64,000 nt of DNA from Candidatus Auribacterota bacterium (lineage in GTDB: Bacteria; Auribacterota; JAFGBW01; JAFGJP01): the NCBI GenBank assembly GCA_023144635.1, contig JAGLFH010000005.1:1-64000 (forward strand), given 5' to 3'. The position numbers were made by a program, and so were the translations under genes. Positions 1 to 64,000 of the stretch are shown here, one piece after another (the first letter of the stretch is position 1; each line of letters begins with the position of its first letter). Under the pieces are notes generated by a model, which saw nothing but the letters and a program-made list of their open reading frames with translations, ran no database searches and was not told the origin of the DNA.

Positions 1-71
1 TGAATATGAATTGTTTGAAATGGTTTTTTTCATTGAGACTATTATACTGAAAGAATTATATAAATTAAACT

Positions 72-96
72 ATATTTACACACTGTGTGTAAATAT
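72..96. promoter_or_regulatory. Perfect inverted repeat ATATTTACACAC-T-GTGTGTAAATAT (12-bp arms), possible operator or hairpin
   Basis: Arms at 72-83 and 85-96 are exact reverse complements around a single T. Confidence 0.45.
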
Positions 97-228
97 TCTA
101 ATGAATAGCAATAATATGCAAGAAATGGGGTCAGGTCTCTAGTCGGATAGTTTTAAGCGTGCGGGAGGAAATAAAAGTGGTCAGGCCTCGAAATTAGAAA
201 TAACATAATATTTATTTAATATAATTTT

Positions 229-498
229 TTACTCAAATAGATCAGAATGGCTGCCAGTTCTTGTAAAAAAGATTTCTTTTTCTTCAATTTTATATATTAG
301 AAGCCAGTCCGGTTCTATATGACAATCTCTAAAATCTTTGTAATCACCTGTTAGTTTGTGATCTCTATATTTAGAAGGAAGTTTTTTTCTATCAATCAAA
401 AGATTCATAAGGCTTTGAATTTTAGACAGGTCTTTTTTTCTCTTTTGTTGTCTCTTAATGTCTTTTTTAAACTGTGCAGTATAGTAAGGAGTTAGCAT
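229..498 (-). CDS. yafQ: YafQ/RelE-family mRNA interferase toxin
   Basis: 89 aa; motifs DHKL, CHIEPDWLLIY and TGSHSDLF match the YafQ catalytic His/Asp/Trp pattern; lies directly downstream of a DinJ/RelB-like antitoxin. Confidence 0.9.
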   Translation of the reverse strand: MLTPYYTAQFKKDIKRQQKRKKDLSKIQSLMNLLIDRKKLPSKYRDHKLTGDYKDFRDCHIEPDWLLIYKIEEKEIFFTRTGSHSDLFE

Positions 499-501
499 TG
501 T

Positions 502-762
502 TTAGATTCCTAATTTGTTGAATAACTCCTTGGCATTTTTTGCTTTATGAAGCTTACGTCTTTTGTTTACATCTTTCATTGCCTTAAGAGTGGTTTTATT
601 AGGAATTTTGACGTCAAATGGAAGTCCATGCAGAAGTTTAACTTGACGATAAAAAATATTAATAGCTTCTGTACAAGAGAGTCCTAATTCATGAAAAATA
701 TTTTCCACTTCATTTTTAAGCTTAGGTTCTGTCCTGGCTCTGATCATTGCTGATTTTGACAT
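502..762 (-). CDS. dinJ: DinJ/RelB-family antitoxin (RHH N-terminus)
   Basis: 86 aa; MSKSAMIRARTEPKLKNEVENIFHELGLSCTEAINIFYRQV is typical of RelB/DinJ; 3-nt gap to the toxin. Confidence 0.88.
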   Translation of the reverse strand: MSKSAMIRARTEPKLKNEVENIFHELGLSCTEAINIFYRQVKLLHGLPFDVKIPNKTTLKAMKDVNKRRKLHKAKNAKELFNKLGI

Positions 763-791
763 ATTATCCTCCTTAAAATGTTTATACTATA

Positions 792-813
792 TTGTACCCC
801 AAATGGGGTACAA
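792..813. promoter_or_regulatory. Putative TA operator palindrome TTGTACCCCA-AA-TGGGGTACAA
   Basis: Perfect 10-bp arms, 30 nt upstream of the antitoxin start; position expected for RHH autorepression. Confidence 0.7.
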
Positions 814-850
814 ATGTCAATGCATTATATACTTTTTATTTTTTATCTAG

Positions 851-910
851 ATCCCGCGGTTCCTCCCAGCAGGATGGCGGACAGGCAAGCCGCGGGATGA
901 CAACCTTTTA
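851..910. repeat. REP-like palindrome ATCCCGCGG...CCGCGGGAT followed by GACAACCTTTTA
   Basis: 9-bp arms at 851-859 and 890-898; the 3' flank gggatgacaacctttta (894-910) recurs at 55924-55940. Confidence 0.65.
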
Positions 911-1095
911 CGTTTTACAAATGGCAGAAACACAGGTCTGCCACTACATATATTTTTACATCTACCTTATCTTTCTTCTTTTACACGGTACGGGTCATTC
1001 GACTACGCTCATGATTAAAACATGCCCGTACCCTATCGCAGATCCGCCAATCTTTTAGGAGGACACACGAATTACATTTCAATATTTTACATGGT

Positions 1096-1128
1096 TTCCT
1101 GCTTCCGCAGGAATGACGTACGTTTTAC
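1096..1128. repeat. REP-like palindrome TTCCTGC-TTCC-GCAGGAA followed by TGACGTACGTTTTAC
   Basis: 7-bp arms at 1096-1102 and 1107-1113; the flank (ATGAC...CGTTTTAC) is shared with the 851 element. Confidence 0.6.
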
Positions 1129-1243
1129 ATATTTTATCTGTCCACTTTTATAAGTTCAGTTGATTGTTTTACAAGATTGATGTGCTGTAGATGCGAGGCT
1201 TGCAAGCGAGGATGACGCAGGTTCACTTTACTTCTTCAAGTAA

Positions 1244-1366
1244 CTGACAGTTGGAATATTTCTAGATCGAGGCGGATGTGAGGAAAACGACGCAGGCGTA
1301 TGTTTTTATACGTCGAGGAGTTGACCGAACAATTCAACAAAGATATTGAAATATTACAGCTGTCAG
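1244..1366. repeat. ~120-bp element bounded by imperfect inverted repeats (TGACAGTTGGAATATTTC / GAAATATTACAGCTGTCA), MITE-like or structured RNA
   Basis: Terminal 18-mers match 16/18 as inverted repeats; internal hairpin around GCGTATGTTTTTATACGT. Confidence 0.6.
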
Positions 1367-1893
1367 AGGGGCATGGAGTTGGCAATATCCTGCAAAACCG
1401 GAAACTGAGAGAACACCTTATATTCCATTAGTTTTAAAATAAGGCCGACATGTTTTATTTCTTTTTCAATTGATTCCTGTCCTATGAGAAATTCTTTTAC
1501 CTCATTTCCGAGTTCACCCCAGAGAGCAGATATTGTCTCATCACTTATTTCTTTATCTATGTATGAAATAACTTTTTCAAGTTCACCTCTATCAAACCAT
1601 ATTCCCTGACATATTGGGCATATGTCAAGAATGATACCTGATGTAGAATATTCGGTTTTATAGAGTCTTTTAGTACATTGGGGACATGTTTTTGTAGAAG
1701 GGGAGACTTTATGCTTTTTTGCATCTTTCCAGATGTCTATATCAAGCAATACTGAAAAAGGGGATTCTACTTCTTTGAATTCTTCGAATGTAAAAGAGTC
1801 AAACCACATACCACGGCAAGCATTACAAAAGCCTGTTTCAAAGTTATCCAGCTTACTTTTTAATAGATCGTTAGTGCATGTAGGGCATTTCAT
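1363..1893 (-). CDS. Zf-TFIIB domain protein with two zinc ribbons
   Basis: Two CPxC...C(N/P)xC(R/Q)GxWFD motifs in 176 aa. Confidence 0.8.
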   Translation of the reverse strand: MKCPTCTNDLLKSKLDNFETGFCNACRGMWFDSFTFEEFKEVESPFSVLLDIDIWKDAKKHKVSPSTKTCPQCTKRLYKTEYSTSGIILDICPICQGIWFDRGELEKVISYIDKEISDETISALWGELGNEVKEFLIGQESIEKEIKHVGLILKLMEYKVFSQFPVLQDIANSMPL

Positions 1894-1946
1894 TTTATGC
1901 TCCCGTTGATATAGGTTTAAATTGTTATTAATACATTACGTGAAAA

Positions 1947-2648
1947 TCATTGAAACTTCAAGATTTTATGTGTCTGCGGAATAATGCGTGTTTCTATACC
2001 TTTTTGATGCGCAATATCATAGAGCTTTTCTGCTTCCAAAAAAGATATTTGAGGTTGTTCGTCTAGCATCTCTGGCTGCAAGATAAGAGATCTCTTTTTG
2101 CAATTTTTCAAGATTATATCGCACATTTGGGAGAACTCCTTTTTATCTATATTATTGTTCACAACACATTTTATAAAATAATCCATTTGAAATTCCTCAA
2201 GTTTTTTAAAAAACTCGGTATGCTTATCTGCAAGTGATCTTTGGTTTGTTACGGATGAAAACTTAAAATCAGCACTTACCATGTCTATATATGAATGGAT
2301 TTTTGGGATAGCGTCGCTAATTGTAGAGTTAGTTTCAAGATATATAAAAAATTTGTTTTCTTCAAATAAGTCTTTCAAAAAATTAAAAATAAAATCGCAA
2401 TATAAAAGAGGCTCGCCTCCTGTTAAGCTTATTTCTTTAAAATTATGTATCTTGTATTCGTTTAATACACTTAAAATAAGGTCATCTTTAAAAACTTTTT
2501 TTTTGTTACTTGAATTTATTGTATCGCAGAATCGACAATGTGGAATATTGCAATCACTAAAACGTATAAAAAATTGTTTTGTACCAAGATAAGGTCCTTC
2601 ACCTTGAAAGGAACAAAAATATTCAGAAATACTGGCAGAGCTATTCAT
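1947..2648 (-). CDS. queE: 7-carboxy-7-deazaguanine synthase (radical SAM)
   Basis: SEYFCSFQGEGPYLGTKQFFIRFSDC...CRFCDT, SLTGGEPLLY; adjacent to queC. Confidence 0.87.
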   Translation of the reverse strand: MNSSASISEYFCSFQGEGPYLGTKQFFIRFSDCNIPHCRFCDTINSSNKKKVFKDDLILSVLNEYKIHNFKEISLTGGEPLLYCDFIFNFLKDLFEENKFFIYLETNSTISDAIPKIHSYIDMVSADFKFSSVTNQRSLADKHTEFFKKLEEFQMDYFIKCVVNNNIDKKEFSQMCDIILKNCKKRSLILQPEMLDEQPQISFLEAEKLYDIAHQKGIETRIIPQTHKILKFQ

Positions 2649-3217
2649 ACATGCTTTACCTTTTTTGAAGAATAAAAAATATCATTCCATTCTATTTTAA
2701 ATTTTTCAAGAACTTTATCTCTAAAAAGATCAGGTAAAATATCTATTTCATCAAGAGATATTGTATTAATATCATCAGGAGTGCCAGATGATGTTATATT
2801 TACTGCTGTATGAATAAGACCGTATGTTTTGTCTGTGCTAGTTGTTGCGACTGAAATATTCAGTTTTTTACCATCTAAATAAAGATCATCACCAACTCGT
2901 TTAAGGTTTATTGAAAGAAGCTCAAAGATCACTTCTTTTATAATAGATATAAAAAGGCGCTGCGTAAAAATAATATGCGGAAATAGAAAACCTTTGATCT
3001 TTATAATAAAGTGGACCATATTGTCTGACCGTATAAGACAATTATTTTTTAGATCTTCGAGGTCTACCATGAACTCTTTTTTTACATCACAAGGGCCAAA
3101 GAAACATATAATGGAATTTGGATTTTCTGTTTGAAGGCTTGTCCAATTGGTTGATAGCTGGGAGCCGTCATAAAGGAAGTCTTTTTTTATAATTATGCTT
3201 TCTATGTTATCTTTCAT
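2645..3217 (-). CDS. DUF366 family protein
   Basis: DGSQLSTNW...SIICFFGPCDVKKEFMVDLED...GDDLYLDGKKLNISVAT resembles DUF366; overlaps both queC and queE. Confidence 0.75.
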   Translation of the reverse strand: MKDNIESIIIKKDFLYDGSQLSTNWTSLQTENPNSIICFFGPCDVKKEFMVDLEDLKNNCLIRSDNMVHFIIKIKGFLFPHIIFTQRLFISIIKEVIFELLSINLKRVGDDLYLDGKKLNISVATTSTDKTYGLIHTAVNITSSGTPDDINTISLDEIDILPDLFRDKVLEKFKIEWNDIFYSSKKVKHV

Positions 3218-3939
3218 TTTTTAAAACGGATGTATTTATGATTAAAAAGGTTATTGGCATCAAGTGCTCTTTTAAGCCTAAGACAGCTTTCACATACACC
3301 ACACATTATTTCTTTTCCAAAATAGCAGCTGTAAACAGTATCCAGAGGAAAATCGTTTTTTAATGCGTTCCTGACAATATCTTTTTTAGTCATTTTTATT
3401 GTTGGAGATATGACCTTTATCTTAATTGGTTTTAGTGAAGCCTTAAGAGTTTCATTTATCGAATCAAGAAATTTACAAGAATTATCAGGAAAAGTTAGGG
3501 CCTCTTCTGCATTAAAACCTGTTATCAAGTAGCGGCAATCATTTTCTGCACCGATAGCAGCAGCAGAGCTTATAAATATCATGTTACGGTTATATACCAT
3601 TACATCATTAGCAGTTTTCAAGGTGATGTTTTTTTTATTAAGATCTTTTTTATTTATCTTTGGTGTTTTTTTAATACAACCTGTTATAGCGCTTTTTGAT
3701 ATATTACGTATCCATGTAAGATCTATTATAAATAGTTTAATGCCAAGGCGCTTTGTAAGTTTTTTGCAAGACCTTAATTCTAATGAAAAAGCTTTTTGAC
3801 CGTAGTTAAAGAAAACAGCAGACTTGACTTTATGTTTTTTAAGCGCAAGATAAAGAGCAACCGTTGAATCAAGACCTCCTGAAATAACAGCAAGAGCGGT
3901 TTTATCCATATTAATCTTTTGCTTTGGAGCCGGTTTCAT
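3214..3939 (-). CDS. queC: 7-cyano-7-deazaguanine synthase
   Basis: AVISGGLDSTVALYLAL PP-loop; C-terminal CYFGKEIMCGVCESCLRL zinc motif. Confidence 0.93.
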   Translation of the reverse strand: MKPAPKQKINMDKTALAVISGGLDSTVALYLALKKHKVKSAVFFNYGQKAFSLELRSCKKLTKRLGIKLFIIDLTWIRNISKSAITGCIKKTPKINKKDLNKKNITLKTANDVMVYNRNMIFISSAAAIGAENDCRYLITGFNAEEALTFPDNSCKFLDSINETLKASLKPIKIKVISPTIKMTKKDIVRNALKNDFPLDTVYSCYFGKEIMCGVCESCLRLKRALDANNLFNHKYIRFKK

Positions 3940-4565
3940 TAAAATTTCTTGTTTTTGAGGATTAATTCAACTGAATGGTGTATTTGTCGGTTCATTATAT
4001 CTGTTTCAATGTTTACATAATGGCTTATTTTCCATGAACTCGCTATATTCGTATTTGATAAAGTAAGCGGTATTATATCAACTGTAAAAGTATTGCTTTG
4101 TACGCTTGAAACAGTAAGGCTTATTCCGTCAATAGCAACAGAACCTTTTAGGATTATGTAAGGCATCAATGTTTTTGGACAATTAAATTTATATTGGAAA
4201 GAATTACCTTTTTTAATTTTTTTTATTACTTTTCCTAAGCCATCAACATGTCCCTGAACGATGTGTCCTCCTATTCTGCTCCCAAGCTTTACAGCACGTT
4301 CAAGATTTACTTTTTCTTTTACTTTAAGCCGCTTGCATGTCGTATTTTTTATTGTCTCATTTTGAGCAAAAAAGGAAAGGTAAGATGTGTTTTCTTTTTC
4401 AAGAGAAAGGCATATCCCATTTATAGATATACTTTCACCTTTTTTCCAGTCCAAATCATTTTTAGGTTTTTCGATGCAGATATGGATGCCCTGTCCTTTT
4501 AAAGAAAGGGAAAGTATTTTTACGGTTGAATTGATAAGTCCTGTGAACATTTTATTCCCCGGCAT
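3939..4565 (-). CDS. ribE: Riboflavin synthase alpha chain
   Basis: MFTGLI start, SISINGICLSL and GSVAIDGISLTVSS tandem lumazine-binding repeats, GGHIVQGHVDG. Confidence 0.92.
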   Translation of the reverse strand: MPGNKMFTGLINSTVKILSLSLKGQGIHICIEKPKNDLDWKKGESISINGICLSLEKENTSYLSFFAQNETIKNTTCKRLKVKEKVNLERAVKLGSRIGGHIVQGHVDGLGKVIKKIKKGNSFQYKFNCPKTLMPYIILKGSVAIDGISLTVSSVQSNTFTVDIIPLTLSNTNIASSWKISHYVNIETDIMNRQIHHSVELILKNKKF

Positions 4566-5498
4566 CTATTTGGCAGGTTTATCTTCTACGATCTTACTGA
4601 TAAATGCCCTCTGGCTTAAAAACATATGTTGGAATTTGGCAAATACAGTATAATATTTATCCACGGGAGCGTCTTTTATTTCCATGACATCTGCATTAAG
4701 ACCTATGTTTTCTTCAATAGTATTTCTTCCTATTCTTTTTTCTCTTATTATAACAAGCTTCAATGTTGTCGAGAGTGCAAATTCTTCATCAATTATCATT
4801 GATATTCCTTCAGTATCAACCGTTTTGCATACACATTCTTTATATCGAGAAGGCCTTTCTGATACTTTGTAAAAGACAGTAACACATGGAAGGCTTATGT
4901 TAGTAAAGAGCTTTTTTTCTTTCATCGGCTTATAATCGAAGTTTGGCATGCTTTCTTTCATATAGCGCTCTTTTATCTTTTTTCTTTTTTTCTTTTTTGA
5001 GAGGATTGAAGATAAAAAGAAGATAAAGATTATAACAACTATTACAAGCAGTATCTCTGCTGGATATGTCCTTAGTATATCAAATAAACGGTTTTCTTTA
5101 TCTCCCAGAACTTTATCTATATATGGGAATAATAGGCTGTTTAACTCAAAACGGGCATTGTTTATTTTGTCCATTAGGGGGATGACAGGAACTTCTTCTG
5201 ATTCTTCTTTAGAAGGTTTCTCATCTATTACTAAAGAATCAACATTATCTTCATCTGTTGCGAATTCTGTTTCACCTGTCTTTTCATGAGTTATAAGAAC
5301 TACGCGGTTTATATCAATTTCAATGAGTTCTGATATATTACTGGTCTCATTTTTTATCTCAATTATATATTTTGTCGGTGTTTTATCGATTATTTTACCG
5401 TACATGATCTTTCCATCGGAAAGCTGTATTACATCACTATAAATATGTACTTGAAACACTAAGAAATAAAGGAAAGAAAAGATAAGAATTTTTTTCAT
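4566..5498 (-). CDS. Membrane protein with N-terminal secreted SH3/Sm-like module, TM helix and degenerate PilZ-like C-terminus
   Basis: Signal peptide; IQLSDGKIMYGKIID...IDINRVVLI module; TM ILLVIVVIIFIFFLSSIL; C-terminal beta-rich region with VDTEGISMIID. Confidence 0.55.
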   Translation of the reverse strand: MKKILIFSFLYFLVFQVHIYSDVIQLSDGKIMYGKIIDKTPTKYIIEIKNETSNISELIEIDINRVVLITHEKTGETEFATDEDNVDSLVIDEKPSKEESEEVPVIPLMDKINNARFELNSLLFPYIDKVLGDKENRLFDILRTYPAEILLVIVVIIFIFFLSSILSKKKKRKKIKERYMKESMPNFDYKPMKEKKLFTNISLPCVTVFYKVSERPSRYKECVCKTVDTEGISMIIDEEFALSTTLKLVIIREKRIGRNTIEENIGLNADVMEIKDAPVDKYYTVFAKFQHMFLSQRAFISKIVEDKPAK

Positions 5499-5606
5499 AA
5501 AAATCTATACCATTTTGTGTATTTAAATATATAATAAATTACTAACTGCATATAATACAATTTAAATAGTATAATTCCAAATTAAATTTTTATTAGGTTT
5601 AAGCAA

Positions 5607-6347
5607 ATGAAAAAGCCTGACAGAGAATCAAAGGAGTTGTTGATGGAACAGAAAGAAGAACTTACAATAAGAGAGTTTGCAAAGCTTTATAAGATGAAGG
5701 AAATTAATGTAAAAAAGCTCATAGAAGAACATAAGATTCCAGCTAAGAAGGTCGGCAAACAATGGAAAATAGCAAAAAGTTACTTAAATTCATGGCTTGC
5801 TAAAAACATAAAATCAATGTCAAATGACAAATTAGAGAATATCGAAGTAGATGAAAAGAATAAAAGTATAAAGATAACACCTCTTTTAAACAAAGATAAT
5901 ATAATTTTCAAACCGAACAGTTATTCAAAAACACAGATCATAAGTGAACTGATAGGCCGTCTTGCTGATATAAAGAAACTCTCAACAGATAAGAAAGAAA
6001 AGCTTGTAAGTGCTGTTATTCAAAGAGAGCGCCTTTGTTCTACTGCTATTTCTGATGGTATTGCTATTCCGCATCCAAGAAATTCTATGCCGGATATTGT
6101 AGATGAAGCTTATATTGTACTAGCCATTTCTAAGATAGGTATTGATTTTGAAGCTGATGATGGTGAAAAATCAAAACTATTCTTTTTTCTCTGTGCACCC
6201 AGAAACGACATACATCTGAAGATCATGGCTAGGCTTAGCCGTATTTTAAGGGATCCGATGTTCCGTCATAAGTTGATTCAGGCAGAGGATGCTGAAACAG
6301 TAAAAACTCTTTTTAGCGATCAGGAAAAATGGATAGATAAAAAATAA
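5607..6347 (+). CDS. Excisionase-type HTH fused to PTS EIIA type-2 (PtsN-like) domain
   Basis: N-term LTIREFAKLYKMKEINVKKLIEEHKIPAKKVGKQWKIAKSYLNSWL; C-term STAISDGIAIPHPRNS with the EIIA active-site His. Confidence 0.85.
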   Translation: MKKPDRESKELLMEQKEELTIREFAKLYKMKEINVKKLIEEHKIPAKKVGKQWKIAKSYLNSWLAKNIKSMSNDKLENIEVDEKNKSIKITPLLNKDNIIFKPNSYSKTQIISELIGRLADIKKLSTDKKEKLVSAVIQRERLCSTAISDGIAIPHPRNSMPDIVDEAYIVLAISKIGIDFEADDGEKSKLFFFLCAPRNDIHLKIMARLSRILRDPMFRHKLIQAEDAETVKTLFSDQEKWIDKK

Positions 6348-6639
6348 ATAAAAGTCAATAGACCATAGATGGAAATAAAACCGTTTTAAGCTATAAGTTG
6401 TAAACAAAAACCCTTTTTTTTATTTTTCTTTCTTCGTGTTCTTCGTGGTGAGTCTCTTTTCTCTTTTTCTGTCCTTTGCTTTTCCGTCCATCGTCCTAGC
6501 GAACAAAAGTGAGCGATCGTCTGTCATCCATCTATTTATTTTAGTTTTGCGGTGAAATATGAATATTTGCTACCTTCGGAAGCTCCATGGACGCACAACG
6601 CATTTCGCTCAACGTTTTTGATTTTTCTTTGTATTAATT

Positions 6640-6705
6640 TTCTTCTAACCCTCTGTGTTCGTGCTGAAAGTCCGCCTCTGGAGGATGACCTCTGTGGCTA
6701 ATCTT
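6640..6705. repeat. Dispersed intergenic repeat containing CCTCTGTGGCTAA
   Basis: Same core on opposite strand at 32074-32085 (TTAGCCACAGAG) and at 56043-56063 (CTCTGTGTCCTCTGTGGCAAA). Confidence 0.5.
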
Positions 6706-7531
6706 CTTTCTCAAGAAGTTTAAAGAGCTTATAAAACTTTTCCGGACTGATACTTTCAGCGCGTGCTTTATCCTGTATTTTTAGCTTGTCAAAAGATCTT
6801 ATTATAAGATCTACGGCATATCTTTTTTTCAGCATTTTAATAAGCATTTTTCTTCGCTGCGAGAAACTAAGCTTTAAAAACTGAAAATAATTTTCTTTTT
6901 CTTTTTGAGGAAAAATGTGAGCTCTTTTGATATATAGAAAAGCGGAAGTGACTTTAGGACTAGGGTGAAAGCAAGCAGGGGATAAAGAGAGAATTATTTT
7001 ACTTTTGTATTCAAGTTGAAGAAGTGGTGATAAAAGACCATATGTCTTTGATCCTTCTGATGCAGCGAGTCTCATTGCAACTTCTAGCTGCATCCCAAGA
7101 TATACTTCAGGAAAAAGGTGAGAATGCATGATTATCTTTAATATGATCTGTGAAGATATGTTGTATGGTATGTTAGCTACTATTTTATAGGGAGGGGAAG
7201 GAAGGTTGTTTTTTGTAAAAGGTGTTTTTAGTACATCTCCAAGGTGTATAGTAAAATTTTCATAACCGGAGAGGTGCTCTTTTAAATATGAAAAGAGCCT
7301 TGGATCTTTTTCTATAGCAGTAACGCGAGCTCCTTTCTTAAGAAACTCATATGTTAATGCACCTAGCCCTGGTCCAATCTCAAGAATATTGTCAACAGGT
7401 GAAACATTGCATTTTCTTATTATTTTATTAGTCAGGTTTTCATCTATAAGAAAATTCTGTCCATAAGATTTTGAAGGGCGTAGGTCTATATCATTAAGAG
7501 TATGTATTAAAGACTTTTTAGAATGTTTCAT
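6698..7531 (-). CDS. rsmA: 16S rRNA dimethyladenosine transferase
   Basis: SYGQNFLIDENLTNKI, ILEIGPGLGALTYEFL, IVANIPYNISSQIILKI, FSQRRKML. Confidence 0.95.
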   Translation of the reverse strand: MKHSKKSLIHTLNDIDLRPSKSYGQNFLIDENLTNKIIRKCNVSPVDNILEIGPGLGALTYEFLKKGARVTAIEKDPRLFSYLKEHLSGYENFTIHLGDVLKTPFTKNNLPSPPYKIVANIPYNISSQIILKIIMHSHLFPEVYLGMQLEVAMRLAASEGSKTYGLLSPLLQLEYKSKIILSLSPACFHPSPKVTSAFLYIKRAHIFPQKEKENYFQFLKLSFSQRRKMLIKMLKKRYAVDLIIRSFDKLKIQDKARAESISPEKFYKLFKLLEKED

Positions 7532-8544
7532 AAAGATGATTTTGGTGATATTGATTTTAATGATAATTTTAATGCTTGGTGGAAGCTTTTTGGATCAGCT
7601 GTATTCTTCCATGCAATGTCATAGGCTGTACCGTGATCTGGAGATGTCCTTAAGGTTGGAAGACCAAAAGTCACATTTACTCCGGTTGAAAAAGCAAACA
7701 GTTTAAAAGCTATCAATCCCTGATCATGATACATAGAAACAACACATTTTGACGGATCAAAAAGAGCTTTTAAAAAAACTGTATCAGGCGGAAAAGGCCC
7801 TTTTACATTTATGCCAATTGAAACAGCTTTTTCTATGGCAGGTATAATATGCTTTATTTCCTCATTTCCAAAAGCACCAGCTTCTCCTGCATGAGGATTA
7901 AGGCCTGCGACAAGTATTACAGGTTTTGAAATACCCCATTTTTTTAAAGCTGAGTCAGCATGAATTATCTTTTGAAAAATAAGCTTTCTATTTATTTTTT
8001 TAATAGCTTGTTCTAGAGAGCAGTGTATGGTCGTAAGTATGACATTAAGCTTCTTATCATAAAACATCATGGAAGTATCAGGACTTTTGTATAAATGTGA
8101 AAGATAATCTGTGTGACCGTTATAGCGAAAGCCTCCCATATGTGCGGCTTCCTTATTAATTGGAGCAGTTACAAGTGCATGTGGAATATTTTTCTTTTTT
8201 AATCTTTTTGAAAATAAAACAGCTTCTTCAATCCATTTAACAGAAGCTTTCCCAAAGATCGCATTTGGTCTGCCAGCATCTTTAATTAAAAAATTCTGGG
8301 TAAGCTGGGATCCGGAAACTCTAATATGATTTTTGGCAAAATGATCTTGGATAAGTTTTTCTGATGGGAAATTTATACTTTTACAAGCTTTTTTTAAGGT
8401 TTTATGATCACCGAAAATTATGTATCTTTCAAGTTTTCGTGAATTTCGAAGAGTTTTTAGTATTATTTCTGGGCCTACACCAGCAGGATCACCCATTGTA
8501 ATGAGTATCAAGGGGAATTTAAAAGGAAGGTCATCAATCATCAA
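7528..8544 (-). CDS. pdxA: 4-hydroxythreonine-4-phosphate dehydrogenase
   Basis: ITMGDPAGVGPEIILK, GHTDYLSHLYK, GLNPHAGEAGAFGNEE, YHDQGLIAFK, VNVTFGLPTLRTSPDHGTAYDIA. Confidence 0.95.
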   Translation of the reverse strand: MMIDDLPFKFPLILITMGDPAGVGPEIILKTLRNSRKLERYIIFGDHKTLKKACKSINFPSEKLIQDHFAKNHIRVSGSQLTQNFLIKDAGRPNAIFGKASVKWIEEAVLFSKRLKKKNIPHALVTAPINKEAAHMGGFRYNGHTDYLSHLYKSPDTSMMFYDKKLNVILTTIHCSLEQAIKKINRKLIFQKIIHADSALKKWGISKPVILVAGLNPHAGEAGAFGNEEIKHIIPAIEKAVSIGINVKGPFPPDTVFLKALFDPSKCVVSMYHDQGLIAFKLFAFSTGVNVTFGLPTLRTSPDHGTAYDIAWKNTADPKSFHQALKLSLKSISPKSSL

Positions 8545-9565
8545 TGATTTTTATATAAGCTTTATTTCTGAGCTCTTGTATCCAAGTTTGTCTTATTGCC
8601 GTTGCTTTTTCCTGAAAAAGGTTATTTTTTATCCTGTCCCATATTTGTGAAATAGGTATATATTCACTTTTTTTTCTGGCTTTAAGAAACAAAAGGTGGT
8701 AACCAACATCTGTTTCTACTACTTCACTTATTTCGCCAGCTCTTAAATCCGCAATAGCAGTATCAAGCTCTTTAAGAAGAGTCCCTCTTTTCAAAAAACC
8801 CATATCTCCGCCTTTGTCTTTATTGGGACCCTCTGAATATTTTCTCGCATATGACGTAAAATCATTCTCATCTTTTATTAAAGCTGAGAAATCATCGAGA
8901 AGCTTTTTCTGATCACTGTCTTTATCAATGTCTCCTGTCTTCTTTATCAAAATATGAAAAACATGGGATTCCTCTGCTTGTTTGTATTTTTCTTTATCTT
9001 TTTCATACTTTTCCTGAATCTCTTTTGGAGTTATAAGTATACGGCCTGCGACCTCTTTTTCTGTAAGTTTTTTGACTAGAAGCTGGTCTCTTATGCTATC
9101 TTCAAATTCTTCCATGGTCATGTGTTCCTGTTCTAGATTCTGAACAAAAACTTCTTTTGAAGGAAAATTCTTTATAATACCTCCAACATATTCTTTCACG
9201 CTTTTTTCAGAAATTTCGAGGTCTTCGATCTTTCTTGCTTCCTGAAGGATAAGCTCATTTTCAATAAGCTGATTCAGGACATCTTCTCTTGCCTCGCTTA
9301 TCTTTTCTTTAAGTTCCTCTCTTGTATAGACTTTTTGAAGCTTCATGTAGAGAGGATATAGCATGCGCATAAGGTCTGAATAAGTGATGATCTTATCATT
9401 TATTATAGCAATGACTTTATTAATAACTTCTGCATCTGAGCACTGTATCAATCTATCTGCAGATACGAATGATATAATGATAATTAATAAATAAATTAAA
9501 AACTTTTTTGAATTTTTCATTGTAATAGTCGTCCAATCATATATAAGCCCTTTGCAGGGAATCAA
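8534..9565 (-). CDS. SurA/PpiC-type periplasmic peptidyl-prolyl isomerase
   Basis: Signal/TM N-terminus, VINKVIAIINDKIITYSDL SurA_N-like, parvulin FHILIKK...ARKYSEGPNKDKGGDMGFLKRG. Confidence 0.87.
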   Translation of the reverse strand: MIPCKGLIYDWTTITMKNSKKFLIYLLIIIISFVSADRLIQCSDAEVINKVIAIINDKIITYSDLMRMLYPLYMKLQKVYTREELKEKISEAREDVLNQLIENELILQEARKIEDLEISEKSVKEYVGGIIKNFPSKEVFVQNLEQEHMTMEEFEDSIRDQLLVKKLTEKEVAGRILITPKEIQEKYEKDKEKYKQAEESHVFHILIKKTGDIDKDSDQKKLLDDFSALIKDENDFTSYARKYSEGPNKDKGGDMGFLKRGTLLKELDTAIADLRAGEISEVVETDVGYHLLFLKARKKSEYIPISQIWDRIKNNLFQEKATAIRQTWIQELRNKAYIKIIDD

Positions 9566-9684
9566 AAAATTATAACAAAAAAGAGTACATAAATTAAACT
9601 AATATTTTATAAAAAATAATTTTATACTTTAGACGCTTTAAAAGGTTAAGTATTCGACTAATAATTAATATAAAAGGAGTTACA

Positions 9685-10317
9685 ATGTTCTTGACATATC
9701 TTATGAAATGTAAAATAATCGAAAAAGGTTTCAGAGATAATAAAATTACCTTAAATATGAAAAAATTCTCTAATTATATTTTATTAGTTCTCTTTATATT
9801 CCTGATCTCAGGATGGTCATCAGGCATTCTCTATGCAAATGAAACTCCGAGAATAATAGTAAGCGATACAGGCGGGTCCCCCATAACAGCAACAGTATAT
9901 ACTACAGGTATTGGTAAGGCTCCTGATAATCACTATCTTACTGATAATCAAAAAAAGGAAATGGGGAGAAGAGCCGCTGTTGTAGATGGATACAGAAACC
10001 TGATCGCAACTTTTCAAGGAGCTGAACAATATATTGTAAAAGAGGGGATAAGTATTTTTTCTGTTGAAGGGTATCTGAAAGATGTTGAAATATTAGAGAC
10101 TCGTTATTTTATAGACGGGACAGTTGAAGTTGATATGATGGTTTTGGTAAAAGTTTATGATGATTCTATAGTGAAAGATAATAATATCATTGGGAAATTG
10201 ACAGGAAAAAGTTCACCTGCTTTAAAAGGAATCAGAATATTAGAAGTAGATGAAGCAGATGAAAAAATAAAGGATGGGGATATTATTATAAGTGAAATAA
10301 AAGCAGAGGATTATTAA
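9685..10317 (+). CDS. Secreted LPP20/FlgT-N-like protein
   Basis: Hydrophobic signal segment; GIGKAPDN...KKEMGRRAAVVDGYRNLIATFQG pattern. Strong RBS (AAAGGAG) favours 9685; an alternative start is 9757. Confidence 0.55.
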   Translation: MFLTYLMKCKIIEKGFRDNKITLNMKKFSNYILLVLFIFLISGWSSGILYANETPRIIVSDTGGSPITATVYTTGIGKAPDNHYLTDNQKKEMGRRAAVVDGYRNLIATFQGAEQYIVKEGISIFSVEGYLKDVEILETRYFIDGTVEVDMMVLVKVYDDSIVKDNNIIGKLTGKSSPALKGIRILEVDEADEKIKDGDIIISEIKAEDY

Positions 10318-10361
10318 TATTTTAATCGTAACATTTAAACCAGTTTAAACGGAGAGCGCAT

Positions 10362-11573
10362 ATGAAAAAAATTATAATAGTAGCTTTATTGATATTCTCA
10401 TTTGTTTTTGCTACCAATGTACTAGCTGAAGAACGTGTTGTTTTGGCAACAGGTCTTTCGGCAGGTACTGATGAAAAAGCTAAGGATGAAGCTGTTTCAC
10501 GTGCACTTCGCGATGCAGTTGAAAAAGCTGTTGGTGTTATGGTAGAGGCAGATACGATGGTAAAGAACTATAAGCTTCTGGAAGATAAAATATACTCAAG
10601 GGTAAAAGGATATGTCAAAAGTTATGAAATAATATCCGAGAACAAAGGAGATAATGGTACATATGAAGTTAAAATAAGGGCTGTTGTTTCTGCAGACATT
10701 CTGGAAGATGATCTGGCAGGCATTCGGGTGATCAAGAGCTCTAAGGGGAATCCAAGAGTTCTGGTGCTTATAAATGAATATATAGACGGTGATGAATCTA
10801 CTATTGATAATGTAAGATCTACTATGGAAAAAGAGTTTTTAGGGAAGAGTTTTAAGCTAATAGACAAGACACAGTTAACTGCAATAAAGAACAGGGATGT
10901 AAGTGTAAGCTATGAAGATCCTGAAAAAGCAGCGGCGCTTGGAGCAAGACTTGGCGCAGAAGTGGTCATAACCGGTACAGCAAATGCAGAGTTCATGGAA
11001 AAAAGTAAACCTTATGGTGTCTCTGTTTTTGCTTACAGTGCCCAGGCAAATGTAAAGGCAGTAAAAACAGATACTGCTGAAGTTATGAGCGTTGTCTCTG
11101 CTGATTCTGTAAAAAGAGCAGGAGGAAGAAAAATATCAGCAAATGAAGCTCTCACAGAGTGTGGTAAGAGGGTAAGCGATAAACTTATAAAAGAAATAAT
11201 TGAAAAATGGCGTTCTGAAATTTATAACGATATGGAAATAGCTCTTTTTATATCAAATGCTGGCTCTGATGAAAGAACAGTAATATTGAAAGAACTCAAA
11301 GGTATTAGAGGGATAAAAGAAGTAAATGAAAAAAGCTATACAAACAATCTTATAGAGATTGATCTTACAATAGAAGGTGCTGCTGCAAAAGTAATAGATA
11401 AAAAAATAATGGAAAAGTTAAACTATTTGAAGCTTAAAAACAAAACACCTAACAGACTTGATTTTGAGGTTTCAAAGGTACCCGGTAAAGCAAGTAGAAC
11501 CAAAACAAATGATTCAGTTATAAAAGCTGTTCAGACAAGTGTAGTAAAGACTGAAGAAGCTGAAAGTCATTAA
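10362..11573 (+). CDS. Secreted FlgT N/M-domain-like protein
   Basis: Signal peptide; ATGLSAGTDEKAKDEAVSRALRDAVEKAVGVMVEADTMVKNYKLLEDKIYSRVKGYVKSYEIISE; followed by RVLVLINE...VVITGTANAEF. Confidence 0.65.
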   Translation: MKKIIIVALLIFSFVFATNVLAEERVVLATGLSAGTDEKAKDEAVSRALRDAVEKAVGVMVEADTMVKNYKLLEDKIYSRVKGYVKSYEIISENKGDNGTYEVKIRAVVSADILEDDLAGIRVIKSSKGNPRVLVLINEYIDGDESTIDNVRSTMEKEFLGKSFKLIDKTQLTAIKNRDVSVSYEDPEKAAALGARLGAEVVITGTANAEFMEKSKPYGVSVFAYSAQANVKAVKTDTAEVMSVVSADSVKRAGGRKISANEALTECGKRVSDKLIKEIIEKWRSEIYNDMEIALFISNAGSDERTVILKELKGIRGIKEVNEKSYTNNLIEIDLTIEGAAAKVIDKKIMEKLNYLKLKNKTPNRLDFEVSKVPGKASRTKTNDSVIKAVQTSVVKTEEAESH

Positions 11574-11612
11574 AAAACTGATGAACCTGAAACACAGGAG
11601 GATGAGTCAAAC

Positions 11613-12593
11613 GTGAAAAACAAAAACTTTTTTATATTAGCAATGATTTTGATTACAAGTATGCTGCTGACAGGTGAAGTCTTTGCAGAAGTGTTAAAAG
11701 GAAAGCTTGTTAGTGGTCCTGCCAGCGGGAAAGTATTAAAACCTACTTTACCTCAACCAAAGGGTCCTAAAAAAGTTGTTGCAGTGTCCGAGTTTGAAAA
11801 TAAGACAAATTGGAGAGGACAGTGGTCATTAGGAACAGGCATGTCTAATCAGCTTATAACAGCACTTATTAATACTAACCGTTTTATTGTTCTGGAGCGT
11901 GAAGATATAAAAGGTGTTATAGCTGAACAGGATTTTGCTAATAGCGGGAGAACGACAAAAGTGGGCGGAGCAAAAACGGGACAGATAAATAGAGCTCAGA
12001 TTCTTATTAGAGGCGCTATTACTGAATTTGAAACAGGAACAAAGAAAAATGCCGGTGGTTTAAGGATAAAGGGATTTACTCTTGGAGGAGCGAAATCACA
12101 AGCTCATGTAGCAGTTGATATAAGGATATATGATACAACAACGAGTCAGGTGCTTGATTCACAAACCTGTGTAGGTCTTGCAAAATCAGGTGGTATGACA
12201 ATAGGTTATACAGAATCTGATTGGGGAATAGGAACATCAAACTTTCAGAAAACTCCCCTTGGACAGGCAACCAGACAAGCTATTGAAAAAGCTGTTCGGT
12301 TTATTGCGATGAAAATGGAAAGTGTAAAATGGCAGGGAAAAATAATAAAAGTCAACAATAATGTGCTTTATATAAATCATGGAAAACAGTCCAATATACA
12401 AGCAGGAGATAAGTTTGAAGTATATAAGCCTGGTGAAGCACTTATTGATCCTGATACAGGTATGAATCTTGGAAGTGAAGAACAATTGATAGGGAAAATA
12501 GAAGTAACACAAGTGCTTGATAAATTTTCAAAAGCTACAAAAATATCAGGAACAGGTTTTGGCAGGGGTGATATTATAAGGTACGAATATTAA
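11613..12593 (+). CDS. CsgG-family protein with FlgT C-terminal-like domain
   Basis: KKVVAVSEFENKTNWRGQWSLGTGMSNQLITALINTNRFIVLEREDIKGVIAEQDF is CsgG-like; C-term NVLYINHGKQSNIQAGDKFEVYKPGE. Confidence 0.8.
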   Translation: MKNKNFFILAMILITSMLLTGEVFAEVLKGKLVSGPASGKVLKPTLPQPKGPKKVVAVSEFENKTNWRGQWSLGTGMSNQLITALINTNRFIVLEREDIKGVIAEQDFANSGRTTKVGGAKTGQINRAQILIRGAITEFETGTKKNAGGLRIKGFTLGGAKSQAHVAVDIRIYDTTTSQVLDSQTCVGLAKSGGMTIGYTESDWGIGTSNFQKTPLGQATRQAIEKAVRFIAMKMESVKWQGKIIKVNNNVLYINHGKQSNIQAGDKFEVYKPGEALIDPDTGMNLGSEEQLIGKIEVTQVLDKFSKATKISGTGFGRGDIIRYEY

Positions 12594-12618
12594 ATATAAA
12601 TGTTAAATTGTATAGACT

Positions 12619-12648
12619 AAAAGCGGAGAGCAATTCTCCGCTTTTTTA
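12619..12648 (+). terminator. Rho-independent terminator after the CsgG-like gene
   Basis: AAGCGGAGA-gcaat-TCTCCGCTT followed by a T-run. Confidence 0.8.
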
Positions 12649-12999
12649 GTTATTAGTAAAAAACAGCAAAAGAGCCTAAAGTCGACGATTCATAGTCAGA
12701 AAAAAGCAAGTTTTGTTTTGCCGCGTTTTCGTCAAAGTCGGATCATGGGTATCTTGTCCATCTTGCTTTGGTTCCGGGTTTTTCCTCCTGTATTTTGCAT
12801 TAATTTGTGACTATTTTTTTCAACGATTAACAAAGATGCGATAAATCGCGTATCTACAATGTTTTCTCTGATCCTTTTTATCTGCGCAAATCCCCTGCTG
12901 TTTTGCTTCGCAAAACAAAGATGCGGGGACAATAGTCTGCGTCCTGTTAGTACTATTGTTGCACTAAGTGCTCCTTAACTTTTCCTTTTAAATTTTTAA

Positions 13000-13027
13000 T
13001 TGAACTTGACTTTATATTGATTACAAT
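13000..13027 (+). promoter_or_regulatory. Putative sigma70 promoter for tRNA-Val: TTGAAC-N16-TACAAT
   Basis: Hexamers at 13000-13005 and 13022-13027, about 24 nt upstream of the tRNA 5' end. Confidence 0.4.
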
Positions 13028-13050
13028 GTTTAATATTTTATTTAAATAAA

Positions 13051-13124
13051 GGGCGGTTAGCTCAGCTGGTTAGAGCGCTAGCTCGACACGCTAGAGGTCA
13101 CTGGTTCGACTCCAGTACCGCCCA
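13051..13124 (+). tRNA. tRNA-Val (anticodon GAC)
   Basis: Cloverleaf: acceptor GGGCGGT/ACCGCCC, D stem GCTC/GAGC, anticodon stem CTAGC/GCTAG with loop TCGACAC, T arm ACTGG TTCGACT CCAGT; no encoded CCA. Confidence 0.92.
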
Positions 13125-13156
13125 TTTAAATTAACGGATTAATTGGAGTAAAGAAA

Positions 13157-14890
13157 TTGAAAGAAAGAGAAAAAAAAGAAAGACTTTCTACTCTCAGGCA
13201 CAGTGCATCTCATATAATGGCTGATGCTGTAAAAAGATTGTATAAAGATGTAAAGCTTGCGATAGGTCCTTCTATAGATAAAGGTTTTTATTATGATTTT
13301 GATCTTGAAGACAAAATAACTGAAAAAGATCTTCCGAGAATAGAAAAAGAAATGATGAAGATCGTTAAAGAAAAAAATGCTTTTGCGAAAAGTAGTATGC
13401 AAAAAAATGAAGCACTGAAGTTTTTTGGTGAAAAGAATGAGATATATAAAAATGAACTGATAGATGACCTTGATCTTGAGGAAATCTCTATATATAAAAG
13501 TGGAAACTTTGTTGATCTTTGTAAGGGCCCTCATGTGGAGGATACTTCCAAAGTGAAGTTTTTCAAACTGCTTTCAGTTGCAGGCGCTTACTGGAGAGGG
13601 GACGAAAAGAAAAAGATGCTTCAGCGGATTTATGGTACGGCGTTTGAAACTAAAGATGAACTTAAAACACATCTTTTTAACCTTCGGGAAGCTGAAAAAA
13701 GAGATCATCGGAAACTTGGTAAAGAACTTGACCTCTTTTCTATAAATGAAAAGTGGGGAAGCGGTCTTGTTTTGTGGCATCCCTTTGGTGCTTGCATAAG
13801 GAACATAATTGAAGAATTTTGGAAAAAAGAACACCTGAAAAGAGGGTATCAGCTTCTTTATACTCCTCATATTGCAAATTTAGATCTATGGAAGCAGTCA
13901 GGACACTGGGACTTTTATCGTGAGAACATGTATTCGCCAATGACAATAGATGATACTGAATATGTGATAAAACCGATGAATTGTCCGGGTCATATACTTA
14001 TTTACAAAAGTAAAGTACACAGCTACCGTGATCTTCCGCTTAGGTGGGGTGAACTGGGTACAGTTTATCGATACGAAAGAAGTGGAGTCCTCCATGGGAC
14101 TCTTCGCGTAAGAGGATTTACTCAGGATGATGCTCACATATTCTGTACTTCGGATCAGGTTCAGGATGAGGTAACTAGTGTACTTGATCTTGTTGACTTT
14201 ATGATGAAGACTTTCAACTTTAAGTACAAAATATATCTAAGTACTCGTCCGGAAAAATCTGTTGGCTCAGATGATATCTGGGCTAATGCTGAGAAAGCGT
14301 TGAGGCAAGCTGTTGAGCAAAGAGGTCTTGAGTATGAGATAGATGAAGGAGAAGGTGTCTTTTATGGTCCTAAAATCGATGTTTGTCTGATTGATGCTCT
14401 TGGACGAGGGTGGCAGGGGCCTACTATTCAGGTGGATTTCAATATTCCTGAAAGGTTTGATGTTAATTTTATTAATAAGGATGGCAATGAAGAACGTGTT
14501 GTCATGATCCATAGAACTGTTCTTGGAAGCATGGAAAGATTCTTGGGAGTGTTGATAGAGCATTTTGCTGGTTACTTCCCACTATGGCTTCAGCCGGTTC
14601 AAGTGGTTGTTATACCTGTATCACAGGACTTTAATGATTATGCACAACATGTTTATAATAAGCTTTTTAGTGAAGAAATTAGGGTTGAGTGTGATATTAG
14701 GAACGAATCATTATCAAAGAAAATACGCAATGCTGAGAAAAGAAAGATAAAATATATGCTTGTTGTAGGAGAAAAGGAAAAAGAAGAGGACAGGGTATCT
14801 GTTCGGGTTCACAAGGTCGGAGATACCGGTCAATTTGATCTAAAGACCTTTATTTGTAATATAAAAGAAGAAATAATAAAAAAAGATTGA
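13157..14890 (+). CDS. thrS: Threonyl-tRNA synthetase lacking the N-terminal TGS domain (TTG start)
   Basis: HSASHIMADAV editing-domain HxxxH, MNCPGHILIYKS, RGFTQDDAHIFC, HRTVLGSMERFLGVLIEH; only 577 aa. Confidence 0.95.
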   Translation: MKEREKKERLSTLRHSASHIMADAVKRLYKDVKLAIGPSIDKGFYYDFDLEDKITEKDLPRIEKEMMKIVKEKNAFAKSSMQKNEALKFFGEKNEIYKNELIDDLDLEEISIYKSGNFVDLCKGPHVEDTSKVKFFKLLSVAGAYWRGDEKKKMLQRIYGTAFETKDELKTHLFNLREAEKRDHRKLGKELDLFSINEKWGSGLVLWHPFGACIRNIIEEFWKKEHLKRGYQLLYTPHIANLDLWKQSGHWDFYRENMYSPMTIDDTEYVIKPMNCPGHILIYKSKVHSYRDLPLRWGELGTVYRYERSGVLHGTLRVRGFTQDDAHIFCTSDQVQDEVTSVLDLVDFMMKTFNFKYKIYLSTRPEKSVGSDDIWANAEKALRQAVEQRGLEYEIDEGEGVFYGPKIDVCLIDALGRGWQGPTIQVDFNIPERFDVNFINKDGNEERVVMIHRTVLGSMERFLGVLIEHFAGYFPLWLQPVQVVVIPVSQDFNDYAQHVYNKLFSEEIRVECDIRNESLSKKIRNAEKRKIKYMLVVGEKEKEEDRVSVRVHKVGDTGQFDLKTFICNIKEEIIKKD

Positions 14891-14918
14891 TTGACAAAAC
14901 TATTTTTATTAATATAAT
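14891..14918 (+). promoter_or_regulatory. sigma70-type promoter TTGACA-N16-TATAAT upstream of infC
   Basis: Consensus hexamers at 14891-14896 and 14913-14918. Confidence 0.7.
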
Positions 14919-14983
14919 CTGACAAAATTGTTTAGTGTTTCACATAAAACACTACAATAATAATATTTCAGGAGGTGATAGGT

Positions 14984-15517
14984 ATTTCAAAGAATGATAG
15001 ATCAAATAGAACAAGGATAAATGAAAACATAAGATGCAGTAATCTAAGGCTTATTGATGAAAACAGTACACAGCTTGGAGTAAAAAATATAAGAGAAGCC
15101 TTGGATCTTGCCAAAGAAAGAGGTCTTGACCTTGTAGAGATTGCAGCACAGGCTGACCCGCCAGTTTGCCGGATTATGGATTATGGTAAATACAGGTATG
15201 AGCAGTCAAAAAAAGAAAAACTGGCAAAGAAAAAACAGCATTTTATTAAAGTTAAAGAAATAAAAATGACTCCCAGAATCGATATACATGATTTTGAAAT
15301 AAAAGCTAGAAAGGCTCTAGAGTTTTTAGAGGAAGGAAACAAGGTAAAAGTCACTATCAGGTTTAGAGGCAGGGAGATGCTTCATAAAGAATTTGGAAAA
15401 CAGGTTATAGATAACCTTATTAAAGCGGTAGAAGAACATGGGGCTCTCGAGAGCGGCGCAAAAATGGCAGGAAGACAAATGTCAGCAGTTATAAGCCCTA
15501 AGAGCACGCCGAAATAG
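14984..15517 (+). CDS. infC: Translation initiation factor IF-3, probable AUU start
   Basis: Perfect SD AGGAGGTGAT at ~14970-14979 with in-frame ATT at 14984; the GTG at 14975 used by the ORF caller lies inside the SD. NENIRCSNLRLIDENSTQLGVKNIREAL..., PPVCRIMDYGKYRYEQ. Confidence 0.93.
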   Translation: MSKNDRSNRTRINENIRCSNLRLIDENSTQLGVKNIREALDLAKERGLDLVEIAAQADPPVCRIMDYGKYRYEQSKKEKLAKKKQHFIKVKEIKMTPRIDIHDFEIKARKALEFLEEGNKVKVTIRFRGREMLHKEFGKQVIDNLIKAVEEHGALESGAKMAGRQMSAVISPKSTPK

Positions 15518-15532
15518 AAAGGAACAGATACA

Positions 15533-15727
15533 ATGCCAAAGATGAAAACATGTAAAAGTGCTGCTAAGCGTTTTAAAAAAACAGCCAAGGGTAAAGTAAA
15601 GAGAAATCAGGCTTTTACAAGCCATTTATTATCAGGAAAGAGTCAAAAGAGAAAAAGGAACTTACGTAAAAGGACACTGGTAAGTGCTTCGGATATGAAA
15701 AGAATTGCAACTCTTTTGCCATATTAA
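15533..15727 (+). CDS. rpmI: 50S ribosomal protein L35
   Basis: [33 protein letters not shown]. Confidence 0.95.
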
Positions 15728-15742
15728 AATTTGGAGGAAATA

Positions 15743-16096
15743 ATGGGTCGCGTAACAGTATCAGTACAAACAAGAGCAAGAAGAAAAAAAGTTTTAAAAC
15801 TGGCAAAAGGTTTTACCGGAGGCAGAAAAACTCTTTTTAAGAACGCTAAAGAAACACTTCAGCGTGCAATGGTTTTTAATTACCGGGACAGAAAAGTAAA
15901 AAAAAGAAATATGCGTGGGTTATGGATAACAAGAATATCCATCGCTTCAAAAGAAAATGGTTTGAATTATTCTCAGTTAATGAATGGCCTTTTAAAATCA
16001 GACATCAGATTAAATAGAAAGATTCTGGCCGATTTAGCCGTTAAAGATAAAGAAACATTTAAAAAACTGATAGAAGCAGCAAAAGAAAGCGCATAG
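15743..16096 (+). CDS. rplT: 50S ribosomal protein L20
   Basis: MGRVTVSVQTRARRKKVLKLAKGFTGGRKTLFKNAKE; start reset to the ATG with RBS ggagg. Confidence 0.94.
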   Translation: MGRVTVSVQTRARRKKVLKLAKGFTGGRKTLFKNAKETLQRAMVFNYRDRKVKKRNMRGLWITRISIASKENGLNYSQLMNGLLKSDIRLNRKILADLAVKDKETFKKLIEAAKESA

Positions 16097-16121
16097 AATA
16101 ATTCTTTTTATTCTTTTTTTT
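16095..16121 (+). terminator. Weak AU-rich hairpin plus T-run after rplT
   Basis: AGAATAA-ttcttt-TTATTCT-TTTTTT. Confidence 0.35.
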
Positions 16122-16172
16122 CTGTCTCCTGTATGATGCCCAAAAAGGAGCAATAATAACAGGAGTTTAATT

Positions 16173-17195
16173 GTGTCTGATCTTCAAGAAAGAATAGAAA
16201 ATATAGAAAAAGAGTTTTTAGAAAGAATATCCTCTTGTGAAAATTCCAGTGATTTAGAAAATATCAGGATTCATTATCTTTCCAGAAATGGCATATTGAA
16301 TAGTGAGATCCTTAAGAATCTATCACAGCTTTCAAAAGATGATCGCCCTGTGATAGGCGGTCTTGCAAATAAGCTGAAAAAAAAGTTGGAATTACTTCTA
16401 AAAGAAAAAAAAGATGCTTTTTCTTCTGAAATAGGTAGCTCAAAAGTAGATTTGGATCTTACTCTTCCTGGAAGAAGATCTTTTATCGGAAAGCTGCACC
16501 CCCTTACTTTAACTATGAACCGTATCAAAGAAATATTCGTTGATATGGGGTTTTCAATAGCAGAAGGGCCTGATATAGAAACAGAGTATTATAACTTTGA
16601 TTCCCTTAACTTTCCACAAAACCACCCGGCAAAAGATATGCATGATACTTTTTATCTTGAGGATGGTAAGCTTTTAAGAACACATACTTCTCCGGTTCAG
16701 ATACGCTTGATGGAAAAGAAAAAACCTCCGCTTAGATATATAATGCCAGGTAAAGTATATAGATGTGATTCTGATGTTTCACATTCTTTGATGTTCAATC
16801 AAGTAGAAGGACTAGTGATAGGAGAAAACGTTAATTTTTCGCATCTTAAATATGTACTTCATGAGTTTGCAAGAGCAATATTCCATAAAGATGCTGAAGT
16901 AAGGTTTAGGCCAAGTTATTTTCCTTTTACAGAACCCAGTGCAGAAGTTGATATTACATGTGTTATTTGTAAAGGGAAAGGATGCAGGGTATGTAAAAAT
17001 ACAGGATGGATAGAAATACTTGGTGCAGGTATGGTCGATCCGAATGTCTTTAAATCTGTTGGAATAGATCCTGAAAAATATACTGGATATGCTTTTGGTA
17101 TGGGAGTTGAAAGAATTGCTATGCTTGTCTACAGTATAGATGATATTAGATTATTTTTTGAAAATAACCTGGAGTTTACAAAGCAGTTTTCATAA
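16173..17195 (+). CDS. pheS: Phenylalanyl-tRNA synthetase alpha subunit
   Basis: FSIAEGPDIETEYYNFDSLNFPQNHPAKDMHDTFYL, LLRTHTSPVQIR, CVICKGKGCRVCKNTGWIEILG. Confidence 0.96.
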   Translation: MSDLQERIENIEKEFLERISSCENSSDLENIRIHYLSRNGILNSEILKNLSQLSKDDRPVIGGLANKLKKKLELLLKEKKDAFSSEIGSSKVDLDLTLPGRRSFIGKLHPLTLTMNRIKEIFVDMGFSIAEGPDIETEYYNFDSLNFPQNHPAKDMHDTFYLEDGKLLRTHTSPVQIRLMEKKKPPLRYIMPGKVYRCDSDVSHSLMFNQVEGLVIGENVNFSHLKYVLHEFARAIFHKDAEVRFRPSYFPFTEPSAEVDITCVICKGKGCRVCKNTGWIEILGAGMVDPNVFKSVGIDPEKYTGYAFGMGVERIAMLVYSIDDIRLFFENNLEFTKQFS

Positions 17196-17208
17196 GAGGT
17201 CGTGTTTT

Positions 17209-19620
17209 ATGCGTTTGAGTTTAAAATGGTTACAGGAATTTTTTAAAGAACCTGTTGATGCTGAGGGGGTTGCCCGTGATCTTACTATGCTTGGTATAGA
17301 AGTGGAGAATATAATAAATATTTCTCCGATCATGGATAATATTGTTACTGCAAGAATAGATGAAATTTCAAGACATCCAAATGCCGATAAATTAAGTTTA
17401 TGCAAGGTTTTTGATGGACAAGATGTCTTTGATATAGTATGCGGTGCCAAAAATATTAGTGAAAAAGATATTGTGCCGCTTGCCAAGATAGGTGCGCAGC
17501 TGCCAAACGGAATTAAAATCAAAAAAACAAAAATAAGAGGAGAAACATCTATTGGTATGCTTTGTTCAGAAGTCGAACTTGCACTTGGTTCAGACAAAAG
17601 CGGAATATTTATCCTTGCCAAAGACGCAGAAATAGGAAAACCTCTTAAAGATATACTTGATCTTAATGACACTGTTTTAGAAATATCTGTAACTCCTAAT
17701 AGGGGGGATTGTCTTTCAGTTAAAGGTCTTGTCCGTGAATTATATACTCTAAAAGGAATACCTTTCAATACTGCAAAATTCCTTAGAGGTATTTCTATCC
17801 CTTTTACTGCAAAACTTGATGATGAATATAAAATTAATATTGAGGATAAAGATCTTTGTTCTAATTATGGCTATAGTATCGTTAAGGGTATATCAATAGG
17901 TCCTTCACCATTTAATATAAGATACCGGCTTAACAATTGCGGGATTAGGCCTATTAATAATATAGTTGATATTACAAATTATGTAATGCTTGAACTTGGA
18001 CATCCAATGCATGCTTTTGATCTGGATAAATTAAGAGGCAAAAATATTATTGTAAGAAAGAGCAAAAAAGGAGAGAAGTTGCGTTCTCTTGATGGTAATG
18101 AACATATATTGCATGATGAACATTTGTTAATTGCTGATGATTCAGGTGCAATCGCCATAGCAGGAGTTATGGGTGGAGAGAATACGCAAGTAACAGATGA
18201 TACTAAAAATATTTTATTTGAGTGTGCTTCTTTTGATCCTGCATCAGTTAGAAAAACATCAAAAGCACTTAATCTTTCTTCTGAATCTTCTTACCGGTTT
18301 GAAAGAGGTATAGACTATTCAGATATTGCTGAATCTAGCATAAAAGCCTGTGAACTTTTGTTTGAATCATCTTCAAATAAAAATGCAACATTTTCATCTA
18401 TAATGGAAGAAAAGGGTAATGTAGAAAAACAAAAAAATATTGTTTTGAGGCCGGTAAGATGTGAAAGGCTTTTGGGTATAAAAATAACTGATGAAAAAAT
18501 AAATGATATTTTAAACGGTCTTGGTTTTTTACCGAAAAATGACAATAAAGGAAATTTTTTATGTACTGTTCCTCCCTTTAGGACTATGGATGTTGAAAGG
18601 GAAATAGACATAATCGAAGAATTAGCAAGAGTTTATGGATATGAAAATATAAATGAAAAAGAAGAAATAAGTAATTTGGCTTACAAAAATCCGCTAAAAG
18701 CAGAGTCCATAAGAAGTCAGATAATGGATGTGATGACTTTTCAAGGTTTTGATGAAGTCATCAGCTACTGTTTTGTTTCAAAAAAGGAATCTGAGCTATT
18801 TACTGAAAAAATGGATGAAGTCCTTAAGTTAAAGAATCCCTTAAGTGAAGATCTCGGCTATATGAGAACCAGTCTTATTCCATCTATATGTAAAATAGTG
18901 GCTACAAATGTCCACTATGGTTCTCAAAATATAAAGATTTTTGAAATAGGTAAAACATATCATGCACGAAATAATGATATGCATTTAGAAAAGACATTTC
19001 TTGTCTTTGCTATTACAGGCATCCTTGAAAGTCATAATCCATTTGCAGATAATAGACCTTATGATTTTTATGATCTTAAAGGAGTTGTTGAGTGTTTAAG
19101 GGACGATCTAGGGCTTGCTATTGAGTTTTCTGAATCAACTAAAGCCGCTTACTTAGATGAACAATGTCTTCAAATAAAGCTTGGTGAGGAAGTTATTGGT
19201 CTTTTATCCAAGATAAATAATAAGATCCTTAGTGACCATTATGATATTGATAGGGATGTTTTCTATTGCCAGATAAATATAGATAACATCCCTGTTTTCA
19301 ATACATTTGATAATAAATGCAAACCATTGAAGCGATTTCCTTCAGTTATCAATGACATTTCATTTCTTGTTAAGAATAAAATCGAACATAAAGATATTGA
19401 GAGATCAATAAAGCTGCTTAATATAAAAGAACTTGAAAATATTGAGATATATGATATTTTTGAAGGGAAAAGCATACCCAAAGGTAAGAAAAGCATGGCT
19501 TACCGTTTGCGCTTTCGTTCTGGGAAAAGGACACTTAAAGGAGAAGAAGTAAGATTGAAAGTAGAAAAAATAATCTCAAGGCTTAAGAAAGATTTTGAGA
19601 TTGAACTTAGAACATTATAA
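17209..19620 (+). CDS. pheT: Phenylalanyl-tRNA synthetase beta subunit
   Basis: MRLSLKWLQEFF start; tRNA-binding HPNADKLSLCKV; VTPNRGDCLSVKGLVRE; C-terminal FDX-ACB. Confidence 0.96.
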   Translation: MRLSLKWLQEFFKEPVDAEGVARDLTMLGIEVENIINISPIMDNIVTARIDEISRHPNADKLSLCKVFDGQDVFDIVCGAKNISEKDIVPLAKIGAQLPNGIKIKKTKIRGETSIGMLCSEVELALGSDKSGIFILAKDAEIGKPLKDILDLNDTVLEISVTPNRGDCLSVKGLVRELYTLKGIPFNTAKFLRGISIPFTAKLDDEYKINIEDKDLCSNYGYSIVKGISIGPSPFNIRYRLNNCGIRPINNIVDITNYVMLELGHPMHAFDLDKLRGKNIIVRKSKKGEKLRSLDGNEHILHDEHLLIADDSGAIAIAGVMGGENTQVTDDTKNILFECASFDPASVRKTSKALNLSSESSYRFERGIDYSDIAESSIKACELLFESSSNKNATFSSIMEEKGNVEKQKNIVLRPVRCERLLGIKITDEKINDILNGLGFLPKNDNKGNFLCTVPPFRTMDVEREIDIIEELARVYGYENINEKEEISNLAYKNPLKAESIRSQIMDVMTFQGFDEVISYCFVSKKESELFTEKMDEVLKLKNPLSEDLGYMRTSLIPSICKIVATNVHYGSQNIKIFEIGKTYHARNNDMHLEKTFLVFAITGILESHNPFADNRPYDFYDLKGVVECLRDDLGLAIEFSESTKAAYLDEQCLQIKLGEEVIGLLSKINNKILSDHYDIDRDVFYCQINIDNIPVFNTFDNKCKPLKRFPSVINDISFLVKNKIEHKDIERSIKLLNIKELENIEIYDIFEGKSIPKGKKSMAYRLRFRSGKRTLKGEEVRLKVEKIISRLKKDFEIELRTL

Positions 19621-19650
19621 GGATGTTTGACATAGAAGAGTTGGTAAAAG

Positions 19651-19932
19651 ATGAAAAAAGGCACAATAAAGGTCAATATTTTCGGTCAGGAGTATCCAAT
19701 AGTTGGTGATGAGGATGAGTCATACATAAATGAATTGGCTCAGGCTGTTGATGGTGAGATGAAAAAAAACTCTGATGCGGCTCCTATGCTGCCAGCAAGC
19801 AGAATAGCAGTCCTGACTTGTCTTAATATCATGGACAGGTATATGAAATATAAGAAAAAACAGCAAAAAGAACTCCAGGAAATAATGGTCCGCTGCGATG
19901 CCCTTCTCGACAAGATCAATAAGGGGAAATGA
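19651..19932 (+). CDS. zapA: Cell division protein ZapA
   Basis: IKVNIFGQEYPIVGDEDESYINELAQAVDGEM; next to 6S RNA, as is common. Confidence 0.85.
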   Translation: MKKGTIKVNIFGQEYPIVGDEDESYINELAQAVDGEMKKNSDAAPMLPASRIAVLTCLNIMDRYMKYKKKQQKELQEIMVRCDALLDKINKGK

Positions 19933-19942
19933 TAAAAAAACA

Positions 19943-19971
19943 TTGATTTTCAAGTATTAAAATGATATAAT
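19943..19971 (+). promoter_or_regulatory. Putative 6S RNA promoter TTGATT-N17-TATAAT
   Basis: Hexamers at 19943-19948 and 19966-19971. Confidence 0.45.
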
Positions 19972-20014
19972 TAATATATATAAAATACTTGATATTTGAA
20001 AATTGATTTTGTTA

Positions 20015-20200
20015 ATAATCCCTGCTTTGTTCGTCAGAGCTCAATTACATCTTTGAACCAACATATTTTTAATGGGAGCTAATAGACCACCCGGGATGAG
20101 AACCATCTTAAGTACGGTTCCATGAACGGATTGGTGAAGCACCCACCTGTAGTTACCGGGTTCAAGAGATATTGATTCAACGGCAAAAGCAGGGTTTTTT
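20015..20200 (+). ncRNA. ssrS: 6S RNA (SsrS)
   Basis: Closing stem CCCTGCTTT (20020-) / AAAGCAGGG (-20194) followed by a T-run; ~180 nt; synteny zapA-ssrS-...-5-FCL as in proteobacteria. Confidence 0.78.
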
Positions 20201-20228
20201 TATTTTATGATATTTTAGGATATATTTT

Positions 20229-21542
20229 ATGGATGATATTTCACTTTTTTCAGAAATTGATAACAAGAAAAGCTCTTTGTCAAGACCTTTGGCTTATCGG
20301 ATGCGGCCATGCTCTTTTGATGATTTTATAGGGCAGGAAAACATACTGGGTAAGGATAAACTGCTTCGTCGGATGATCTTAAACGATTGTCTGCAATCAG
20401 TTATACTATGGGGGCCTCCGGGAAGCGGAAAAAATTCTCTGGCATCTTTAATGGCTTTTCTTACAAAGAGAGAATTTGTATCAATAAATGCAGTAGAATC
20501 AAATACAAATGCTTTAAGAAAAACAGCACAAAATGCACGTTATAATCTTAATCATTTAAACAAACGAACTCTGCTTTTTATTGATGAGATTCACAGGTTT
20601 AATAAAGCACAGCAAGATCTTCTCCTTCCTTATGTCGAAGAGGGTGATCTTACACTTATAGGTGCAACCACCCATAATCCTGTTTTTTCTCTTATTACAG
20701 CCTTAAGGTCAAGATCTCATATATTTGAGCTCAAACCGTTAAGAAAAAGCGATATAAGGATTATATTGATAAATGCATTACAATCTATAAATAAAGACAA
20801 AAAAGATAAAGTAACTGTTAGTGATGATGTTATTGATAGAATTGCAGATAGATGCGGTGGAGATGCACGTATTGCGCTTAATACGTTAGAGTTGTCTTTA
20901 CAAACTTATCATAAGACTGCTCCCATAACTGTTGATGTTATAGATGAATGTTTGCCTCATGCTGTTGTAAAATATGATAAAGATGAGTCAGAACATTATG
21001 ATACTATTTCGATTTTTATTAAAAGTATGAGAGGATCGGACCCTGATGCTGCTGTTTTTTGGCTGGGGAAAATGCTTGCCTCTGGAGAAGATCCTTTATT
21101 TATTGCCCGCAGAATTGCAATATTTGCATCAGAAGATATTGGAATGGCTGATCCTCAAGCATTATTGATAGCAGATAGCTCAATGAGGCTTGTAGCTGAA
21201 ATTGGGATGCCGGAAGCAAGAATAATTCTGTCTCATGCTGTTATTTATATGTCAACAGCACTTAAGAGTAATGCTTCCTTTTCAGCGATCAATGCTGTTT
21301 TAAGCGATATTGAATCAAATGGTGTCGAAGATATCCCTGATTTTATAAGAAAAACGCCAAATAAAAATAATGAGAAATATTTATATTCTCATAATTATAA
21401 AGAAGGTATAACAGGACAGGATTACAGATCCGAGAAGAAGTTATATTATAACCCTAAAGATACCGGTTATGAATCTGTTATACGTAAAAGAATAGGACTA
21501 TGGAAAAAAATAAAAGCAAGAAACAGTTCAGACAGGATATAA
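20229..21542 (+). CDS. rarA: Replication-associated recombination protein A (RarA/MgsA AAA+ ATPase), Walker A GKN variant
   Basis: RPLAYRMRPCSFDDFIGQENILG, GPPGSGKNSLASLMA, LLFIDEIHRFNKAQQD, LIGATTHNP. Confidence 0.93.
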   Translation: MDDISLFSEIDNKKSSLSRPLAYRMRPCSFDDFIGQENILGKDKLLRRMILNDCLQSVILWGPPGSGKNSLASLMAFLTKREFVSINAVESNTNALRKTAQNARYNLNHLNKRTLLFIDEIHRFNKAQQDLLLPYVEEGDLTLIGATTHNPVFSLITALRSRSHIFELKPLRKSDIRIILINALQSINKDKKDKVTVSDDVIDRIADRCGGDARIALNTLELSLQTYHKTAPITVDVIDECLPHAVVKYDKDESEHYDTISIFIKSMRGSDPDAAVFWLGKMLASGEDPLFIARRIAIFASEDIGMADPQALLIADSSMRLVAEIGMPEARIILSHAVIYMSTALKSNASFSAINAVLSDIESNGVEDIPDFIRKTPNKNNEKYLYSHNYKEGITGQDYRSEKKLYYNPKDTGYESVIRKRIGLWKKIKARNSSDRI

Positions 21543-22078
21543 AGAATAAATTATTTTGTCTGGATAACAAGGAGGTGGTAGAGACTGGTAGTATCATAAT
21601 GAAAAAAATATTGGATCTGAAAAGATTTCAAAAGGCTAAAAAGGTTTTTACTTATATTGCGACAAAAGGTGAACCCAATACTCTTTTCTTATTGAAAGAA
21701 ATTTTAAACAAAAAAGAAGTATATGTTCCAAGATGTCTTGATAACGACAATATTACTGCAATAAGAATAAGAAGTTTTAAAGACCTTAGCAAAGGGAAAT
21801 ACGGTATTGCGGAACCAAAGCCGGATTTAACTGAGCTTTTTCATTGTGATAGTGAATCAATAATTCTTGTACCCGGAATAGTTTTTGACGAAAAAGGCCA
21901 CAGAATAGGACGGGGAAAAGGATGTTATGACAGGTATCTTGCGAGACAAAAAAAGAAATGCCCTGTTTGGGGAATATGTTTTGATTTTCAAATTTTAAAA
22001 TTGATTCCGTTTGATAGCTGGGATATAAAAATGACAGGTTTAATAACGGAAAAAAGGACTTTGTTGGAGATTGTTTAA
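21500..22078 (+). CDS. 5-formyltetrahydrofolate cyclo-ligase
   Basis: ESIILVPGIVFDEKGHRIGRGKGCYDRYLAR; ygfA/fau family. Confidence 0.9.
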   Translation: MEKNKSKKQFRQDIKNKLFCLDNKEVVETGSIIMKKILDLKRFQKAKKVFTYIATKGEPNTLFLLKEILNKKEVYVPRCLDNDNITAIRIRSFKDLSKGKYGIAEPKPDLTELFHCDSESIILVPGIVFDEKGHRIGRGKGCYDRYLARQKKKCPVWGICFDFQILKLIPFDSWDIKMTGLITEKRTLLEIV

Positions 22079-22118
22079 CATATATTGACATATATTTATA
22101 TAGATAAGGAGGTTTAGA

Positions 22119-23690
22119 ATGTTAGATATGATAAAGGAACACATTACAATTGTATTTTTTTTAGTATCTTTTATAAGTGTTGTTCTCGGATATATTTTAA
22201 ATAAAATATTCTATGAATCAAAAATAGGTAAGGCAAAAAAAAGATCCGAAGCTATTTTAGAAGAAGCAAAAAAAGAATCACAGACAACAATAAAAGAGGG
22301 AAGATTAGAAGCAAGGGACTACATACATCAGGCACGGACAGATTTTGAGAAGGATACAAAAGAAAGACGTCATGAGCTTTATACCCTTGAAAAAAGAGTA
22401 ATTCAAAAAGAAGAGAACCTTGATAGGAAAGCAACTAATTATGAAAGAAAAGAGATGGAAATCATTAAAAAAGAAGAAAGTGTTGCTTTAAAGGAAAAGG
22501 AGTTGGTGGAAAAGAAAAAGGAAGCTGAAATGATAATTGTGGAGGAAAAAAACAATCTTCACAGAATATCCGGCCTCAACAAGGAAGAAGCAAAAAAAGA
22601 ACTTCTTCATATGATCGAATCTGATGTGAAAATGGAGGCTGCAGCTATTATTAACAGAGCAGAGCAGGATGCAAAGGATACATCTGAGAAAAAGGCGAGA
22701 AATATAATAAGCCTTGCTATACAAAGATGTGCGGTTGATCATATCAGTGATTCTGTCGTATCTTCTGTCCAGCTTCCAACTGATGAGATGAAGGGCCGTA
22801 TTATAGGACGTGAGGGAAGAAATATACGGGCTCTTGAAGCGGCTACAGGTATAAATATTATAATTGATGATACTCCTGAAGCTGTAATGGTTTCGGGGTT
22901 TGATAATGTTAGAAAAGAAATAGCAAAAATGGCACTTGAAAAACTTATTCTTGACGGTCGTATTCATCCTGCAAGAATTGAAGAAGTTGTTGAAAAATGC
23001 AGGAAAGAAATGAACCAGATAATTAAAGAGTATGGAGAACAGGCTGTTTTCGATGCAGGGATACATCCTGTCCATCCTGAAATAGTAAAACTGCTTGGAA
23101 GGCTTCATTTTAGGACAAGCTATGGGCAGAACGTTCTGCAGCACTCAATGGAAGCATGTTATATTATGGGAGTAATGGCTGCAGAGCTTGGTATTGATGA
23201 GAAAATGGCTAAAAGAGCCGGACTATTACATGATATAGGTAAAGCGGTAGATCATGAAATAGAAGGACCTCATGGTGTTATAGGTGCAGACCTTGCAAAA
23301 AAATATAAGGAGACTCCGGAAATCGTCCATGCAATACGGGCTCATCACGAAGACGAAGAGCCTAAGACAGTGCAAGCTGTACTTCTTATTGCAGCAGATG
23401 CTATGTCAGGTGCACGTCCGGGAGCACGCAGTGAAACACTGAACATGTACATAAAAAGACTGGAAGGCTTGGAAACGATATCAAGATCGTTCAAGGGAGT
23501 TGAGCAAGCATATGCAATGCAGGCAGGAAGAGAAATCAGAGTAATTGTTCAGCCTGAAAAAGTCGATGATAATGAATCTGTACAGCTTTCAAGAAATATT
23601 TCTAAGCGTATTGAGTCAGAAATGGATTATCCCGGACAGATAAAGGTAACTGTAGTTAGGGAGACAAGAGCTGTTGAATATGCAAAATGA
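22119..23690 (+). CDS. rny: Ribonuclease Y
   Basis: N-terminal TM and coiled coil, KH domain [35 protein letters not shown] domain [17 protein letters not shown]. Confidence 0.96.
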
Positions 23691-24513
23691 TATTTGTTTT
23701 AAATATGAAGACAGCTTGAAGGTTTTTGCGGCAGGAGACGTAGTAGGAAAACCTGGGCGACGTATTTTATCAGAGGTCATCCCTTCTCTAAAAAAGAAGG
23801 GATTTGATCTGATAATTGTAAATGGAGAAAATGCAGCCGGAGGATCCGGTATCACTCCGCAGATTGCCGACAAGATCTTTACTTATGGCGCAGATGTAAT
23901 AACAACAGGAGATCACTTTTTTAAAAATCAGAAGATTCTGGAAGACATTGATCGCTTTGAGTATTTATTAAGACCTCTTAACTTTCCTGAAGGGATACAG
24001 GGTAAAGGCTTTTGTGTTTACGGAAAAGATAATACACCTATTGCCGTTATTAATCTTTTGGGAAGGACATTTATAAATATAGGTAACTGTCCCTTTGAAG
24101 CAGTTAACAAGGTACTTGAGAAACTTCCTAAAGATATTAAATGCATAATAGTTGATTTTCATGCAGAAGCGACTTCAGAAAAAGTAGCTATGGGATGGTT
24201 TTTGGATGGCAGGATCAGTTTTTTATTTGGGACGCATACACATATACCTACTGCAGATGAAAAGATCCTGCCTAATGGTACAGGTTATATTACAGATATA
24301 GGAATGACAGGACCACTTAAATCTGTTTTAGGAAGAGAAATAAAACCTGTAATAAAACGCTTTACTAAACAGATTCCTGTTCGTTTCAAAATTGCACAGG
24401 AAGATCTGGCTTTACAGGGAATAATAGCTGAAATAGACAAAAAATCAGGGAAAACAGTTTCTATACAAAGAGTAAGTATCCCGTGTAATGATATGAGTTT
24501 TGAAGATGAATGA
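23674..24513 (+). CDS. ymdB: YmdB-family metallophosphoesterase
   Basis: [82 protein letters not shown]; adjacent to rny. Confidence 0.92.
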
Positions 24514-25714
24514 TGATAAAAAAATATTTAAGGTAATAGAATTAACCCGGCTTATAAAGGCTTCACTTGAAAGCCAATTCTATGACGTTTGGATTGAGGG
24601 AGAAATATCTAATCTCAAAAGGCCGAAATCTGGTCACATGTATTTGACCTTAAAGGACGAGTTTTCACAAATCCAAGCTGTCAGGTTTAGATCAAATAAT
24701 GATCCTTTGTGTGAAAAGCTTAAAGATGGAGATAAAGTAAAAGTTTTTGGCAGTGTAGGTGTATATGAACGATCAGGCCAATATCAGATCTATATAAAAA
24801 AGGTGGAGAAAGTAGGGATAGGTGATCTACAAAAAAGGTTTGAAGAGTTAAAAGAAAAGTTGAAAAAAGAAGGATTGTTTGAGAATAAATATAAAAAAGC
24901 TATTCCTGTTCTGCCAAGGACGATAGGTATTATAACAAGCCCTACAGGTGCTGCTATAAAAGATATGCTTAATGTTCTTGACCGGAGATTTTCAAATGTT
25001 CACGTGATACTTTTTCCTGTTAAAGTACAAGGAGTGGGGGCAGCTGCCGAAATAGCATCGGCGCTGGATGCCTTAAACCGTATGAAAGAAGCAGATGTGA
25101 TAATAATTGGTAGAGGAGGAGGAAGTCTTGAAGATCTTTGGGCTTTTAATGAAGAGATCGTAGCCCGTGCCGTTTTCCGGTCTGTGATACCTGTTATTTC
25201 TGCAGTGGGACATGAAATAGACTATACTATATCTGATTTTACTTCTGATTTGAGGGCAGAAACACCAACTGCCGCAGCTGAACTTGTTTTAAAAAGAAAA
25301 CAGGATTTATTTGATATAATTAATCGCAACAAGGAAAAGCTTATACAGTCTTTAACGTTTAAAGTCTCAGGATTTAGAGCCAGGGTTGAACGTTGCAGGG
25401 ACCACTATGCTTTAAAGACCCCCGAACACATGATATCACAGTTCAGGCAGAATGTGGATGATATGGAATGGAAAATTAAAAGTATTATTGAACGGATAGT
25501 ATCAAGATGTAAAAATAACATAATTAAGGAAAAAGAAAAACTTAAAACACTTAGTCCGCTTAATATTTTAAAGAGAGGATATTCTATAACTCAGGATTTT
25601 AATACAAAAAATATAATTAAGGATGTAAAATTACTCAAAAAGAACATGTTGCTGGCAACCAAAATATATAATGGAGTAGTTGTCTCAACAGTAGAAGAAG
25701 TTGAAAGGATTTAA
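24506..25714 (+). CDS. xseA: Exodeoxyribonuclease VII large subunit
   Basis: WIEGEISNLKRPKSGHMYLTLKDE, GIITSPTGAAIKDMLNVL, IIIGRGGGSLEDLWAFNEE. ORF track starts at TTG 24500. Confidence 0.95.
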   Translation: MNDDKKIFKVIELTRLIKASLESQFYDVWIEGEISNLKRPKSGHMYLTLKDEFSQIQAVRFRSNNDPLCEKLKDGDKVKVFGSVGVYERSGQYQIYIKKVEKVGIGDLQKRFEELKEKLKKEGLFENKYKKAIPVLPRTIGIITSPTGAAIKDMLNVLDRRFSNVHVILFPVKVQGVGAAAEIASALDALNRMKEADVIIIGRGGGSLEDLWAFNEEIVARAVFRSVIPVISAVGHEIDYTISDFTSDLRAETPTAAAELVLKRKQDLFDIINRNKEKLIQSLTFKVSGFRARVERCRDHYALKTPEHMISQFRQNVDDMEWKIKSIIERIVSRCKNNIIKEKEKLKTLSPLNILKRGYSITQDFNTKNIIKDVKLLKKNMLLATKIYNGVVVSTVEEVERI

Positions 25715-25731
25715 TAGTCGAGGATATTATT

Positions 25732-26073
25732 ATGAAAAAAGAAGTTAAATTTGAGGATGCTCTAAAAGAACTGGAAGTTATTGTAGAAGATTTGGAAACA
25801 GGTGATGTTACTTTAGAAAAATCTATAAATAAATTTGAAAAAGGGATGCAACTTGTTAAATTCTGCAGCGGAAAGCTTGAAGAGGTAGAAAAGAAAATAG
25901 AAATAATCGTGCAGGAAAAAAAAGGTTCTTTTCATAAAGAACCTTTTGGAGATAAAGCCCCTAAGGATATTCCTTTTTCTAAAAGAGAAAAGAAAGTAAA
26001 AGAACCTGTCAAAGAGCTTAATGAAGAATCTGATGAAATTGATGATGAAGTTGATGATGAATTTTTGTTTTAA
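25732..26073 (+). CDS. xseB: Exodeoxyribonuclease VII small subunit with charged C-terminal extension
   Basis: KFEDALKELEVIVEDLETGDVTLEKSINKFEKGMQLVKFCSGKLEEVEKKIEIIV. Confidence 0.92.
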   Translation: MKKEVKFEDALKELEVIVEDLETGDVTLEKSINKFEKGMQLVKFCSGKLEEVEKKIEIIVQEKKGSFHKEPFGDKAPKDIPFSKREKKVKEPVKELNEESDEIDDEVDDEFLF

Positions 26074-26091
26074 CTGCTGGATCATTTAATT

Positions 26092-26130
26092 CGGATATTT
26101 CATTAAGATAAATGAAATATCCGCTTTTTC
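26092..26130 (+). terminator. Rho-independent terminator after xseB
   Basis: CGGATATTTCATT-aagata-AATGAAATATCCG (13-bp perfect stem) followed by CTTTTTC. Confidence 0.75.
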
Positions 26131-26202
26131 TAAAAGAGATGGTATTATATTTTTTTCAGAAAAAGACATGACGTTTTGTTACGAAAAAAATGTATTAAAA
26201 CG

Positions 26203-26286
26203 AACGTGATAAACCACGTTTGTGGCTGCACTGCAGTCACATCACGGCACAACGTGTTAATATTTCACAGAATTTTGTGAAATATT
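26203..26286. repeat. Cluster of palindromes upstream of dxs
   Basis: AACGTG-ataaac-CACGTT (26203-26220); imperfect palindrome TGTGGCTGCACTGCAGTCACA; AATATTTCACA-gaattt-TGTGAAATATT (26259-26286). Confidence 0.5.
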
Positions 26287-26305
26287 CAGGTAAAGGACAA
26301 GAATC

Positions 26306-28180
26306 TTGAAGAAATTATTAAAAAACATAGAGAATCCTGAAGATTTAAAAAAACTTGAAGTTTCTGAACTTCCTAGACTTTGTGAAGAAATACGCAAAAG
26401 AGTTATAGATGTCGTTTCTAAAACAGGCGGACATCTTGCCTCGTCGTTAGGTGTTGTAGAGTTGACTGTAGCTTTACATTATGTTTTCAATTCACCTGAA
26501 GATAAAATTGTATGGGATGTCGGTCATCAAAGTTATGTCCATAAAATACTGACAGGTAGGAATAAAGAATTGGAATCTTTAAGAAAATTCGGTGGGCTTA
26601 GCGGATTTCTTAAAAGGGAAGAAAGTCCTCATGACTGTTTTGGTGCCGGTCATGCAAGTACTTCTCTTTCTGCTGCCCTTGGTTTTGCTGCAGCACGCGA
26701 CAGAGATAAAAAGGATAGTCATGTCATTGCTGTTATAGGAGATGCCTCTCTTACCGGAGGAATGGCATTGGAAGCTTTAAACAATGCTTCACAGGTAACA
26801 AAAAAACTTATAGTAATACTTAATGATAATAAGATGTCCATATCAAAGAATGTGGGTGCAATATCCGAATATCTTAACAAAATAATAACATCACCTACTT
26901 ATAATAAGTACAAGTTTGAAGTTGAGGATCTTATCAAAAAGATACCTACTATTGGAGAAAATGTGTTTAAGGCCGTTAGAAAATTAGAGGAAAGTATTAA
27001 AAATATAATTGTGCCGGGAGTTATTTTTGAAGAATTTGGATTCAATTATTATGGCCCAAGCAATGGTCAGGATGTTATCACTCTTGTAAGGACTCTTGAA
27101 AATTTAAAAAAGATAGACAGACAGCCACTTCTTTTTCATGTTCTAACAAAAAAAGGAAAAGGATATAAATTTGCTGAAGAACAGCCTGAAGGTTATCACG
27201 GAATTAAACCGTTTAATGTTTCATGCGGATTAAGCTCTAACATGTGTAATGGAAAAACATATTCAGAAGTATTTGGACAGACGTTAATAGAGCTTGCTGA
27301 AAAGGATGATAAGATTGTTGCTATAACGGCAGCAATGGAAACAGGTACGGGTTTGAAAAAGTTTCATGAAAAATATCCGAACCGTTTTTTTGATTGTGGT
27401 ATTGCTGAAGAACATGGGGTTACTTTTGCTGCAGGTATGGCTGCCGGAGGATATAAGCCGGTCATGGCAATATATTCTACTTTTCTGCAGCGAGGGTATG
27501 ACCAGATAATACACGATGTCGCTCTTCAAGAATTACCTGTCATTTTTTGTATAGATCGTGCAGGTATAGTCGGTGATGACGGTCAAACACATCAGGGAAC
27601 ATTCGATATTTCATTCTTAAGGCATATACCTAATATGATATTATGCCAGCCTGCTGATGCTTCATCCTTAAAGCAGATGTTAGAACTGGGGCTTTCTTTA
27701 AATAAACCTTTTGCTGTTCGGTACCCGAGAGGATATGTACCTAAAAAATCTGCTTTACCTAAAGCGGCAGTAAAGTTGGGTAAATCTGTTGTTGTAAGCA
27801 AAGGCAGTGATGGTGTTATTCTTGCCCTTGGAGAAGAAGTGCTTACAGCTTTAAGTGCTGCTAAAAAGCTGCATAAAGAAACTGGAAAATCTTTAACTGT
27901 TGTTGATGTCAGGTTTATTAAACCACTTGATAAGAATATGCTTTTACAGTTATTTAATGATAATAAAAAAATAGTCACACTGGAAAACAATGTAATAGCA
28001 GGCGGATTTGCAAGTGCTTTACTTGAATTTTGTGCTCTCAATGAAATAAGGGATGTAGATATTTTTCCTATTGGGTTGCCGGATCAGTTTATAGAGCATG
28101 GGACAATATCCGAGCTTAAAAACAAATACGGCCTTGATGAAGAAAAAGTTTTAAAAAGACTAAAAGATATATTCTCTTGA
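26306..28180 (+). CDS. dxs: 1-deoxy-D-xylulose-5-phosphate synthase
   Basis: GGHLASSLGVVELTVALHYVF, VWDVGHQSYVHKILTGR, GAGHASTSLSAALG, FDCGIAEEHGVTFAAGMA, DRAGIVGDDGQTHQGTFD. Confidence 0.97.
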   Translation: MKKLLKNIENPEDLKKLEVSELPRLCEEIRKRVIDVVSKTGGHLASSLGVVELTVALHYVFNSPEDKIVWDVGHQSYVHKILTGRNKELESLRKFGGLSGFLKREESPHDCFGAGHASTSLSAALGFAAARDRDKKDSHVIAVIGDASLTGGMALEALNNASQVTKKLIVILNDNKMSISKNVGAISEYLNKIITSPTYNKYKFEVEDLIKKIPTIGENVFKAVRKLEESIKNIIVPGVIFEEFGFNYYGPSNGQDVITLVRTLENLKKIDRQPLLFHVLTKKGKGYKFAEEQPEGYHGIKPFNVSCGLSSNMCNGKTYSEVFGQTLIELAEKDDKIVAITAAMETGTGLKKFHEKYPNRFFDCGIAEEHGVTFAAGMAAGGYKPVMAIYSTFLQRGYDQIIHDVALQELPVIFCIDRAGIVGDDGQTHQGTFDISFLRHIPNMILCQPADASSLKQMLELGLSLNKPFAVRYPRGYVPKKSALPKAAVKLGKSVVVSKGSDGVILALGEEVLTALSAAKKLHKETGKSLTVVDVRFIKPLDKNMLLQLFNDNKKIVTLENNVIAGGFASALLEFCALNEIRDVDIFPIGLPDQFIEHGTISELKNKYGLDEEKVLKRLKDIFS

Positions 28181-28205
28181 TCATGCCTGAACAAACTTAA
28201 ATTTT

Positions 28206-29144
28206 ATGAAGAATGTACTAATAACAGGAATAGAGGGATTTGTAGGCAGCCACCTTGCTTTAACGCTTTTGGGGAAAATAAAAGATATTTCCATTACCGG
28301 TACTTATTTACTTGAACCTGATAGGGAAAAGCTTAAAAACGTCAACTTCATTAAAGTAGATATAAAATCAAAAGAGGAAATAAGTGAACTGTTCCGTAAA
28401 GAAAAATCGTTTGATGCTATATTTCATCTGGCCGGATTAGCAAATGTAGGTTATTCATGGAAACACCCTGAAGAAGTTATGGAAGTAAACATACTTGGTA
28501 CACTTCATTTTCTAGAAGAAATACGTAAAACAAAAGAAAAAGCTAAGTTCCTGTTTGTTTCATCATCTGATATATATAATGAAAAATCGAGCAGTATTTT
28601 AGATGAATCTGCCAGTTTGAACCCGGAAAGTCCTTATGCAATAAGCAAACTAGCAGCAGAAAATCTTGTTACAACATATGGAAAGGCCTATGATATTCCG
28701 GTATACATTGCACGTCCTGTTCCTCATACAGGTCCCGGACAAAGTACAAGTTTTGCAGTAATGGATTTTTGTTCTCAGGCAGTGAAACTTAAAAAAGATG
28801 GTTTATCTTCCCCTGCAATAAATGTAGGGAACATTGATGTAGCAAAAGATTATTGTGATGTAAGGGATGTCGTAGATGCTTATATAAAAATAATGGAATG
28901 TTCAAAAGCAGGAGAAATATATAATATATCAACTGGAGTTAAAATAACACTTCGTGAAATAGTAGAAAAGATCAAGCGGGTATTATCTTTTAATTTTGAG
29001 CTCAAGCAAGATCCTTCAAGATTGAGACCACATGATCCAGATATAGTTGTGCTTGAGAATTTAAAGCTAAAAGCACTTGGCTGGAAACCAAGATATTCTA
29101 TAGAGGATACCATAAAAGATATTATTGATGATATTGATGTTTAA
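28206..29144 (+). CDS. NAD-dependent epimerase/dehydratase (GDP-mannose 4,6-dehydratase / RMD-like SDR)
   Basis: ITGIEGFVGSHLA, SPYAISKLAAE, ARPVPHTGPGQS. Confidence 0.8.
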   Translation: MKNVLITGIEGFVGSHLALTLLGKIKDISITGTYLLEPDREKLKNVNFIKVDIKSKEEISELFRKEKSFDAIFHLAGLANVGYSWKHPEEVMEVNILGTLHFLEEIRKTKEKAKFLFVSSSDIYNEKSSSILDESASLNPESPYAISKLAAENLVTTYGKAYDIPVYIARPVPHTGPGQSTSFAVMDFCSQAVKLKKDGLSSPAINVGNIDVAKDYCDVRDVVDAYIKIMECSKAGEIYNISTGVKITLREIVEKIKRVLSFNFELKQDPSRLRPHDPDIVVLENLKLKALGWKPRYSIEDTIKDIIDDIDV

Positions 29145-29152
29145 CAGGAAAA

Positions 29153-30175
29153 ATGAAAAAATTAAATAAAAATATAAAACTGGTCACACGTATTTTATTC
29201 AGTATCTTTATTATAGGATTTATTCTGTACGGAATGAGAGGTGATCTTAGTAAAGTAAAAGTGAATGTCCTTTCTACAAGATGGCAATATTTTTCTTTAG
29301 CTGTTTTTCTTTATATTATTGTTTCAATACTTGGCTCTTATAGACTTCATGTCCTTCTTATGGCTCATAATATAAAAGTACGTTTTACAAATATTGTTAA
29401 AAATATTTATTTAGGATATCTGTTTAATCTTTTTCTTTTAGGATCAACCGGGGGTGACGCAATAAGGTCATATTATATTGCCAGAGAGACACACAAAAAA
29501 ACAGAGATAATAACTCTTGTCTTTTTTGACCGAATTATTGGTCTTACTACTATGATGTGCATTGCTCTTGTTTCACTTATGTTCAATCTTGATAATCCGC
29601 AATTAAGAAGTCTTGCTATTACCGTTATTATCTTGTTTGTAGGTGCTGTTCTATTTTTTGTACTAATACTTAACAAGAATATTGCTATGAAAATTCCTGC
29701 TGCAAAATATCTGGCACAAAAGTTGTTTTTTAAAAACACAATTACAAAAATATATGAGACTATGAATTTTATGAAGAATCATAAAAGGAAAATAGCTGTA
29801 GCGTTCTTTCTTGCATTGGTGGTGCAAAGCATTGCTATCTTTACGACTTATTTGGTAGCTTTTTCAATGGCAAACATAAGTTGTGTTCCTTTGCGCCATT
29901 TTTTTCTTCTCATGCCTGTTGTGTATATTGGAAGTGCTCTTCCTGTCTCAATAGGTGGGTGGGGTGTTTATGAAATGGGATTTGTATTTTGTTTTGGCTT
30001 AATCGGTTATGCAGAAGAGGTCTCTCTTTCAATAGGTCTTATGAGTCATTTTCTTTTGGTCCTGCTGGGTGCTATCGGTGCTGTTATTTATATAATGCCT
30101 GGTACACGGCATATAGCTGCACAGGCTATTGCTGAAGGAATTGAAGGTATTGATGAGAAAGATGATCTTGATTAA
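29153..30175 (+). CDS. Lysylphosphatidylglycerol synthase TM-domain (UPF0104) family protein
   Basis: Multi-pass membrane protein; LLGSTGGDAIRSYYIARE, FFDRIIGL, ALPVSIGGWGVYEMGFVFCF. Confidence 0.82.
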   Translation: MKKLNKNIKLVTRILFSIFIIGFILYGMRGDLSKVKVNVLSTRWQYFSLAVFLYIIVSILGSYRLHVLLMAHNIKVRFTNIVKNIYLGYLFNLFLLGSTGGDAIRSYYIARETHKKTEIITLVFFDRIIGLTTMMCIALVSLMFNLDNPQLRSLAITVIILFVGAVLFFVLILNKNIAMKIPAAKYLAQKLFFKNTITKIYETMNFMKNHKRKIAVAFFLALVVQSIAIFTTYLVAFSMANISCVPLRHFFLLMPVVYIGSALPVSIGGWGVYEMGFVFCFGLIGYAEEVSLSIGLMSHFLLVLLGAIGAVIYIMPGTRHIAAQAIAEGIEGIDEKDDLD

Positions 30176-30268
30176 CTGTTTTTTTTAATATTTTTAGTTA
30201 TATTTTTAATAGGGTTTTAATATACTTATTACATTTAAAAACATAATTAAAAGAAAAAGGAGTAAAAG

Positions 30269-31012
30269 ATGAAAGGAATCATTTTGGCCGGTGGACTTGG
30301 TTCACGTCTCAAACCGTTGACATGTATAACAAATAAGCATCTTCTCCCAATTTATAATAAACCTATGATCTATTATCCTATTGAAAAGCTGGTACAGGCT
30401 GGAATCAAAGATATACTTATAGTTAGCGGAGGAACATTTGCAGGAGATTTCCTGATGCTTCTTGGAAATGGAAAGGAATTCGGCCTTAAACATATAAACT
30501 ATACATATCAGGAAGGTCAAGGCGGTATTGCCGAGGCTCTTGGACTTGCAGAACATTTTTCTGAAGGAGAAAAGGTTGCCGTGATCCTTGGAGATAATAT
30601 TATAGAAAATGATATAACTCCTTATGTAAATAAATTCAAGAAACAAGATAAAGGTGCAAAAATATTTCTTAAAAAAGTAGAACATCCAGGGCGTTTTGGT
30701 GTGCCTAGATTTAAAGATAAAAAAATAGTATCAATAGATGAAAAACCAAACAATCCAAAATCACAGTATGCTGTCACAGGTCTGTATATGTATGATCCTG
30801 AAGTTTTTAATATAGTGAAAACATTGAAGCCGAGTGCAAGAGGTGAGTTGGAAATAACTGATGTAAATAACCGTTATATAAAAGACGGAACAATGTCCTA
30901 TGAAATATTAAAGGGCTTCTGGTCAGATGCAGGAACTTTTGAATCCCTTTATAAATCGAATGAATTAATTAGAAAAAAATTAATAAAAGAGAAGAAACTA
31001 AAAATTAAATGA
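30269..31012 (+). CDS. rmlA: Glucose-1-phosphate thymidylyltransferase
   Basis: MKGIILAGGLGSRLKPLTCITNKHLLPIYNKPMIYYPIEKLVQAGI, VAVILGDNI. Confidence 0.9.
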   Translation: MKGIILAGGLGSRLKPLTCITNKHLLPIYNKPMIYYPIEKLVQAGIKDILIVSGGTFAGDFLMLLGNGKEFGLKHINYTYQEGQGGIAEALGLAEHFSEGEKVAVILGDNIIENDITPYVNKFKKQDKGAKIFLKKVEHPGRFGVPRFKDKKIVSIDEKPNNPKSQYAVTGLYMYDPEVFNIVKTLKPSARGELEITDVNNRYIKDGTMSYEILKGFWSDAGTFESLYKSNELIRKKLIKEKKLKIK

Positions 31013-31024
31013 AAGGATAGATGT

Positions 31025-32044
31025 GTGAAGAATTATCTTGTCACCGGTGGTCTTGGTTTTATTGGTTCAAATTTTGTAAGATATATTCTTACCGAAGATG
31101 AAACAGTAAAAGTTATAAATCTTGATAAAATGACATACGCTGGCAATCCTGAAAACCTTAAAGATATAGAGCATAATGAGAATTACAGTTTTGTAAAAGG
31201 CGATATTTGCGATAGAGATCTAGTTGAGAAAATATTTTCTGATCAAAAGATAGATGTTGTAATAAATTTTGCTGCTGAATCTCATGTCGACCGCTCAATA
31301 GAAGATGCAGCAGGTTTTATCAAAACAGATATTGAAGGTGTATGGAATCTATTGGAAAAATCTAAAAAATACGGTGTTGAGAGGTTTATTCAGATATCTA
31401 CTGATGAAGTCTATGGAACAATAGCTAAAGGTTCGTCAGATGAGTCATATCCGCTTCTTCCATCCAATCCTTATTCTGCTTCCAAAGCAGGGGGAGACCG
31501 TCTTGCTTACTCATATTTTGTAACTCACAAAATTCCTGTTATTGTTACACGGGCTTCAAATAATTACGGCTGCTATCAATATCCTGAAAAAATGATACCT
31601 CTTTTTATAACTAATGCTTTAGAAGGGCAAAAGCTTCCTGTATATGGTGATGGAAAACAGATGAGGGATTGGCTAAATGTAATTGATCACTGTGATGCCA
31701 TAAGATTTATCATTGAAAATGGGGTGCCTGGGGAAACTTATAATATTGCTGGTAATTGTGAAAAGATGAATATTGATGTGACAGAAAAGATACTTGAAAT
31801 TCTTGGCCTCGAAAAAGATTTGATGAGCTTTATTGAAGACAGGCCCGGACATGACAGAAGGTATTCATTAAATGCAGATAAACTGTCATTGCTTGGTTGG
31901 AAGCCTAAAAAACAGTTTCATTCTGCATTAGAAGAAACTGTATTATGGTACAAAAACAACGAAAACTGGTGGAAAAGACTGAAAGATGAGGAGTTTAAAG
32001 AGTATTATAAAAAGAATTACGGCTATAGAATGGATATAAAATAA
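31025..32044 (+). CDS. rmlB: dTDP-glucose 4,6-dehydratase
   Basis: VTGGLGFIGSNFVRYIL, NFAAESHVDRSIEDA, ISTDEVYGTI, YSASKAGGDRLAYSY, RPGHDRRYSLNADKL. Confidence 0.94.
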   Translation: MKNYLVTGGLGFIGSNFVRYILTEDETVKVINLDKMTYAGNPENLKDIEHNENYSFVKGDICDRDLVEKIFSDQKIDVVINFAAESHVDRSIEDAAGFIKTDIEGVWNLLEKSKKYGVERFIQISTDEVYGTIAKGSSDESYPLLPSNPYSASKAGGDRLAYSYFVTHKIPVIVTRASNNYGCYQYPEKMIPLFITNALEGQKLPVYGDGKQMRDWLNVIDHCDAIRFIIENGVPGETYNIAGNCEKMNIDVTEKILEILGLEKDLMSFIEDRPGHDRRYSLNADKLSLLGWKPKKQFHSALEETVLWYKNNENWWKRLKDEEFKEYYKKNYGYRMDIK

Positions 32045-32202
32045 ATGAGCGCTAAAGCGCAGATGATTATAATTTAGCCACAGAGATCACGGAGAAAAGC
32101 AAGACGTGTGTCCAAAAATAGGTGGTGCAATAGTCGTAAACCATGTAGGATTTAGTTCATGAACCACGTGGGCATGATGGAATAAAAACACAAGATGTTG
32201 TC

Positions 32203-32222
32203 ATCCCTGTGAAAACAGGGAT
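32203..32222. repeat. REP-like hairpin GTC-ATCCCTGT-GAAA-ACAGGGAT-CTAG
   Basis: Perfect 8-bp stem with GAAA loop; GTCAT...CTAG flanks match the REP-like elements near 851 and 1096 in opposite orientation. Confidence 0.6.
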
Positions 32223-32390
32223 CTAGGTAAAAGTAAACTTGAGTCTTATTTTAGTTGTTAATTGTTGTTTTGGATGTTTTTTTAATTTGCTTTTTGTATA
32301 ATATAGTGCCATAAGGCACACCATAACTTTAGGCATTTTAAGTACTTTAAACTTTAGTCACTTTTTTATTATTTTAAGGAGTTTGATATT

Positions 32391-32576
32391 ATGGTTGATA
32401 AAAAACTAATTGATATTCTTGCATGCCCAGCATGCAAAGGAGATGTCTTTGAAGATAAAGGTTCTATTGAATGCAAAGAATGTGGAAGGCAATATCCTGT
32501 AGTAGATGATATTCCTGTTATGCTTGTCGATGAAGCTAAAATGCCGGAGAATAAAAAGAATGAAGAAAATGAATAA
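32391..32576 (+). CDS. Trm112/UPF0434 family zinc-ribbon protein
   Basis: KLIDILACPACKGDVFEDKGSIECKECGRQYPVVDDIPVMLVDEA. Confidence 0.88.
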   Translation: MVDKKLIDILACPACKGDVFEDKGSIECKECGRQYPVVDDIPVMLVDEAKMPENKKNEENE

Positions 32577-33051
32577 TATTTGGGCTCCATGGCGGATCAA
32601 ATATATTGAGACAATGGTTAATGAAGACTTGCAAGAAAAAGGATGCATCTTTTGTGGAAAACAAGATAAAGAAGATCATCAGGATTTTGTTTTAAAAAGA
32701 GGGCAGCATTCTTTTGTTATTCTAAATATCTACCCGTATAATAACGGGCATCTCCTTTTTGCCCCGTATGATCATATTGCAGATATATCTGATTTTAATA
32801 AGGAACAGATATTAGAAATATTTTCTTTTATTAATCTTTTTAAAAAACGAATGTCTGATAGGATGAATTGTGATGGATTTAATGTTGGCGTTAATATTGG
32901 AAAGACAGCTGGTGCTGGTGTAGAAGACCATGTTCATTTTCATCTCGTACCCAGATGGAACGGTGATACAAATTTTATGCCGGTAATAACTGATACTAAA
33001 GTTATTCCGCAGGCATTAGAACAAGTGTGGGAGCTTTTAGAAAAAGAATAA
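32560..33051 (+). CDS. HIT family hydrolase
   Basis: MNNIWAPWRIKYIE, CIFCGK, NGHLLFAPYDH, GAGVEDHVHFHLVPRW (HxHxHxx). ORF track begins upstream at 32506. Confidence 0.9.
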   Translation: MKKMNNIWAPWRIKYIETMVNEDLQEKGCIFCGKQDKEDHQDFVLKRGQHSFVILNIYPYNNGHLLFAPYDHIADISDFNKEQILEIFSFINLFKKRMSDRMNCDGFNVGVNIGKTAGAGVEDHVHFHLVPRWNGDTNFMPVITDTKVIPQALEQVWELLEKE

Positions 33052-33089
33052 GATCTATCAAAATTATTTAATTTTTAACGGAGACGAGA

Positions 33090-33512
33090 ATGTCTGTAGA
33101 AACTCGAGAGATAAATTTTAGAACAAAGGGAAATTCGGATATTGTTGACATAACTGACAAGATCGCAACGGAACTGGAGACTTGCAAAATAAGAAATGGT
33201 GTCGTTACTATGTTTGTTCCCGGTTCTACTGCAGCGCTTAGTACTATAGAGTATGAGCGTGGAGTTGTAAGTGATCTTAATGGGGCTCTTGAAAGACTTA
33301 TCCCTAGTGGGATCTCTTATAAACATAATCTTGCATGGGATGATGGCAACGGGCATTCTCATGTGCGGGCAAGCCTGATAGGGCCGTCTTTAAGTGTACC
33401 AATTGTAAAAGGAAATATGACTCTTGGGACATGGCAGCAAATTGTATTTATCGATTTTGATAATCGTTCCAGAAATCGTATTGTTATAATACAGGTAGTT
33501 GGAGAAGAATAG
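33090..33512 (+). CDS. YjbQ/UPF0047 family protein
   Basis: VVTMFVPGSTAALSTIEYE, NGHSHVRASLIGPSLSVPIVKGNMTLGTWQQIVFIDFD. Confidence 0.9.
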   Translation: MSVETREINFRTKGNSDIVDITDKIATELETCKIRNGVVTMFVPGSTAALSTIEYERGVVSDLNGALERLIPSGISYKHNLAWDDGNGHSHVRASLIGPSLSVPIVKGNMTLGTWQQIVFIDFDNRSRNRIVIIQVVGEE

Positions 33513-33517
33513 AATAC

Positions 33518-34129
33518 GTGAAAGAAAATTCTGAGCCTACAAAAGAAAAAAGATCTTTTTTAAAGAAAAAATATATTTTGTGGGGAATAGTTGTTTTTTT
33601 TATTTTAATTCTATTTTCAGCTTATGTTTTCCATAAAATAGCTTCCAATCTTTTTTTTCCAGAAGAATATAGGGCAATTGTAAAAAAATATTCTGCCGAA
33701 TACGAAATAGATCCTTTACTTGTCAGTGCTGTTATATATACGGAAAGTCATTATGACCCTTCTGTTGTTTCACCAAAAGGTGCAATAGGGCTTATGCAAA
33801 TACTTCCTTCTACAGCAGGAGGAATCAGGAAAAAAGAAAAATTACACCCTGTAACAAAAGAAGAATTGAAAGATCCTGAATTAAATATTAAGACAGGGTG
33901 CAGATATTTACATTATCTTTTAAACAAATATGATAGTGATATTTCAACAGCTCTAGCTGCTTATAATGCAGGATTTGCAAATGTGACAAGATGGAAAAAT
34001 CAAAGCAATGAGTTAGAATTTGATAAAGTTCTTGCCTCTCAAGGTTTTAAAGAAACAAAGGACTATGTCTACAATGTACGTAAAGTACATGATCTTTTAA
34101 TTAAATTGAACTTGATTATGCCGCTTTAA
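33518..34129 (+). CDS. Membrane-anchored lytic transglycosylase (Slt-type)
   Basis: TM anchor; DPLLVSAVIYTESHYDPSVVSPKGAIGLMQILPSTA...LAAYNAGFANV. Confidence 0.92.
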   Translation: MKENSEPTKEKRSFLKKKYILWGIVVFFILILFSAYVFHKIASNLFFPEEYRAIVKKYSAEYEIDPLLVSAVIYTESHYDPSVVSPKGAIGLMQILPSTAGGIRKKEKLHPVTKEELKDPELNIKTGCRYLHYLLNKYDSDISTALAAYNAGFANVTRWKNQSNELEFDKVLASQGFKETKDYVYNVRKVHDLLIKLNLIMPL

Positions 34130-34191
34130 TTTTGTATTTTAAATACATGTTCTACAATATTTAATGTGATATTCAAAGGAGTTGATGAAGA

Positions 34192-34701
34192 ATGAAAAAG
34201 GGACTTTCCTTATTTTTTATATTTTCGTTTGTATTTTTAAGCTTGTTTATTTATTCATATGAATGTCTTGCAGAAGATGAGATCGTAATTAAAAGTGTAA
34301 AGAGGCTTCCAAAAAAGAGATATGTTTTGAATGAGCATGAAGAGCTTATTGGAAAACGTTATAATACAAGATTTTACAGTGATGAAGATGATCTGGAGAC
34401 TATTCTATTTGCTGTAAGTATAAAAAACGAACAGCTTCTGCCTTTTGCTCTTCGTCTTTTTTATAAAAGTTCTGAACAAAAAGAGATTAGTACGAAAGTA
34501 ATAATTGTTGAATCTCCGGAAAAAAACAAATCATATCTAAAATTAAAAATAAACAGCGATGAAATAACAGATGTTGGATATCCTGATGTTTGGTGGATTG
34601 AAGTAACTGATATTGATGGCGAAAAGATTTATGATGAACAAGGTGTAAAAGATTTTAAGATAGTTAAAGAAAGGTTGCTTCTTTTGAATAAAAAGAAGTG
34701 A
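34192..34701 (+). CDS. Hypothetical secreted protein
   Basis: Signal peptide; 169 aa; RBS AAAGGAG; no recognised family. Confidence 0.6.
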   Translation: MKKGLSLFFIFSFVFLSLFIYSYECLAEDEIVIKSVKRLPKKRYVLNEHEELIGKRYNTRFYSDEDDLETILFAVSIKNEQLLPFALRLFYKSSEQKEISTKVIIVESPEKNKSYLKLKINSDEITDVGYPDVWWIEVTDIDGEKIYDEQGVKDFKIVKERLLLLNKKK

Positions 34702-34731
34702 TCATATTGAATATATAATTTTAGGAACGAT

Positions 34732-35079
34732 ATGGGAATGATAGAAAAAAGAAAAACTGCAAGGATCTATAAAAAGATCAAAATAGAAGTAAAAAAGGAT
34801 GCAAAGATCCGTAATCTGGGTTCAATAGACCTTAGCTCAATGGGGATAAGGTTCCGGACTAATAAGAAGGTTCCTCTTTTTGATCAGTTGGATTTTTCAA
34901 TGGATCTATCTACAGATGAAAAAAAGAAAAATGAGCTTTCTTTCAGGGCAACTGTAATTCGCTGTGAAAAATGCAAGAATGCAAAAGGATATCAGGTTAC
35001 ACTCTTTTTTCATGATCTAAAAAAGAGTGAAATAAAGAAAATAGAACAATACATTGAAAAACTGAGGATAAAAAAATGA
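34732..35079 (+). CDS. PilZ domain protein
   Basis: RKTAR (RxxxR) and DLSSMG (DxSxxG) motifs in 115 aa. Confidence 0.87.
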   Translation: MGMIEKRKTARIYKKIKIEVKKDAKIRNLGSIDLSSMGIRFRTNKKVPLFDQLDFSMDLSTDEKKKNELSFRATVIRCEKCKNAKGYQVTLFFHDLKKSEIKKIEQYIEKLRIKK

Positions 35080-36167
35080 ATATAGATGAAATTTTAAAAG
35101 CTATGGTTGAAAAGAACGCCTCAGATATACATTTTAAAGTAGGGAATACTCCTATAATGCGCATAAATAAAGATCTTGTTAACTGGGGTGATAAAAAACT
35201 TAATTCAGAAGAAACAGAAGCAATAGCAAGAAATATAATGACTTCCGGCCAGTGGCAGACCTTTGAGTATAACAAAGAAATAGATTTTGCATATACTTTG
35301 GCGGGTGTAGGCCGGTTCAGGACAAATGTTTTTATACAAAGAGGTTCTATTGGTCTTGTTATGCGTTCTGTTAAAACAACGATACTTAATTTTGAACAGC
35401 TTGGTCTTCCTACTATCCTTAAGGAAGTAAGTCTGGTAGAAAGGGGTATAATAATACTTTCCGGTGCTACTGGAAGCGGAAAGTCTACAACTCTGGCTGC
35501 TATGATAGATCATATAAACAGGACACGCCGCAGGCATATTATCACGATAGAAGACCCTATAGAATTTTTACATCAAGATTTAAGCAGCATTGTAAACCAG
35601 CGTGAAGTAGGTATAGACACTATGACTTTTCAGACAGCTCTTAAGCATGTTTTAAGGCAGGATCCAGATGTTATGCTTATTGGAGAAATGAGAGATCAGC
35701 AGAGCTTTACTGCGTCTTTGAGCGCTTCAGAAACAGGTCATGTTGTTTTAACAACTGTGCATGCTGATTCTTCGGTACAATCCATAGAAAGGATTTTAGA
35801 CTTTTTCTCAAGTCCTGAGCAAAGAGAACAGGCTAGGCTTCAGCTTTCAACTAATATTGCCGCTATAATATGCCAGAGGCTAATACCAAATATTGATAAA
35901 CAGGGTCTTGTTCCTGCTGTTGAAATTTTACGGGGAACTCCCATAGTTAAAAAATTCATTCGAGAAAATAAATTTGATAAGATCTACAAAGCTATTGAAA
36001 CAGGTAAAGAGGACGGGATGCAGACTTTTAATCAGAGTATTCTGAAACTGATACAGGAAAATAAGATCTCTGAAGAAGATGGTCTTTCAAAAGCATCTAA
36101 TCCTGAAGCCCTGCGCATGAATTTGAAAGGTATCTTCCTTGACGATTCAAAGGGAATTCTTCGTTGA
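35076..36167 (+). CDS. pilT: Type IV pilus retraction ATPase PilT/PilU family
   Basis: ASDIHFKVGNTPIMRIN, GATGSGKSTTLAAMID, ITIEDPIEFLHQ, VLRQDPDVMLIGEMRD, TVHADSSVQSIERI. Confidence 0.92.
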   Translation: MNIDEILKAMVEKNASDIHFKVGNTPIMRINKDLVNWGDKKLNSEETEAIARNIMTSGQWQTFEYNKEIDFAYTLAGVGRFRTNVFIQRGSIGLVMRSVKTTILNFEQLGLPTILKEVSLVERGIIILSGATGSGKSTTLAAMIDHINRTRRRHIITIEDPIEFLHQDLSSIVNQREVGIDTMTFQTALKHVLRQDPDVMLIGEMRDQQSFTASLSASETGHVVLTTVHADSSVQSIERILDFFSSPEQREQARLQLSTNIAAIICQRLIPNIDKQGLVPAVEILRGTPIVKKFIRENKFDKIYKAIETGKEDGMQTFNQSILKLIQENKISEEDGLSKASNPEALRMNLKGIFLDDSKGILR

Positions 36168-37558
36168 GAGACGCTTTCTTTAGAAACAAAAAAAATAATC
36201 CTTTTCAAGAGATATGTCTTAATAACTTTTCACACGGAGGACTACCTGTTGGTTCTCTCTATCCAAACAGCTATTATTGTGGTATGAGTAATCTTGGCTT
36301 TCAGAGCATCTGCCGCCTTATAGGTGAGATGAAAAGCATTACACTGGAGAGATATTTTTTAGAGAGTGAGAAAAATAAAAGACTACTTTCATATGAAAAT
36401 GGAATAGACCTTGGACGGTTGAAGATTTTTTTAGCATCAGTTAGCTTTGAAGAAGATGTCTTATTAATGCTAGGTATGCTTAAACGTGCAGGCATTGAAA
36501 GAGATAGAAGAAAGAGAGTATTTCCTATAATAATAGCAGGTGGAGCATTTGTGACCATTGCTCCCCAAGTTTTTAAAAATATTGCCGATGTTATTTATAC
36601 TGGATATCTTGGTAGCCATCAGAAAAAGAAATTTTCAAATATATTACAAAAAGATTTCCAAGAAAAAAGCACATTATTAAAAGAATTTTCTAAAATAAAG
36701 GGAGCGTATGTTCCTGATTATAATACTGTAAATACAATAAATTATCCTGAAAGTGCAGAGTTTGAAGAAAGTGTTTACATTGCAGAAGAAACCCAATTTA
36801 GCAATATGTTACTTTTAGAGATTGGAAGGGGCTGCCCTTTTTCCTGCTGTTTTTGTTCTTTAGGTCATATTTACAAGAAAGTTTTATGGAGAGACGAAGA
36901 GGAAATAATAAAAATATGTAGAAAGGCGCATAGAACATCGAAAGAGAGACTTAATAATATAGGTCTTATTGCTCCTGTTCCTAATTTTCATCCACAGATA
37001 AAATCAATATTAAAGACCTTGTCATCCATTGGCTTTAAAGTATCTCTTTCTTCTCTTCGTGTAGGCAATACTGATAAGGAATTTTTTGAGATATTTAAAA
37101 AATGCGGTCAAAGGACTTTTACAATTGCTCCGGAAGTGCCGGGAGAAGACGAAAGAGAAGCAATAGGGAAAAGATTAAAGACAGAGCATATCTATGAGTG
37201 CCTTACGAATGCCTTTTCTGCAGGATTTAGAGAAGTGAAAATGTATTTTCTAATTGGTATAAAGGGTATGGATAATAAAAATGATGTTTTGGAACTGAAA
37301 AGATTTTTAAATGCCATCCCTGTTCATATGAAAATCAAATTATCATTTAATCCTTTTGTTCCTAAACCCGGAACTCCATTTGAAATGAAGGAAATGATGA
37401 ATAAAACAAAGCTTAAAAAGCTTATGAACTTAATAAAAAAAGAGATATCATCTTTTAAAACCGTGAGCATGAAATTCGGAAGCTTGAAAAGTTTTGAGCT
37501 ACAGTATAAAATTGCACATGCAGATGAAAATACAATATTTAACCTGCATTTTTCATGA
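36164..37558 (+). CDS. B12-binding-like radical SAM protein (TTG start overlapping pilT stop)
   Basis: EIGRGCPFSCCFC cluster motif, FTIAPEVPGEDEREAIGKRL, FNPFVPKPGTPFE. Confidence 0.85.
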   Translation: MRDAFFRNKKNNPFQEICLNNFSHGGLPVGSLYPNSYYCGMSNLGFQSICRLIGEMKSITLERYFLESEKNKRLLSYENGIDLGRLKIFLASVSFEEDVLLMLGMLKRAGIERDRRKRVFPIIIAGGAFVTIAPQVFKNIADVIYTGYLGSHQKKKFSNILQKDFQEKSTLLKEFSKIKGAYVPDYNTVNTINYPESAEFEESVYIAEETQFSNMLLLEIGRGCPFSCCFCSLGHIYKKVLWRDEEEIIKICRKAHRTSKERLNNIGLIAPVPNFHPQIKSILKTLSSIGFKVSLSSLRVGNTDKEFFEIFKKCGQRTFTIAPEVPGEDEREAIGKRLKTEHIYECLTNAFSAGFREVKMYFLIGIKGMDNKNDVLELKRFLNAIPVHMKIKLSFNPFVPKPGTPFEMKEMMNKTKLKKLMNLIKKEISSFKTVSMKFGSLKSFELQYKIAHADENTIFNLHFS

Positions 37559-37627
37559 AATATACAGGTTAGTAGCCATAAAGATGTTATTTGATATAAC
37601 TATTAATTTTAGGATGTATTAGGAAAT

Positions 37628-38317
37628 ATGACAGATATAACGGAAAAATATAAAAGTGTTGTAAGAAATATTACAGACACATTGAAGTCAAAAAATAGAT
37701 CATCTGATGAATGTACATTGATACTTGCAAGCAAATATGCTTCGATTGAAAAGATGCAGGCCCTGATAGATATAGGACACCGTCATTTTGGAGAGAACAA
37801 ATTGCAGGATGCAGAAAAGAAAAAAGCTTATTTTTCAAATAGGTATAGTGATCTTGTATGGCACATGATAGGTAATATCCAGTCAAATAAAAGCAGAAAA
37901 GCAATTCAAACTTTTGATCAAATTCAAACAGTTGACAGAATAAAGATACTTGAGAGGTTGGAAAATGCGGCTGTTGAAATGAATAAATGCATTCCAATAA
38001 TGCTACAGGTGAATCTGGAAGGTGAAAAGACTAAATCCGGAGTTTTGCCGAATGATGTTTATCACCTTTTTGAAAGATCCGTTAAATGTCAAAATCTGAA
38101 GATAGAAGGCCTTATGACCATTCCTCCGTATTTTGATGATCCTGAAGAAGGAAGACCTATTTTTATAAAGATGAAAGAATTGCAGTTAGAGCTTAACAAA
38201 AGTTACGGAAAAGATATTATAAGACATCTTTCTATGGGAATGAGCGATGATTACGTAGTTGCTATTGAAGAGGGTGCTACATTTGTGAGAATAGGAAGTG
38301 CTATTTTTGAAGACTAA
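37628..38317 (+). CDS. YggS-family PLP homeostasis protein
   Basis: LILASKYASIEKMQALIDIGHRHFGENKLQDAEKK, WHMIGNIQSNKSRKA, MGMSDDYVVAIEEGATFVRIGSAIF. Confidence 0.93.
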   Translation: MTDITEKYKSVVRNITDTLKSKNRSSDECTLILASKYASIEKMQALIDIGHRHFGENKLQDAEKKKAYFSNRYSDLVWHMIGNIQSNKSRKAIQTFDQIQTVDRIKILERLENAAVEMNKCIPIMLQVNLEGEKTKSGVLPNDVYHLFERSVKCQNLKIEGLMTIPPYFDDPEEGRPIFIKMKELQLELNKSYGKDIIRHLSMGMSDDYVVAIEEGATFVRIGSAIFED

Positions 38318-38398
38318 GAAAACAATTTTTATTAGTTAAGTTTTTAAAAAAATATTTTATATTAAAAAATAATATAATAAAAATAATATAATAAGAAT

Positions 38399-39988
38399 AT
38401 GATAAAAAAATACGATAAAAATATTGCCCGTATTACAGGTTCTTTTATTATCTCCGGTTTTCATTCAAAAAAAGCTGATAAAAAGTTTGAAGAATTTGTC
38501 TGCCGATATAATTTTTTGGGAATCATTTTCTTTTACAGAAATATAGAAAGTTTTTCACAAGTTAGGACCCTTTGTGAAAAGGCACAGAGGATATCTTTAA
38601 AAAATATAGGTATGCCTCTCATTATATGTGTTGATCAGGAAGGCGGATACGTAGGAAGGTTTAGAAAACGTGAGATATTGTACCCGTCTCCGATGGCTCT
38701 TAATGCATCCAACTCAAAAAAATATTTACATTCAGCAGGCTATTTCCCGAATTTGTTTTTGAGATGGATGGGATTTAATACAAACTTGGGTCCGGTACTT
38801 GATGTATATACAAATCCATTAAATCCTTCCTTGGGGCCGAGATCGTTTGCAGGTGATCCCGCATCTGTAGTTAAATCAAGCAGGGAGTGGATAAAAGGGG
38901 CAAAAAAAACAGGTATGCTGCTGACCGCAAAACATTTTCCGGGAAAGGGCAGGTCGAAAAAGGATTCTCATCTGGATCTTCCTAAGGTAAAAGCGATTAA
39001 AAAAAATATTTTAAACTATGATCTTATACCTTTTAAAGATGCGGTAAAAAATGGAATAGATATGGTGATGACAAGTCATGCCTGGTACACGTGTTTTGAA
39101 AAAAGAAAAAAGCCAGCGACTCTTTCAAAAAAAATAAACACAGATCTGCTACGTAAAATAATGAAATTTAAAGGGTTGCTTTTAACTGATGACATTGAGA
39201 TGCAAGCAATAGGAAAAAATTATAGTGTAGGAGAAGCTGCTGTAAAAGCTATAAAAAGCGGCGCAGATGCAGTCCTTGTATGCAAGAGTAAGAAAAATAT
39301 ACATAATGTCTTTGATGCTATTTATAAATCTATTGTGAATGGAGAAATCTGTTTAGATCTCATCGAAAAAAGTATGAAGCGGAAAAATATCATTAGAAAC
39401 AGGATCCTCAGGATGATGAAAAAGACTATTGATGATGATCTGTTTAAAAGAGAAAGAAAAAGATCTATAGATATCCAGAAAAAAGAGAGCCACAAGGTTA
39501 TTACTGTGATTAAAGGGAGAAATAATATACCTTTTAAGAAAGAAGAAAAAATATTAGCTGTGATACCGTTTAAGCATCCAAGAATACTTGTAGAGGACAG
39601 AAAAAACGAATTGATAGATTTTAAAAAGCTTCTTGAAAAAAAAGGATATAATAAAAGGATCAGATTTATTTTATATAAAAGTATTGGTCAGCTGAAACGT
39701 AAGATCGAAAAATCAGATAAGAATAATCTTATTTTATTGCTTACTAATGATCTTTTTAATGACAAGCTTCAAAAGGATGCTTTTGATTACATTTCATTAA
39801 AATTTAATAAAGTAACGGGTGTTATTGTAAAAAACCCGGTAGATAAGAGATATCTTTTGAAAAAATGTGCTGTGTTGATAGCTACCTATTGTTTTACTTA
39901 CGATGTGCAGTCAGCGCTTGTAGATGTTTTGTTCGAAAAAAACGGAAAAGGTAAAATTTCAAAAGTATTAAAAAAAACGAAACAATAA
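38399..39988 (+). CDS. NagZ-like glycoside hydrolase family 3 protein
   Basis: VDQEGGYVGRFR, NLGPVLDVYTNPLNPSLGPRSFAGDP, TAKHFPGKGRSKKDSHLDLP, LLTDDIEMQAI. Confidence 0.88.
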   Translation: MIKKYDKNIARITGSFIISGFHSKKADKKFEEFVCRYNFLGIIFFYRNIESFSQVRTLCEKAQRISLKNIGMPLIICVDQEGGYVGRFRKREILYPSPMALNASNSKKYLHSAGYFPNLFLRWMGFNTNLGPVLDVYTNPLNPSLGPRSFAGDPASVVKSSREWIKGAKKTGMLLTAKHFPGKGRSKKDSHLDLPKVKAIKKNILNYDLIPFKDAVKNGIDMVMTSHAWYTCFEKRKKPATLSKKINTDLLRKIMKFKGLLLTDDIEMQAIGKNYSVGEAAVKAIKSGADAVLVCKSKKNIHNVFDAIYKSIVNGEICLDLIEKSMKRKNIIRNRILRMMKKTIDDDLFKRERKRSIDIQKKESHKVITVIKGRNNIPFKKEEKILAVIPFKHPRILVEDRKNELIDFKKLLEKKGYNKRIRFILYKSIGQLKRKIEKSDKNNLILLLTNDLFNDKLQKDAFDYISLKFNKVTGVIVKNPVDKRYLLKKCAVLIATYCFTYDVQSALVDVLFEKNGKGKISKVLKKTKQ

Positions 39989-39991
39989 TAA

Positions 39992-42709
39992 ATGATTATG
40001 AGTAAAAAAATAAAATTGCAATCTAAGCTTATCAGGCTTTTGCTTCTTATGGGGATCCTTCCTCTGGTGATCTTTATATTTTTTTCTTTTAATGAAGCAG
40101 AAAAGATAATTATAGAAAAAACTGGGCTTTCACTACAAAAAATTGCTACTGAAAAGGCTGCAAGGATAGACATAGTTATAGAAGATAAAATAAGAATAGT
40201 GGAAAACATTGTTAATGATGCTTTGTTTAGCAGCAGGTTTTTTGGTAATGACTTAAATTCAAAATCTAAAGATTCAGGAGCAATTGATGAGGAAACTGCC
40301 AAAGATATTGAGATTATCATTAAGCTGAATAAGGAAATAAAACACATCACCATAATAGACCTTAATAATAATATTATATATCAGGATATTAAGGATGAAT
40401 TGTTTAAAAATGAAAACAGAAAGTTATGTAACGGTATAATAAAGGATTCGAAAGAATACAGGACCTTTTTATGCAATTTTAAATACAAACCTTCAAAGTT
40501 GATAATGACTGCAAATATAGTTGTTCCTATAAAAGAAAATCAAGGGATTGTTAAAGGGTTTGCTATTTTTAATGTAAGCCTTAGGGAAATAATATATCTT
40601 ACAAGTTTTTTGAAAATAGATGATCCCTTTATCACAATTTTTCGGGATGACGGTTTTGTCGTATTAGATACGGGCAATATTTTTTATCCGTTAATCCTCT
40701 CACGAGAGATGTTGCTGGAATCTACTTTAAATAAATTTGGGTGGAGGAAAGGACTTGCGCGTCAAAAAAAAGATAATTATATTATTGGATATGCTCATCT
40801 TGAAACAATGAACAAACTACTTTTATCAAATGAAAACTATTATGTTTTGCTTTCTTTAGACGAAAAAGATGCTCTCCTTCCTGTTCTTCAGAACTATTTA
40901 CAGTTCTTTTTGATCATTGCTTTGATCATTATTCTGATACTTTTTGCAGCTCTTTATGATGTAAATAAAATAATACGACCTATAAGAGACCTTAAAGAAG
41001 GTGCGAAAATGATAGGAAAAGGATTCCTTGATCACAGACTTTCTATTCATACTGGAGATGAAATCGAGGAACTGGCAAATGCTTTTAATGAAATGGGACA
41101 GCGATTGATGGTTTCAAAGGATAAAATGGAAGATCAGACACATGAACTAAAGCGTCTAAATGACATAAAATCCAATTTTTTATCTTTAATATCCCATGAA
41201 CTGAGAACACCTCTAATGATAATTCAGGAATCTGTTTCTCAGGTGCTTGACGGAATAAAAGGTTCAATAAATGAGTCCCAAAGAGAATACCTATACATGA
41301 CCAAAAGAAATATTTTGAGACTTAATAAGATAATTGCAGATCTTTTGAACATATCACGTATAGAAGCAGGGAAGATAGTAATAAGGAGAAAAAAAATAGA
41401 TATTGCACGTACCCTTCGCGATGAAATAGATATGTATAGATTCAGGGCGGAAAAAAGAAGTATTAAGTTTCTTTCATCTATACCTAATGATGCTTTAACT
41501 CTTTATTGTGATGAAGAGAAAATAAAAATTATCATTGATAATCTTATCAGTAACGCAATTAAATTTACACCTAAAGAAGGAACTATTCGACTTGATGTGA
41601 TAGATAATGTAAATGAAATAGAGATAATTGTAAGTGATACAGGAAAGGGGATCCCTATAGAATTTCAGCAGAAGATGTTTGATAAGTTTGAACGACTCAA
41701 TAATATTCCGCTTGCAGGATCAGGAAGCACGGGATTGGGGCTTGCTATAGCAAAAGAGTTTGTATTGTTACATAAAGGAAAGATCTGGGCTAAAAGTGAA
41801 GAGAATAAAGGGAGCTCTTTTCATGTGATTTTTAATAAGTATACTGCAAGTAAATATTTCAAGGAGTATTTTAATGAGAAAATAAGAGAAGCAGAAGGAA
41901 GGCAGATCGAGCTTTCTGTTATTGTGCTGAGAGTAAACGAGTATAAAAAGGTCTATGTTGATCCTGCTAAAAAAAGAAAGCTTTTTTCACATCTTGTAAA
42001 TATTTCATTTAATAACATTTTTGATTATGAAGAGATTATTCCTCTTAAAAATATGGATGAGATATATGCTTTTCTTTTTACAGATACAAATGGAGCAGAA
42101 ATTATTGTTGAACAGCTAAACAGGATAGTAAATGATTATCTTGAAAGTAAAAACATGAAGAATAACTTTCTTGTTAACATCCTTTCTGTTTCTTATCCAG
42201 AAGACGGACGTGATCTAAAATCACTGCTAAGCACAGCGGGAAAGTTATTTACATATCTTGAGCCATTAAGAAGAAAGTCTAAAAGACTTGGAGAAATGCT
42301 GTTAGAAAAAGGCCTTGTAGATGAAAAAGCCCTTAAAAAAGCACTTGGCTATCAGGATCGAACAGGTCATTTAATAGGAAAGATCTTAATTGATTCAAAA
42401 ATAGTGAAAATCGACGATGTGGCTAAGCTTTTGAATGAGCAGCTCAGGATTCCTTTAATAAAAAGAGAAGATGATGTAAAAATAGAAAAAAAACTGTTTG
42501 AAAAAATACCAAAAGAATTTATTATAAAATATAAGGCAATTCCAGTTAAATTAGATGAGGGAATATGTCAACTGGCTATGGTGAATCCTTTTGATGTTCA
42601 GGCTATAAAGCTTATTTACCATTTGACAGATTGTAAGAAGGTATTGAGTCAGCTTATTATGGAACAGGATTTTGAGTATTTCATGAAGAAATATGAGTTA
42701 ATAGTGTAG
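39992..42709 (+). CDS. Sensor histidine kinase: extracellular sensor + HAMP + HisKA/HATPase_c + degenerate GGDEF-like region + C-terminal MshEN domain
   Basis: LSLISHELRTPLMII H-box; VSDTGKGIPIEFQQKMFDKFER, GSTGLGLAIAKEF; ILSVSYPEDGRDLKSLLSTAGKLF GGDEF-tail-like; RLGEMLLEKGLVDEKALKKALGYQ fits the MshEN signature. Confidence 0.85.
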   Translation: MIMSKKIKLQSKLIRLLLLMGILPLVIFIFFSFNEAEKIIIEKTGLSLQKIATEKAARIDIVIEDKIRIVENIVNDALFSSRFFGNDLNSKSKDSGAIDEETAKDIEIIIKLNKEIKHITIIDLNNNIIYQDIKDELFKNENRKLCNGIIKDSKEYRTFLCNFKYKPSKLIMTANIVVPIKENQGIVKGFAIFNVSLREIIYLTSFLKIDDPFITIFRDDGFVVLDTGNIFYPLILSREMLLESTLNKFGWRKGLARQKKDNYIIGYAHLETMNKLLLSNENYYVLLSLDEKDALLPVLQNYLQFFLIIALIIILILFAALYDVNKIIRPIRDLKEGAKMIGKGFLDHRLSIHTGDEIEELANAFNEMGQRLMVSKDKMEDQTHELKRLNDIKSNFLSLISHELRTPLMIIQESVSQVLDGIKGSINESQREYLYMTKRNILRLNKIIADLLNISRIEAGKIVIRRKKIDIARTLRDEIDMYRFRAEKRSIKFLSSIPNDALTLYCDEEKIKIIIDNLISNAIKFTPKEGTIRLDVIDNVNEIEIIVSDTGKGIPIEFQQKMFDKFERLNNIPLAGSGSTGLGLAIAKEFVLLHKGKIWAKSEENKGSSFHVIFNKYTASKYFKEYFNEKIREAEGRQIELSVIVLRVNEYKKVYVDPAKKRKLFSHLVNISFNNIFDYEEIIPLKNMDEIYAFLFTDTNGAEIIVEQLNRIVNDYLESKNMKNNFLVNILSVSYPEDGRDLKSLLSTAGKLFTYLEPLRRKSKRLGEMLLEKGLVDEKALKKALGYQDRTGHLIGKILIDSKIVKIDDVAKLLNEQLRIPLIKREDDVKIEKKLFEKIPKEFIIKYKAIPVKLDEGICQLAMVNPFDVQAIKLIYHLTDCKKVLSQLIMEQDFEYFMKKYELIV

Positions 42710-42732
42710 ACATTTAACCTAAGAGAAAAAAT

Positions 42733-43113
42733 ATGGATAGAAAAAAGAAAATACTTATTGTAGAAGATAATGAAAAAGATCTTCAGATTGTTGTGGAGCA
42801 TTTAAGTGATGAAAATTATGAGATTATAACAGAAAGAAACGGTGAAGATGCTCTTGATTACATGGAAATGGAAAAACCGGACCTTATCATACTGGATCTT
42901 ATATTGCCGGAGATAGATGGTTTTCAAATATGCCAAAAAGTTAATAAAGCTAGAAGTAATTGGAATCCAAAAGTCATTATAATAACAGCTCTGACGCCAG
43001 TTCTTGATAAATTCAAGAGCGATTGGCTTGAAAAAACACAGGCTAATGCTCTTTTGACTAAACCTGTGTCAAAAGAAGAGCTTTTGAGCAGGATCAAAAG
43101 CCTACTTGATTAA
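42733..43113 (+). CDS. Stand-alone response regulator (REC)
   Basis: ILIVEDNEKD, PDLIILDLILPEIDGFQ, ALLTKPVSKEEL. Confidence 0.92.
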   Translation: MDRKKKILIVEDNEKDLQIVVEHLSDENYEIITERNGEDALDYMEMEKPDLIILDLILPEIDGFQICQKVNKARSNWNPKVIIITALTPVLDKFKSDWLEKTQANALLTKPVSKEELLSRIKSLLD

Positions 43114-43194
43114 TTGCTTTTACATGAGCAGTAAAGTAAGAGCAATCGATAAAAAATCTCCCCGGTTTATTAATAAAATGATCAGGAAAAATAA

Positions 43195-44331
43195 ATGGAT
43201 AATAAAGTAGAAGAATTAAAAAAACATATAAAGATCTTGTCTGAAAGCAGGAACTTATATCAAACTATCATGAATTCACTTCAGGATGGTATATTGGTAA
43301 TTAACAAGAATCAGGAGATCCTTTTTTATAATAGCTCATTTATTAAACACCTGAATATAAAGAGCAAAAGTGCATCTATGACAATAAAGGATTTGTATAA
43401 TCATCTAATGTTTAAAAATATTTTGATGGAAACTAAAGAAATGGATTTTGTTCATTATGTAAGAGATGTAGAAATATTTTCACCACAAAAGAAATATTTA
43501 AGTGTGCAGGCTATTTGTCTAGATGGAAAAGATTCTGAAAAATCAGTAATATATATTGTTCATGACACTACAGTAACAAAGCATAAGCAGGAAGAAGCTT
43601 TTAATAAGGAAAAGATAGGCGCTGTACTTACTCTTGGTGCTGGAATAGCTCATGAACTAGGAAATCCACTTAATTCGTTAAGTATACATCTTCAAATAAT
43701 AAAAAAGTCCTTAAAAGGAAATAAAAAAAGTGAAGTAAAACTGTCAAATTTAAAAAAGCAATTGGATATTATAGAGGATGAGACAAAAAGAATGGATCAT
43801 GTAATATCCAGCTTTTTAAAGGCAATACGCCCGGAGAAAGTGCTTTATAAAGAAATAGATATAATACGGACAGTCAAAAATGCAGTTGATAGCGTTGTAA
43901 AAGTTGCTGAAAAGCATGGTGTAAATATTCTTTTTAATACGGAAATAGAGAAAAAGTACTTATTCGCAGATGCACAGAAAATACATCAAGCTTTAATCAA
44001 TATTATTCTAAATGCAATAGAAGCTATAAAAAGTAAGGGGAACATAACAATCTCATGTGATGAGCAAGCAGGATTCATTATTATCAGAATAACTGACGAT
44101 GGTCCTGGAATAGATGAGGAAAAAATATCCCAGATATTTGATCCTTTTTTTACAACTAAAGATACAGGTGTAGGTCTTGGTCTTGTTATTTCTTATCGTA
44201 TTATCAGGGAGCATGATGGTGAAATATCAGTAAAAAGTTCTCCTGGTAAAGGAGCAACATTCCAAATAAAACTTCCTCTTCGTGAATACAAAATGAAATT
44301 CCTTGAATCTAAGGTAAATAAAAGAAACTGA
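43195..44331 (+). CDS. PAS-containing cytoplasmic sensor histidine kinase
   Basis: PAS-like GILVINKNQEILFYN; GAGIAHELGNPLNSL H-box; ITDDGPGIDEEKISQIFDPFFTTKDTGVGLGLVISYRI. Confidence 0.92.
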   Translation: MDNKVEELKKHIKILSESRNLYQTIMNSLQDGILVINKNQEILFYNSSFIKHLNIKSKSASMTIKDLYNHLMFKNILMETKEMDFVHYVRDVEIFSPQKKYLSVQAICLDGKDSEKSVIYIVHDTTVTKHKQEEAFNKEKIGAVLTLGAGIAHELGNPLNSLSIHLQIIKKSLKGNKKSEVKLSNLKKQLDIIEDETKRMDHVISSFLKAIRPEKVLYKEIDIIRTVKNAVDSVVKVAEKHGVNILFNTEIEKKYLFADAQKIHQALINIILNAIEAIKSKGNITISCDEQAGFIIIRITDDGPGIDEEKISQIFDPFFTTKDTGVGLGLVISYRIIREHDGEISVKSSPGKGATFQIKLPLREYKMKFLESKVNKRN

Positions 44332-44571
44332 CCTCTTATTTATATATTAATTATTTATTTTTTTCCTGATCCAAAAGCACTCTGAAATTCTTATCAATTA
44401 TAATTTAAGTCTTGAATATACATAACTGAACATGCGTGATATAAATAACTTAAGAAAAAGTATATTAAGTTAGAAGTAAAAAACTTGTTAAAGCTTTAAA
44501 ACTTAAAATATTTTTGCTATTCTTTACTCCAAAAGTTCTAAATCATATAGTTATTGGGTAGTAAATAAATT

Positions 44572-47085
44572 ATGAAAAAGTTAAAAATTATAATCAATAG
44601 ATTTTCTTTTAGTTCAGAGGTAATGATTTTTATTATCTTTTTAGCCTTTTTATTGTCTTGTTCAAGCTTAGCCTTTTCTGATGATTTTGATCTGGGGATT
44701 AAAGCCTATAAAGATAGAATATATGTAATATCATTAAAGTATTTCAATAAGTTTTTGGAAGAGACACAATCACGTGATATTGAAAAAAAGATACTTTCTC
44801 AATTTTATATTGCAAAAATACACATGATGGGAGGAAATATCCGAGAAGCAACTCAGATAATAGATATTATTGTTAAGAAAAAAAAGGTTCTTGTTAAGAA
44901 CGGACTTTATGATGCTGTTTTAATAATGAAAGCTCAGTCTATAGCATTTTTCTCTGGTATAGATGATTCGTTTGCCTATATTGGAAAAAAAAGGTTAAAA
45001 GCAAAGAATAAAGAATCCTGGGATATTAAACTTGGAATAATAAAGTTTCTGGCAAACTTAAAAGGTGAAGAGGTCATTGACGAAGCCCTTCTTAAATACC
45101 AGGGTAAGTTTGAGGAGAAGACAGAGGCATTGCTTTATCTAATGAAAGTAGAGCAGCTTTTAAGAAATAAAAAGGGGCATGTTGCATTAAGTCTGTTAAG
45201 TGAAAAAATAGAAAAAGAATTTGAAGTTATAAAAAAAATACCTTCACTTTATTCGTTTTACATTTTTTTAAATGCTGACGCTTTTTATCAGACAGGAGAA
45301 TATGGTAAAGCAGTTGAATTTTATAAGCAGGGACTTGCTTTTGAAGATGATCCTTATATTGATAAAGGGACATTGATTTATAAAATGGGAGTTTCTTTGT
45401 GGAAAAAGAAAGATCTTAATAATAGTTTGAAGTATCTTAATGAATATCTTCAAGAACATGATAACCAAAAAGATTATGCATCAGCTTTAAATATAGTTTC
45501 GCAAATATATATTGAACTCAAAGATTATGAAAAAGCACAAGATTTGCTAAGCGCTTATATTGACCCAGAATTAAAAGATAAAGATTATTATCGTGCTCTT
45601 TACTGGTTAGCAGAAGCTCATTATGGTCAAAATCAATTTAAAGAAGCTATTGATATTTTTGAAAATATGATGGAATCAAATGATGAAGAGACTAGTGTTA
45701 TTGCTTTATACGGGAAATCATGGAGCTTTTACATGCTTCACGAGTATGAAAATGCAAAAAATGGTTTTGAAGAGCTGCTTAATAAAGATCAATCAGCAAA
45801 AATGGAATTAAGTACCCGTCTTGTTCTTGCAAATATTTATTATTTTTTAACTGATTATGAAGCATGCAATAAAGCTCTTCTGGAATTACTGAAAAAAGAG
45901 AGTAATAAAGGAAATGATAAAATTCTTTACCGCTTGGGAGTAAGCTATCTAACATTAAGAAAATATGAGCTGGCAATAGGATCTTTTAATAAAATAATAG
46001 ATAAAAAAGATTCTACGATCCTTCGTGAGAAAGCTATTTATCAGATATCAAAAGCATATTTTTATCAGAGGGAGTTTGAACAAAGCATTAATTACAGTAA
46101 AAAGCTTATAGCTGAATATCCAAAGAGTAATATGCTTTTGAGCGCTTATCTTGATGTGGGACATTCATATTATAATATGTTCCGTTACAAGGAAGCTCTT
46201 GATACTTATCAATATGTGATAGAGAATGCAAAAAATACATATTATAAGACAAAAGCAACTTATTTTATTGGCTGGTGTTATTATCTTATGGGTAAAGAAT
46301 CAGAATCTGTTCTAGTCTTTCAATCGTTTTTAAAAGATTTTCCACAATCAAGTTTAAGTCCTGATATACAGTTTTGGCTTGGTGAACATTATTATAATAA
46401 GAAGCGTTATCAGGAATCTTTGAAATCATATAAAGAGCTTTTTGAACGTTATCCTGATTGCTCGCTTGTTGATGATGCCCTTTTTTGGGGATCAAAGGCT
46501 TCTTTAGAACTTGGTGATGAGGAAGCATCGTTATTTTTATTGGAAAAACTTATTAAAGAATATATTAAAAGTGACCTTATCCCAGATGCTTTTATTGAAA
46601 AAGCATCGATCCTTTTTGCTCAGAAAAAGTACGACTTTGCTTTGTCAAATTTAGAAACAGTAATAAAAAAATATCCTAATAGTTATCTTATTCATGATGC
46701 TCTTATAAAAAAGGGAATTATTTTAAATGAAACAGGAAAGTACCAGTATAGCCTGAAGGTATATGAAGATGTATTTATTAGGATGAGCCAAGAAAAACGC
46801 TCGATAGATCCGGAATGGATATGGCAATCAGCTGAGTTATATCACAAAACAGGTATGGACGAACAGGCTGTTGAAAAATTAATGACGCTTATATATGGCA
46901 ATTATGATAATGAGATATTTAAAAAATCTATTCTACTGGCAAAGGATATATTTGTTACTCAGAAAAGGTATGAAGATGCGATCATTTTACTGAATAAGCT
47001 TTTAAAAGAAGGTAAAAGAATAAATAAAATATTAATTAGAAGAGATATACGAAAATTGAGTTCAAAGATAAAAGAAAGGAAATAA
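44572..47085 (+). CDS. Secreted multi-TPR protein
   Basis: Signal peptide plus repeated A/Y-containing TPR helices (e.g. YKEALDTYQYVIENAKNTYYKTKATYFIGWCYYLMGK). Confidence 0.85.
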   Translation: MKKLKIIINRFSFSSEVMIFIIFLAFLLSCSSLAFSDDFDLGIKAYKDRIYVISLKYFNKFLEETQSRDIEKKILSQFYIAKIHMMGGNIREATQIIDIIVKKKKVLVKNGLYDAVLIMKAQSIAFFSGIDDSFAYIGKKRLKAKNKESWDIKLGIIKFLANLKGEEVIDEALLKYQGKFEEKTEALLYLMKVEQLLRNKKGHVALSLLSEKIEKEFEVIKKIPSLYSFYIFLNADAFYQTGEYGKAVEFYKQGLAFEDDPYIDKGTLIYKMGVSLWKKKDLNNSLKYLNEYLQEHDNQKDYASALNIVSQIYIELKDYEKAQDLLSAYIDPELKDKDYYRALYWLAEAHYGQNQFKEAIDIFENMMESNDEETSVIALYGKSWSFYMLHEYENAKNGFEELLNKDQSAKMELSTRLVLANIYYFLTDYEACNKALLELLKKESNKGNDKILYRLGVSYLTLRKYELAIGSFNKIIDKKDSTILREKAIYQISKAYFYQREFEQSINYSKKLIAEYPKSNMLLSAYLDVGHSYYNMFRYKEALDTYQYVIENAKNTYYKTKATYFIGWCYYLMGKESESVLVFQSFLKDFPQSSLSPDIQFWLGEHYYNKKRYQESLKSYKELFERYPDCSLVDDALFWGSKASLELGDEEASLFLLEKLIKEYIKSDLIPDAFIEKASILFAQKKYDFALSNLETVIKKYPNSYLIHDALIKKGIILNETGKYQYSLKVYEDVFIRMSQEKRSIDPEWIWQSAELYHKTGMDEQAVEKLMTLIYGNYDNEIFKKSILLAKDIFVTQKRYEDAIILLNKLLKEGKRINKILIRRDIRKLSSKIKERK

Positions 47086-47090
47086 AGATT

Positions 47091-47720
47091 ATGGTGCTAT
47101 TCAATATATTAGAAAAGGGCGGACCTATGATGTATTTGATCCTTGGGTGCTCTATTTTTGCAATAACAGTTTTTTTTGAAAGGCTTGCTCATTACCACAG
47201 ATCGCAGATCGATACGGATAAATTCCTTTCAGGCTTAAGAAATATTTTAAAGAAGCGCAATATGGTAGAAGCAGTAACTATTTGTTCAGAAACCCCAGGT
47301 CCTGTTGCAGCCGTACTTAAATCCGGAATATTAAAGCACGGGAAAAATAGAGAGATAATAAAGGAAGCAATTGAAGATTCAGCTACTCATGAGATTCCAC
47401 GTATGGAAAAGAATCTTGTTATTCTTGCTACGATCGCTCATATTACACCGCTTTTGGGGCTTCTTGGGACGGTTCTTGGTATGATCAAAGCTTTTATGGT
47501 CATTCATCAAAAAGCAGGCCTTGTAAACCCTGCTGATCTTGCTCAGGGAATATGGGAAGCCCTTATTACTACAGCATTCGGGCTTTCAATAGCAATTCCT
47601 ACATATATGGCATATAACTATCTGGTAAGCAGAGTGAGTACTTTTACATCAGATATGGAAAGAGCTTCGAGTGAGATCGTAAATATTCTAGATGAACAGG
47701 AAGATGAATATGAGATTTAA
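47091..47720 (+). CDS. MotA/TolQ/ExbB proton channel family protein
   Basis: GGPMMYLILGCSIFAITVFFERL, LATIAHITPLLGLLGTVLGMIKAF, ALITTAFGLSIAIPTYMAYNYL. Confidence 0.92.
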   Translation: MVLFNILEKGGPMMYLILGCSIFAITVFFERLAHYHRSQIDTDKFLSGLRNILKKRNMVEAVTICSETPGPVAAVLKSGILKHGKNREIIKEAIEDSATHEIPRMEKNLVILATIAHITPLLGLLGTVLGMIKAFMVIHQKAGLVNPADLAQGIWEALITTAFGLSIAIPTYMAYNYLVSRVSTFTSDMERASSEIVNILDEQEDEYEI

Positions 47721-48129
47721 GAGAAGACTGAAAATTGAAGAGGGGCGTCTTGACCTTACACCACTTATTGATGTGGTCTTTCTATTGCTTATATTTTTTA
47801 TGCTATCATCTTCATTTATATTTCAGCCAGGTATCAGGGTGAAACTGCCGGAATCTAGTATTTCAGAAACAAAAAAAGAAAAAAGTTATGAGGTTATACT
47901 TACTCAGGAAAATCTTATGTTTTTCAATGGAGAAAGGATCTCAGTTGAAGGTCTTAAGCGAAAAATGAAGATAATAGGAAAAACAGCACCTGAAGCTGTA
48001 CTTATAATAAGAGCTGATGAAAGTGCCCGCCACAAATATGTTGTAAGGGTTATGAGCATTGCAAAGATGAATGGTATTAAAAAATTAGCAATAGCTACGA
48101 CTCCTGTAGAAGGAAGCAATGAAGAATAA
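47692..48129 (+). CDS. ExbD/TolR family protein
   Basis: LDLTPLIDVVFLLLIFFMLSSSF, VRVMSIAKMNGIKKLAIAT; true start may be 47704 or 47710. Confidence 0.92.
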   Translation: MNRKMNMRFKRRLKIEEGRLDLTPLIDVVFLLLIFFMLSSSFIFQPGIRVKLPESSISETKKEKSYEVILTQENLMFFNGERISVEGLKRKMKIIGKTAPEAVLIIRADESARHKYVVRVMSIAKMNGIKKLAIATTPVEGSNEE

Positions 48130-48823
48130 AATTTTCCTGATATCTTTTATTATAGCTGTAGTTCTACATCTGCTTTTTTTTCATGTATTACGTATAGAAA
48201 GTCCGGGAGTGATAGCAATTACTGAGAGTGAAGTTTATCTGATAGATGATTTTTCTGCTGCCGAAGATACACCTGTATTAAAAGTAACAGAAAAAAGTTC
48301 TAAAGTAGCACCTTTTTTTTCGCTTCCTGGAGTTTATCAGAAGATATATTCAAGTGATATGAAGCATTCAATAAGTACTTTGCGTGAAGAAACAGATATA
48401 AGCGGATATGATCCGTTTAAGCAGGATAAAAAGATAATTTCACATTCAATGGATTTTTCACCGGTTATTAATAGAGTCTCTTCAAAAGTACATACTATAA
48501 TTACAAGTGGTGAAAAGGAATTATTGGAATCTCTTACAAATAAGGGAGGGGGCAGCATCAGCATAAGGCTTTCAAAGAGCCTTTTGAAGTTCTTTAATGA
48601 GGATATTATTAACAATGAGCTTAAGGATAACTATCTTGAACCCGGATCTAAAATGAATATACAGGTTATCTTTTTTAATAAAAATTCGTTTTCTGTCATG
48701 CTTGATAAGGAAAAAGGAATACCATCAAAAGAACTTTTTATTGTCTTTAACAAAGCATTACTGAGAAAGCGCTTTATACCAAAAAAGGTTACTGGAAACA
48801 TTTATGTTTGGAGAGAAAGATGA
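48119..48823 (+). CDS. TonB/TolA-position membrane-anchored protein
   Basis: Single N-terminal TM, periplasmic region, position directly after exbB/exbD; no clear TonB C-terminal motif. Confidence 0.55.
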   Translation: MKNKIFLISFIIAVVLHLLFFHVLRIESPGVIAITESEVYLIDDFSAAEDTPVLKVTEKSSKVAPFFSLPGVYQKIYSSDMKHSISTLREETDISGYDPFKQDKKIISHSMDFSPVINRVSSKVHTIITSGEKELLESLTNKGGGSISIRLSKSLLKFFNEDIINNELKDNYLEPGSKMNIQVIFFNKNSFSVMLDKEKGIPSKELFIVFNKALLRKRFIPKKVTGNIYVWRER

Positions 48824-49047
48824 TATCTGTTGGTGTTACTACATTTTTTTTTATAATAGTTGCTTTGCCTGTTATTGTTATATTTTTTAGCTGGCTTTAT
48901 GTTGAATATACTCATAAGACAAAACAGACTAAACCAGAGAGTCAAATAATCACACGCTGTGAAATATGTCAGTTTCCATTTCTGCATGATAAGGATGATG
49001 AAATATCGAAATGTCCCCGTTGCGGAAGTTACCTTGAATTTAAATAA
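48820..49047 (+). CDS. Small membrane protein with C-terminal zinc ribbon
   Basis: ATGA overlap with upstream gene; TM followed by RCEICQFPFLHDKDDEISKCPRCGSYLEF. Confidence 0.65.
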   Translation: MISVGVTTFFFIIVALPVIVIFFSWLYVEYTHKTKQTKPESQIITRCEICQFPFLHDKDDEISKCPRCGSYLEFK

Positions 49048-49231
49048 TCCTATTTGAAATATATTTATTTCATTTTAATTTTTACAAATAACAATTGACT
49101 TTTTTTCGAAATTTCATTAAAAATATACCTTTATTTATACTTATTTATAGAATTTAACACATATGTAAAGTATTACATTTAATAATGCCTGTTACCTGTT
49201 TGTGTATGGGCGTTTATGAAAGGAGTTCAAT

Positions 49232-50392
49232 ATGGGTATGTGGATAGGAAACAATCGTAAAGCTAGGCGGTGTTATGGCTTTGATGAGATCGCTCTGGTT
49301 CCGGGTGCTATAACAATTAATCCTGCAGAAGTTGATACAACATGGGAATTGGCAGGAAGAAAGATCAAGGTACCTATTTTAGCAGCAGCAATGGATGGAG
49401 TTGTAGACACAAACTTTGCTATAGAAATGGGACGTTTAGGTGGACTTGCTGTACTTAATCTTGATGGTATTCAGACACGTTACGATAATCCTGATGAAGT
49501 GTTAAAAAATATCTCAAAAATAAATCCTGAAGAAGCTACAAAGCTTGTACAGAGCATGTATCTACAGCCAATAAAAGAAGAGCTGATAGGTAAAAGAGTT
49601 GAAGAAATAAAAAAAGCAGGGGTTCCTGCAATAGTATCATGTATACCTCAAAATGCAGAAAAATTCGGAAAAATAGCACAGGATGCTGGAGCTGATTTTT
49701 TTGTAGTCCAATCTACTGTTACAACTGTAAAGCATATATCAAGCGAATACAAAAGCCTTGATTTTGTAAATCTTTGCAAAAATTTAAAAATACCTGTAAT
49801 CGTAGGAAACTGTGTCACATATAAGATAACACTTGAAATGATGCAGACCGGTGTTGCTGGTGTCTTAATAGGCGTTGGTCCAGGTGCGGCATGTACTACA
49901 AGAGGAGTACTCGGGATTGGAGTGCCTCAGGTTACAGCAACTTGTGATGCAGCTGCAGCTAGGGATTATTATTACAAAACAACTGGCAGGTATGTTCCGA
50001 TAATAACAGATGGAGGTATGAGTACCGGAGGAGAAATATGCAAGGCTTTTGCAAGCGGTGCTGATGCTGTTATGGTGGGTTCTGCTTTTGCCCGTGCTGA
50101 GGAAGCTCCAGGGCGTGGTTATCATTGGGGTATGGCGACTCCTCATGCCAATCTTCCGAGAGGTACCAGAATATATGTAGGTACTACAGGAACAGTAGAG
50201 CAGATCCTTTTTGGCCCGGCAAATATGGATGATGGTTCTCAAAATCTTGTAGGAGCTTTACAAACTTCCATGGGAAATCTAGGCGCAAAAAATATTAAAG
50301 AAATGCAGCTTACAGAGATAATCATTGCTCCTTCTATTCAGACAGAAGGAAAAGTTTTCCAGAAAGCTCAGAGAGTTGGAATGGGAAAATAA
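49232..50392 (+). CDS. guaB3: GuaB3-family IMP dehydrogenase-related protein (no CBS domains)
   Basis: KARRCYGFDEIALVPG, GVGPGAACTTRGVLGIGVPQVTAT, ITDGGMSTGGEICKAFASGADAVMVGSAFARAEEAPG. Confidence 0.88.
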   Translation: MGMWIGNNRKARRCYGFDEIALVPGAITINPAEVDTTWELAGRKIKVPILAAAMDGVVDTNFAIEMGRLGGLAVLNLDGIQTRYDNPDEVLKNISKINPEEATKLVQSMYLQPIKEELIGKRVEEIKKAGVPAIVSCIPQNAEKFGKIAQDAGADFFVVQSTVTTVKHISSEYKSLDFVNLCKNLKIPVIVGNCVTYKITLEMMQTGVAGVLIGVGPGAACTTRGVLGIGVPQVTATCDAAAARDYYYKTTGRYVPIITDGGMSTGGEICKAFASGADAVMVGSAFARAEEAPGRGYHWGMATPHANLPRGTRIYVGTTGTVEQILFGPANMDDGSQNLVGALQTSMGNLGAKNIKEMQLTEIIIAPSIQTEGKVFQKAQRVGMGK

Positions 50393-50466
50393 TATTTCTG
50401 TATAAGTGCTGAAGTACATTTTAAAAATGTATAAAATAATAAAACATCTATTTCCAGGAAAAGATT

Positions 50467-52008
50467 ATGACACAAAAAATTCTTATACTTGATTTTGGAT
50501 CACAATACAACCAGTTAATTGCACGCCGTGTAAGGGAAAAAAACGTTTTTAGTGTAATAAAACCATGTAATGTTTCTTTTAATAAAATAAAAAAACTTGA
50601 CCCCAGTGGTATTATCCTTTCAGGAGGACCTTCCAGCGTTCATGAAAAAGGTGCTCCAAAATGTGATAAAAGAGTTTTTGAAATGAATATTCCGATATTG
50701 GGTATATGTTACGGAATGCAGTTAATCGCTAATCATTTTAAAGGAAAAGTTGAGCCTACAAAAAAAAGAGAATATGGTTTTACTCCTTTTACTGCTACTT
50801 CAAAATCTCTTTTATTTGCAGATCTTTTAGATAAAACCTTTACTACTTGGATGAGTCATGGTGACAAAATAATAAAAATGCCGAAGGGCTTTATTTGCAG
50901 CGGGCATACCGAAAACACCAAAGTAGCATCTTTTGAAAATAAAAAGCTGAAAATATATGGAACGCAATTTCATCCTGAAGTAACACATACTCATAACGGT
51001 GATATTATAATTGAAAATTTTATTACAAAAGTATGTTCTTTAAAACCTGATTGGACTATGGAGAATTTTGTTGAGAAAAAGATTCATGATATTCGAAAAG
51101 AAGTAGGCAGCGGACATATAATATGCGGTCTGAGTGGTGGTGTGGATTCTTCGGTTACTGCTGCTATTCTTCATAAAGCCGTAGGTAAACAGCTGCACTG
51201 TATTTTTGTTGATAATGGACTCTTAAGAAAAGCTGAAAAGGAAAAAGTAAGGCGTGAATTTGAACAGCATCTAGGAATAGATCTAAAAGTCATAAATGCA
51301 GGGTCCCGCTTTCTTTTGAAGCTAAAAGGTGTAACAGATCCTGAAAGAAAGAGAAAAATAATAGGAAGAGAATTTATAAAAATATTTGAAGAGGCATCGA
51401 AAAAATATAAAAATGCTTCTTTTCTTGCGCAAGGTACACTTTATCCGGATATAATTGAATCTGTTTCAGCAAAAGGAGGGCCAACAGCAAAAATAAAAAG
51501 TCATCACAATGTTGGAGGTCTTCCCAAGAACATGAAGCTTAAACTTATTGAGCCTTTGAAGGAACTTTTTAAAGATGAGGTAAGAGTTGTTGGAAGAAGC
51601 TTAGGTCTTCCTGAAGATTTAGTAGGGAGACATCCTTTTCCCGGGCCCGGGCTTGCTGTACGTATGATTGGAGATATTACAAAAAAGAAACTAGATGTCC
51701 TGAGAGAGGCTGACTGGATAATAATAGATGAGATAAAGCTTTCCAAGTGGTATAAAAAAGTCTGGCAGGCATTTGCTGTATTTTTGCCTGTTAAGACAGT
51801 GGGAGTTATGGGAGATGAAAGGACATATGAAAATGTAATAGCTGTGCGTATTGTCAACAGCACAGATGGTATGACTGCAGATTGGGCAAAGATCCCATAT
51901 GAGATACTTGGAAAAATGTCAAACAGAATAATAAATGAAGTCTCTGGTATAAACCGTGTTGTCTATGATATTTCTTCTAAACCTCCCGGAACTATCGAGT
52001 GGGAATAA
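50467..52008 (+). CDS. guaA: GMP synthase (glutamine-hydrolysing)
   Basis: [81 protein letters not shown]. Confidence 0.97.
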
Positions 52009-52067
52009 ATAAGAAATTCCAAGTAACAAACATCCCCCGTGAAAATTAAAGATTTTCCGGGACTAAG

Positions 52068-52085
52068 TCCTAGAAATTTCTAGGA
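52068..52085. repeat. 18-bp perfect palindrome TCCTAGAAATTTCTAGGA
   Basis: Exact self-complementarity; sits in a decayed-looking intergenic segment after guaA. Confidence 0.5.
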
Positions 52086-52323
52086 AACAAACAAATAATA
52101 ATTATAAATTTAAAGATTACTAAATATTAAACTAAAAAAATCATTTAAACTTTTACTTATCTATATTCACTTCTGAGTCTGCATGAAGTGGAAAGAGTGT
52201 ATCTATCGATTACTGAAGATTGATAAGACAATAGCGAAATGCTACAGTTATTGAATTGTTAATTTGAACTTATCTTGTAGTTTATTTAGAATTTGGATTT
52301 TTAAATTTGTTACGGAGTAAATT

Positions 52324-55300
52324 ATGTATCATACGGATTTTGTCCACCTTCATCAACATACTGAATACAGCCTTCTTGACGGTGCATGTAAATTAAATGA
52401 CCTACTTGATAGGGCTATAGAATATAAAATGCCTGCTCTTGCTATTACTGATCATGGCACAATGCATGGAGTGATAGATTTTTATCAGAAAGCAAAATCA
52501 AAAGGTATAAAACCTATTATCGGGTGTGAGGCTTACATTGCTCCCGGGTCAAGAAAAAATAAAAAGACACATGGAGTTAGAGATGCCGCTTTTCATATTG
52601 TTCTTCTTGTGAAGGATGAAAATGGATACAAGAATCTTATGAAATTAATGAGTATGGCGCAGATAGAAGGTTTTTATTATAAACCCAGAATAGATAAGGA
52701 TATTTTATCTAAACATTCCGAAGGACTCATAGGAATGTCAGCTTGTTTAAAAGGAGAGATCCCGTATCTTTTATCCCATGAGATGCATGAAGAAGCCGAG
52801 CAGGCTATTAAGCAATACGTAGATATTTTTGGGAAAGAGGATTTCTATCTTGAATTGATGGACCACGGTATAAAAGAGCAGAAGATAGTAAATAAAGAGC
52901 TTTTAAGATTAGGAAAAAAATTCAATCTTCAAACCGTTGCTACAAATGATTCTCATTATCTTGATAAAGCTGATGCTTTTGCTCATGAAGTACTCTTGTG
53001 TATACAGACCGGTACCACAATAGACGATCCAAATCATATGCGTTTTTCAAATAATGAGTTTTACTTTAAGTCTCCTGAAGAAATGAAAAATATATTTAAA
53101 TCAGTTCCTGATGCGCTGAAAAACACGATTGCAATACAGGAAAAATGCAATCTAGAACTTGATTTTTCGAAATTCCATCTACCAAAGTTCAACCCGCCTG
53201 ACAATAAAAAACCAGTCGAATATTTAGAAGAACTTTGCAGGCAGTCTTTAAGTAAAAAATATAATGAAAAGAGCAAAGAAGTTGATGAACGCCTTAAGCA
53301 TGAGCTCGGGATTATAAAGCAGATGGGATTTAGCAGTTATTTTCTTATGGTAAGAGATATTGTTCACTTTGCAAAAGAAAATGGTATTTTTGTTGGTCCT
53401 GGTAGAGGCTCTGCTGCCGGAAGCCTCGTTTCATATGTTTTGGGAATAACTAATATAGATCCTCTTAAATATAATCTGCTTTTTGAAAGATTTTTAAATC
53501 CTGACCGTATAAGCATGCCGGATATAGATGTTGATTTTGCTGATAACAGACGTTCTGAAGTTATCAATTATATATCAGAAAAATACGGTAAAGAAAATGT
53601 CTCACAGATAATAACGTTTGGAACTTTGAGTGCAAAAGCTGTTATTCGTGATGTTGCTAGAGTGCTTGGATTTAGTTATCAAAGAGCAGATACTATAGCA
53701 AAGATGATCCCAACAGAACTTAATATGACGCTTTTAAAAGCATTAGAGACGGAAGATAGCTTAAAGACTCTTTATAATGATGACAAGGATGTGAAAAGAC
53801 TTTTTGATATTGCTTTTAGGTTAGAAGGTATTCCCCGAAATGCTTCTACACATGCTGCAGGAGTGATAATCTCAAATGAAAAGATCTGGGAATATGTTCC
53901 GGTTTGCCGTGGCCAGAATAGTGAAATGGTAACCCAATATTCAATGAAGCCGCTGGAAAAACTAGGTCTTCTAAAAATGGATATACTTGGTCTTAAAACA
54001 CTCACAGTAATTCAAGAGACATTGAGTACAATAAAAAAGACAAAAAATGAGGATATTGACCTCGACAAGATTGATATTAGTGATAAAAAAACATATGAGC
54101 TTTTAAATAAAGCTAACACTATAGGAGTATTCCAGCTGGAAAGTTCAGGTATGCGCGAGCTTTGCAGGAGGATCGGTCTTTCGCAGATAGAAGAGATCAT
54201 TGCTATGATAGCGCTTTACAGGCCTGGACCGATGAATATGCTTGATGATTATGTTCAACGAAAGCATGGTAAGATTAATGTGACATATTATCATAATTCT
54301 TTGAAACCTATCCTTGAGAATACTTATGGCATCATGCTTTATCAGGAGCAAGTTATGCAGACAGCGAGTGTTTTGGCAGGATTTTCTCTAGCCCAAGCTG
54401 ATACGCTTAGAAGGATCATGGGCAAGAAGATAACAGAAAAAATGAGAGAGCAGGAAGAAATATTCATAACAGGTGCTGTTAAGAAAAAAATAAAAAGGAA
54501 TGTTGCTGAAAAAGTGTTTGAAGCAATGGCTTATTTTGCAGGGTACGGATTTAATAAATCGCACAGTGCTGCTTATGCCGTGATTGCTTTTCAAACAGCA
54601 TTTTTGAAAGCAAATTATCCAGTGGAATTCATGGCATCTTTACTTTCATCAGAGCTTAGGAATACCGACAAGATCACACGTTACATAGATGAAAGTAAAA
54701 ATATGGGCATCAATGTTCTTCCTCCGGATGTTAATGAAAGTTTCAATAATTTTACCGTTGTTAATGACAATATCCGTTTTGGTCTTGCTGCTATAAAAAA
54801 TGTTGGTGAAACAGCAGTAAGATCGATCATTAAGGCCAGGAAAGAAGAAGGTAAATTTAAATCGATACTTGATTTTTTTAAGCGCATAGACCCTCGTGTT
54901 GTAAACAAAAAGGTAGTAGAAAGCCTTATAAAATGCGGAGCTTTTCATTCTCTTAATGAGAACAGATCTGAAATATTCTTTAACCTGGATGCTCTTTTAA
55001 GTTATGTAACTGCATCTCATCGTGATCGTCAGAAAGGTCAGGAATCATTATTTTCTCTTATGGATGAGCAAAAAAACGAGGCTGATATCTTTGATTTTAA
55101 ATCATGTCCTGAATGGTCAAAAAACGAACGTCTGAAATATGAAAAAGAACTGCTTGGTTTTTATGTAACAGGTCATCCTCTTTCACGCTATGAAAAGCTT
55201 CTAAGAAGGTGCAGTGCAGATGATGCAGGATCCTTAAGCGATAAAAAAGACGGAGATGAAATAAAAATAGGTGGAATAGTTGCTTCGATAAAAATAGCTA

Positions 55301-55791
55301 CAACACGTTCTAAGGGCGAGAAAATGGCTATTATAAGATTTGAAAACCTCCAGAATAATATAGAGGTAATAGCATTTCCTTCAGCTTATAAAAAATATCA
55401 GGAGCTTTTACATGAAGGGGCGCTTCTTTTCATTTTCGGCAGAATAAGTATGCGCGATGATACTCCCAAAATAAGTGCTCAGAGCGTATATTTGCTGGAA
55501 ACTATGTTAACGGATATTAAGGCGGCATTTTATATTAATGTGAATAATCCGGATAGAGCTATGCTAAACAACATTGATAATATAATTAAAGAACACAAAG
55601 GCAATTCTCCAGTTTATCTTGATATGACATTTCCTGATAGTGCAAGAGTACTTCTGAAAGCAGGAGATGTAAAAACAGTGCAAGCAGAAGAAAAGACTAT
55701 TAATGCCTTTGAAAATCTTCTTGGTGAAGATACTGTCTGGCTAAAGCTTGTAAATGGTAATAACGGAAACGGAAGAAAAAAGTCTTATTAG
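52324..55791 (+). CDS. dnaE: DNA polymerase III alpha subunit with intact PHP domain
   Basis: [96 protein letters not shown]. Confidence 0.97.
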   Translation: [1155 protein letters not shown]

Positions 55792-55831
55792 ACTTAAGGG
55801 AGAAACGAAAAATATTTTCTTCTTTTTATAC

Positions 55832-55940
55832 GGGCGCAGTCAAGCGGCGCCCCTACACACGTTTTATTCTCACTGTTTTATATGGATCTCTGTTGGAGTT
55901 TATCCCGTAGCTAATATGGGACAGGGATGACAACCTTTTA
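55832..55940. repeat. REP-like intergenic repeats (GGGCGC...GCGCCCC hairpin; CAGGGATGACAACCTTTTA)
   Basis: 55924-55940 is identical to 894-910; GGGCGC/GCGCCC hairpin at 55832-55852. Confidence 0.55.
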
Positions 55941-56115
55941 GTATTTAGTTTTCAGTTGTTAGTAATTAGTAAAACAAAAAAAACTAAATCCATTTTACTT
56001 TTTATCTCTTTCCTTATCGAAGATAAGGAAACTGACTATTCTCTCTGTGTCCTCTGTGGCAAATTTATTATTATTTGTTTCCGAAGGAAACTCCTTAACT
56101 TTTAATTTTTCACTT

Positions 56116-56523
56116 TTATTTTTTAATTTCTATTTCTTTTTCTTCAAGTGAGATATTTCCTGTAATCTCAAAATTGTATGTTTTTTTCTTTGAATCTTTG
56201 AAATATAGAATGATCTTTTTACTGAAAGTCCCTTTGCTGACAAGATTAAGATCTATTCGAAAAATTACTTCATGTATATCACCTGATTCAAGAAATACTT
56301 CTGTGCTGTTTTGAATAGTTATGCTTTTGCATGTGCTATCAATGTTTTCAAGGTATATATTTTGTTTTTCGTTATTTCTTATCAAGAACTTATATTCTAA
56401 TACTTCTGTACAGTCTTTAATAATTCCAAGATCAATAGAGGGTGGCTTTATTTCTAGGCCGTATATCAATGAACATGGAGCAAATATTAATAGCAAAAAC
56501 AAAAGAAAGAACATTTTATTCAT
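56116..56523 (-). CDS. DUF1573-like secreted protein
   Basis: Signal peptide; IDLGIIKDCTEVLEYKFLIRNNEKQNIYLENIDSTCKSI...SGDIHEVIFRIDLNLVSKGTFSKKIILYFKD. Confidence 0.75.
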   Translation of the reverse strand: MNKMFFLLFLLLIFAPCSLIYGLEIKPPSIDLGIIKDCTEVLEYKFLIRNNEKQNIYLENIDSTCKSITIQNSTEVFLESGDIHEVIFRIDLNLVSKGTFSKKIILYFKDSKKKTYNFEITGNISLEEKEIEIKK

Positions 56524-56559
56524 TTAATTCTCCTCTTAAATATTCTAATAATTTAAGAA

Positions 56560-57450
56560 TTATCCACCTAAAGGATGGAATTTCTTATGTATCTTTTTTA
56601 GATGGCTTCTATCAATGTGCGTATATATTTGTGTAGTGGAAATATCAGCATGTCCGAGCAGTTCCTGGACTATTCTTAGATCTGCCCCATAGGTCAAAAG
56701 ATGCGTTGCAAATGAATGCCGGAGAGTATGAGGATAAACATCTTTTGTTATGCCGGCTTTCAAAGCATAGTGCTTTATTATTTTCCATATACTTTGCCTG
56801 CTTAGCCTTTTTTTGAATTTTGATAAAAAAAGAATTTCTGCCTTTTTTGCATTATTATCCCTTTCTTTATTTATATAATTATTAATAGATAAAATTGCTT
56901 TTTTACCCATAGGTATAATTCTTTCTTTACCTCCTTTACCTATGCATTTCAAAAATCCGGAAGATAGGTTTATATTACATATTGTAAGTGATGAAAGCTC
57001 ACTTACACGAAGTCCGGATGCATAGAGAAGTTCAATGATCGAGGTATTTCTCCAGTAATTAGGTTTTATTTTGTCTACGGAGTCGATCATATTTGCAATC
57101 TCCTGAGGACTTAATATATTTGGAAGAGTACTCCATATTTTAGGGCTATCAATAAATTCAGAAGGATCTTCTACTATAAACCCTTCATTGAATAAAAATT
57201 TCATAAAACCTTTAATTGATACTATTGCTCTTGCAATAGTACTGTAATTTTCTTTTTTTTCAGATCGGGCAATAGTGAAATCTACAATATGCTTTCTATT
57301 TATCATGTTATAATCAGATACTCTTTTCTTTTTAAGAAAAGAAAGAAATTTTAAAAGATCGCTGGAATATGCCTGAATAGTATTATTTGAGAGACCTTTT
57401 TCAATTTTAAGGAATTCAATATATGAATCGAAATGGTGAGAAGTGTTCAT
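56560..57450 (-). CDS. xerD: XerC/XerD tyrosine recombinase
   Basis: FLKIEKGLSNNTIQAYSSDLLKFL, LYASGLRVSELSSL, HTLRHSFATHLLTYGADLRIVQELLGHADISTTQIYTHI. Confidence 0.92.
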   Translation of the reverse strand: MNTSHHFDSYIEFLKIEKGLSNNTIQAYSSDLLKFLSFLKKKRVSDYNMINRKHIVDFTIARSEKKENYSTIARAIVSIKGFMKFLFNEGFIVEDPSEFIDSPKIWSTLPNILSPQEIANMIDSVDKIKPNYWRNTSIIELLYASGLRVSELSSLTICNINLSSGFLKCIGKGGKERIIPMGKKAILSINNYINKERDNNAKKAEILFLSKFKKRLSRQSIWKIIKHYALKAGITKDVYPHTLRHSFATHLLTYGADLRIVQELLGHADISTTQIYTHIDRSHLKKIHKKFHPLGG

Positions 57451-58478
57451 TTTTCTTTTATCAGCTGAACGCAGACATCAGCTATTTTATAATATGGAAG
57501 TATATAGTCAACACATCCTGATTCAATAGCGCTTTTAGGCATTCCGAAAATCATGGACGTCTCCTCATTTTGAGCTATAACTGTGCCACCAGCTTTTTTA
57601 ACAGCCATTATACCTTCAGTACCATCATGCCCTATACCTGTAAGTATTGCAGCAACAATACGTTTTCCAAAAATTTTTATAGCAGAGAACATAGTTATGT
57701 CTATTGCAGGTCTTACGCTCCATAACTTGGCTCTTTGGTTAAGATGTAAAGCGTTATCATTACCGTTTTTTACTACTTCAAGATGATAGTCTCCTTTAGC
57801 GACATAAATATGATTATCATATAAAATATCTCCTTCTTCTGCTTCTTTCATGCTTTTGGAGGTATTTGTAGAAAGCGTCTGAACTAGTGTACGTGAAAAA
57901 AGAAATGGTATATGCTGGACTATTATAATTGCCGCGGGAACTTCATCCAGCATCTGCAAAAGAATATTTTTTAAAATCCTGGGACCTCCAGCAGAAGAAC
58001 CTATTATTACCAGCTTTTCCGCTTTTTTCAATCCAGGAGTTTCTAAAACAACCTGTTTTTCTTCTTTAGGTACCTTGGATTCGATGTTTTTTATCTGGTA
58101 GTTTATTTTTTCAGCAAGAATTTCGCTTGTATCATGTTCTCCAAGTTTAAAAAATGAAAAAAGAACTCCAAGTTTGACCTTTTTTATAAGTTCATTTATT
58201 CCTATTTCATCCTTGAACTTAGTAGAATAAACAAGAAGTTTTACTGGAGAATTATTTAAAAGAGGATGCAGTTTTAAAAGAAATTCATAAGAGATCATAT
58301 CTGTTTTGATTATAAGTATGTCCGGAAGGAATTCTTTCAGCATACGTATAAGCTTTAGCTCGCTGTGGGCATGTCCTATTATTATAAAATTTTTTGTGGT
58401 TTTTGTTATCCCCTGAATGATCTCAGTGTTATGATAACTGTCTTCTAAAAAAATTAAAGTTTGTAGATTTTTTTTCAT
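57447..58478 (-). CDS. cheB: CheB-type protein-glutamate methylesterase with degenerate receiver
   Basis: VIIGSSAGGPRILKNIL, IIIVQHIPFLFSRTL, ILTGIGHDGTEGIMAVKKAGGTVIAQNEETSMIFGMPKSAI; N-terminal REC-like region lacks the Asp pocket. Confidence 0.9.
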   Translation of the reverse strand: MKKNLQTLIFLEDSYHNTEIIQGITKTTKNFIIIGHAHSELKLIRMLKEFLPDILIIKTDMISYEFLLKLHPLLNNSPVKLLVYSTKFKDEIGINELIKKVKLGVLFSFFKLGEHDTSEILAEKINYQIKNIESKVPKEEKQVVLETPGLKKAEKLVIIGSSAGGPRILKNILLQMLDEVPAAIIIVQHIPFLFSRTLVQTLSTNTSKSMKEAEEGDILYDNHIYVAKGDYHLEVVKNGNDNALHLNQRAKLWSVRPAIDITMFSAIKIFGKRIVAAILTGIGHDGTEGIMAVKKAGGTVIAQNEETSMIFGMPKSAIESGCVDYILPYYKIADVCVQLIKEK

Positions 58479-58490
58479 TATAAATTTAAC

Positions 58491-58889
58491 TCAAGATTTA
58501 TCAGTATCCAGCTTTTCTTTAATAAGTTCATTTGTTCTTTTAACAAGGTATTTTAGATCGAATGGTTTTGCTATAAAATCGTTTGCTCCAAGCATTCGGC
58601 AATTTTCAATGTTTTCATCAGAGGCATATCCCGATATGACAATAATAGGAATGATAGGATCTATTTGCCTAATTGCCTTAATTGCTTCGAATCCGTCCAT
58701 TTCAGGCATATGAAGATCCATGAGTACAAGATCAAAGTGTGAGTTCATAAGTGCTTGAAATCCGTCATATCCGGTATTAGTCAGGGTGATCTTAGCTTTT
58801 TCATTGTTGAATACTTCACTAAGAAGATCACGTACATGTTTATCGTCATCGATTATGAGAATAGAACTATCAGTTATGCAGCTTTTCAT
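58491..58889 (-). CDS. Stand-alone response regulator (REC)
   Basis: ILIIDDDKHVRDLLSEVF, FDLVLMDLHMPEMDGFEAI, DFIAKPFD. Confidence 0.93.
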   Translation of the reverse strand: MKSCITDSSILIIDDDKHVRDLLSEVFNNEKAKITLTNTGYDGFQALMNSHFDLVLMDLHMPEMDGFEAIKAIRQIDPIIPIIVISGYASDENIENCRMLGANDFIAKPFDLKYLVKRTNELIKEKLDTDKS

Positions 58890-59150
58890 ATGAATGGCTC
58901 CGCATTGTTTATGTTTTGACAGGTATCATGTTTTTGTGTTTTTATAATTATTTTAGTATCATTGCGGAAATTAAGCAATCTCAATATTTTCTAAAATTCA
59001 GGAGGTAACGTTTTATGCGCTATTTTAATAGTTGCTATATTCGGGCAAAGGTAAAAAACAGCGTTTTATCATGTAATATATATTTTTTATTATTGAAATA
59101 GGAAAATATAATATAGAATAAGAAAAAACACTATTTAAAGGAGGGTTTGT

Positions 59151-59354
59151 ATGTGGAGAAAAACAGGATTATATTTAATTATTGCAATATTTGCATTTAT
59201 AATTGGAACAGCTTTTAACATGGACCTATTTGCAGAAAAAAAAGATGATGATAAAAAATATGAAATGATTTTAAAGAAACTTTATAAGCTTGAAAAGAAT
59301 CAAGAAGAACAAATAAAAATGTTGAAAAGAATCAATACCAAGATCCAATTTTAA
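59151..59354 (+). CDS. Small membrane/secreted coiled-coil protein
   Basis: RBS AAAGGAGGG; N-terminal hydrophobic segment; 67 aa. Confidence 0.5.
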   Translation: MWRKTGLYLIIAIFAFIIGTAFNMDLFAEKKDDDKKYEMILKKLYKLEKNQEEQIKMLKRINTKIQF

Positions 59355-59377
59355 AGTTTTATTGAAGGTGCTAAAAA

Positions 59378-60367
59378 GTGTATTTTGACGGAATATTACT
59401 AGGCTTTATATTATTATATGTCCTGATAGGCCTTATGAGATATGCGCTTAGAAGTTTTTTAAGTTTTATTTTTTTTATTATATATCTTTTAGCTATAGTT
59501 TTTTTTCCGGAATCATTACAACAATATCAGAATCATTATGTTTCTCTTTTGGATTTTTTAAAATCCGTTTTTGCTGTTTCTATGATTTATCTGGCAGGAT
59601 ATTTTCTTCTAGCGCTTACTGGATCACTTATATCTTCCTTATTCTATAAATCAAAAAAAGATAAGATGAGCCGCTCATCTAAACTACTAAGCAGGTTAAT
59701 AAGTGTTTTCTTTTCTTTTTTGCATGGTACAACTGTTTCTCTTGTACTCGTTCTTATGATGATCTTAGGGCTTCAATATTATGGTGTTGAAAGTAAACTA
59801 TCTGACCACTGGATTAAAAACTCATATGCATTGAAATACGGCATAAAACTGGTTGATTATATCCCAAAAGAATATTCGCAAAAATTTAAGAGGGTAAATA
59901 CTATTTTAGCTTCTTTAATAAACAGTGATGTCAATAAAAAGATAGTTGAGTGTTCTTCATTTAAGCGGCTTAAAAGCACAGATGCATTTCAAGAGATGAT
60001 TGAAAAAATATCAGAAAAGCAGGAAAACGGAGTTTCTCCAGATGATATGACTTCTTTTATTTCTGAAGATATATTTAAAAGATTTTTTGAAGACGAAGAA
60101 GTCTATAAAATAATATCTTCAGATAATTTTTTTGAGGAATTGGATGATCTTCTTTCAAAAAGAAAAGTTTATTTTAAGAAAATGGAAAAGAAAAAGTCTG
60201 ATTTTAAGCCAGATTCAATATTACATCTTAAAAATGGAAATAAAGTTGATTGTAAAATTGTGTATCAGAATGATTTTGTCGTAGATGTGATAGTTTTATA
60301 TGGAGATGATGAAATACCTACTAAATTTTATAAAAAAGAGATAAAAAAAATAACAGATATGAGGTGA
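59378..60367 (+). CDS. CvpA-family membrane protein with C-terminal SH3/Sm-like module
   Basis: DGILLGFILLYVLIGLMRYALRSFLSFI...YLAGYFLLALTGSLI; C-term SILHLKNGNKVDCKIVYQNDFVVDVIVLYGDDEIPTKFYKKEIKKI. Confidence 0.72.
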   Translation: MYFDGILLGFILLYVLIGLMRYALRSFLSFIFFIIYLLAIVFFPESLQQYQNHYVSLLDFLKSVFAVSMIYLAGYFLLALTGSLISSLFYKSKKDKMSRSSKLLSRLISVFFSFLHGTTVSLVLVLMMILGLQYYGVESKLSDHWIKNSYALKYGIKLVDYIPKEYSQKFKRVNTILASLINSDVNKKIVECSSFKRLKSTDAFQEMIEKISEKQENGVSPDDMTSFISEDIFKRFFEDEEVYKIISSDNFFEELDDLLSKRKVYFKKMEKKKSDFKPDSILHLKNGNKVDCKIVYQNDFVVDVIVLYGDDEIPTKFYKKEIKKITDMR

Positions 60368-60374
60368 CATCTTT

Positions 60375-60644
60375 TTGACTCAAAATAAAGATAATACAGA
60401 TGCTTATAAATCTCCTTGGTATTTAAAGAAAGGTTTTATCTTTGTAAACCTTTTTTTTGTTTTAGGTCCTTTAGCTTTTCCTTTATTGTGGAAGAGTAGA
60501 GAATTCACCAAAAAAGAAAAATATATCTATACTCTTATAGTTGTAACTTTAACAGTCCTTGTTATAGCTGCAGGCAGTTATATTACAGTTACACTATATA
60601 AACACTATCAGTATCTTAATGATGTAATGAATGAGCTTTACTAA
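60375..60644 (+). CDS. Small two-TM membrane protein
   Basis: 89 aa, directly after the cvpA-like gene; FIFVNLFFVLGPLAFPLLWKSREFTKKEKYIYTLIVV. Confidence 0.55.
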   Translation: MTQNKDNTDAYKSPWYLKKGFIFVNLFFVLGPLAFPLLWKSREFTKKEKYIYTLIVVTLTVLVIAAGSYITVTLYKHYQYLNDVMNELY

Positions 60645-61042
60645 AAAGAAGTTATTTGCTTCTCTCTTTGTTGGACTCAAAGAGCATGTAATACTCGGCC
60701 AGATAAGACCTCCACCTTTTGGGACACTTACCTCGCTTTAGGAGGACAGCATTGATTCTTTTAAAATTTTCTATATTTTTTATGTTCATTGTATTCACCA
60801 CTAATAAAATCGGAAAAATTAATGTTTTTATTTAGATAAAAATACAAAAAGCATTAAATATACCATAGGTCATAAATATCGAAATTAATTAAAGAATGAT
60901 AGAAGCTGCTAATGTGTAGCAGTTTGCGTTAATTATTTAACAATTAGCTTTCGCTTTTGGCTTGGGCAGGAGGCAAAAAATTCCTATCTGACTCTTTTGA
61001 TTGTAAAAAGATTAGGGCCTAAACCATTGAAAGCACTGGTTC

Positions 61043-61279
61043 TTGTTAGCAAGATCATATATGGTAAAAAGGTTGTTTTTTGATATCCTGCCCGATATCG
61101 TTTTGCTACATGGAGGAAAAGATGTGACACCTTATCCGGTTGATCAAACATATATAAAAACCATCGATGTTCTTAAAAGAGCAGTAAAGAAAATAAAACC
61201 TGACGATGCGAAAGATCAAGAGCTCTTAATCGGCTTCATAAGCTTATGCCGAATAAAAAAAGATCTAAATTATTTTTAA
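61043..61279 (+). pseudogene. Short ORF, possibly a remnant of an alpha/beta-hydrolase C-terminus
   Basis: LPDIVLLHGGKDVTPYPVDQTYIKTI loosely resembles alpha/beta hydrolase C-terminal segments; lacks a clear RBS and sits in decayed-looking sequence. Confidence 0.25.
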
Positions 61280-61344
61280 ATGCCTTTTGCTTTTTTACCT
61301 ATATTATTTTAAAATGTAACATTTATTTTGATTACACTAAAATT

Positions 61345-62979
61345 ATGAAAAATATTGAAACTGACATATTGGTAATCGGAAGCGGGCTTTCCGGACTTTT
61401 CTTTTCTTTGCAATGCGCAAAAAAGGGTGTGAATGTCGTTGTTGTCACAAAGTGCCTCGTAAATGAAACGGCAACAGCGCTGGCGCAAGGGGGGGTTGCT
61501 GCAGCAAGAAGGAAACCGGATTCCGTTAAATCGCACATAGAAGATACTCTAAGAACAGGTAAAGGGCTAAGCAATAAAAAAGTAGTGGAACATATTATCA
61601 AGCGTTCTTCTCAATCAATAAGTGAACTGGAAGAAATTGGTGTAAACTTTGATAAAATGAAAAATGGTGCTCTTGAACTTGGGCGTGAAGGAAGCCACTC
61701 TTATAGACGAATAGTGCATGTTCAGGATAAAACCGGTGAGGCCATAGAGAATGCTCTTATCAAAAAAATAAACGAAAACCCTAATATTAAAATTATTGAA
61801 AATGGCTTTTGTATTGATGTTGATACCAGCAATAAAAGTGGAAAGAAAGAAATTTGCGGAGCTTATTTTTATAAACAAAAAGAACCTAAAAAGAAAAAGA
61901 TAAAACTAAAACATACTATAACTGTTAAGGATGAAAATATATTTTACTGTTCTGCAGCTTGTGTTGCTATTGCGACTGGAGGCTTAAGTGCTTTATATCA
62001 ATATACAGTTAATCCTGATATTTCAAAAGGTGATGGAATAGCTATTGCATATAGAGCAGGGTGTGTTTTAAGAGATCTTGAATTTCTCCAGTTTCACCCA
62101 ACAGCTCTTTATAAAGGAAAAAGCCCTTTCTTTTTAATTTCAGAAGCTGTAAGAGGTGAAGGTGCTTATATCGTTACAGAGAAGAAAATACCTGTAATGC
62201 GTGGTTTTAAAAGAAGAGACCTTGAAGCAAGAGATGTTGTATCCAGACGTATATTTGAATTAATGAAATATGAAAATATTTATATTGATTTTACACGCAA
62301 GGAAAAAAACTGGATCAAAAAACGTTTTTCAGGGATATTTGAAGAATGTAGTCTTTGGGGAATAGACATAAGCAAAGAATTAATACCGATAATTCCTGCA
62401 GCTCATTATACTTGCGGCGGAATAAAGACAAACACATGTGGTGAAACAAATATTTCCGGCCTTTTTGCTATTGGCGAGGTATCATCAACAGGTCTTCACG
62501 GTGCGAACAGATTAGCTTCGAATTCACTTCTTGAAGGTGTTGTTATAAGCCGGAATGCGGCCAGAAAAGCGTTAAAGTTTTTATCACTTAGAAAGAATAG
62601 GATAAAAAGTAAAATAAAAAAGAAGTTTTCTGTCTATTCTCTGGATTACAAAAAAAGTGTTTTTAAAAAAATAGAAAAAAGAATAAAGGAAATAATGTGG
62701 AAAAAGGTTGGAATCGTCCGTACTTTCGAGGCCTTACAGGATGGTCTTCAGGAAATAAATAGCCTTGAAAAAGTACTGGATGGCTATACAAAAAGTGGAT
62801 TCAACATAGATGTATGGAATCTTTCAAACAGTATTTTAGTGTCAAAATTGATAATAAGGTCTGCTCTTTCAAGAAAAGAAAGCAGGGGGTGTCATTATAT
62901 GGAAGATTTTCCTTCAAAATCAGAGATTGCCCGCCACACGACTATTCAGAAGATAAATAATAAATTATCATTTGTCTAA
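61345..62979 (+). CDS. nadB: L-aspartate oxidase
   Basis: TDILVIGSGLSGLFFSLQCA, TATALAQGGVAAA, LEFLQFHPTALYKG, SEAVRGEGAYIV, PAAHYTCGGIKTNTCGETNISGLFAIGEVSSTGLHGANRLASNSLLEGVV. Confidence 0.95.
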   Translation: MKNIETDILVIGSGLSGLFFSLQCAKKGVNVVVVTKCLVNETATALAQGGVAAARRKPDSVKSHIEDTLRTGKGLSNKKVVEHIIKRSSQSISELEEIGVNFDKMKNGALELGREGSHSYRRIVHVQDKTGEAIENALIKKINENPNIKIIENGFCIDVDTSNKSGKKEICGAYFYKQKEPKKKKIKLKHTITVKDENIFYCSAACVAIATGGLSALYQYTVNPDISKGDGIAIAYRAGCVLRDLEFLQFHPTALYKGKSPFFLISEAVRGEGAYIVTEKKIPVMRGFKRRDLEARDVVSRRIFELMKYENIYIDFTRKEKNWIKKRFSGIFEECSLWGIDISKELIPIIPAAHYTCGGIKTNTCGETNISGLFAIGEVSSTGLHGANRLASNSLLEGVVISRNAARKALKFLSLRKNRIKSKIKKKFSVYSLDYKKSVFKKIEKRIKEIMWKKVGIVRTFEALQDGLQEINSLEKVLDGYTKSGFNIDVWNLSNSILVSKLIIRSALSRKESRGCHYMEDFPSKSEIARHTTIQKINNKLSFV

Positions 62980-63006
62980 CAATGATTCCTCTTTTATAAT
63001 GATTAT

Positions 63007-64000
63007 ATGAAAATAAGAGGAAAACTAATACTTGCCGCTGCTACTTCAATTCTTTTTATGCTTTTTATCTTTTATACTTACTTATTCGTTTTCGTAAGTC
63101 AGGCAACATATCAAAAAAAGCAGAGTATAGCTGATCTTAGCAGTACGTATTTAAAGGTAATGAAGCAGCTTGGAAGATCTTTTGATAATCTTACTGCGGA
63201 TGGTGTGGTTGATTCAAAAATAAAGAGGACTCTTGATATATTATTTCCAAAAGGCTGGGCTGTTATAAATAAAGATAACATTATAATTGTTGAAAAAAAT
63301 ATAAATGCATTAAAGCTTTTAGAAAATATAAAAACCGTTTTTAAAAGAAAAGAAATTTCTTATGATGCTGATTCGCTTACAGGTAAGGGAAAGGTGATCA
63401 TAGTTTTAGATGAAGAATCAGGTATTTCTTTTATGGGGATTTTACCTTTTTCACTTTTAGGTGCAGAGGATTTTAAGGGACTTTTCAGAGGGCTTACAGC
63501 TATATTTTTAATAGGGGCGGCAGGAGTAGGCTTTATAATTTATATAACTGCATCAAAATTTGTTATAAGGCCTATGGAGCGTATTTCAGATGCAGCATAT
63601 AGGATATCTTGCGGAGATTACGAGCATGAGATAAATGTAAAAGAGACTTTTGATGAAGGACAAAGACTGGCTGAATCTGTAAATGATATGATGGTTCAGC
63701 TAAAAGAGTATCATGATGAGATGCAGGGGAAAATAAACAAAGTATATGAAGATAACCTCAGACAGAAAAAGAATCTTATTTTAGCTCAAAGGCTTGCTGC
63801 AACAGGTAAACTTGCTGCAGGAATTGCACACGAGATAAATAATCCTCTTGGAGGTATGCTTAATGCCGTCAAGGTCCTTAGAGAAGAGTCAACAGGAGAA
63901 AAGAAGAAGACACAGGATTACATTGAGCTTGTAGAAGACGGGCTTACAAGAATAAGAGCAACAGTAAGAAAAATACTTTTATTCCAGCAGAGTGATAAAT
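63007..64000 (+). CDS. Membrane sensor histidine kinase (HAMP + HisKA), truncated by window end
   Basis: Open frame from ATG 63007 with no stop in the window: MKIRGKLILAAATSILFMLFIF...VIRPMERISDAAYRISCGDYEHEI (HAMP)...ATGKLAAGIAHEINNPLGGML. Confidence 0.9.
   Translation, partial: MKIRGKLILAAATSILFMLFIFYTYLFVFVSQATYQKKQSIADLSSTYLKVMKQLGRSFDNLTADGVVDSKIKRTLDILFPKGWAVINKDNIIIVEKNINALKLLENIKTVFKRKEISYDADSLTGKGKVIIVLDEESGISFMGILPFSLLGAEDFKGLFRGLTAIFLIGAAGVGFIIYITASKFVIRPMERISDAAYRISCGDYEHEINVKETFDEGQRLAESVNDMMVQLKEYHDEMQGKINKVYEDNLRQKKNLILAQRLAATGKLAAGIAHEINNPLGGMLNAVKVLREESTGEKKKTQDYIELVEDGLTRIRATVRKILLFQQSDK

Follow-up and report, generated by a model that had tools for sequence, protein, structure and literature searches.

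Can a membrane-bound histidine kinase read c-di-GMP through a domain of pilus motors? The usual place of MshEN domains is the N-terminus of pilus and secretion ATPases. A gene from Candidatus Auribacterota bacterium raises the question of what such a domain does at the C-terminus of a sensor kinase. The gene lies on the forward strand of contig JAGLFH010000005.1, in a stretch of 64,000 nucleotides (positions 1 to 64,000) that we refer to as the window. An earlier note on this DNA had described the product as a histidine kinase fused to a GGDEF-like region and a C-terminal MshEN domain. Pfam, NCBIfam and structure models placed all of these parts in one uninterrupted frame of 905 aa with an ATG start, in the order TM, dCache-like sensor, TM, HAMP, HisKA, HATPase, degenerate GGDEF and MshEN (Table 1).

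The catalytic core has the motifs of a classical HisKA kinase. Besides the H-box, the ATP-binding domain carries the N box DNLISNA at residue 516, the G1 box DTGKGI at 549 and the G2 box GSTGLGLAI at 578. Judged from the sequence, the Pfam and NCBIfam domain matches together with these intact kinase motifs are far beyond chance. The match of the sensor region to dCache_1 (residues 39-274) is 27.3 bits in the window protein and 40 bits in its ortholog from another genus, both below the Pfam cut-off of 45, and a PDB search using the sensor region returned no matches.

Table 1. Features of the kinase gene and its two conserved downstream neighbours, in window coordinates
Feature	Position	Strand	Basis or description
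Whole gene	39992..42709	+	membrane histidine kinase of 905 aa; degenerate GGDEF and MshEN domains at its C-terminus
Two TM helices (about residues 11-36 and 294-329) around dCache-like extracytoplasmic sensor (39-274)	40022..40975	+	hydropathy; dCache_1
HAMP, residues 326-372	40967..41107	+	Pfam PF00672, 47 bits
HisKA, residues 393-460, H-box SHELRTPL at 401	41168..41371	+	Pfam PF00512, 50 bits; motif position
HATPase_c, residues 507-614, N/G1/G2 boxes intact	41510..41833	+	Pfam PF02518, 89 bits
Degenerate GGDEF, about residues 620-758, with NMDEI (687-691) for GGDEF and Phe677 for the I-site Arg	41849..42265	+	hhalign, AF2, Foldseek, hmmsearch
MshEN_N, c-di-GMP double motif, residues 765-817 (RLGEMLLEKGLVDEKALKKALGYQ - DRTGH - LIGKILIDSKIVKIDDVAKLLNEQ)	42284..42442	+	NF053729, E 6.6e-14
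MshEN_C alpha/beta subdomain, residues 818-905	42443..42706	+	PF05157; model
Next gene: single-domain response regulator (REC), probably the partner in phosphotransfer	42733..43113	+	Pfam Response_reg, 75 bits; also adjacent in both orthologs
Second conserved gene downstream: soluble PAS-HisKA-HATPase kinase, NtrB-like	43195..44331	+	Pfam; same neighbour in both orthologs

The segment that follows the ATP-binding domain had been likened to a GGDEF domain without its catalytic motif. By Pfam it falls short, as it reaches 16 bits against a cut-off of 23.8; the homologous segment of a paralog in the same genome (L043:5341-7704, REC-PAS-kinase-GGDEF-like-REC) is above this cut-off. The profile-profile comparison did identify it. 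With hhalign, a profile of seven kinase-linked segments matched a profile of five true GGDEF domains at 98.95% over 139 columns, a result that is supporting rather than independent because the five true domains were partly picked via hits of a similar profile. A sequence search of the PDB with the kinase-linked profile (hmmsearch) also returned diguanylate cyclases of known structure (E 1e-12), the AF2 model of the region (pLDDT 88, pTM 0.83) has the GGDEF topology, and every PDB match found by Foldseek with E <= 0.001 is a GGDEF structure. The region thus has a true GGDEF fold, and the likeness seen earlier was correct. Its catalytic motif is gone: in the alignment to true GGDEF domains NMDEI takes the place of GGEEF at residues 687-691, and both residues of the I-site RxxD, which lies five residues before that motif, are replaced (Arg by Phe677, Asp by Glu681). 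We considered an active cyclase and a c-di-GMP receptor of the SgmT type and ruled both out on NMDEI and the loss of the I-site Arg; neither role is expected of such a sequence. The domain is as conserved between the two full-length orthologs (70% identity) as the ATP-binding domain (67%) and therefore appears to be under selection. Most likely, this dead domain is kept for a structural or regulatory role.

A profile of the GGDEF-like segment also found HisKA kinases with a GGDEF-like domain after the HATPase in further families of the phylum (L067:2481-5240, L068:4389-6920) and among paralogs (L043, L066:2985-5237). In this recurrent design the degenerate domain comes right after the HATPase and is either terminal or followed by REC. 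The GGDEF motif is lost, and the RxxD pattern of the I-site is retained in the alignment in L066 and L068. Elsewhere, a PilT-type retraction ATPase (L072:2489-4192, genome G014) carries a degenerate GGDEF-like domain at its C-terminus.

For the final part of the protein, a failure of residues 764-905 to match MshEN had been named in advance as grounds for rejecting the assignment, and a clear match was obtained. Pfam MshEN scores 40.2 bits at residues 820-894 against a cut-off of 23.1 (40-44 bits overall). The NCBIfam model NF053729 (cyclic di-GMP-binding domain, MshE-related) is above its cut-off as well, spanning the entire 53-residue double motif with 49.8-51.5 bits on C-terminal fragments against 38. 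The first residues of motifs I and II are 765 and 794, and this spacing of 29 (24 + 5) is the canonical 24-5-24 arrangement. The AlphaFold model of the MshEN part is confident, with pLDDT mostly 84-97 and about 90 or more in MshEN_C until the last ten residues, and shows a four-helix MshEN_N and an alpha/beta MshEN_C. Its best PDB match is c-di-GMP-bound MshE (5htl, TM on target 0.82-0.84), PilF GSPII-B also matches, and the nearest solved chains by sequence are the N-terminal domains of PilF, PilB and MshE. In a tree of MshEN domains the two kinase MshEN domains cluster with full support; the nearest relatives of the pair were not resolved.

We also compared the residues that contact the ligand. 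In MshE these are positions 1, 2, 3, 17, 21 and 24 of each half of the motif (PMC5013675). The window kinase has R L G L L Q in motif I and L I G V L Q in motif II, and its ortholog has M L G L L Q and L L G L L Q. We accepted R/K/L/M at position 1, L/I/V/M at 2, 17 and 21, G at 3 and Q at 24. By this extended consensus with hydrophobic substitutions, used when 62 MshEN domains were compared, both kinase orthologs are acceptable at 12 of 12 contacts. Eight other MshEN domains of the same genome were scored: two reach 11 or 12, one reaches 8, and five are degenerate with 3-5. The earlier note had given one departure of motif II, a Gly-to-Lys change. The change is indeed present, but it is one of four departures from the 2016 consensus (R to L, L to I, G to K, L to V). 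The Lys occupies position 10, a helix turn without ligand contact in MshE (PMC5013675), and the other three changes are conservative or known to be tolerated. Leu at position 1 is not a defect, since PilF GSPII-B has Leu there and binds with a KD of 6 nM (2 nM for its K167L mutant), which led its authors to widen the consensus to (R/K/L)LG (PMC11731258). Large hydrophobic replacements (Ile) at positions 17/21 of PilF GSPII-A constructs cost only about 2.4-fold (PMC12002112).

Taking the sequence and the model together, we think it likely that the C-terminal MshEN domain binds c-di-GMP. It might instead have lost the ligand and remain only for structure or protein interaction, a leftover like those of XpsE or PilF GSPII-A. 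The four deviations of motif II, including Lys at position 10, would fit such a loss, and so would the clearly degenerate state of several MshEN domains of this genome and the dead GGDEF domain alongside, which shows that the lineage keeps dead domains. We nevertheless consider this improbable, as neither ortholog shows more than a conservative replacement at any contact. Gly3 and Gln24 of both motifs are invariant in the two kinases, whereas the clearly degenerate MshEN domains of the phylum have mostly lost one or the other.

The ortholog in question (L041:802-3507) comes from another genus of the same family and has an identical architecture. It is followed, as in the window, by a single-domain REC gene, an NtrB-like kinase gene and then TPR and ExbB-type genes. 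This comparison also bears on whether the fusion is real. A chimeric contig or a read-through from kinase into MshEN would be conceivable in a draft assembly of 75 contigs, and an ortholog from another family does lack MshEN. The independent genome, however, has the same in-frame fusion at the same point, with 62% identity across the GGDEF-like and MshEN parts and no stop or frameshift in either gene. The chance of an artefact is thereby negligible and in practice ruled out.

The ortholog from the other family (L042:5827-6915, its N-terminus cut by a contig end) has HisKA, HATPase and GGDEF-like domains in the same order and then ends, with the same REC and NtrB-like neighbours. The 249-nt gap downstream of it contains no MshEN relic, which favours a gain of MshEN in one family. 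From these sequences a gain would be the simpler reading, although with one outgroup a loss is also possible. Sister families with and without MshEN, in the same gene neighbourhood, offer a natural case for studying the effect of gaining a c-di-GMP receptor. In the window the kinase trio is trailed at 44572-48823 by genes for a large TPR protein, ExbB, ExbD and a short TonB-like protein; TPR and ExbB trail the trio in the sister genus too. On the other side, at 34732-36167, a PilZ-domain gene overlaps a PilT-type ATPase gene by 4 nt.

How widespread is the combination? Our searches covered a sample rather than a census: 59 relatives, for which the query was the entire C-terminal part; 40 genomes of a second phylum and one further genome, queried with the c-di-GMP motif; and 77 genomes of another phylum. 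Within the sampled genomes the combination of kinase, dead GGDEF and MshEN is found in one bacterial family only. Among the matches listed from about 160 further genomes, with varied searches and inspection of frames of unusual length, no other MshEN on a HisKA kinase was seen. The frames inspected in the second phylum carry MshEN on Ser/Thr kinases, CheA, DUF4388-like proteins and membrane proteins. A scan of a genome contig database with the C-terminal 289 aa gave PilB-type ATPases only, and a plasmid search gave four weak MshEN matches. Three of them fall in annotated genes, all for GspE/PilB-type ATPases, and no gene is annotated at the fourth.

The genome is well supplied with c-di-GMP proteins, with 16 GGDEF, 40 PilZ, 7 HD_5 (HD-GYP-type) and 10 MshEN matches. 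Hence, c-di-GMP is very probably both made and read in this organism. No EAL domain was found in the genome, and degradation is apparently by HD-GYP only.

Sensing by dCache-type domains, with the signal passed via HAMP to the HisKA/HATPase core, is the established logic of such kinases. We lean, by a small margin over even chances, towards a membrane kinase with two inputs, in which an outside signal and internal c-di-GMP jointly control kinase/phosphatase activity. The dCache-like domain would read an outside ligand and signal through HAMP to the core. On the cytoplasmic side, c-di-GMP would be bound by MshEN between its two 24-residue motifs and would reorient MshEN_N relative to MshEN_C. 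This change could be relayed through the dead GGDEF domain, which adjoins the ATP-binding domain, and alter either autophosphorylation or the phosphatase activity acting on the single-domain response regulator whose gene lies just downstream. The REC protein at 42733-43113 is a fairly probable partner. This reading draws on an MshEN domain above two curated cut-offs, whose model resembles c-di-GMP-bound MshE and PilF GSPII-B, and on contacts acceptable at 12/12 in both orthologs when five of eight other MshEN domains of the genome are degenerate. It further draws on the tolerated Leu at position 1 (PMC11731258) and Ile at 17/21 (PMC12002112), on the c-di-GMP-rich genome, on the ortholog of another genus that keeps the architecture and the REC and kinase neighbours, and on the precedent of ShkA, where c-di-GMP acts through an accessory domain to activate the kinase directly (PMC7010744).

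Several observations count against it. Between the two orthologs identity is lower in the MshEN part (47-53%) than in the kinase core and GGDEF-like domain (67-76%), position 1 of motif I is Met in the ortholog, and position 10 of motif II is Lys in both. In PilF GSPII-A intersubdomain contacts can prevent binding even after the consensus motif has been restored (PMC12002112), and the C-terminal GGDEF domain of SgmT bound c-di-GMP while kinase activity was unchanged (PMC3509222). The last case leads to the main rival, namely docking or sequestration: MshEN would bind c-di-GMP but serve as a location module that recruits the kinase to a partner (a PilZ protein, a type IV pilus or T2SS platform, or a cluster) and hardly affects catalysis directly. 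In SgmT, c-di-GMP on the C-terminal GGDEF domain relocates the kinase (PMC3509222). In X. citri PilB the binding partner of an MshEN-type domain is PilZ, in T2SS such domains bind GspL-type proteins (PMC8389850), and the PilZ-PilT gene pair of the window lies 4-5 kb upstream in the same direction. The partner is hypothetical, however, the kinase is already membrane-bound, and among the cytoplasmic parts of the protein MshEN_C, which usually provides the docking face, is the one conserved least (47%). We regard docking as unlikely. If the domain does bind c-di-GMP, control of kinase activity rather than of location is a reasonably good expectation.

A more tentative proposal, which we consider less likely than not, concerns the origin of the two-input kinase. 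An ancestral kinase may have read c-di-GMP through the GGDEF I-site, whose RxxD pattern is still present in the related kinases L066 and L068, and lost that site, and one family may then have gained a high-affinity MshEN receptor. It would be the first membrane HisKA kinase gated by c-di-GMP via a pilus-motor domain, with the dead GGDEF domain transmitting the signal.

Was the wiring little described, as the earlier note held? For a membrane HisKA kinase this is fair, but kinases of related kinds were already known. With the MshEN domains of MshE and PilF GSPII-B (PMC5013675, PMC11731258) the window kinase shares the 24-5-24 double motif, the contact residues, the four-helix MshEN_N and the alpha/beta MshEN_C, and with PilF GSPII-B also the Leu at the start of motif II. 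It differs in carrying the domain at the C-terminus of a sensor kinase rather than the N-terminus of an ATPase and in having Lys for the turn Gly of motif II. The main text of Wang et al. (2016) names MshEN fusions to REC, HD-GYP, CheA, CheX, cyclases and Ser/Thr kinases (PMC5013675); the words "histidine kinase" are absent from that main text, and an earlier HisKA-MshEN entry may stand in its Supplementary Table 4, a list of MshEN architectures. CheA with an inserted MshEN_N (PMC5013675; L093-L096) likewise joins the motif to a histidine kinase, but CheA belongs to the soluble class II kinases, has Hpt and CheW domains and contains MshEN_N alone. The window kinase is a class I HisKA kinase of the membrane and has a dCache-like sensor, HAMP and the full MshEN. 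Such a CheA is also encoded in the own genome (L044:3523-6303, contig C11), with the MshEN_N double motif between the Hpt and dimerisation domains; L093-L096 are from another phylum. Histidine kinases ending in a GGDEF domain are known both with and without c-di-GMP binding. SgmT of Myxococcus xanthus has a C-terminal GGDEF domain on a histidine kinase too (PMC3509222), but is a hybrid kinase with a GAF sensor and reads c-di-GMP via the I-site, whereas the window kinase has lost the I-site Arg and has an MshEN domain of its own after the GGDEF domain. TmoK of M. xanthus is a kinase with a C-terminal GGDEF domain, and its description in PMC8844925 reports no MshEN domain. ShkA of Caulobacter (PMC7010744) would be alike in its c-di-GMP-switched activity if the two-input reading holds, but uses a non-homologous pseudo-receiver domain in place of MshEN.

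A membrane HisKA kinase with a dead GGDEF and an intact MshEN was not found in the published literature searched, which for Wang et al. took in the main text. Both halves are thus known in kind, and the combination of the kinase with dead GGDEF and MshEN is what appears to be new. If the two-input reading is true, two-component phosphotransfer and c-di-GMP, the two main bacterial signalling systems, are joined in one membrane protein via a portable high-affinity receptor domain.

MshEN domains turned up in two further settings. Ser/Thr protein kinases of another phylum (L092:2395-4860, L097:2195-4417) carry an N-terminal MshEN and a second kinase-like domain. In the own genome (L008:1468-1947 with L003, contig C14), and also in L014, L025, L031, L035 and L037, a MshEN-only protein of about 146-205 aa is encoded directly before a PilB/GspE-type ATPase. 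These small proteins recur in several families of the phylum and keep 11-12 of 12 contacts, and the MshEN domains of the adjoining ATPases are down to 7-9 of 12, as if c-di-GMP binding may have moved from the ATPase to a separate subunit.
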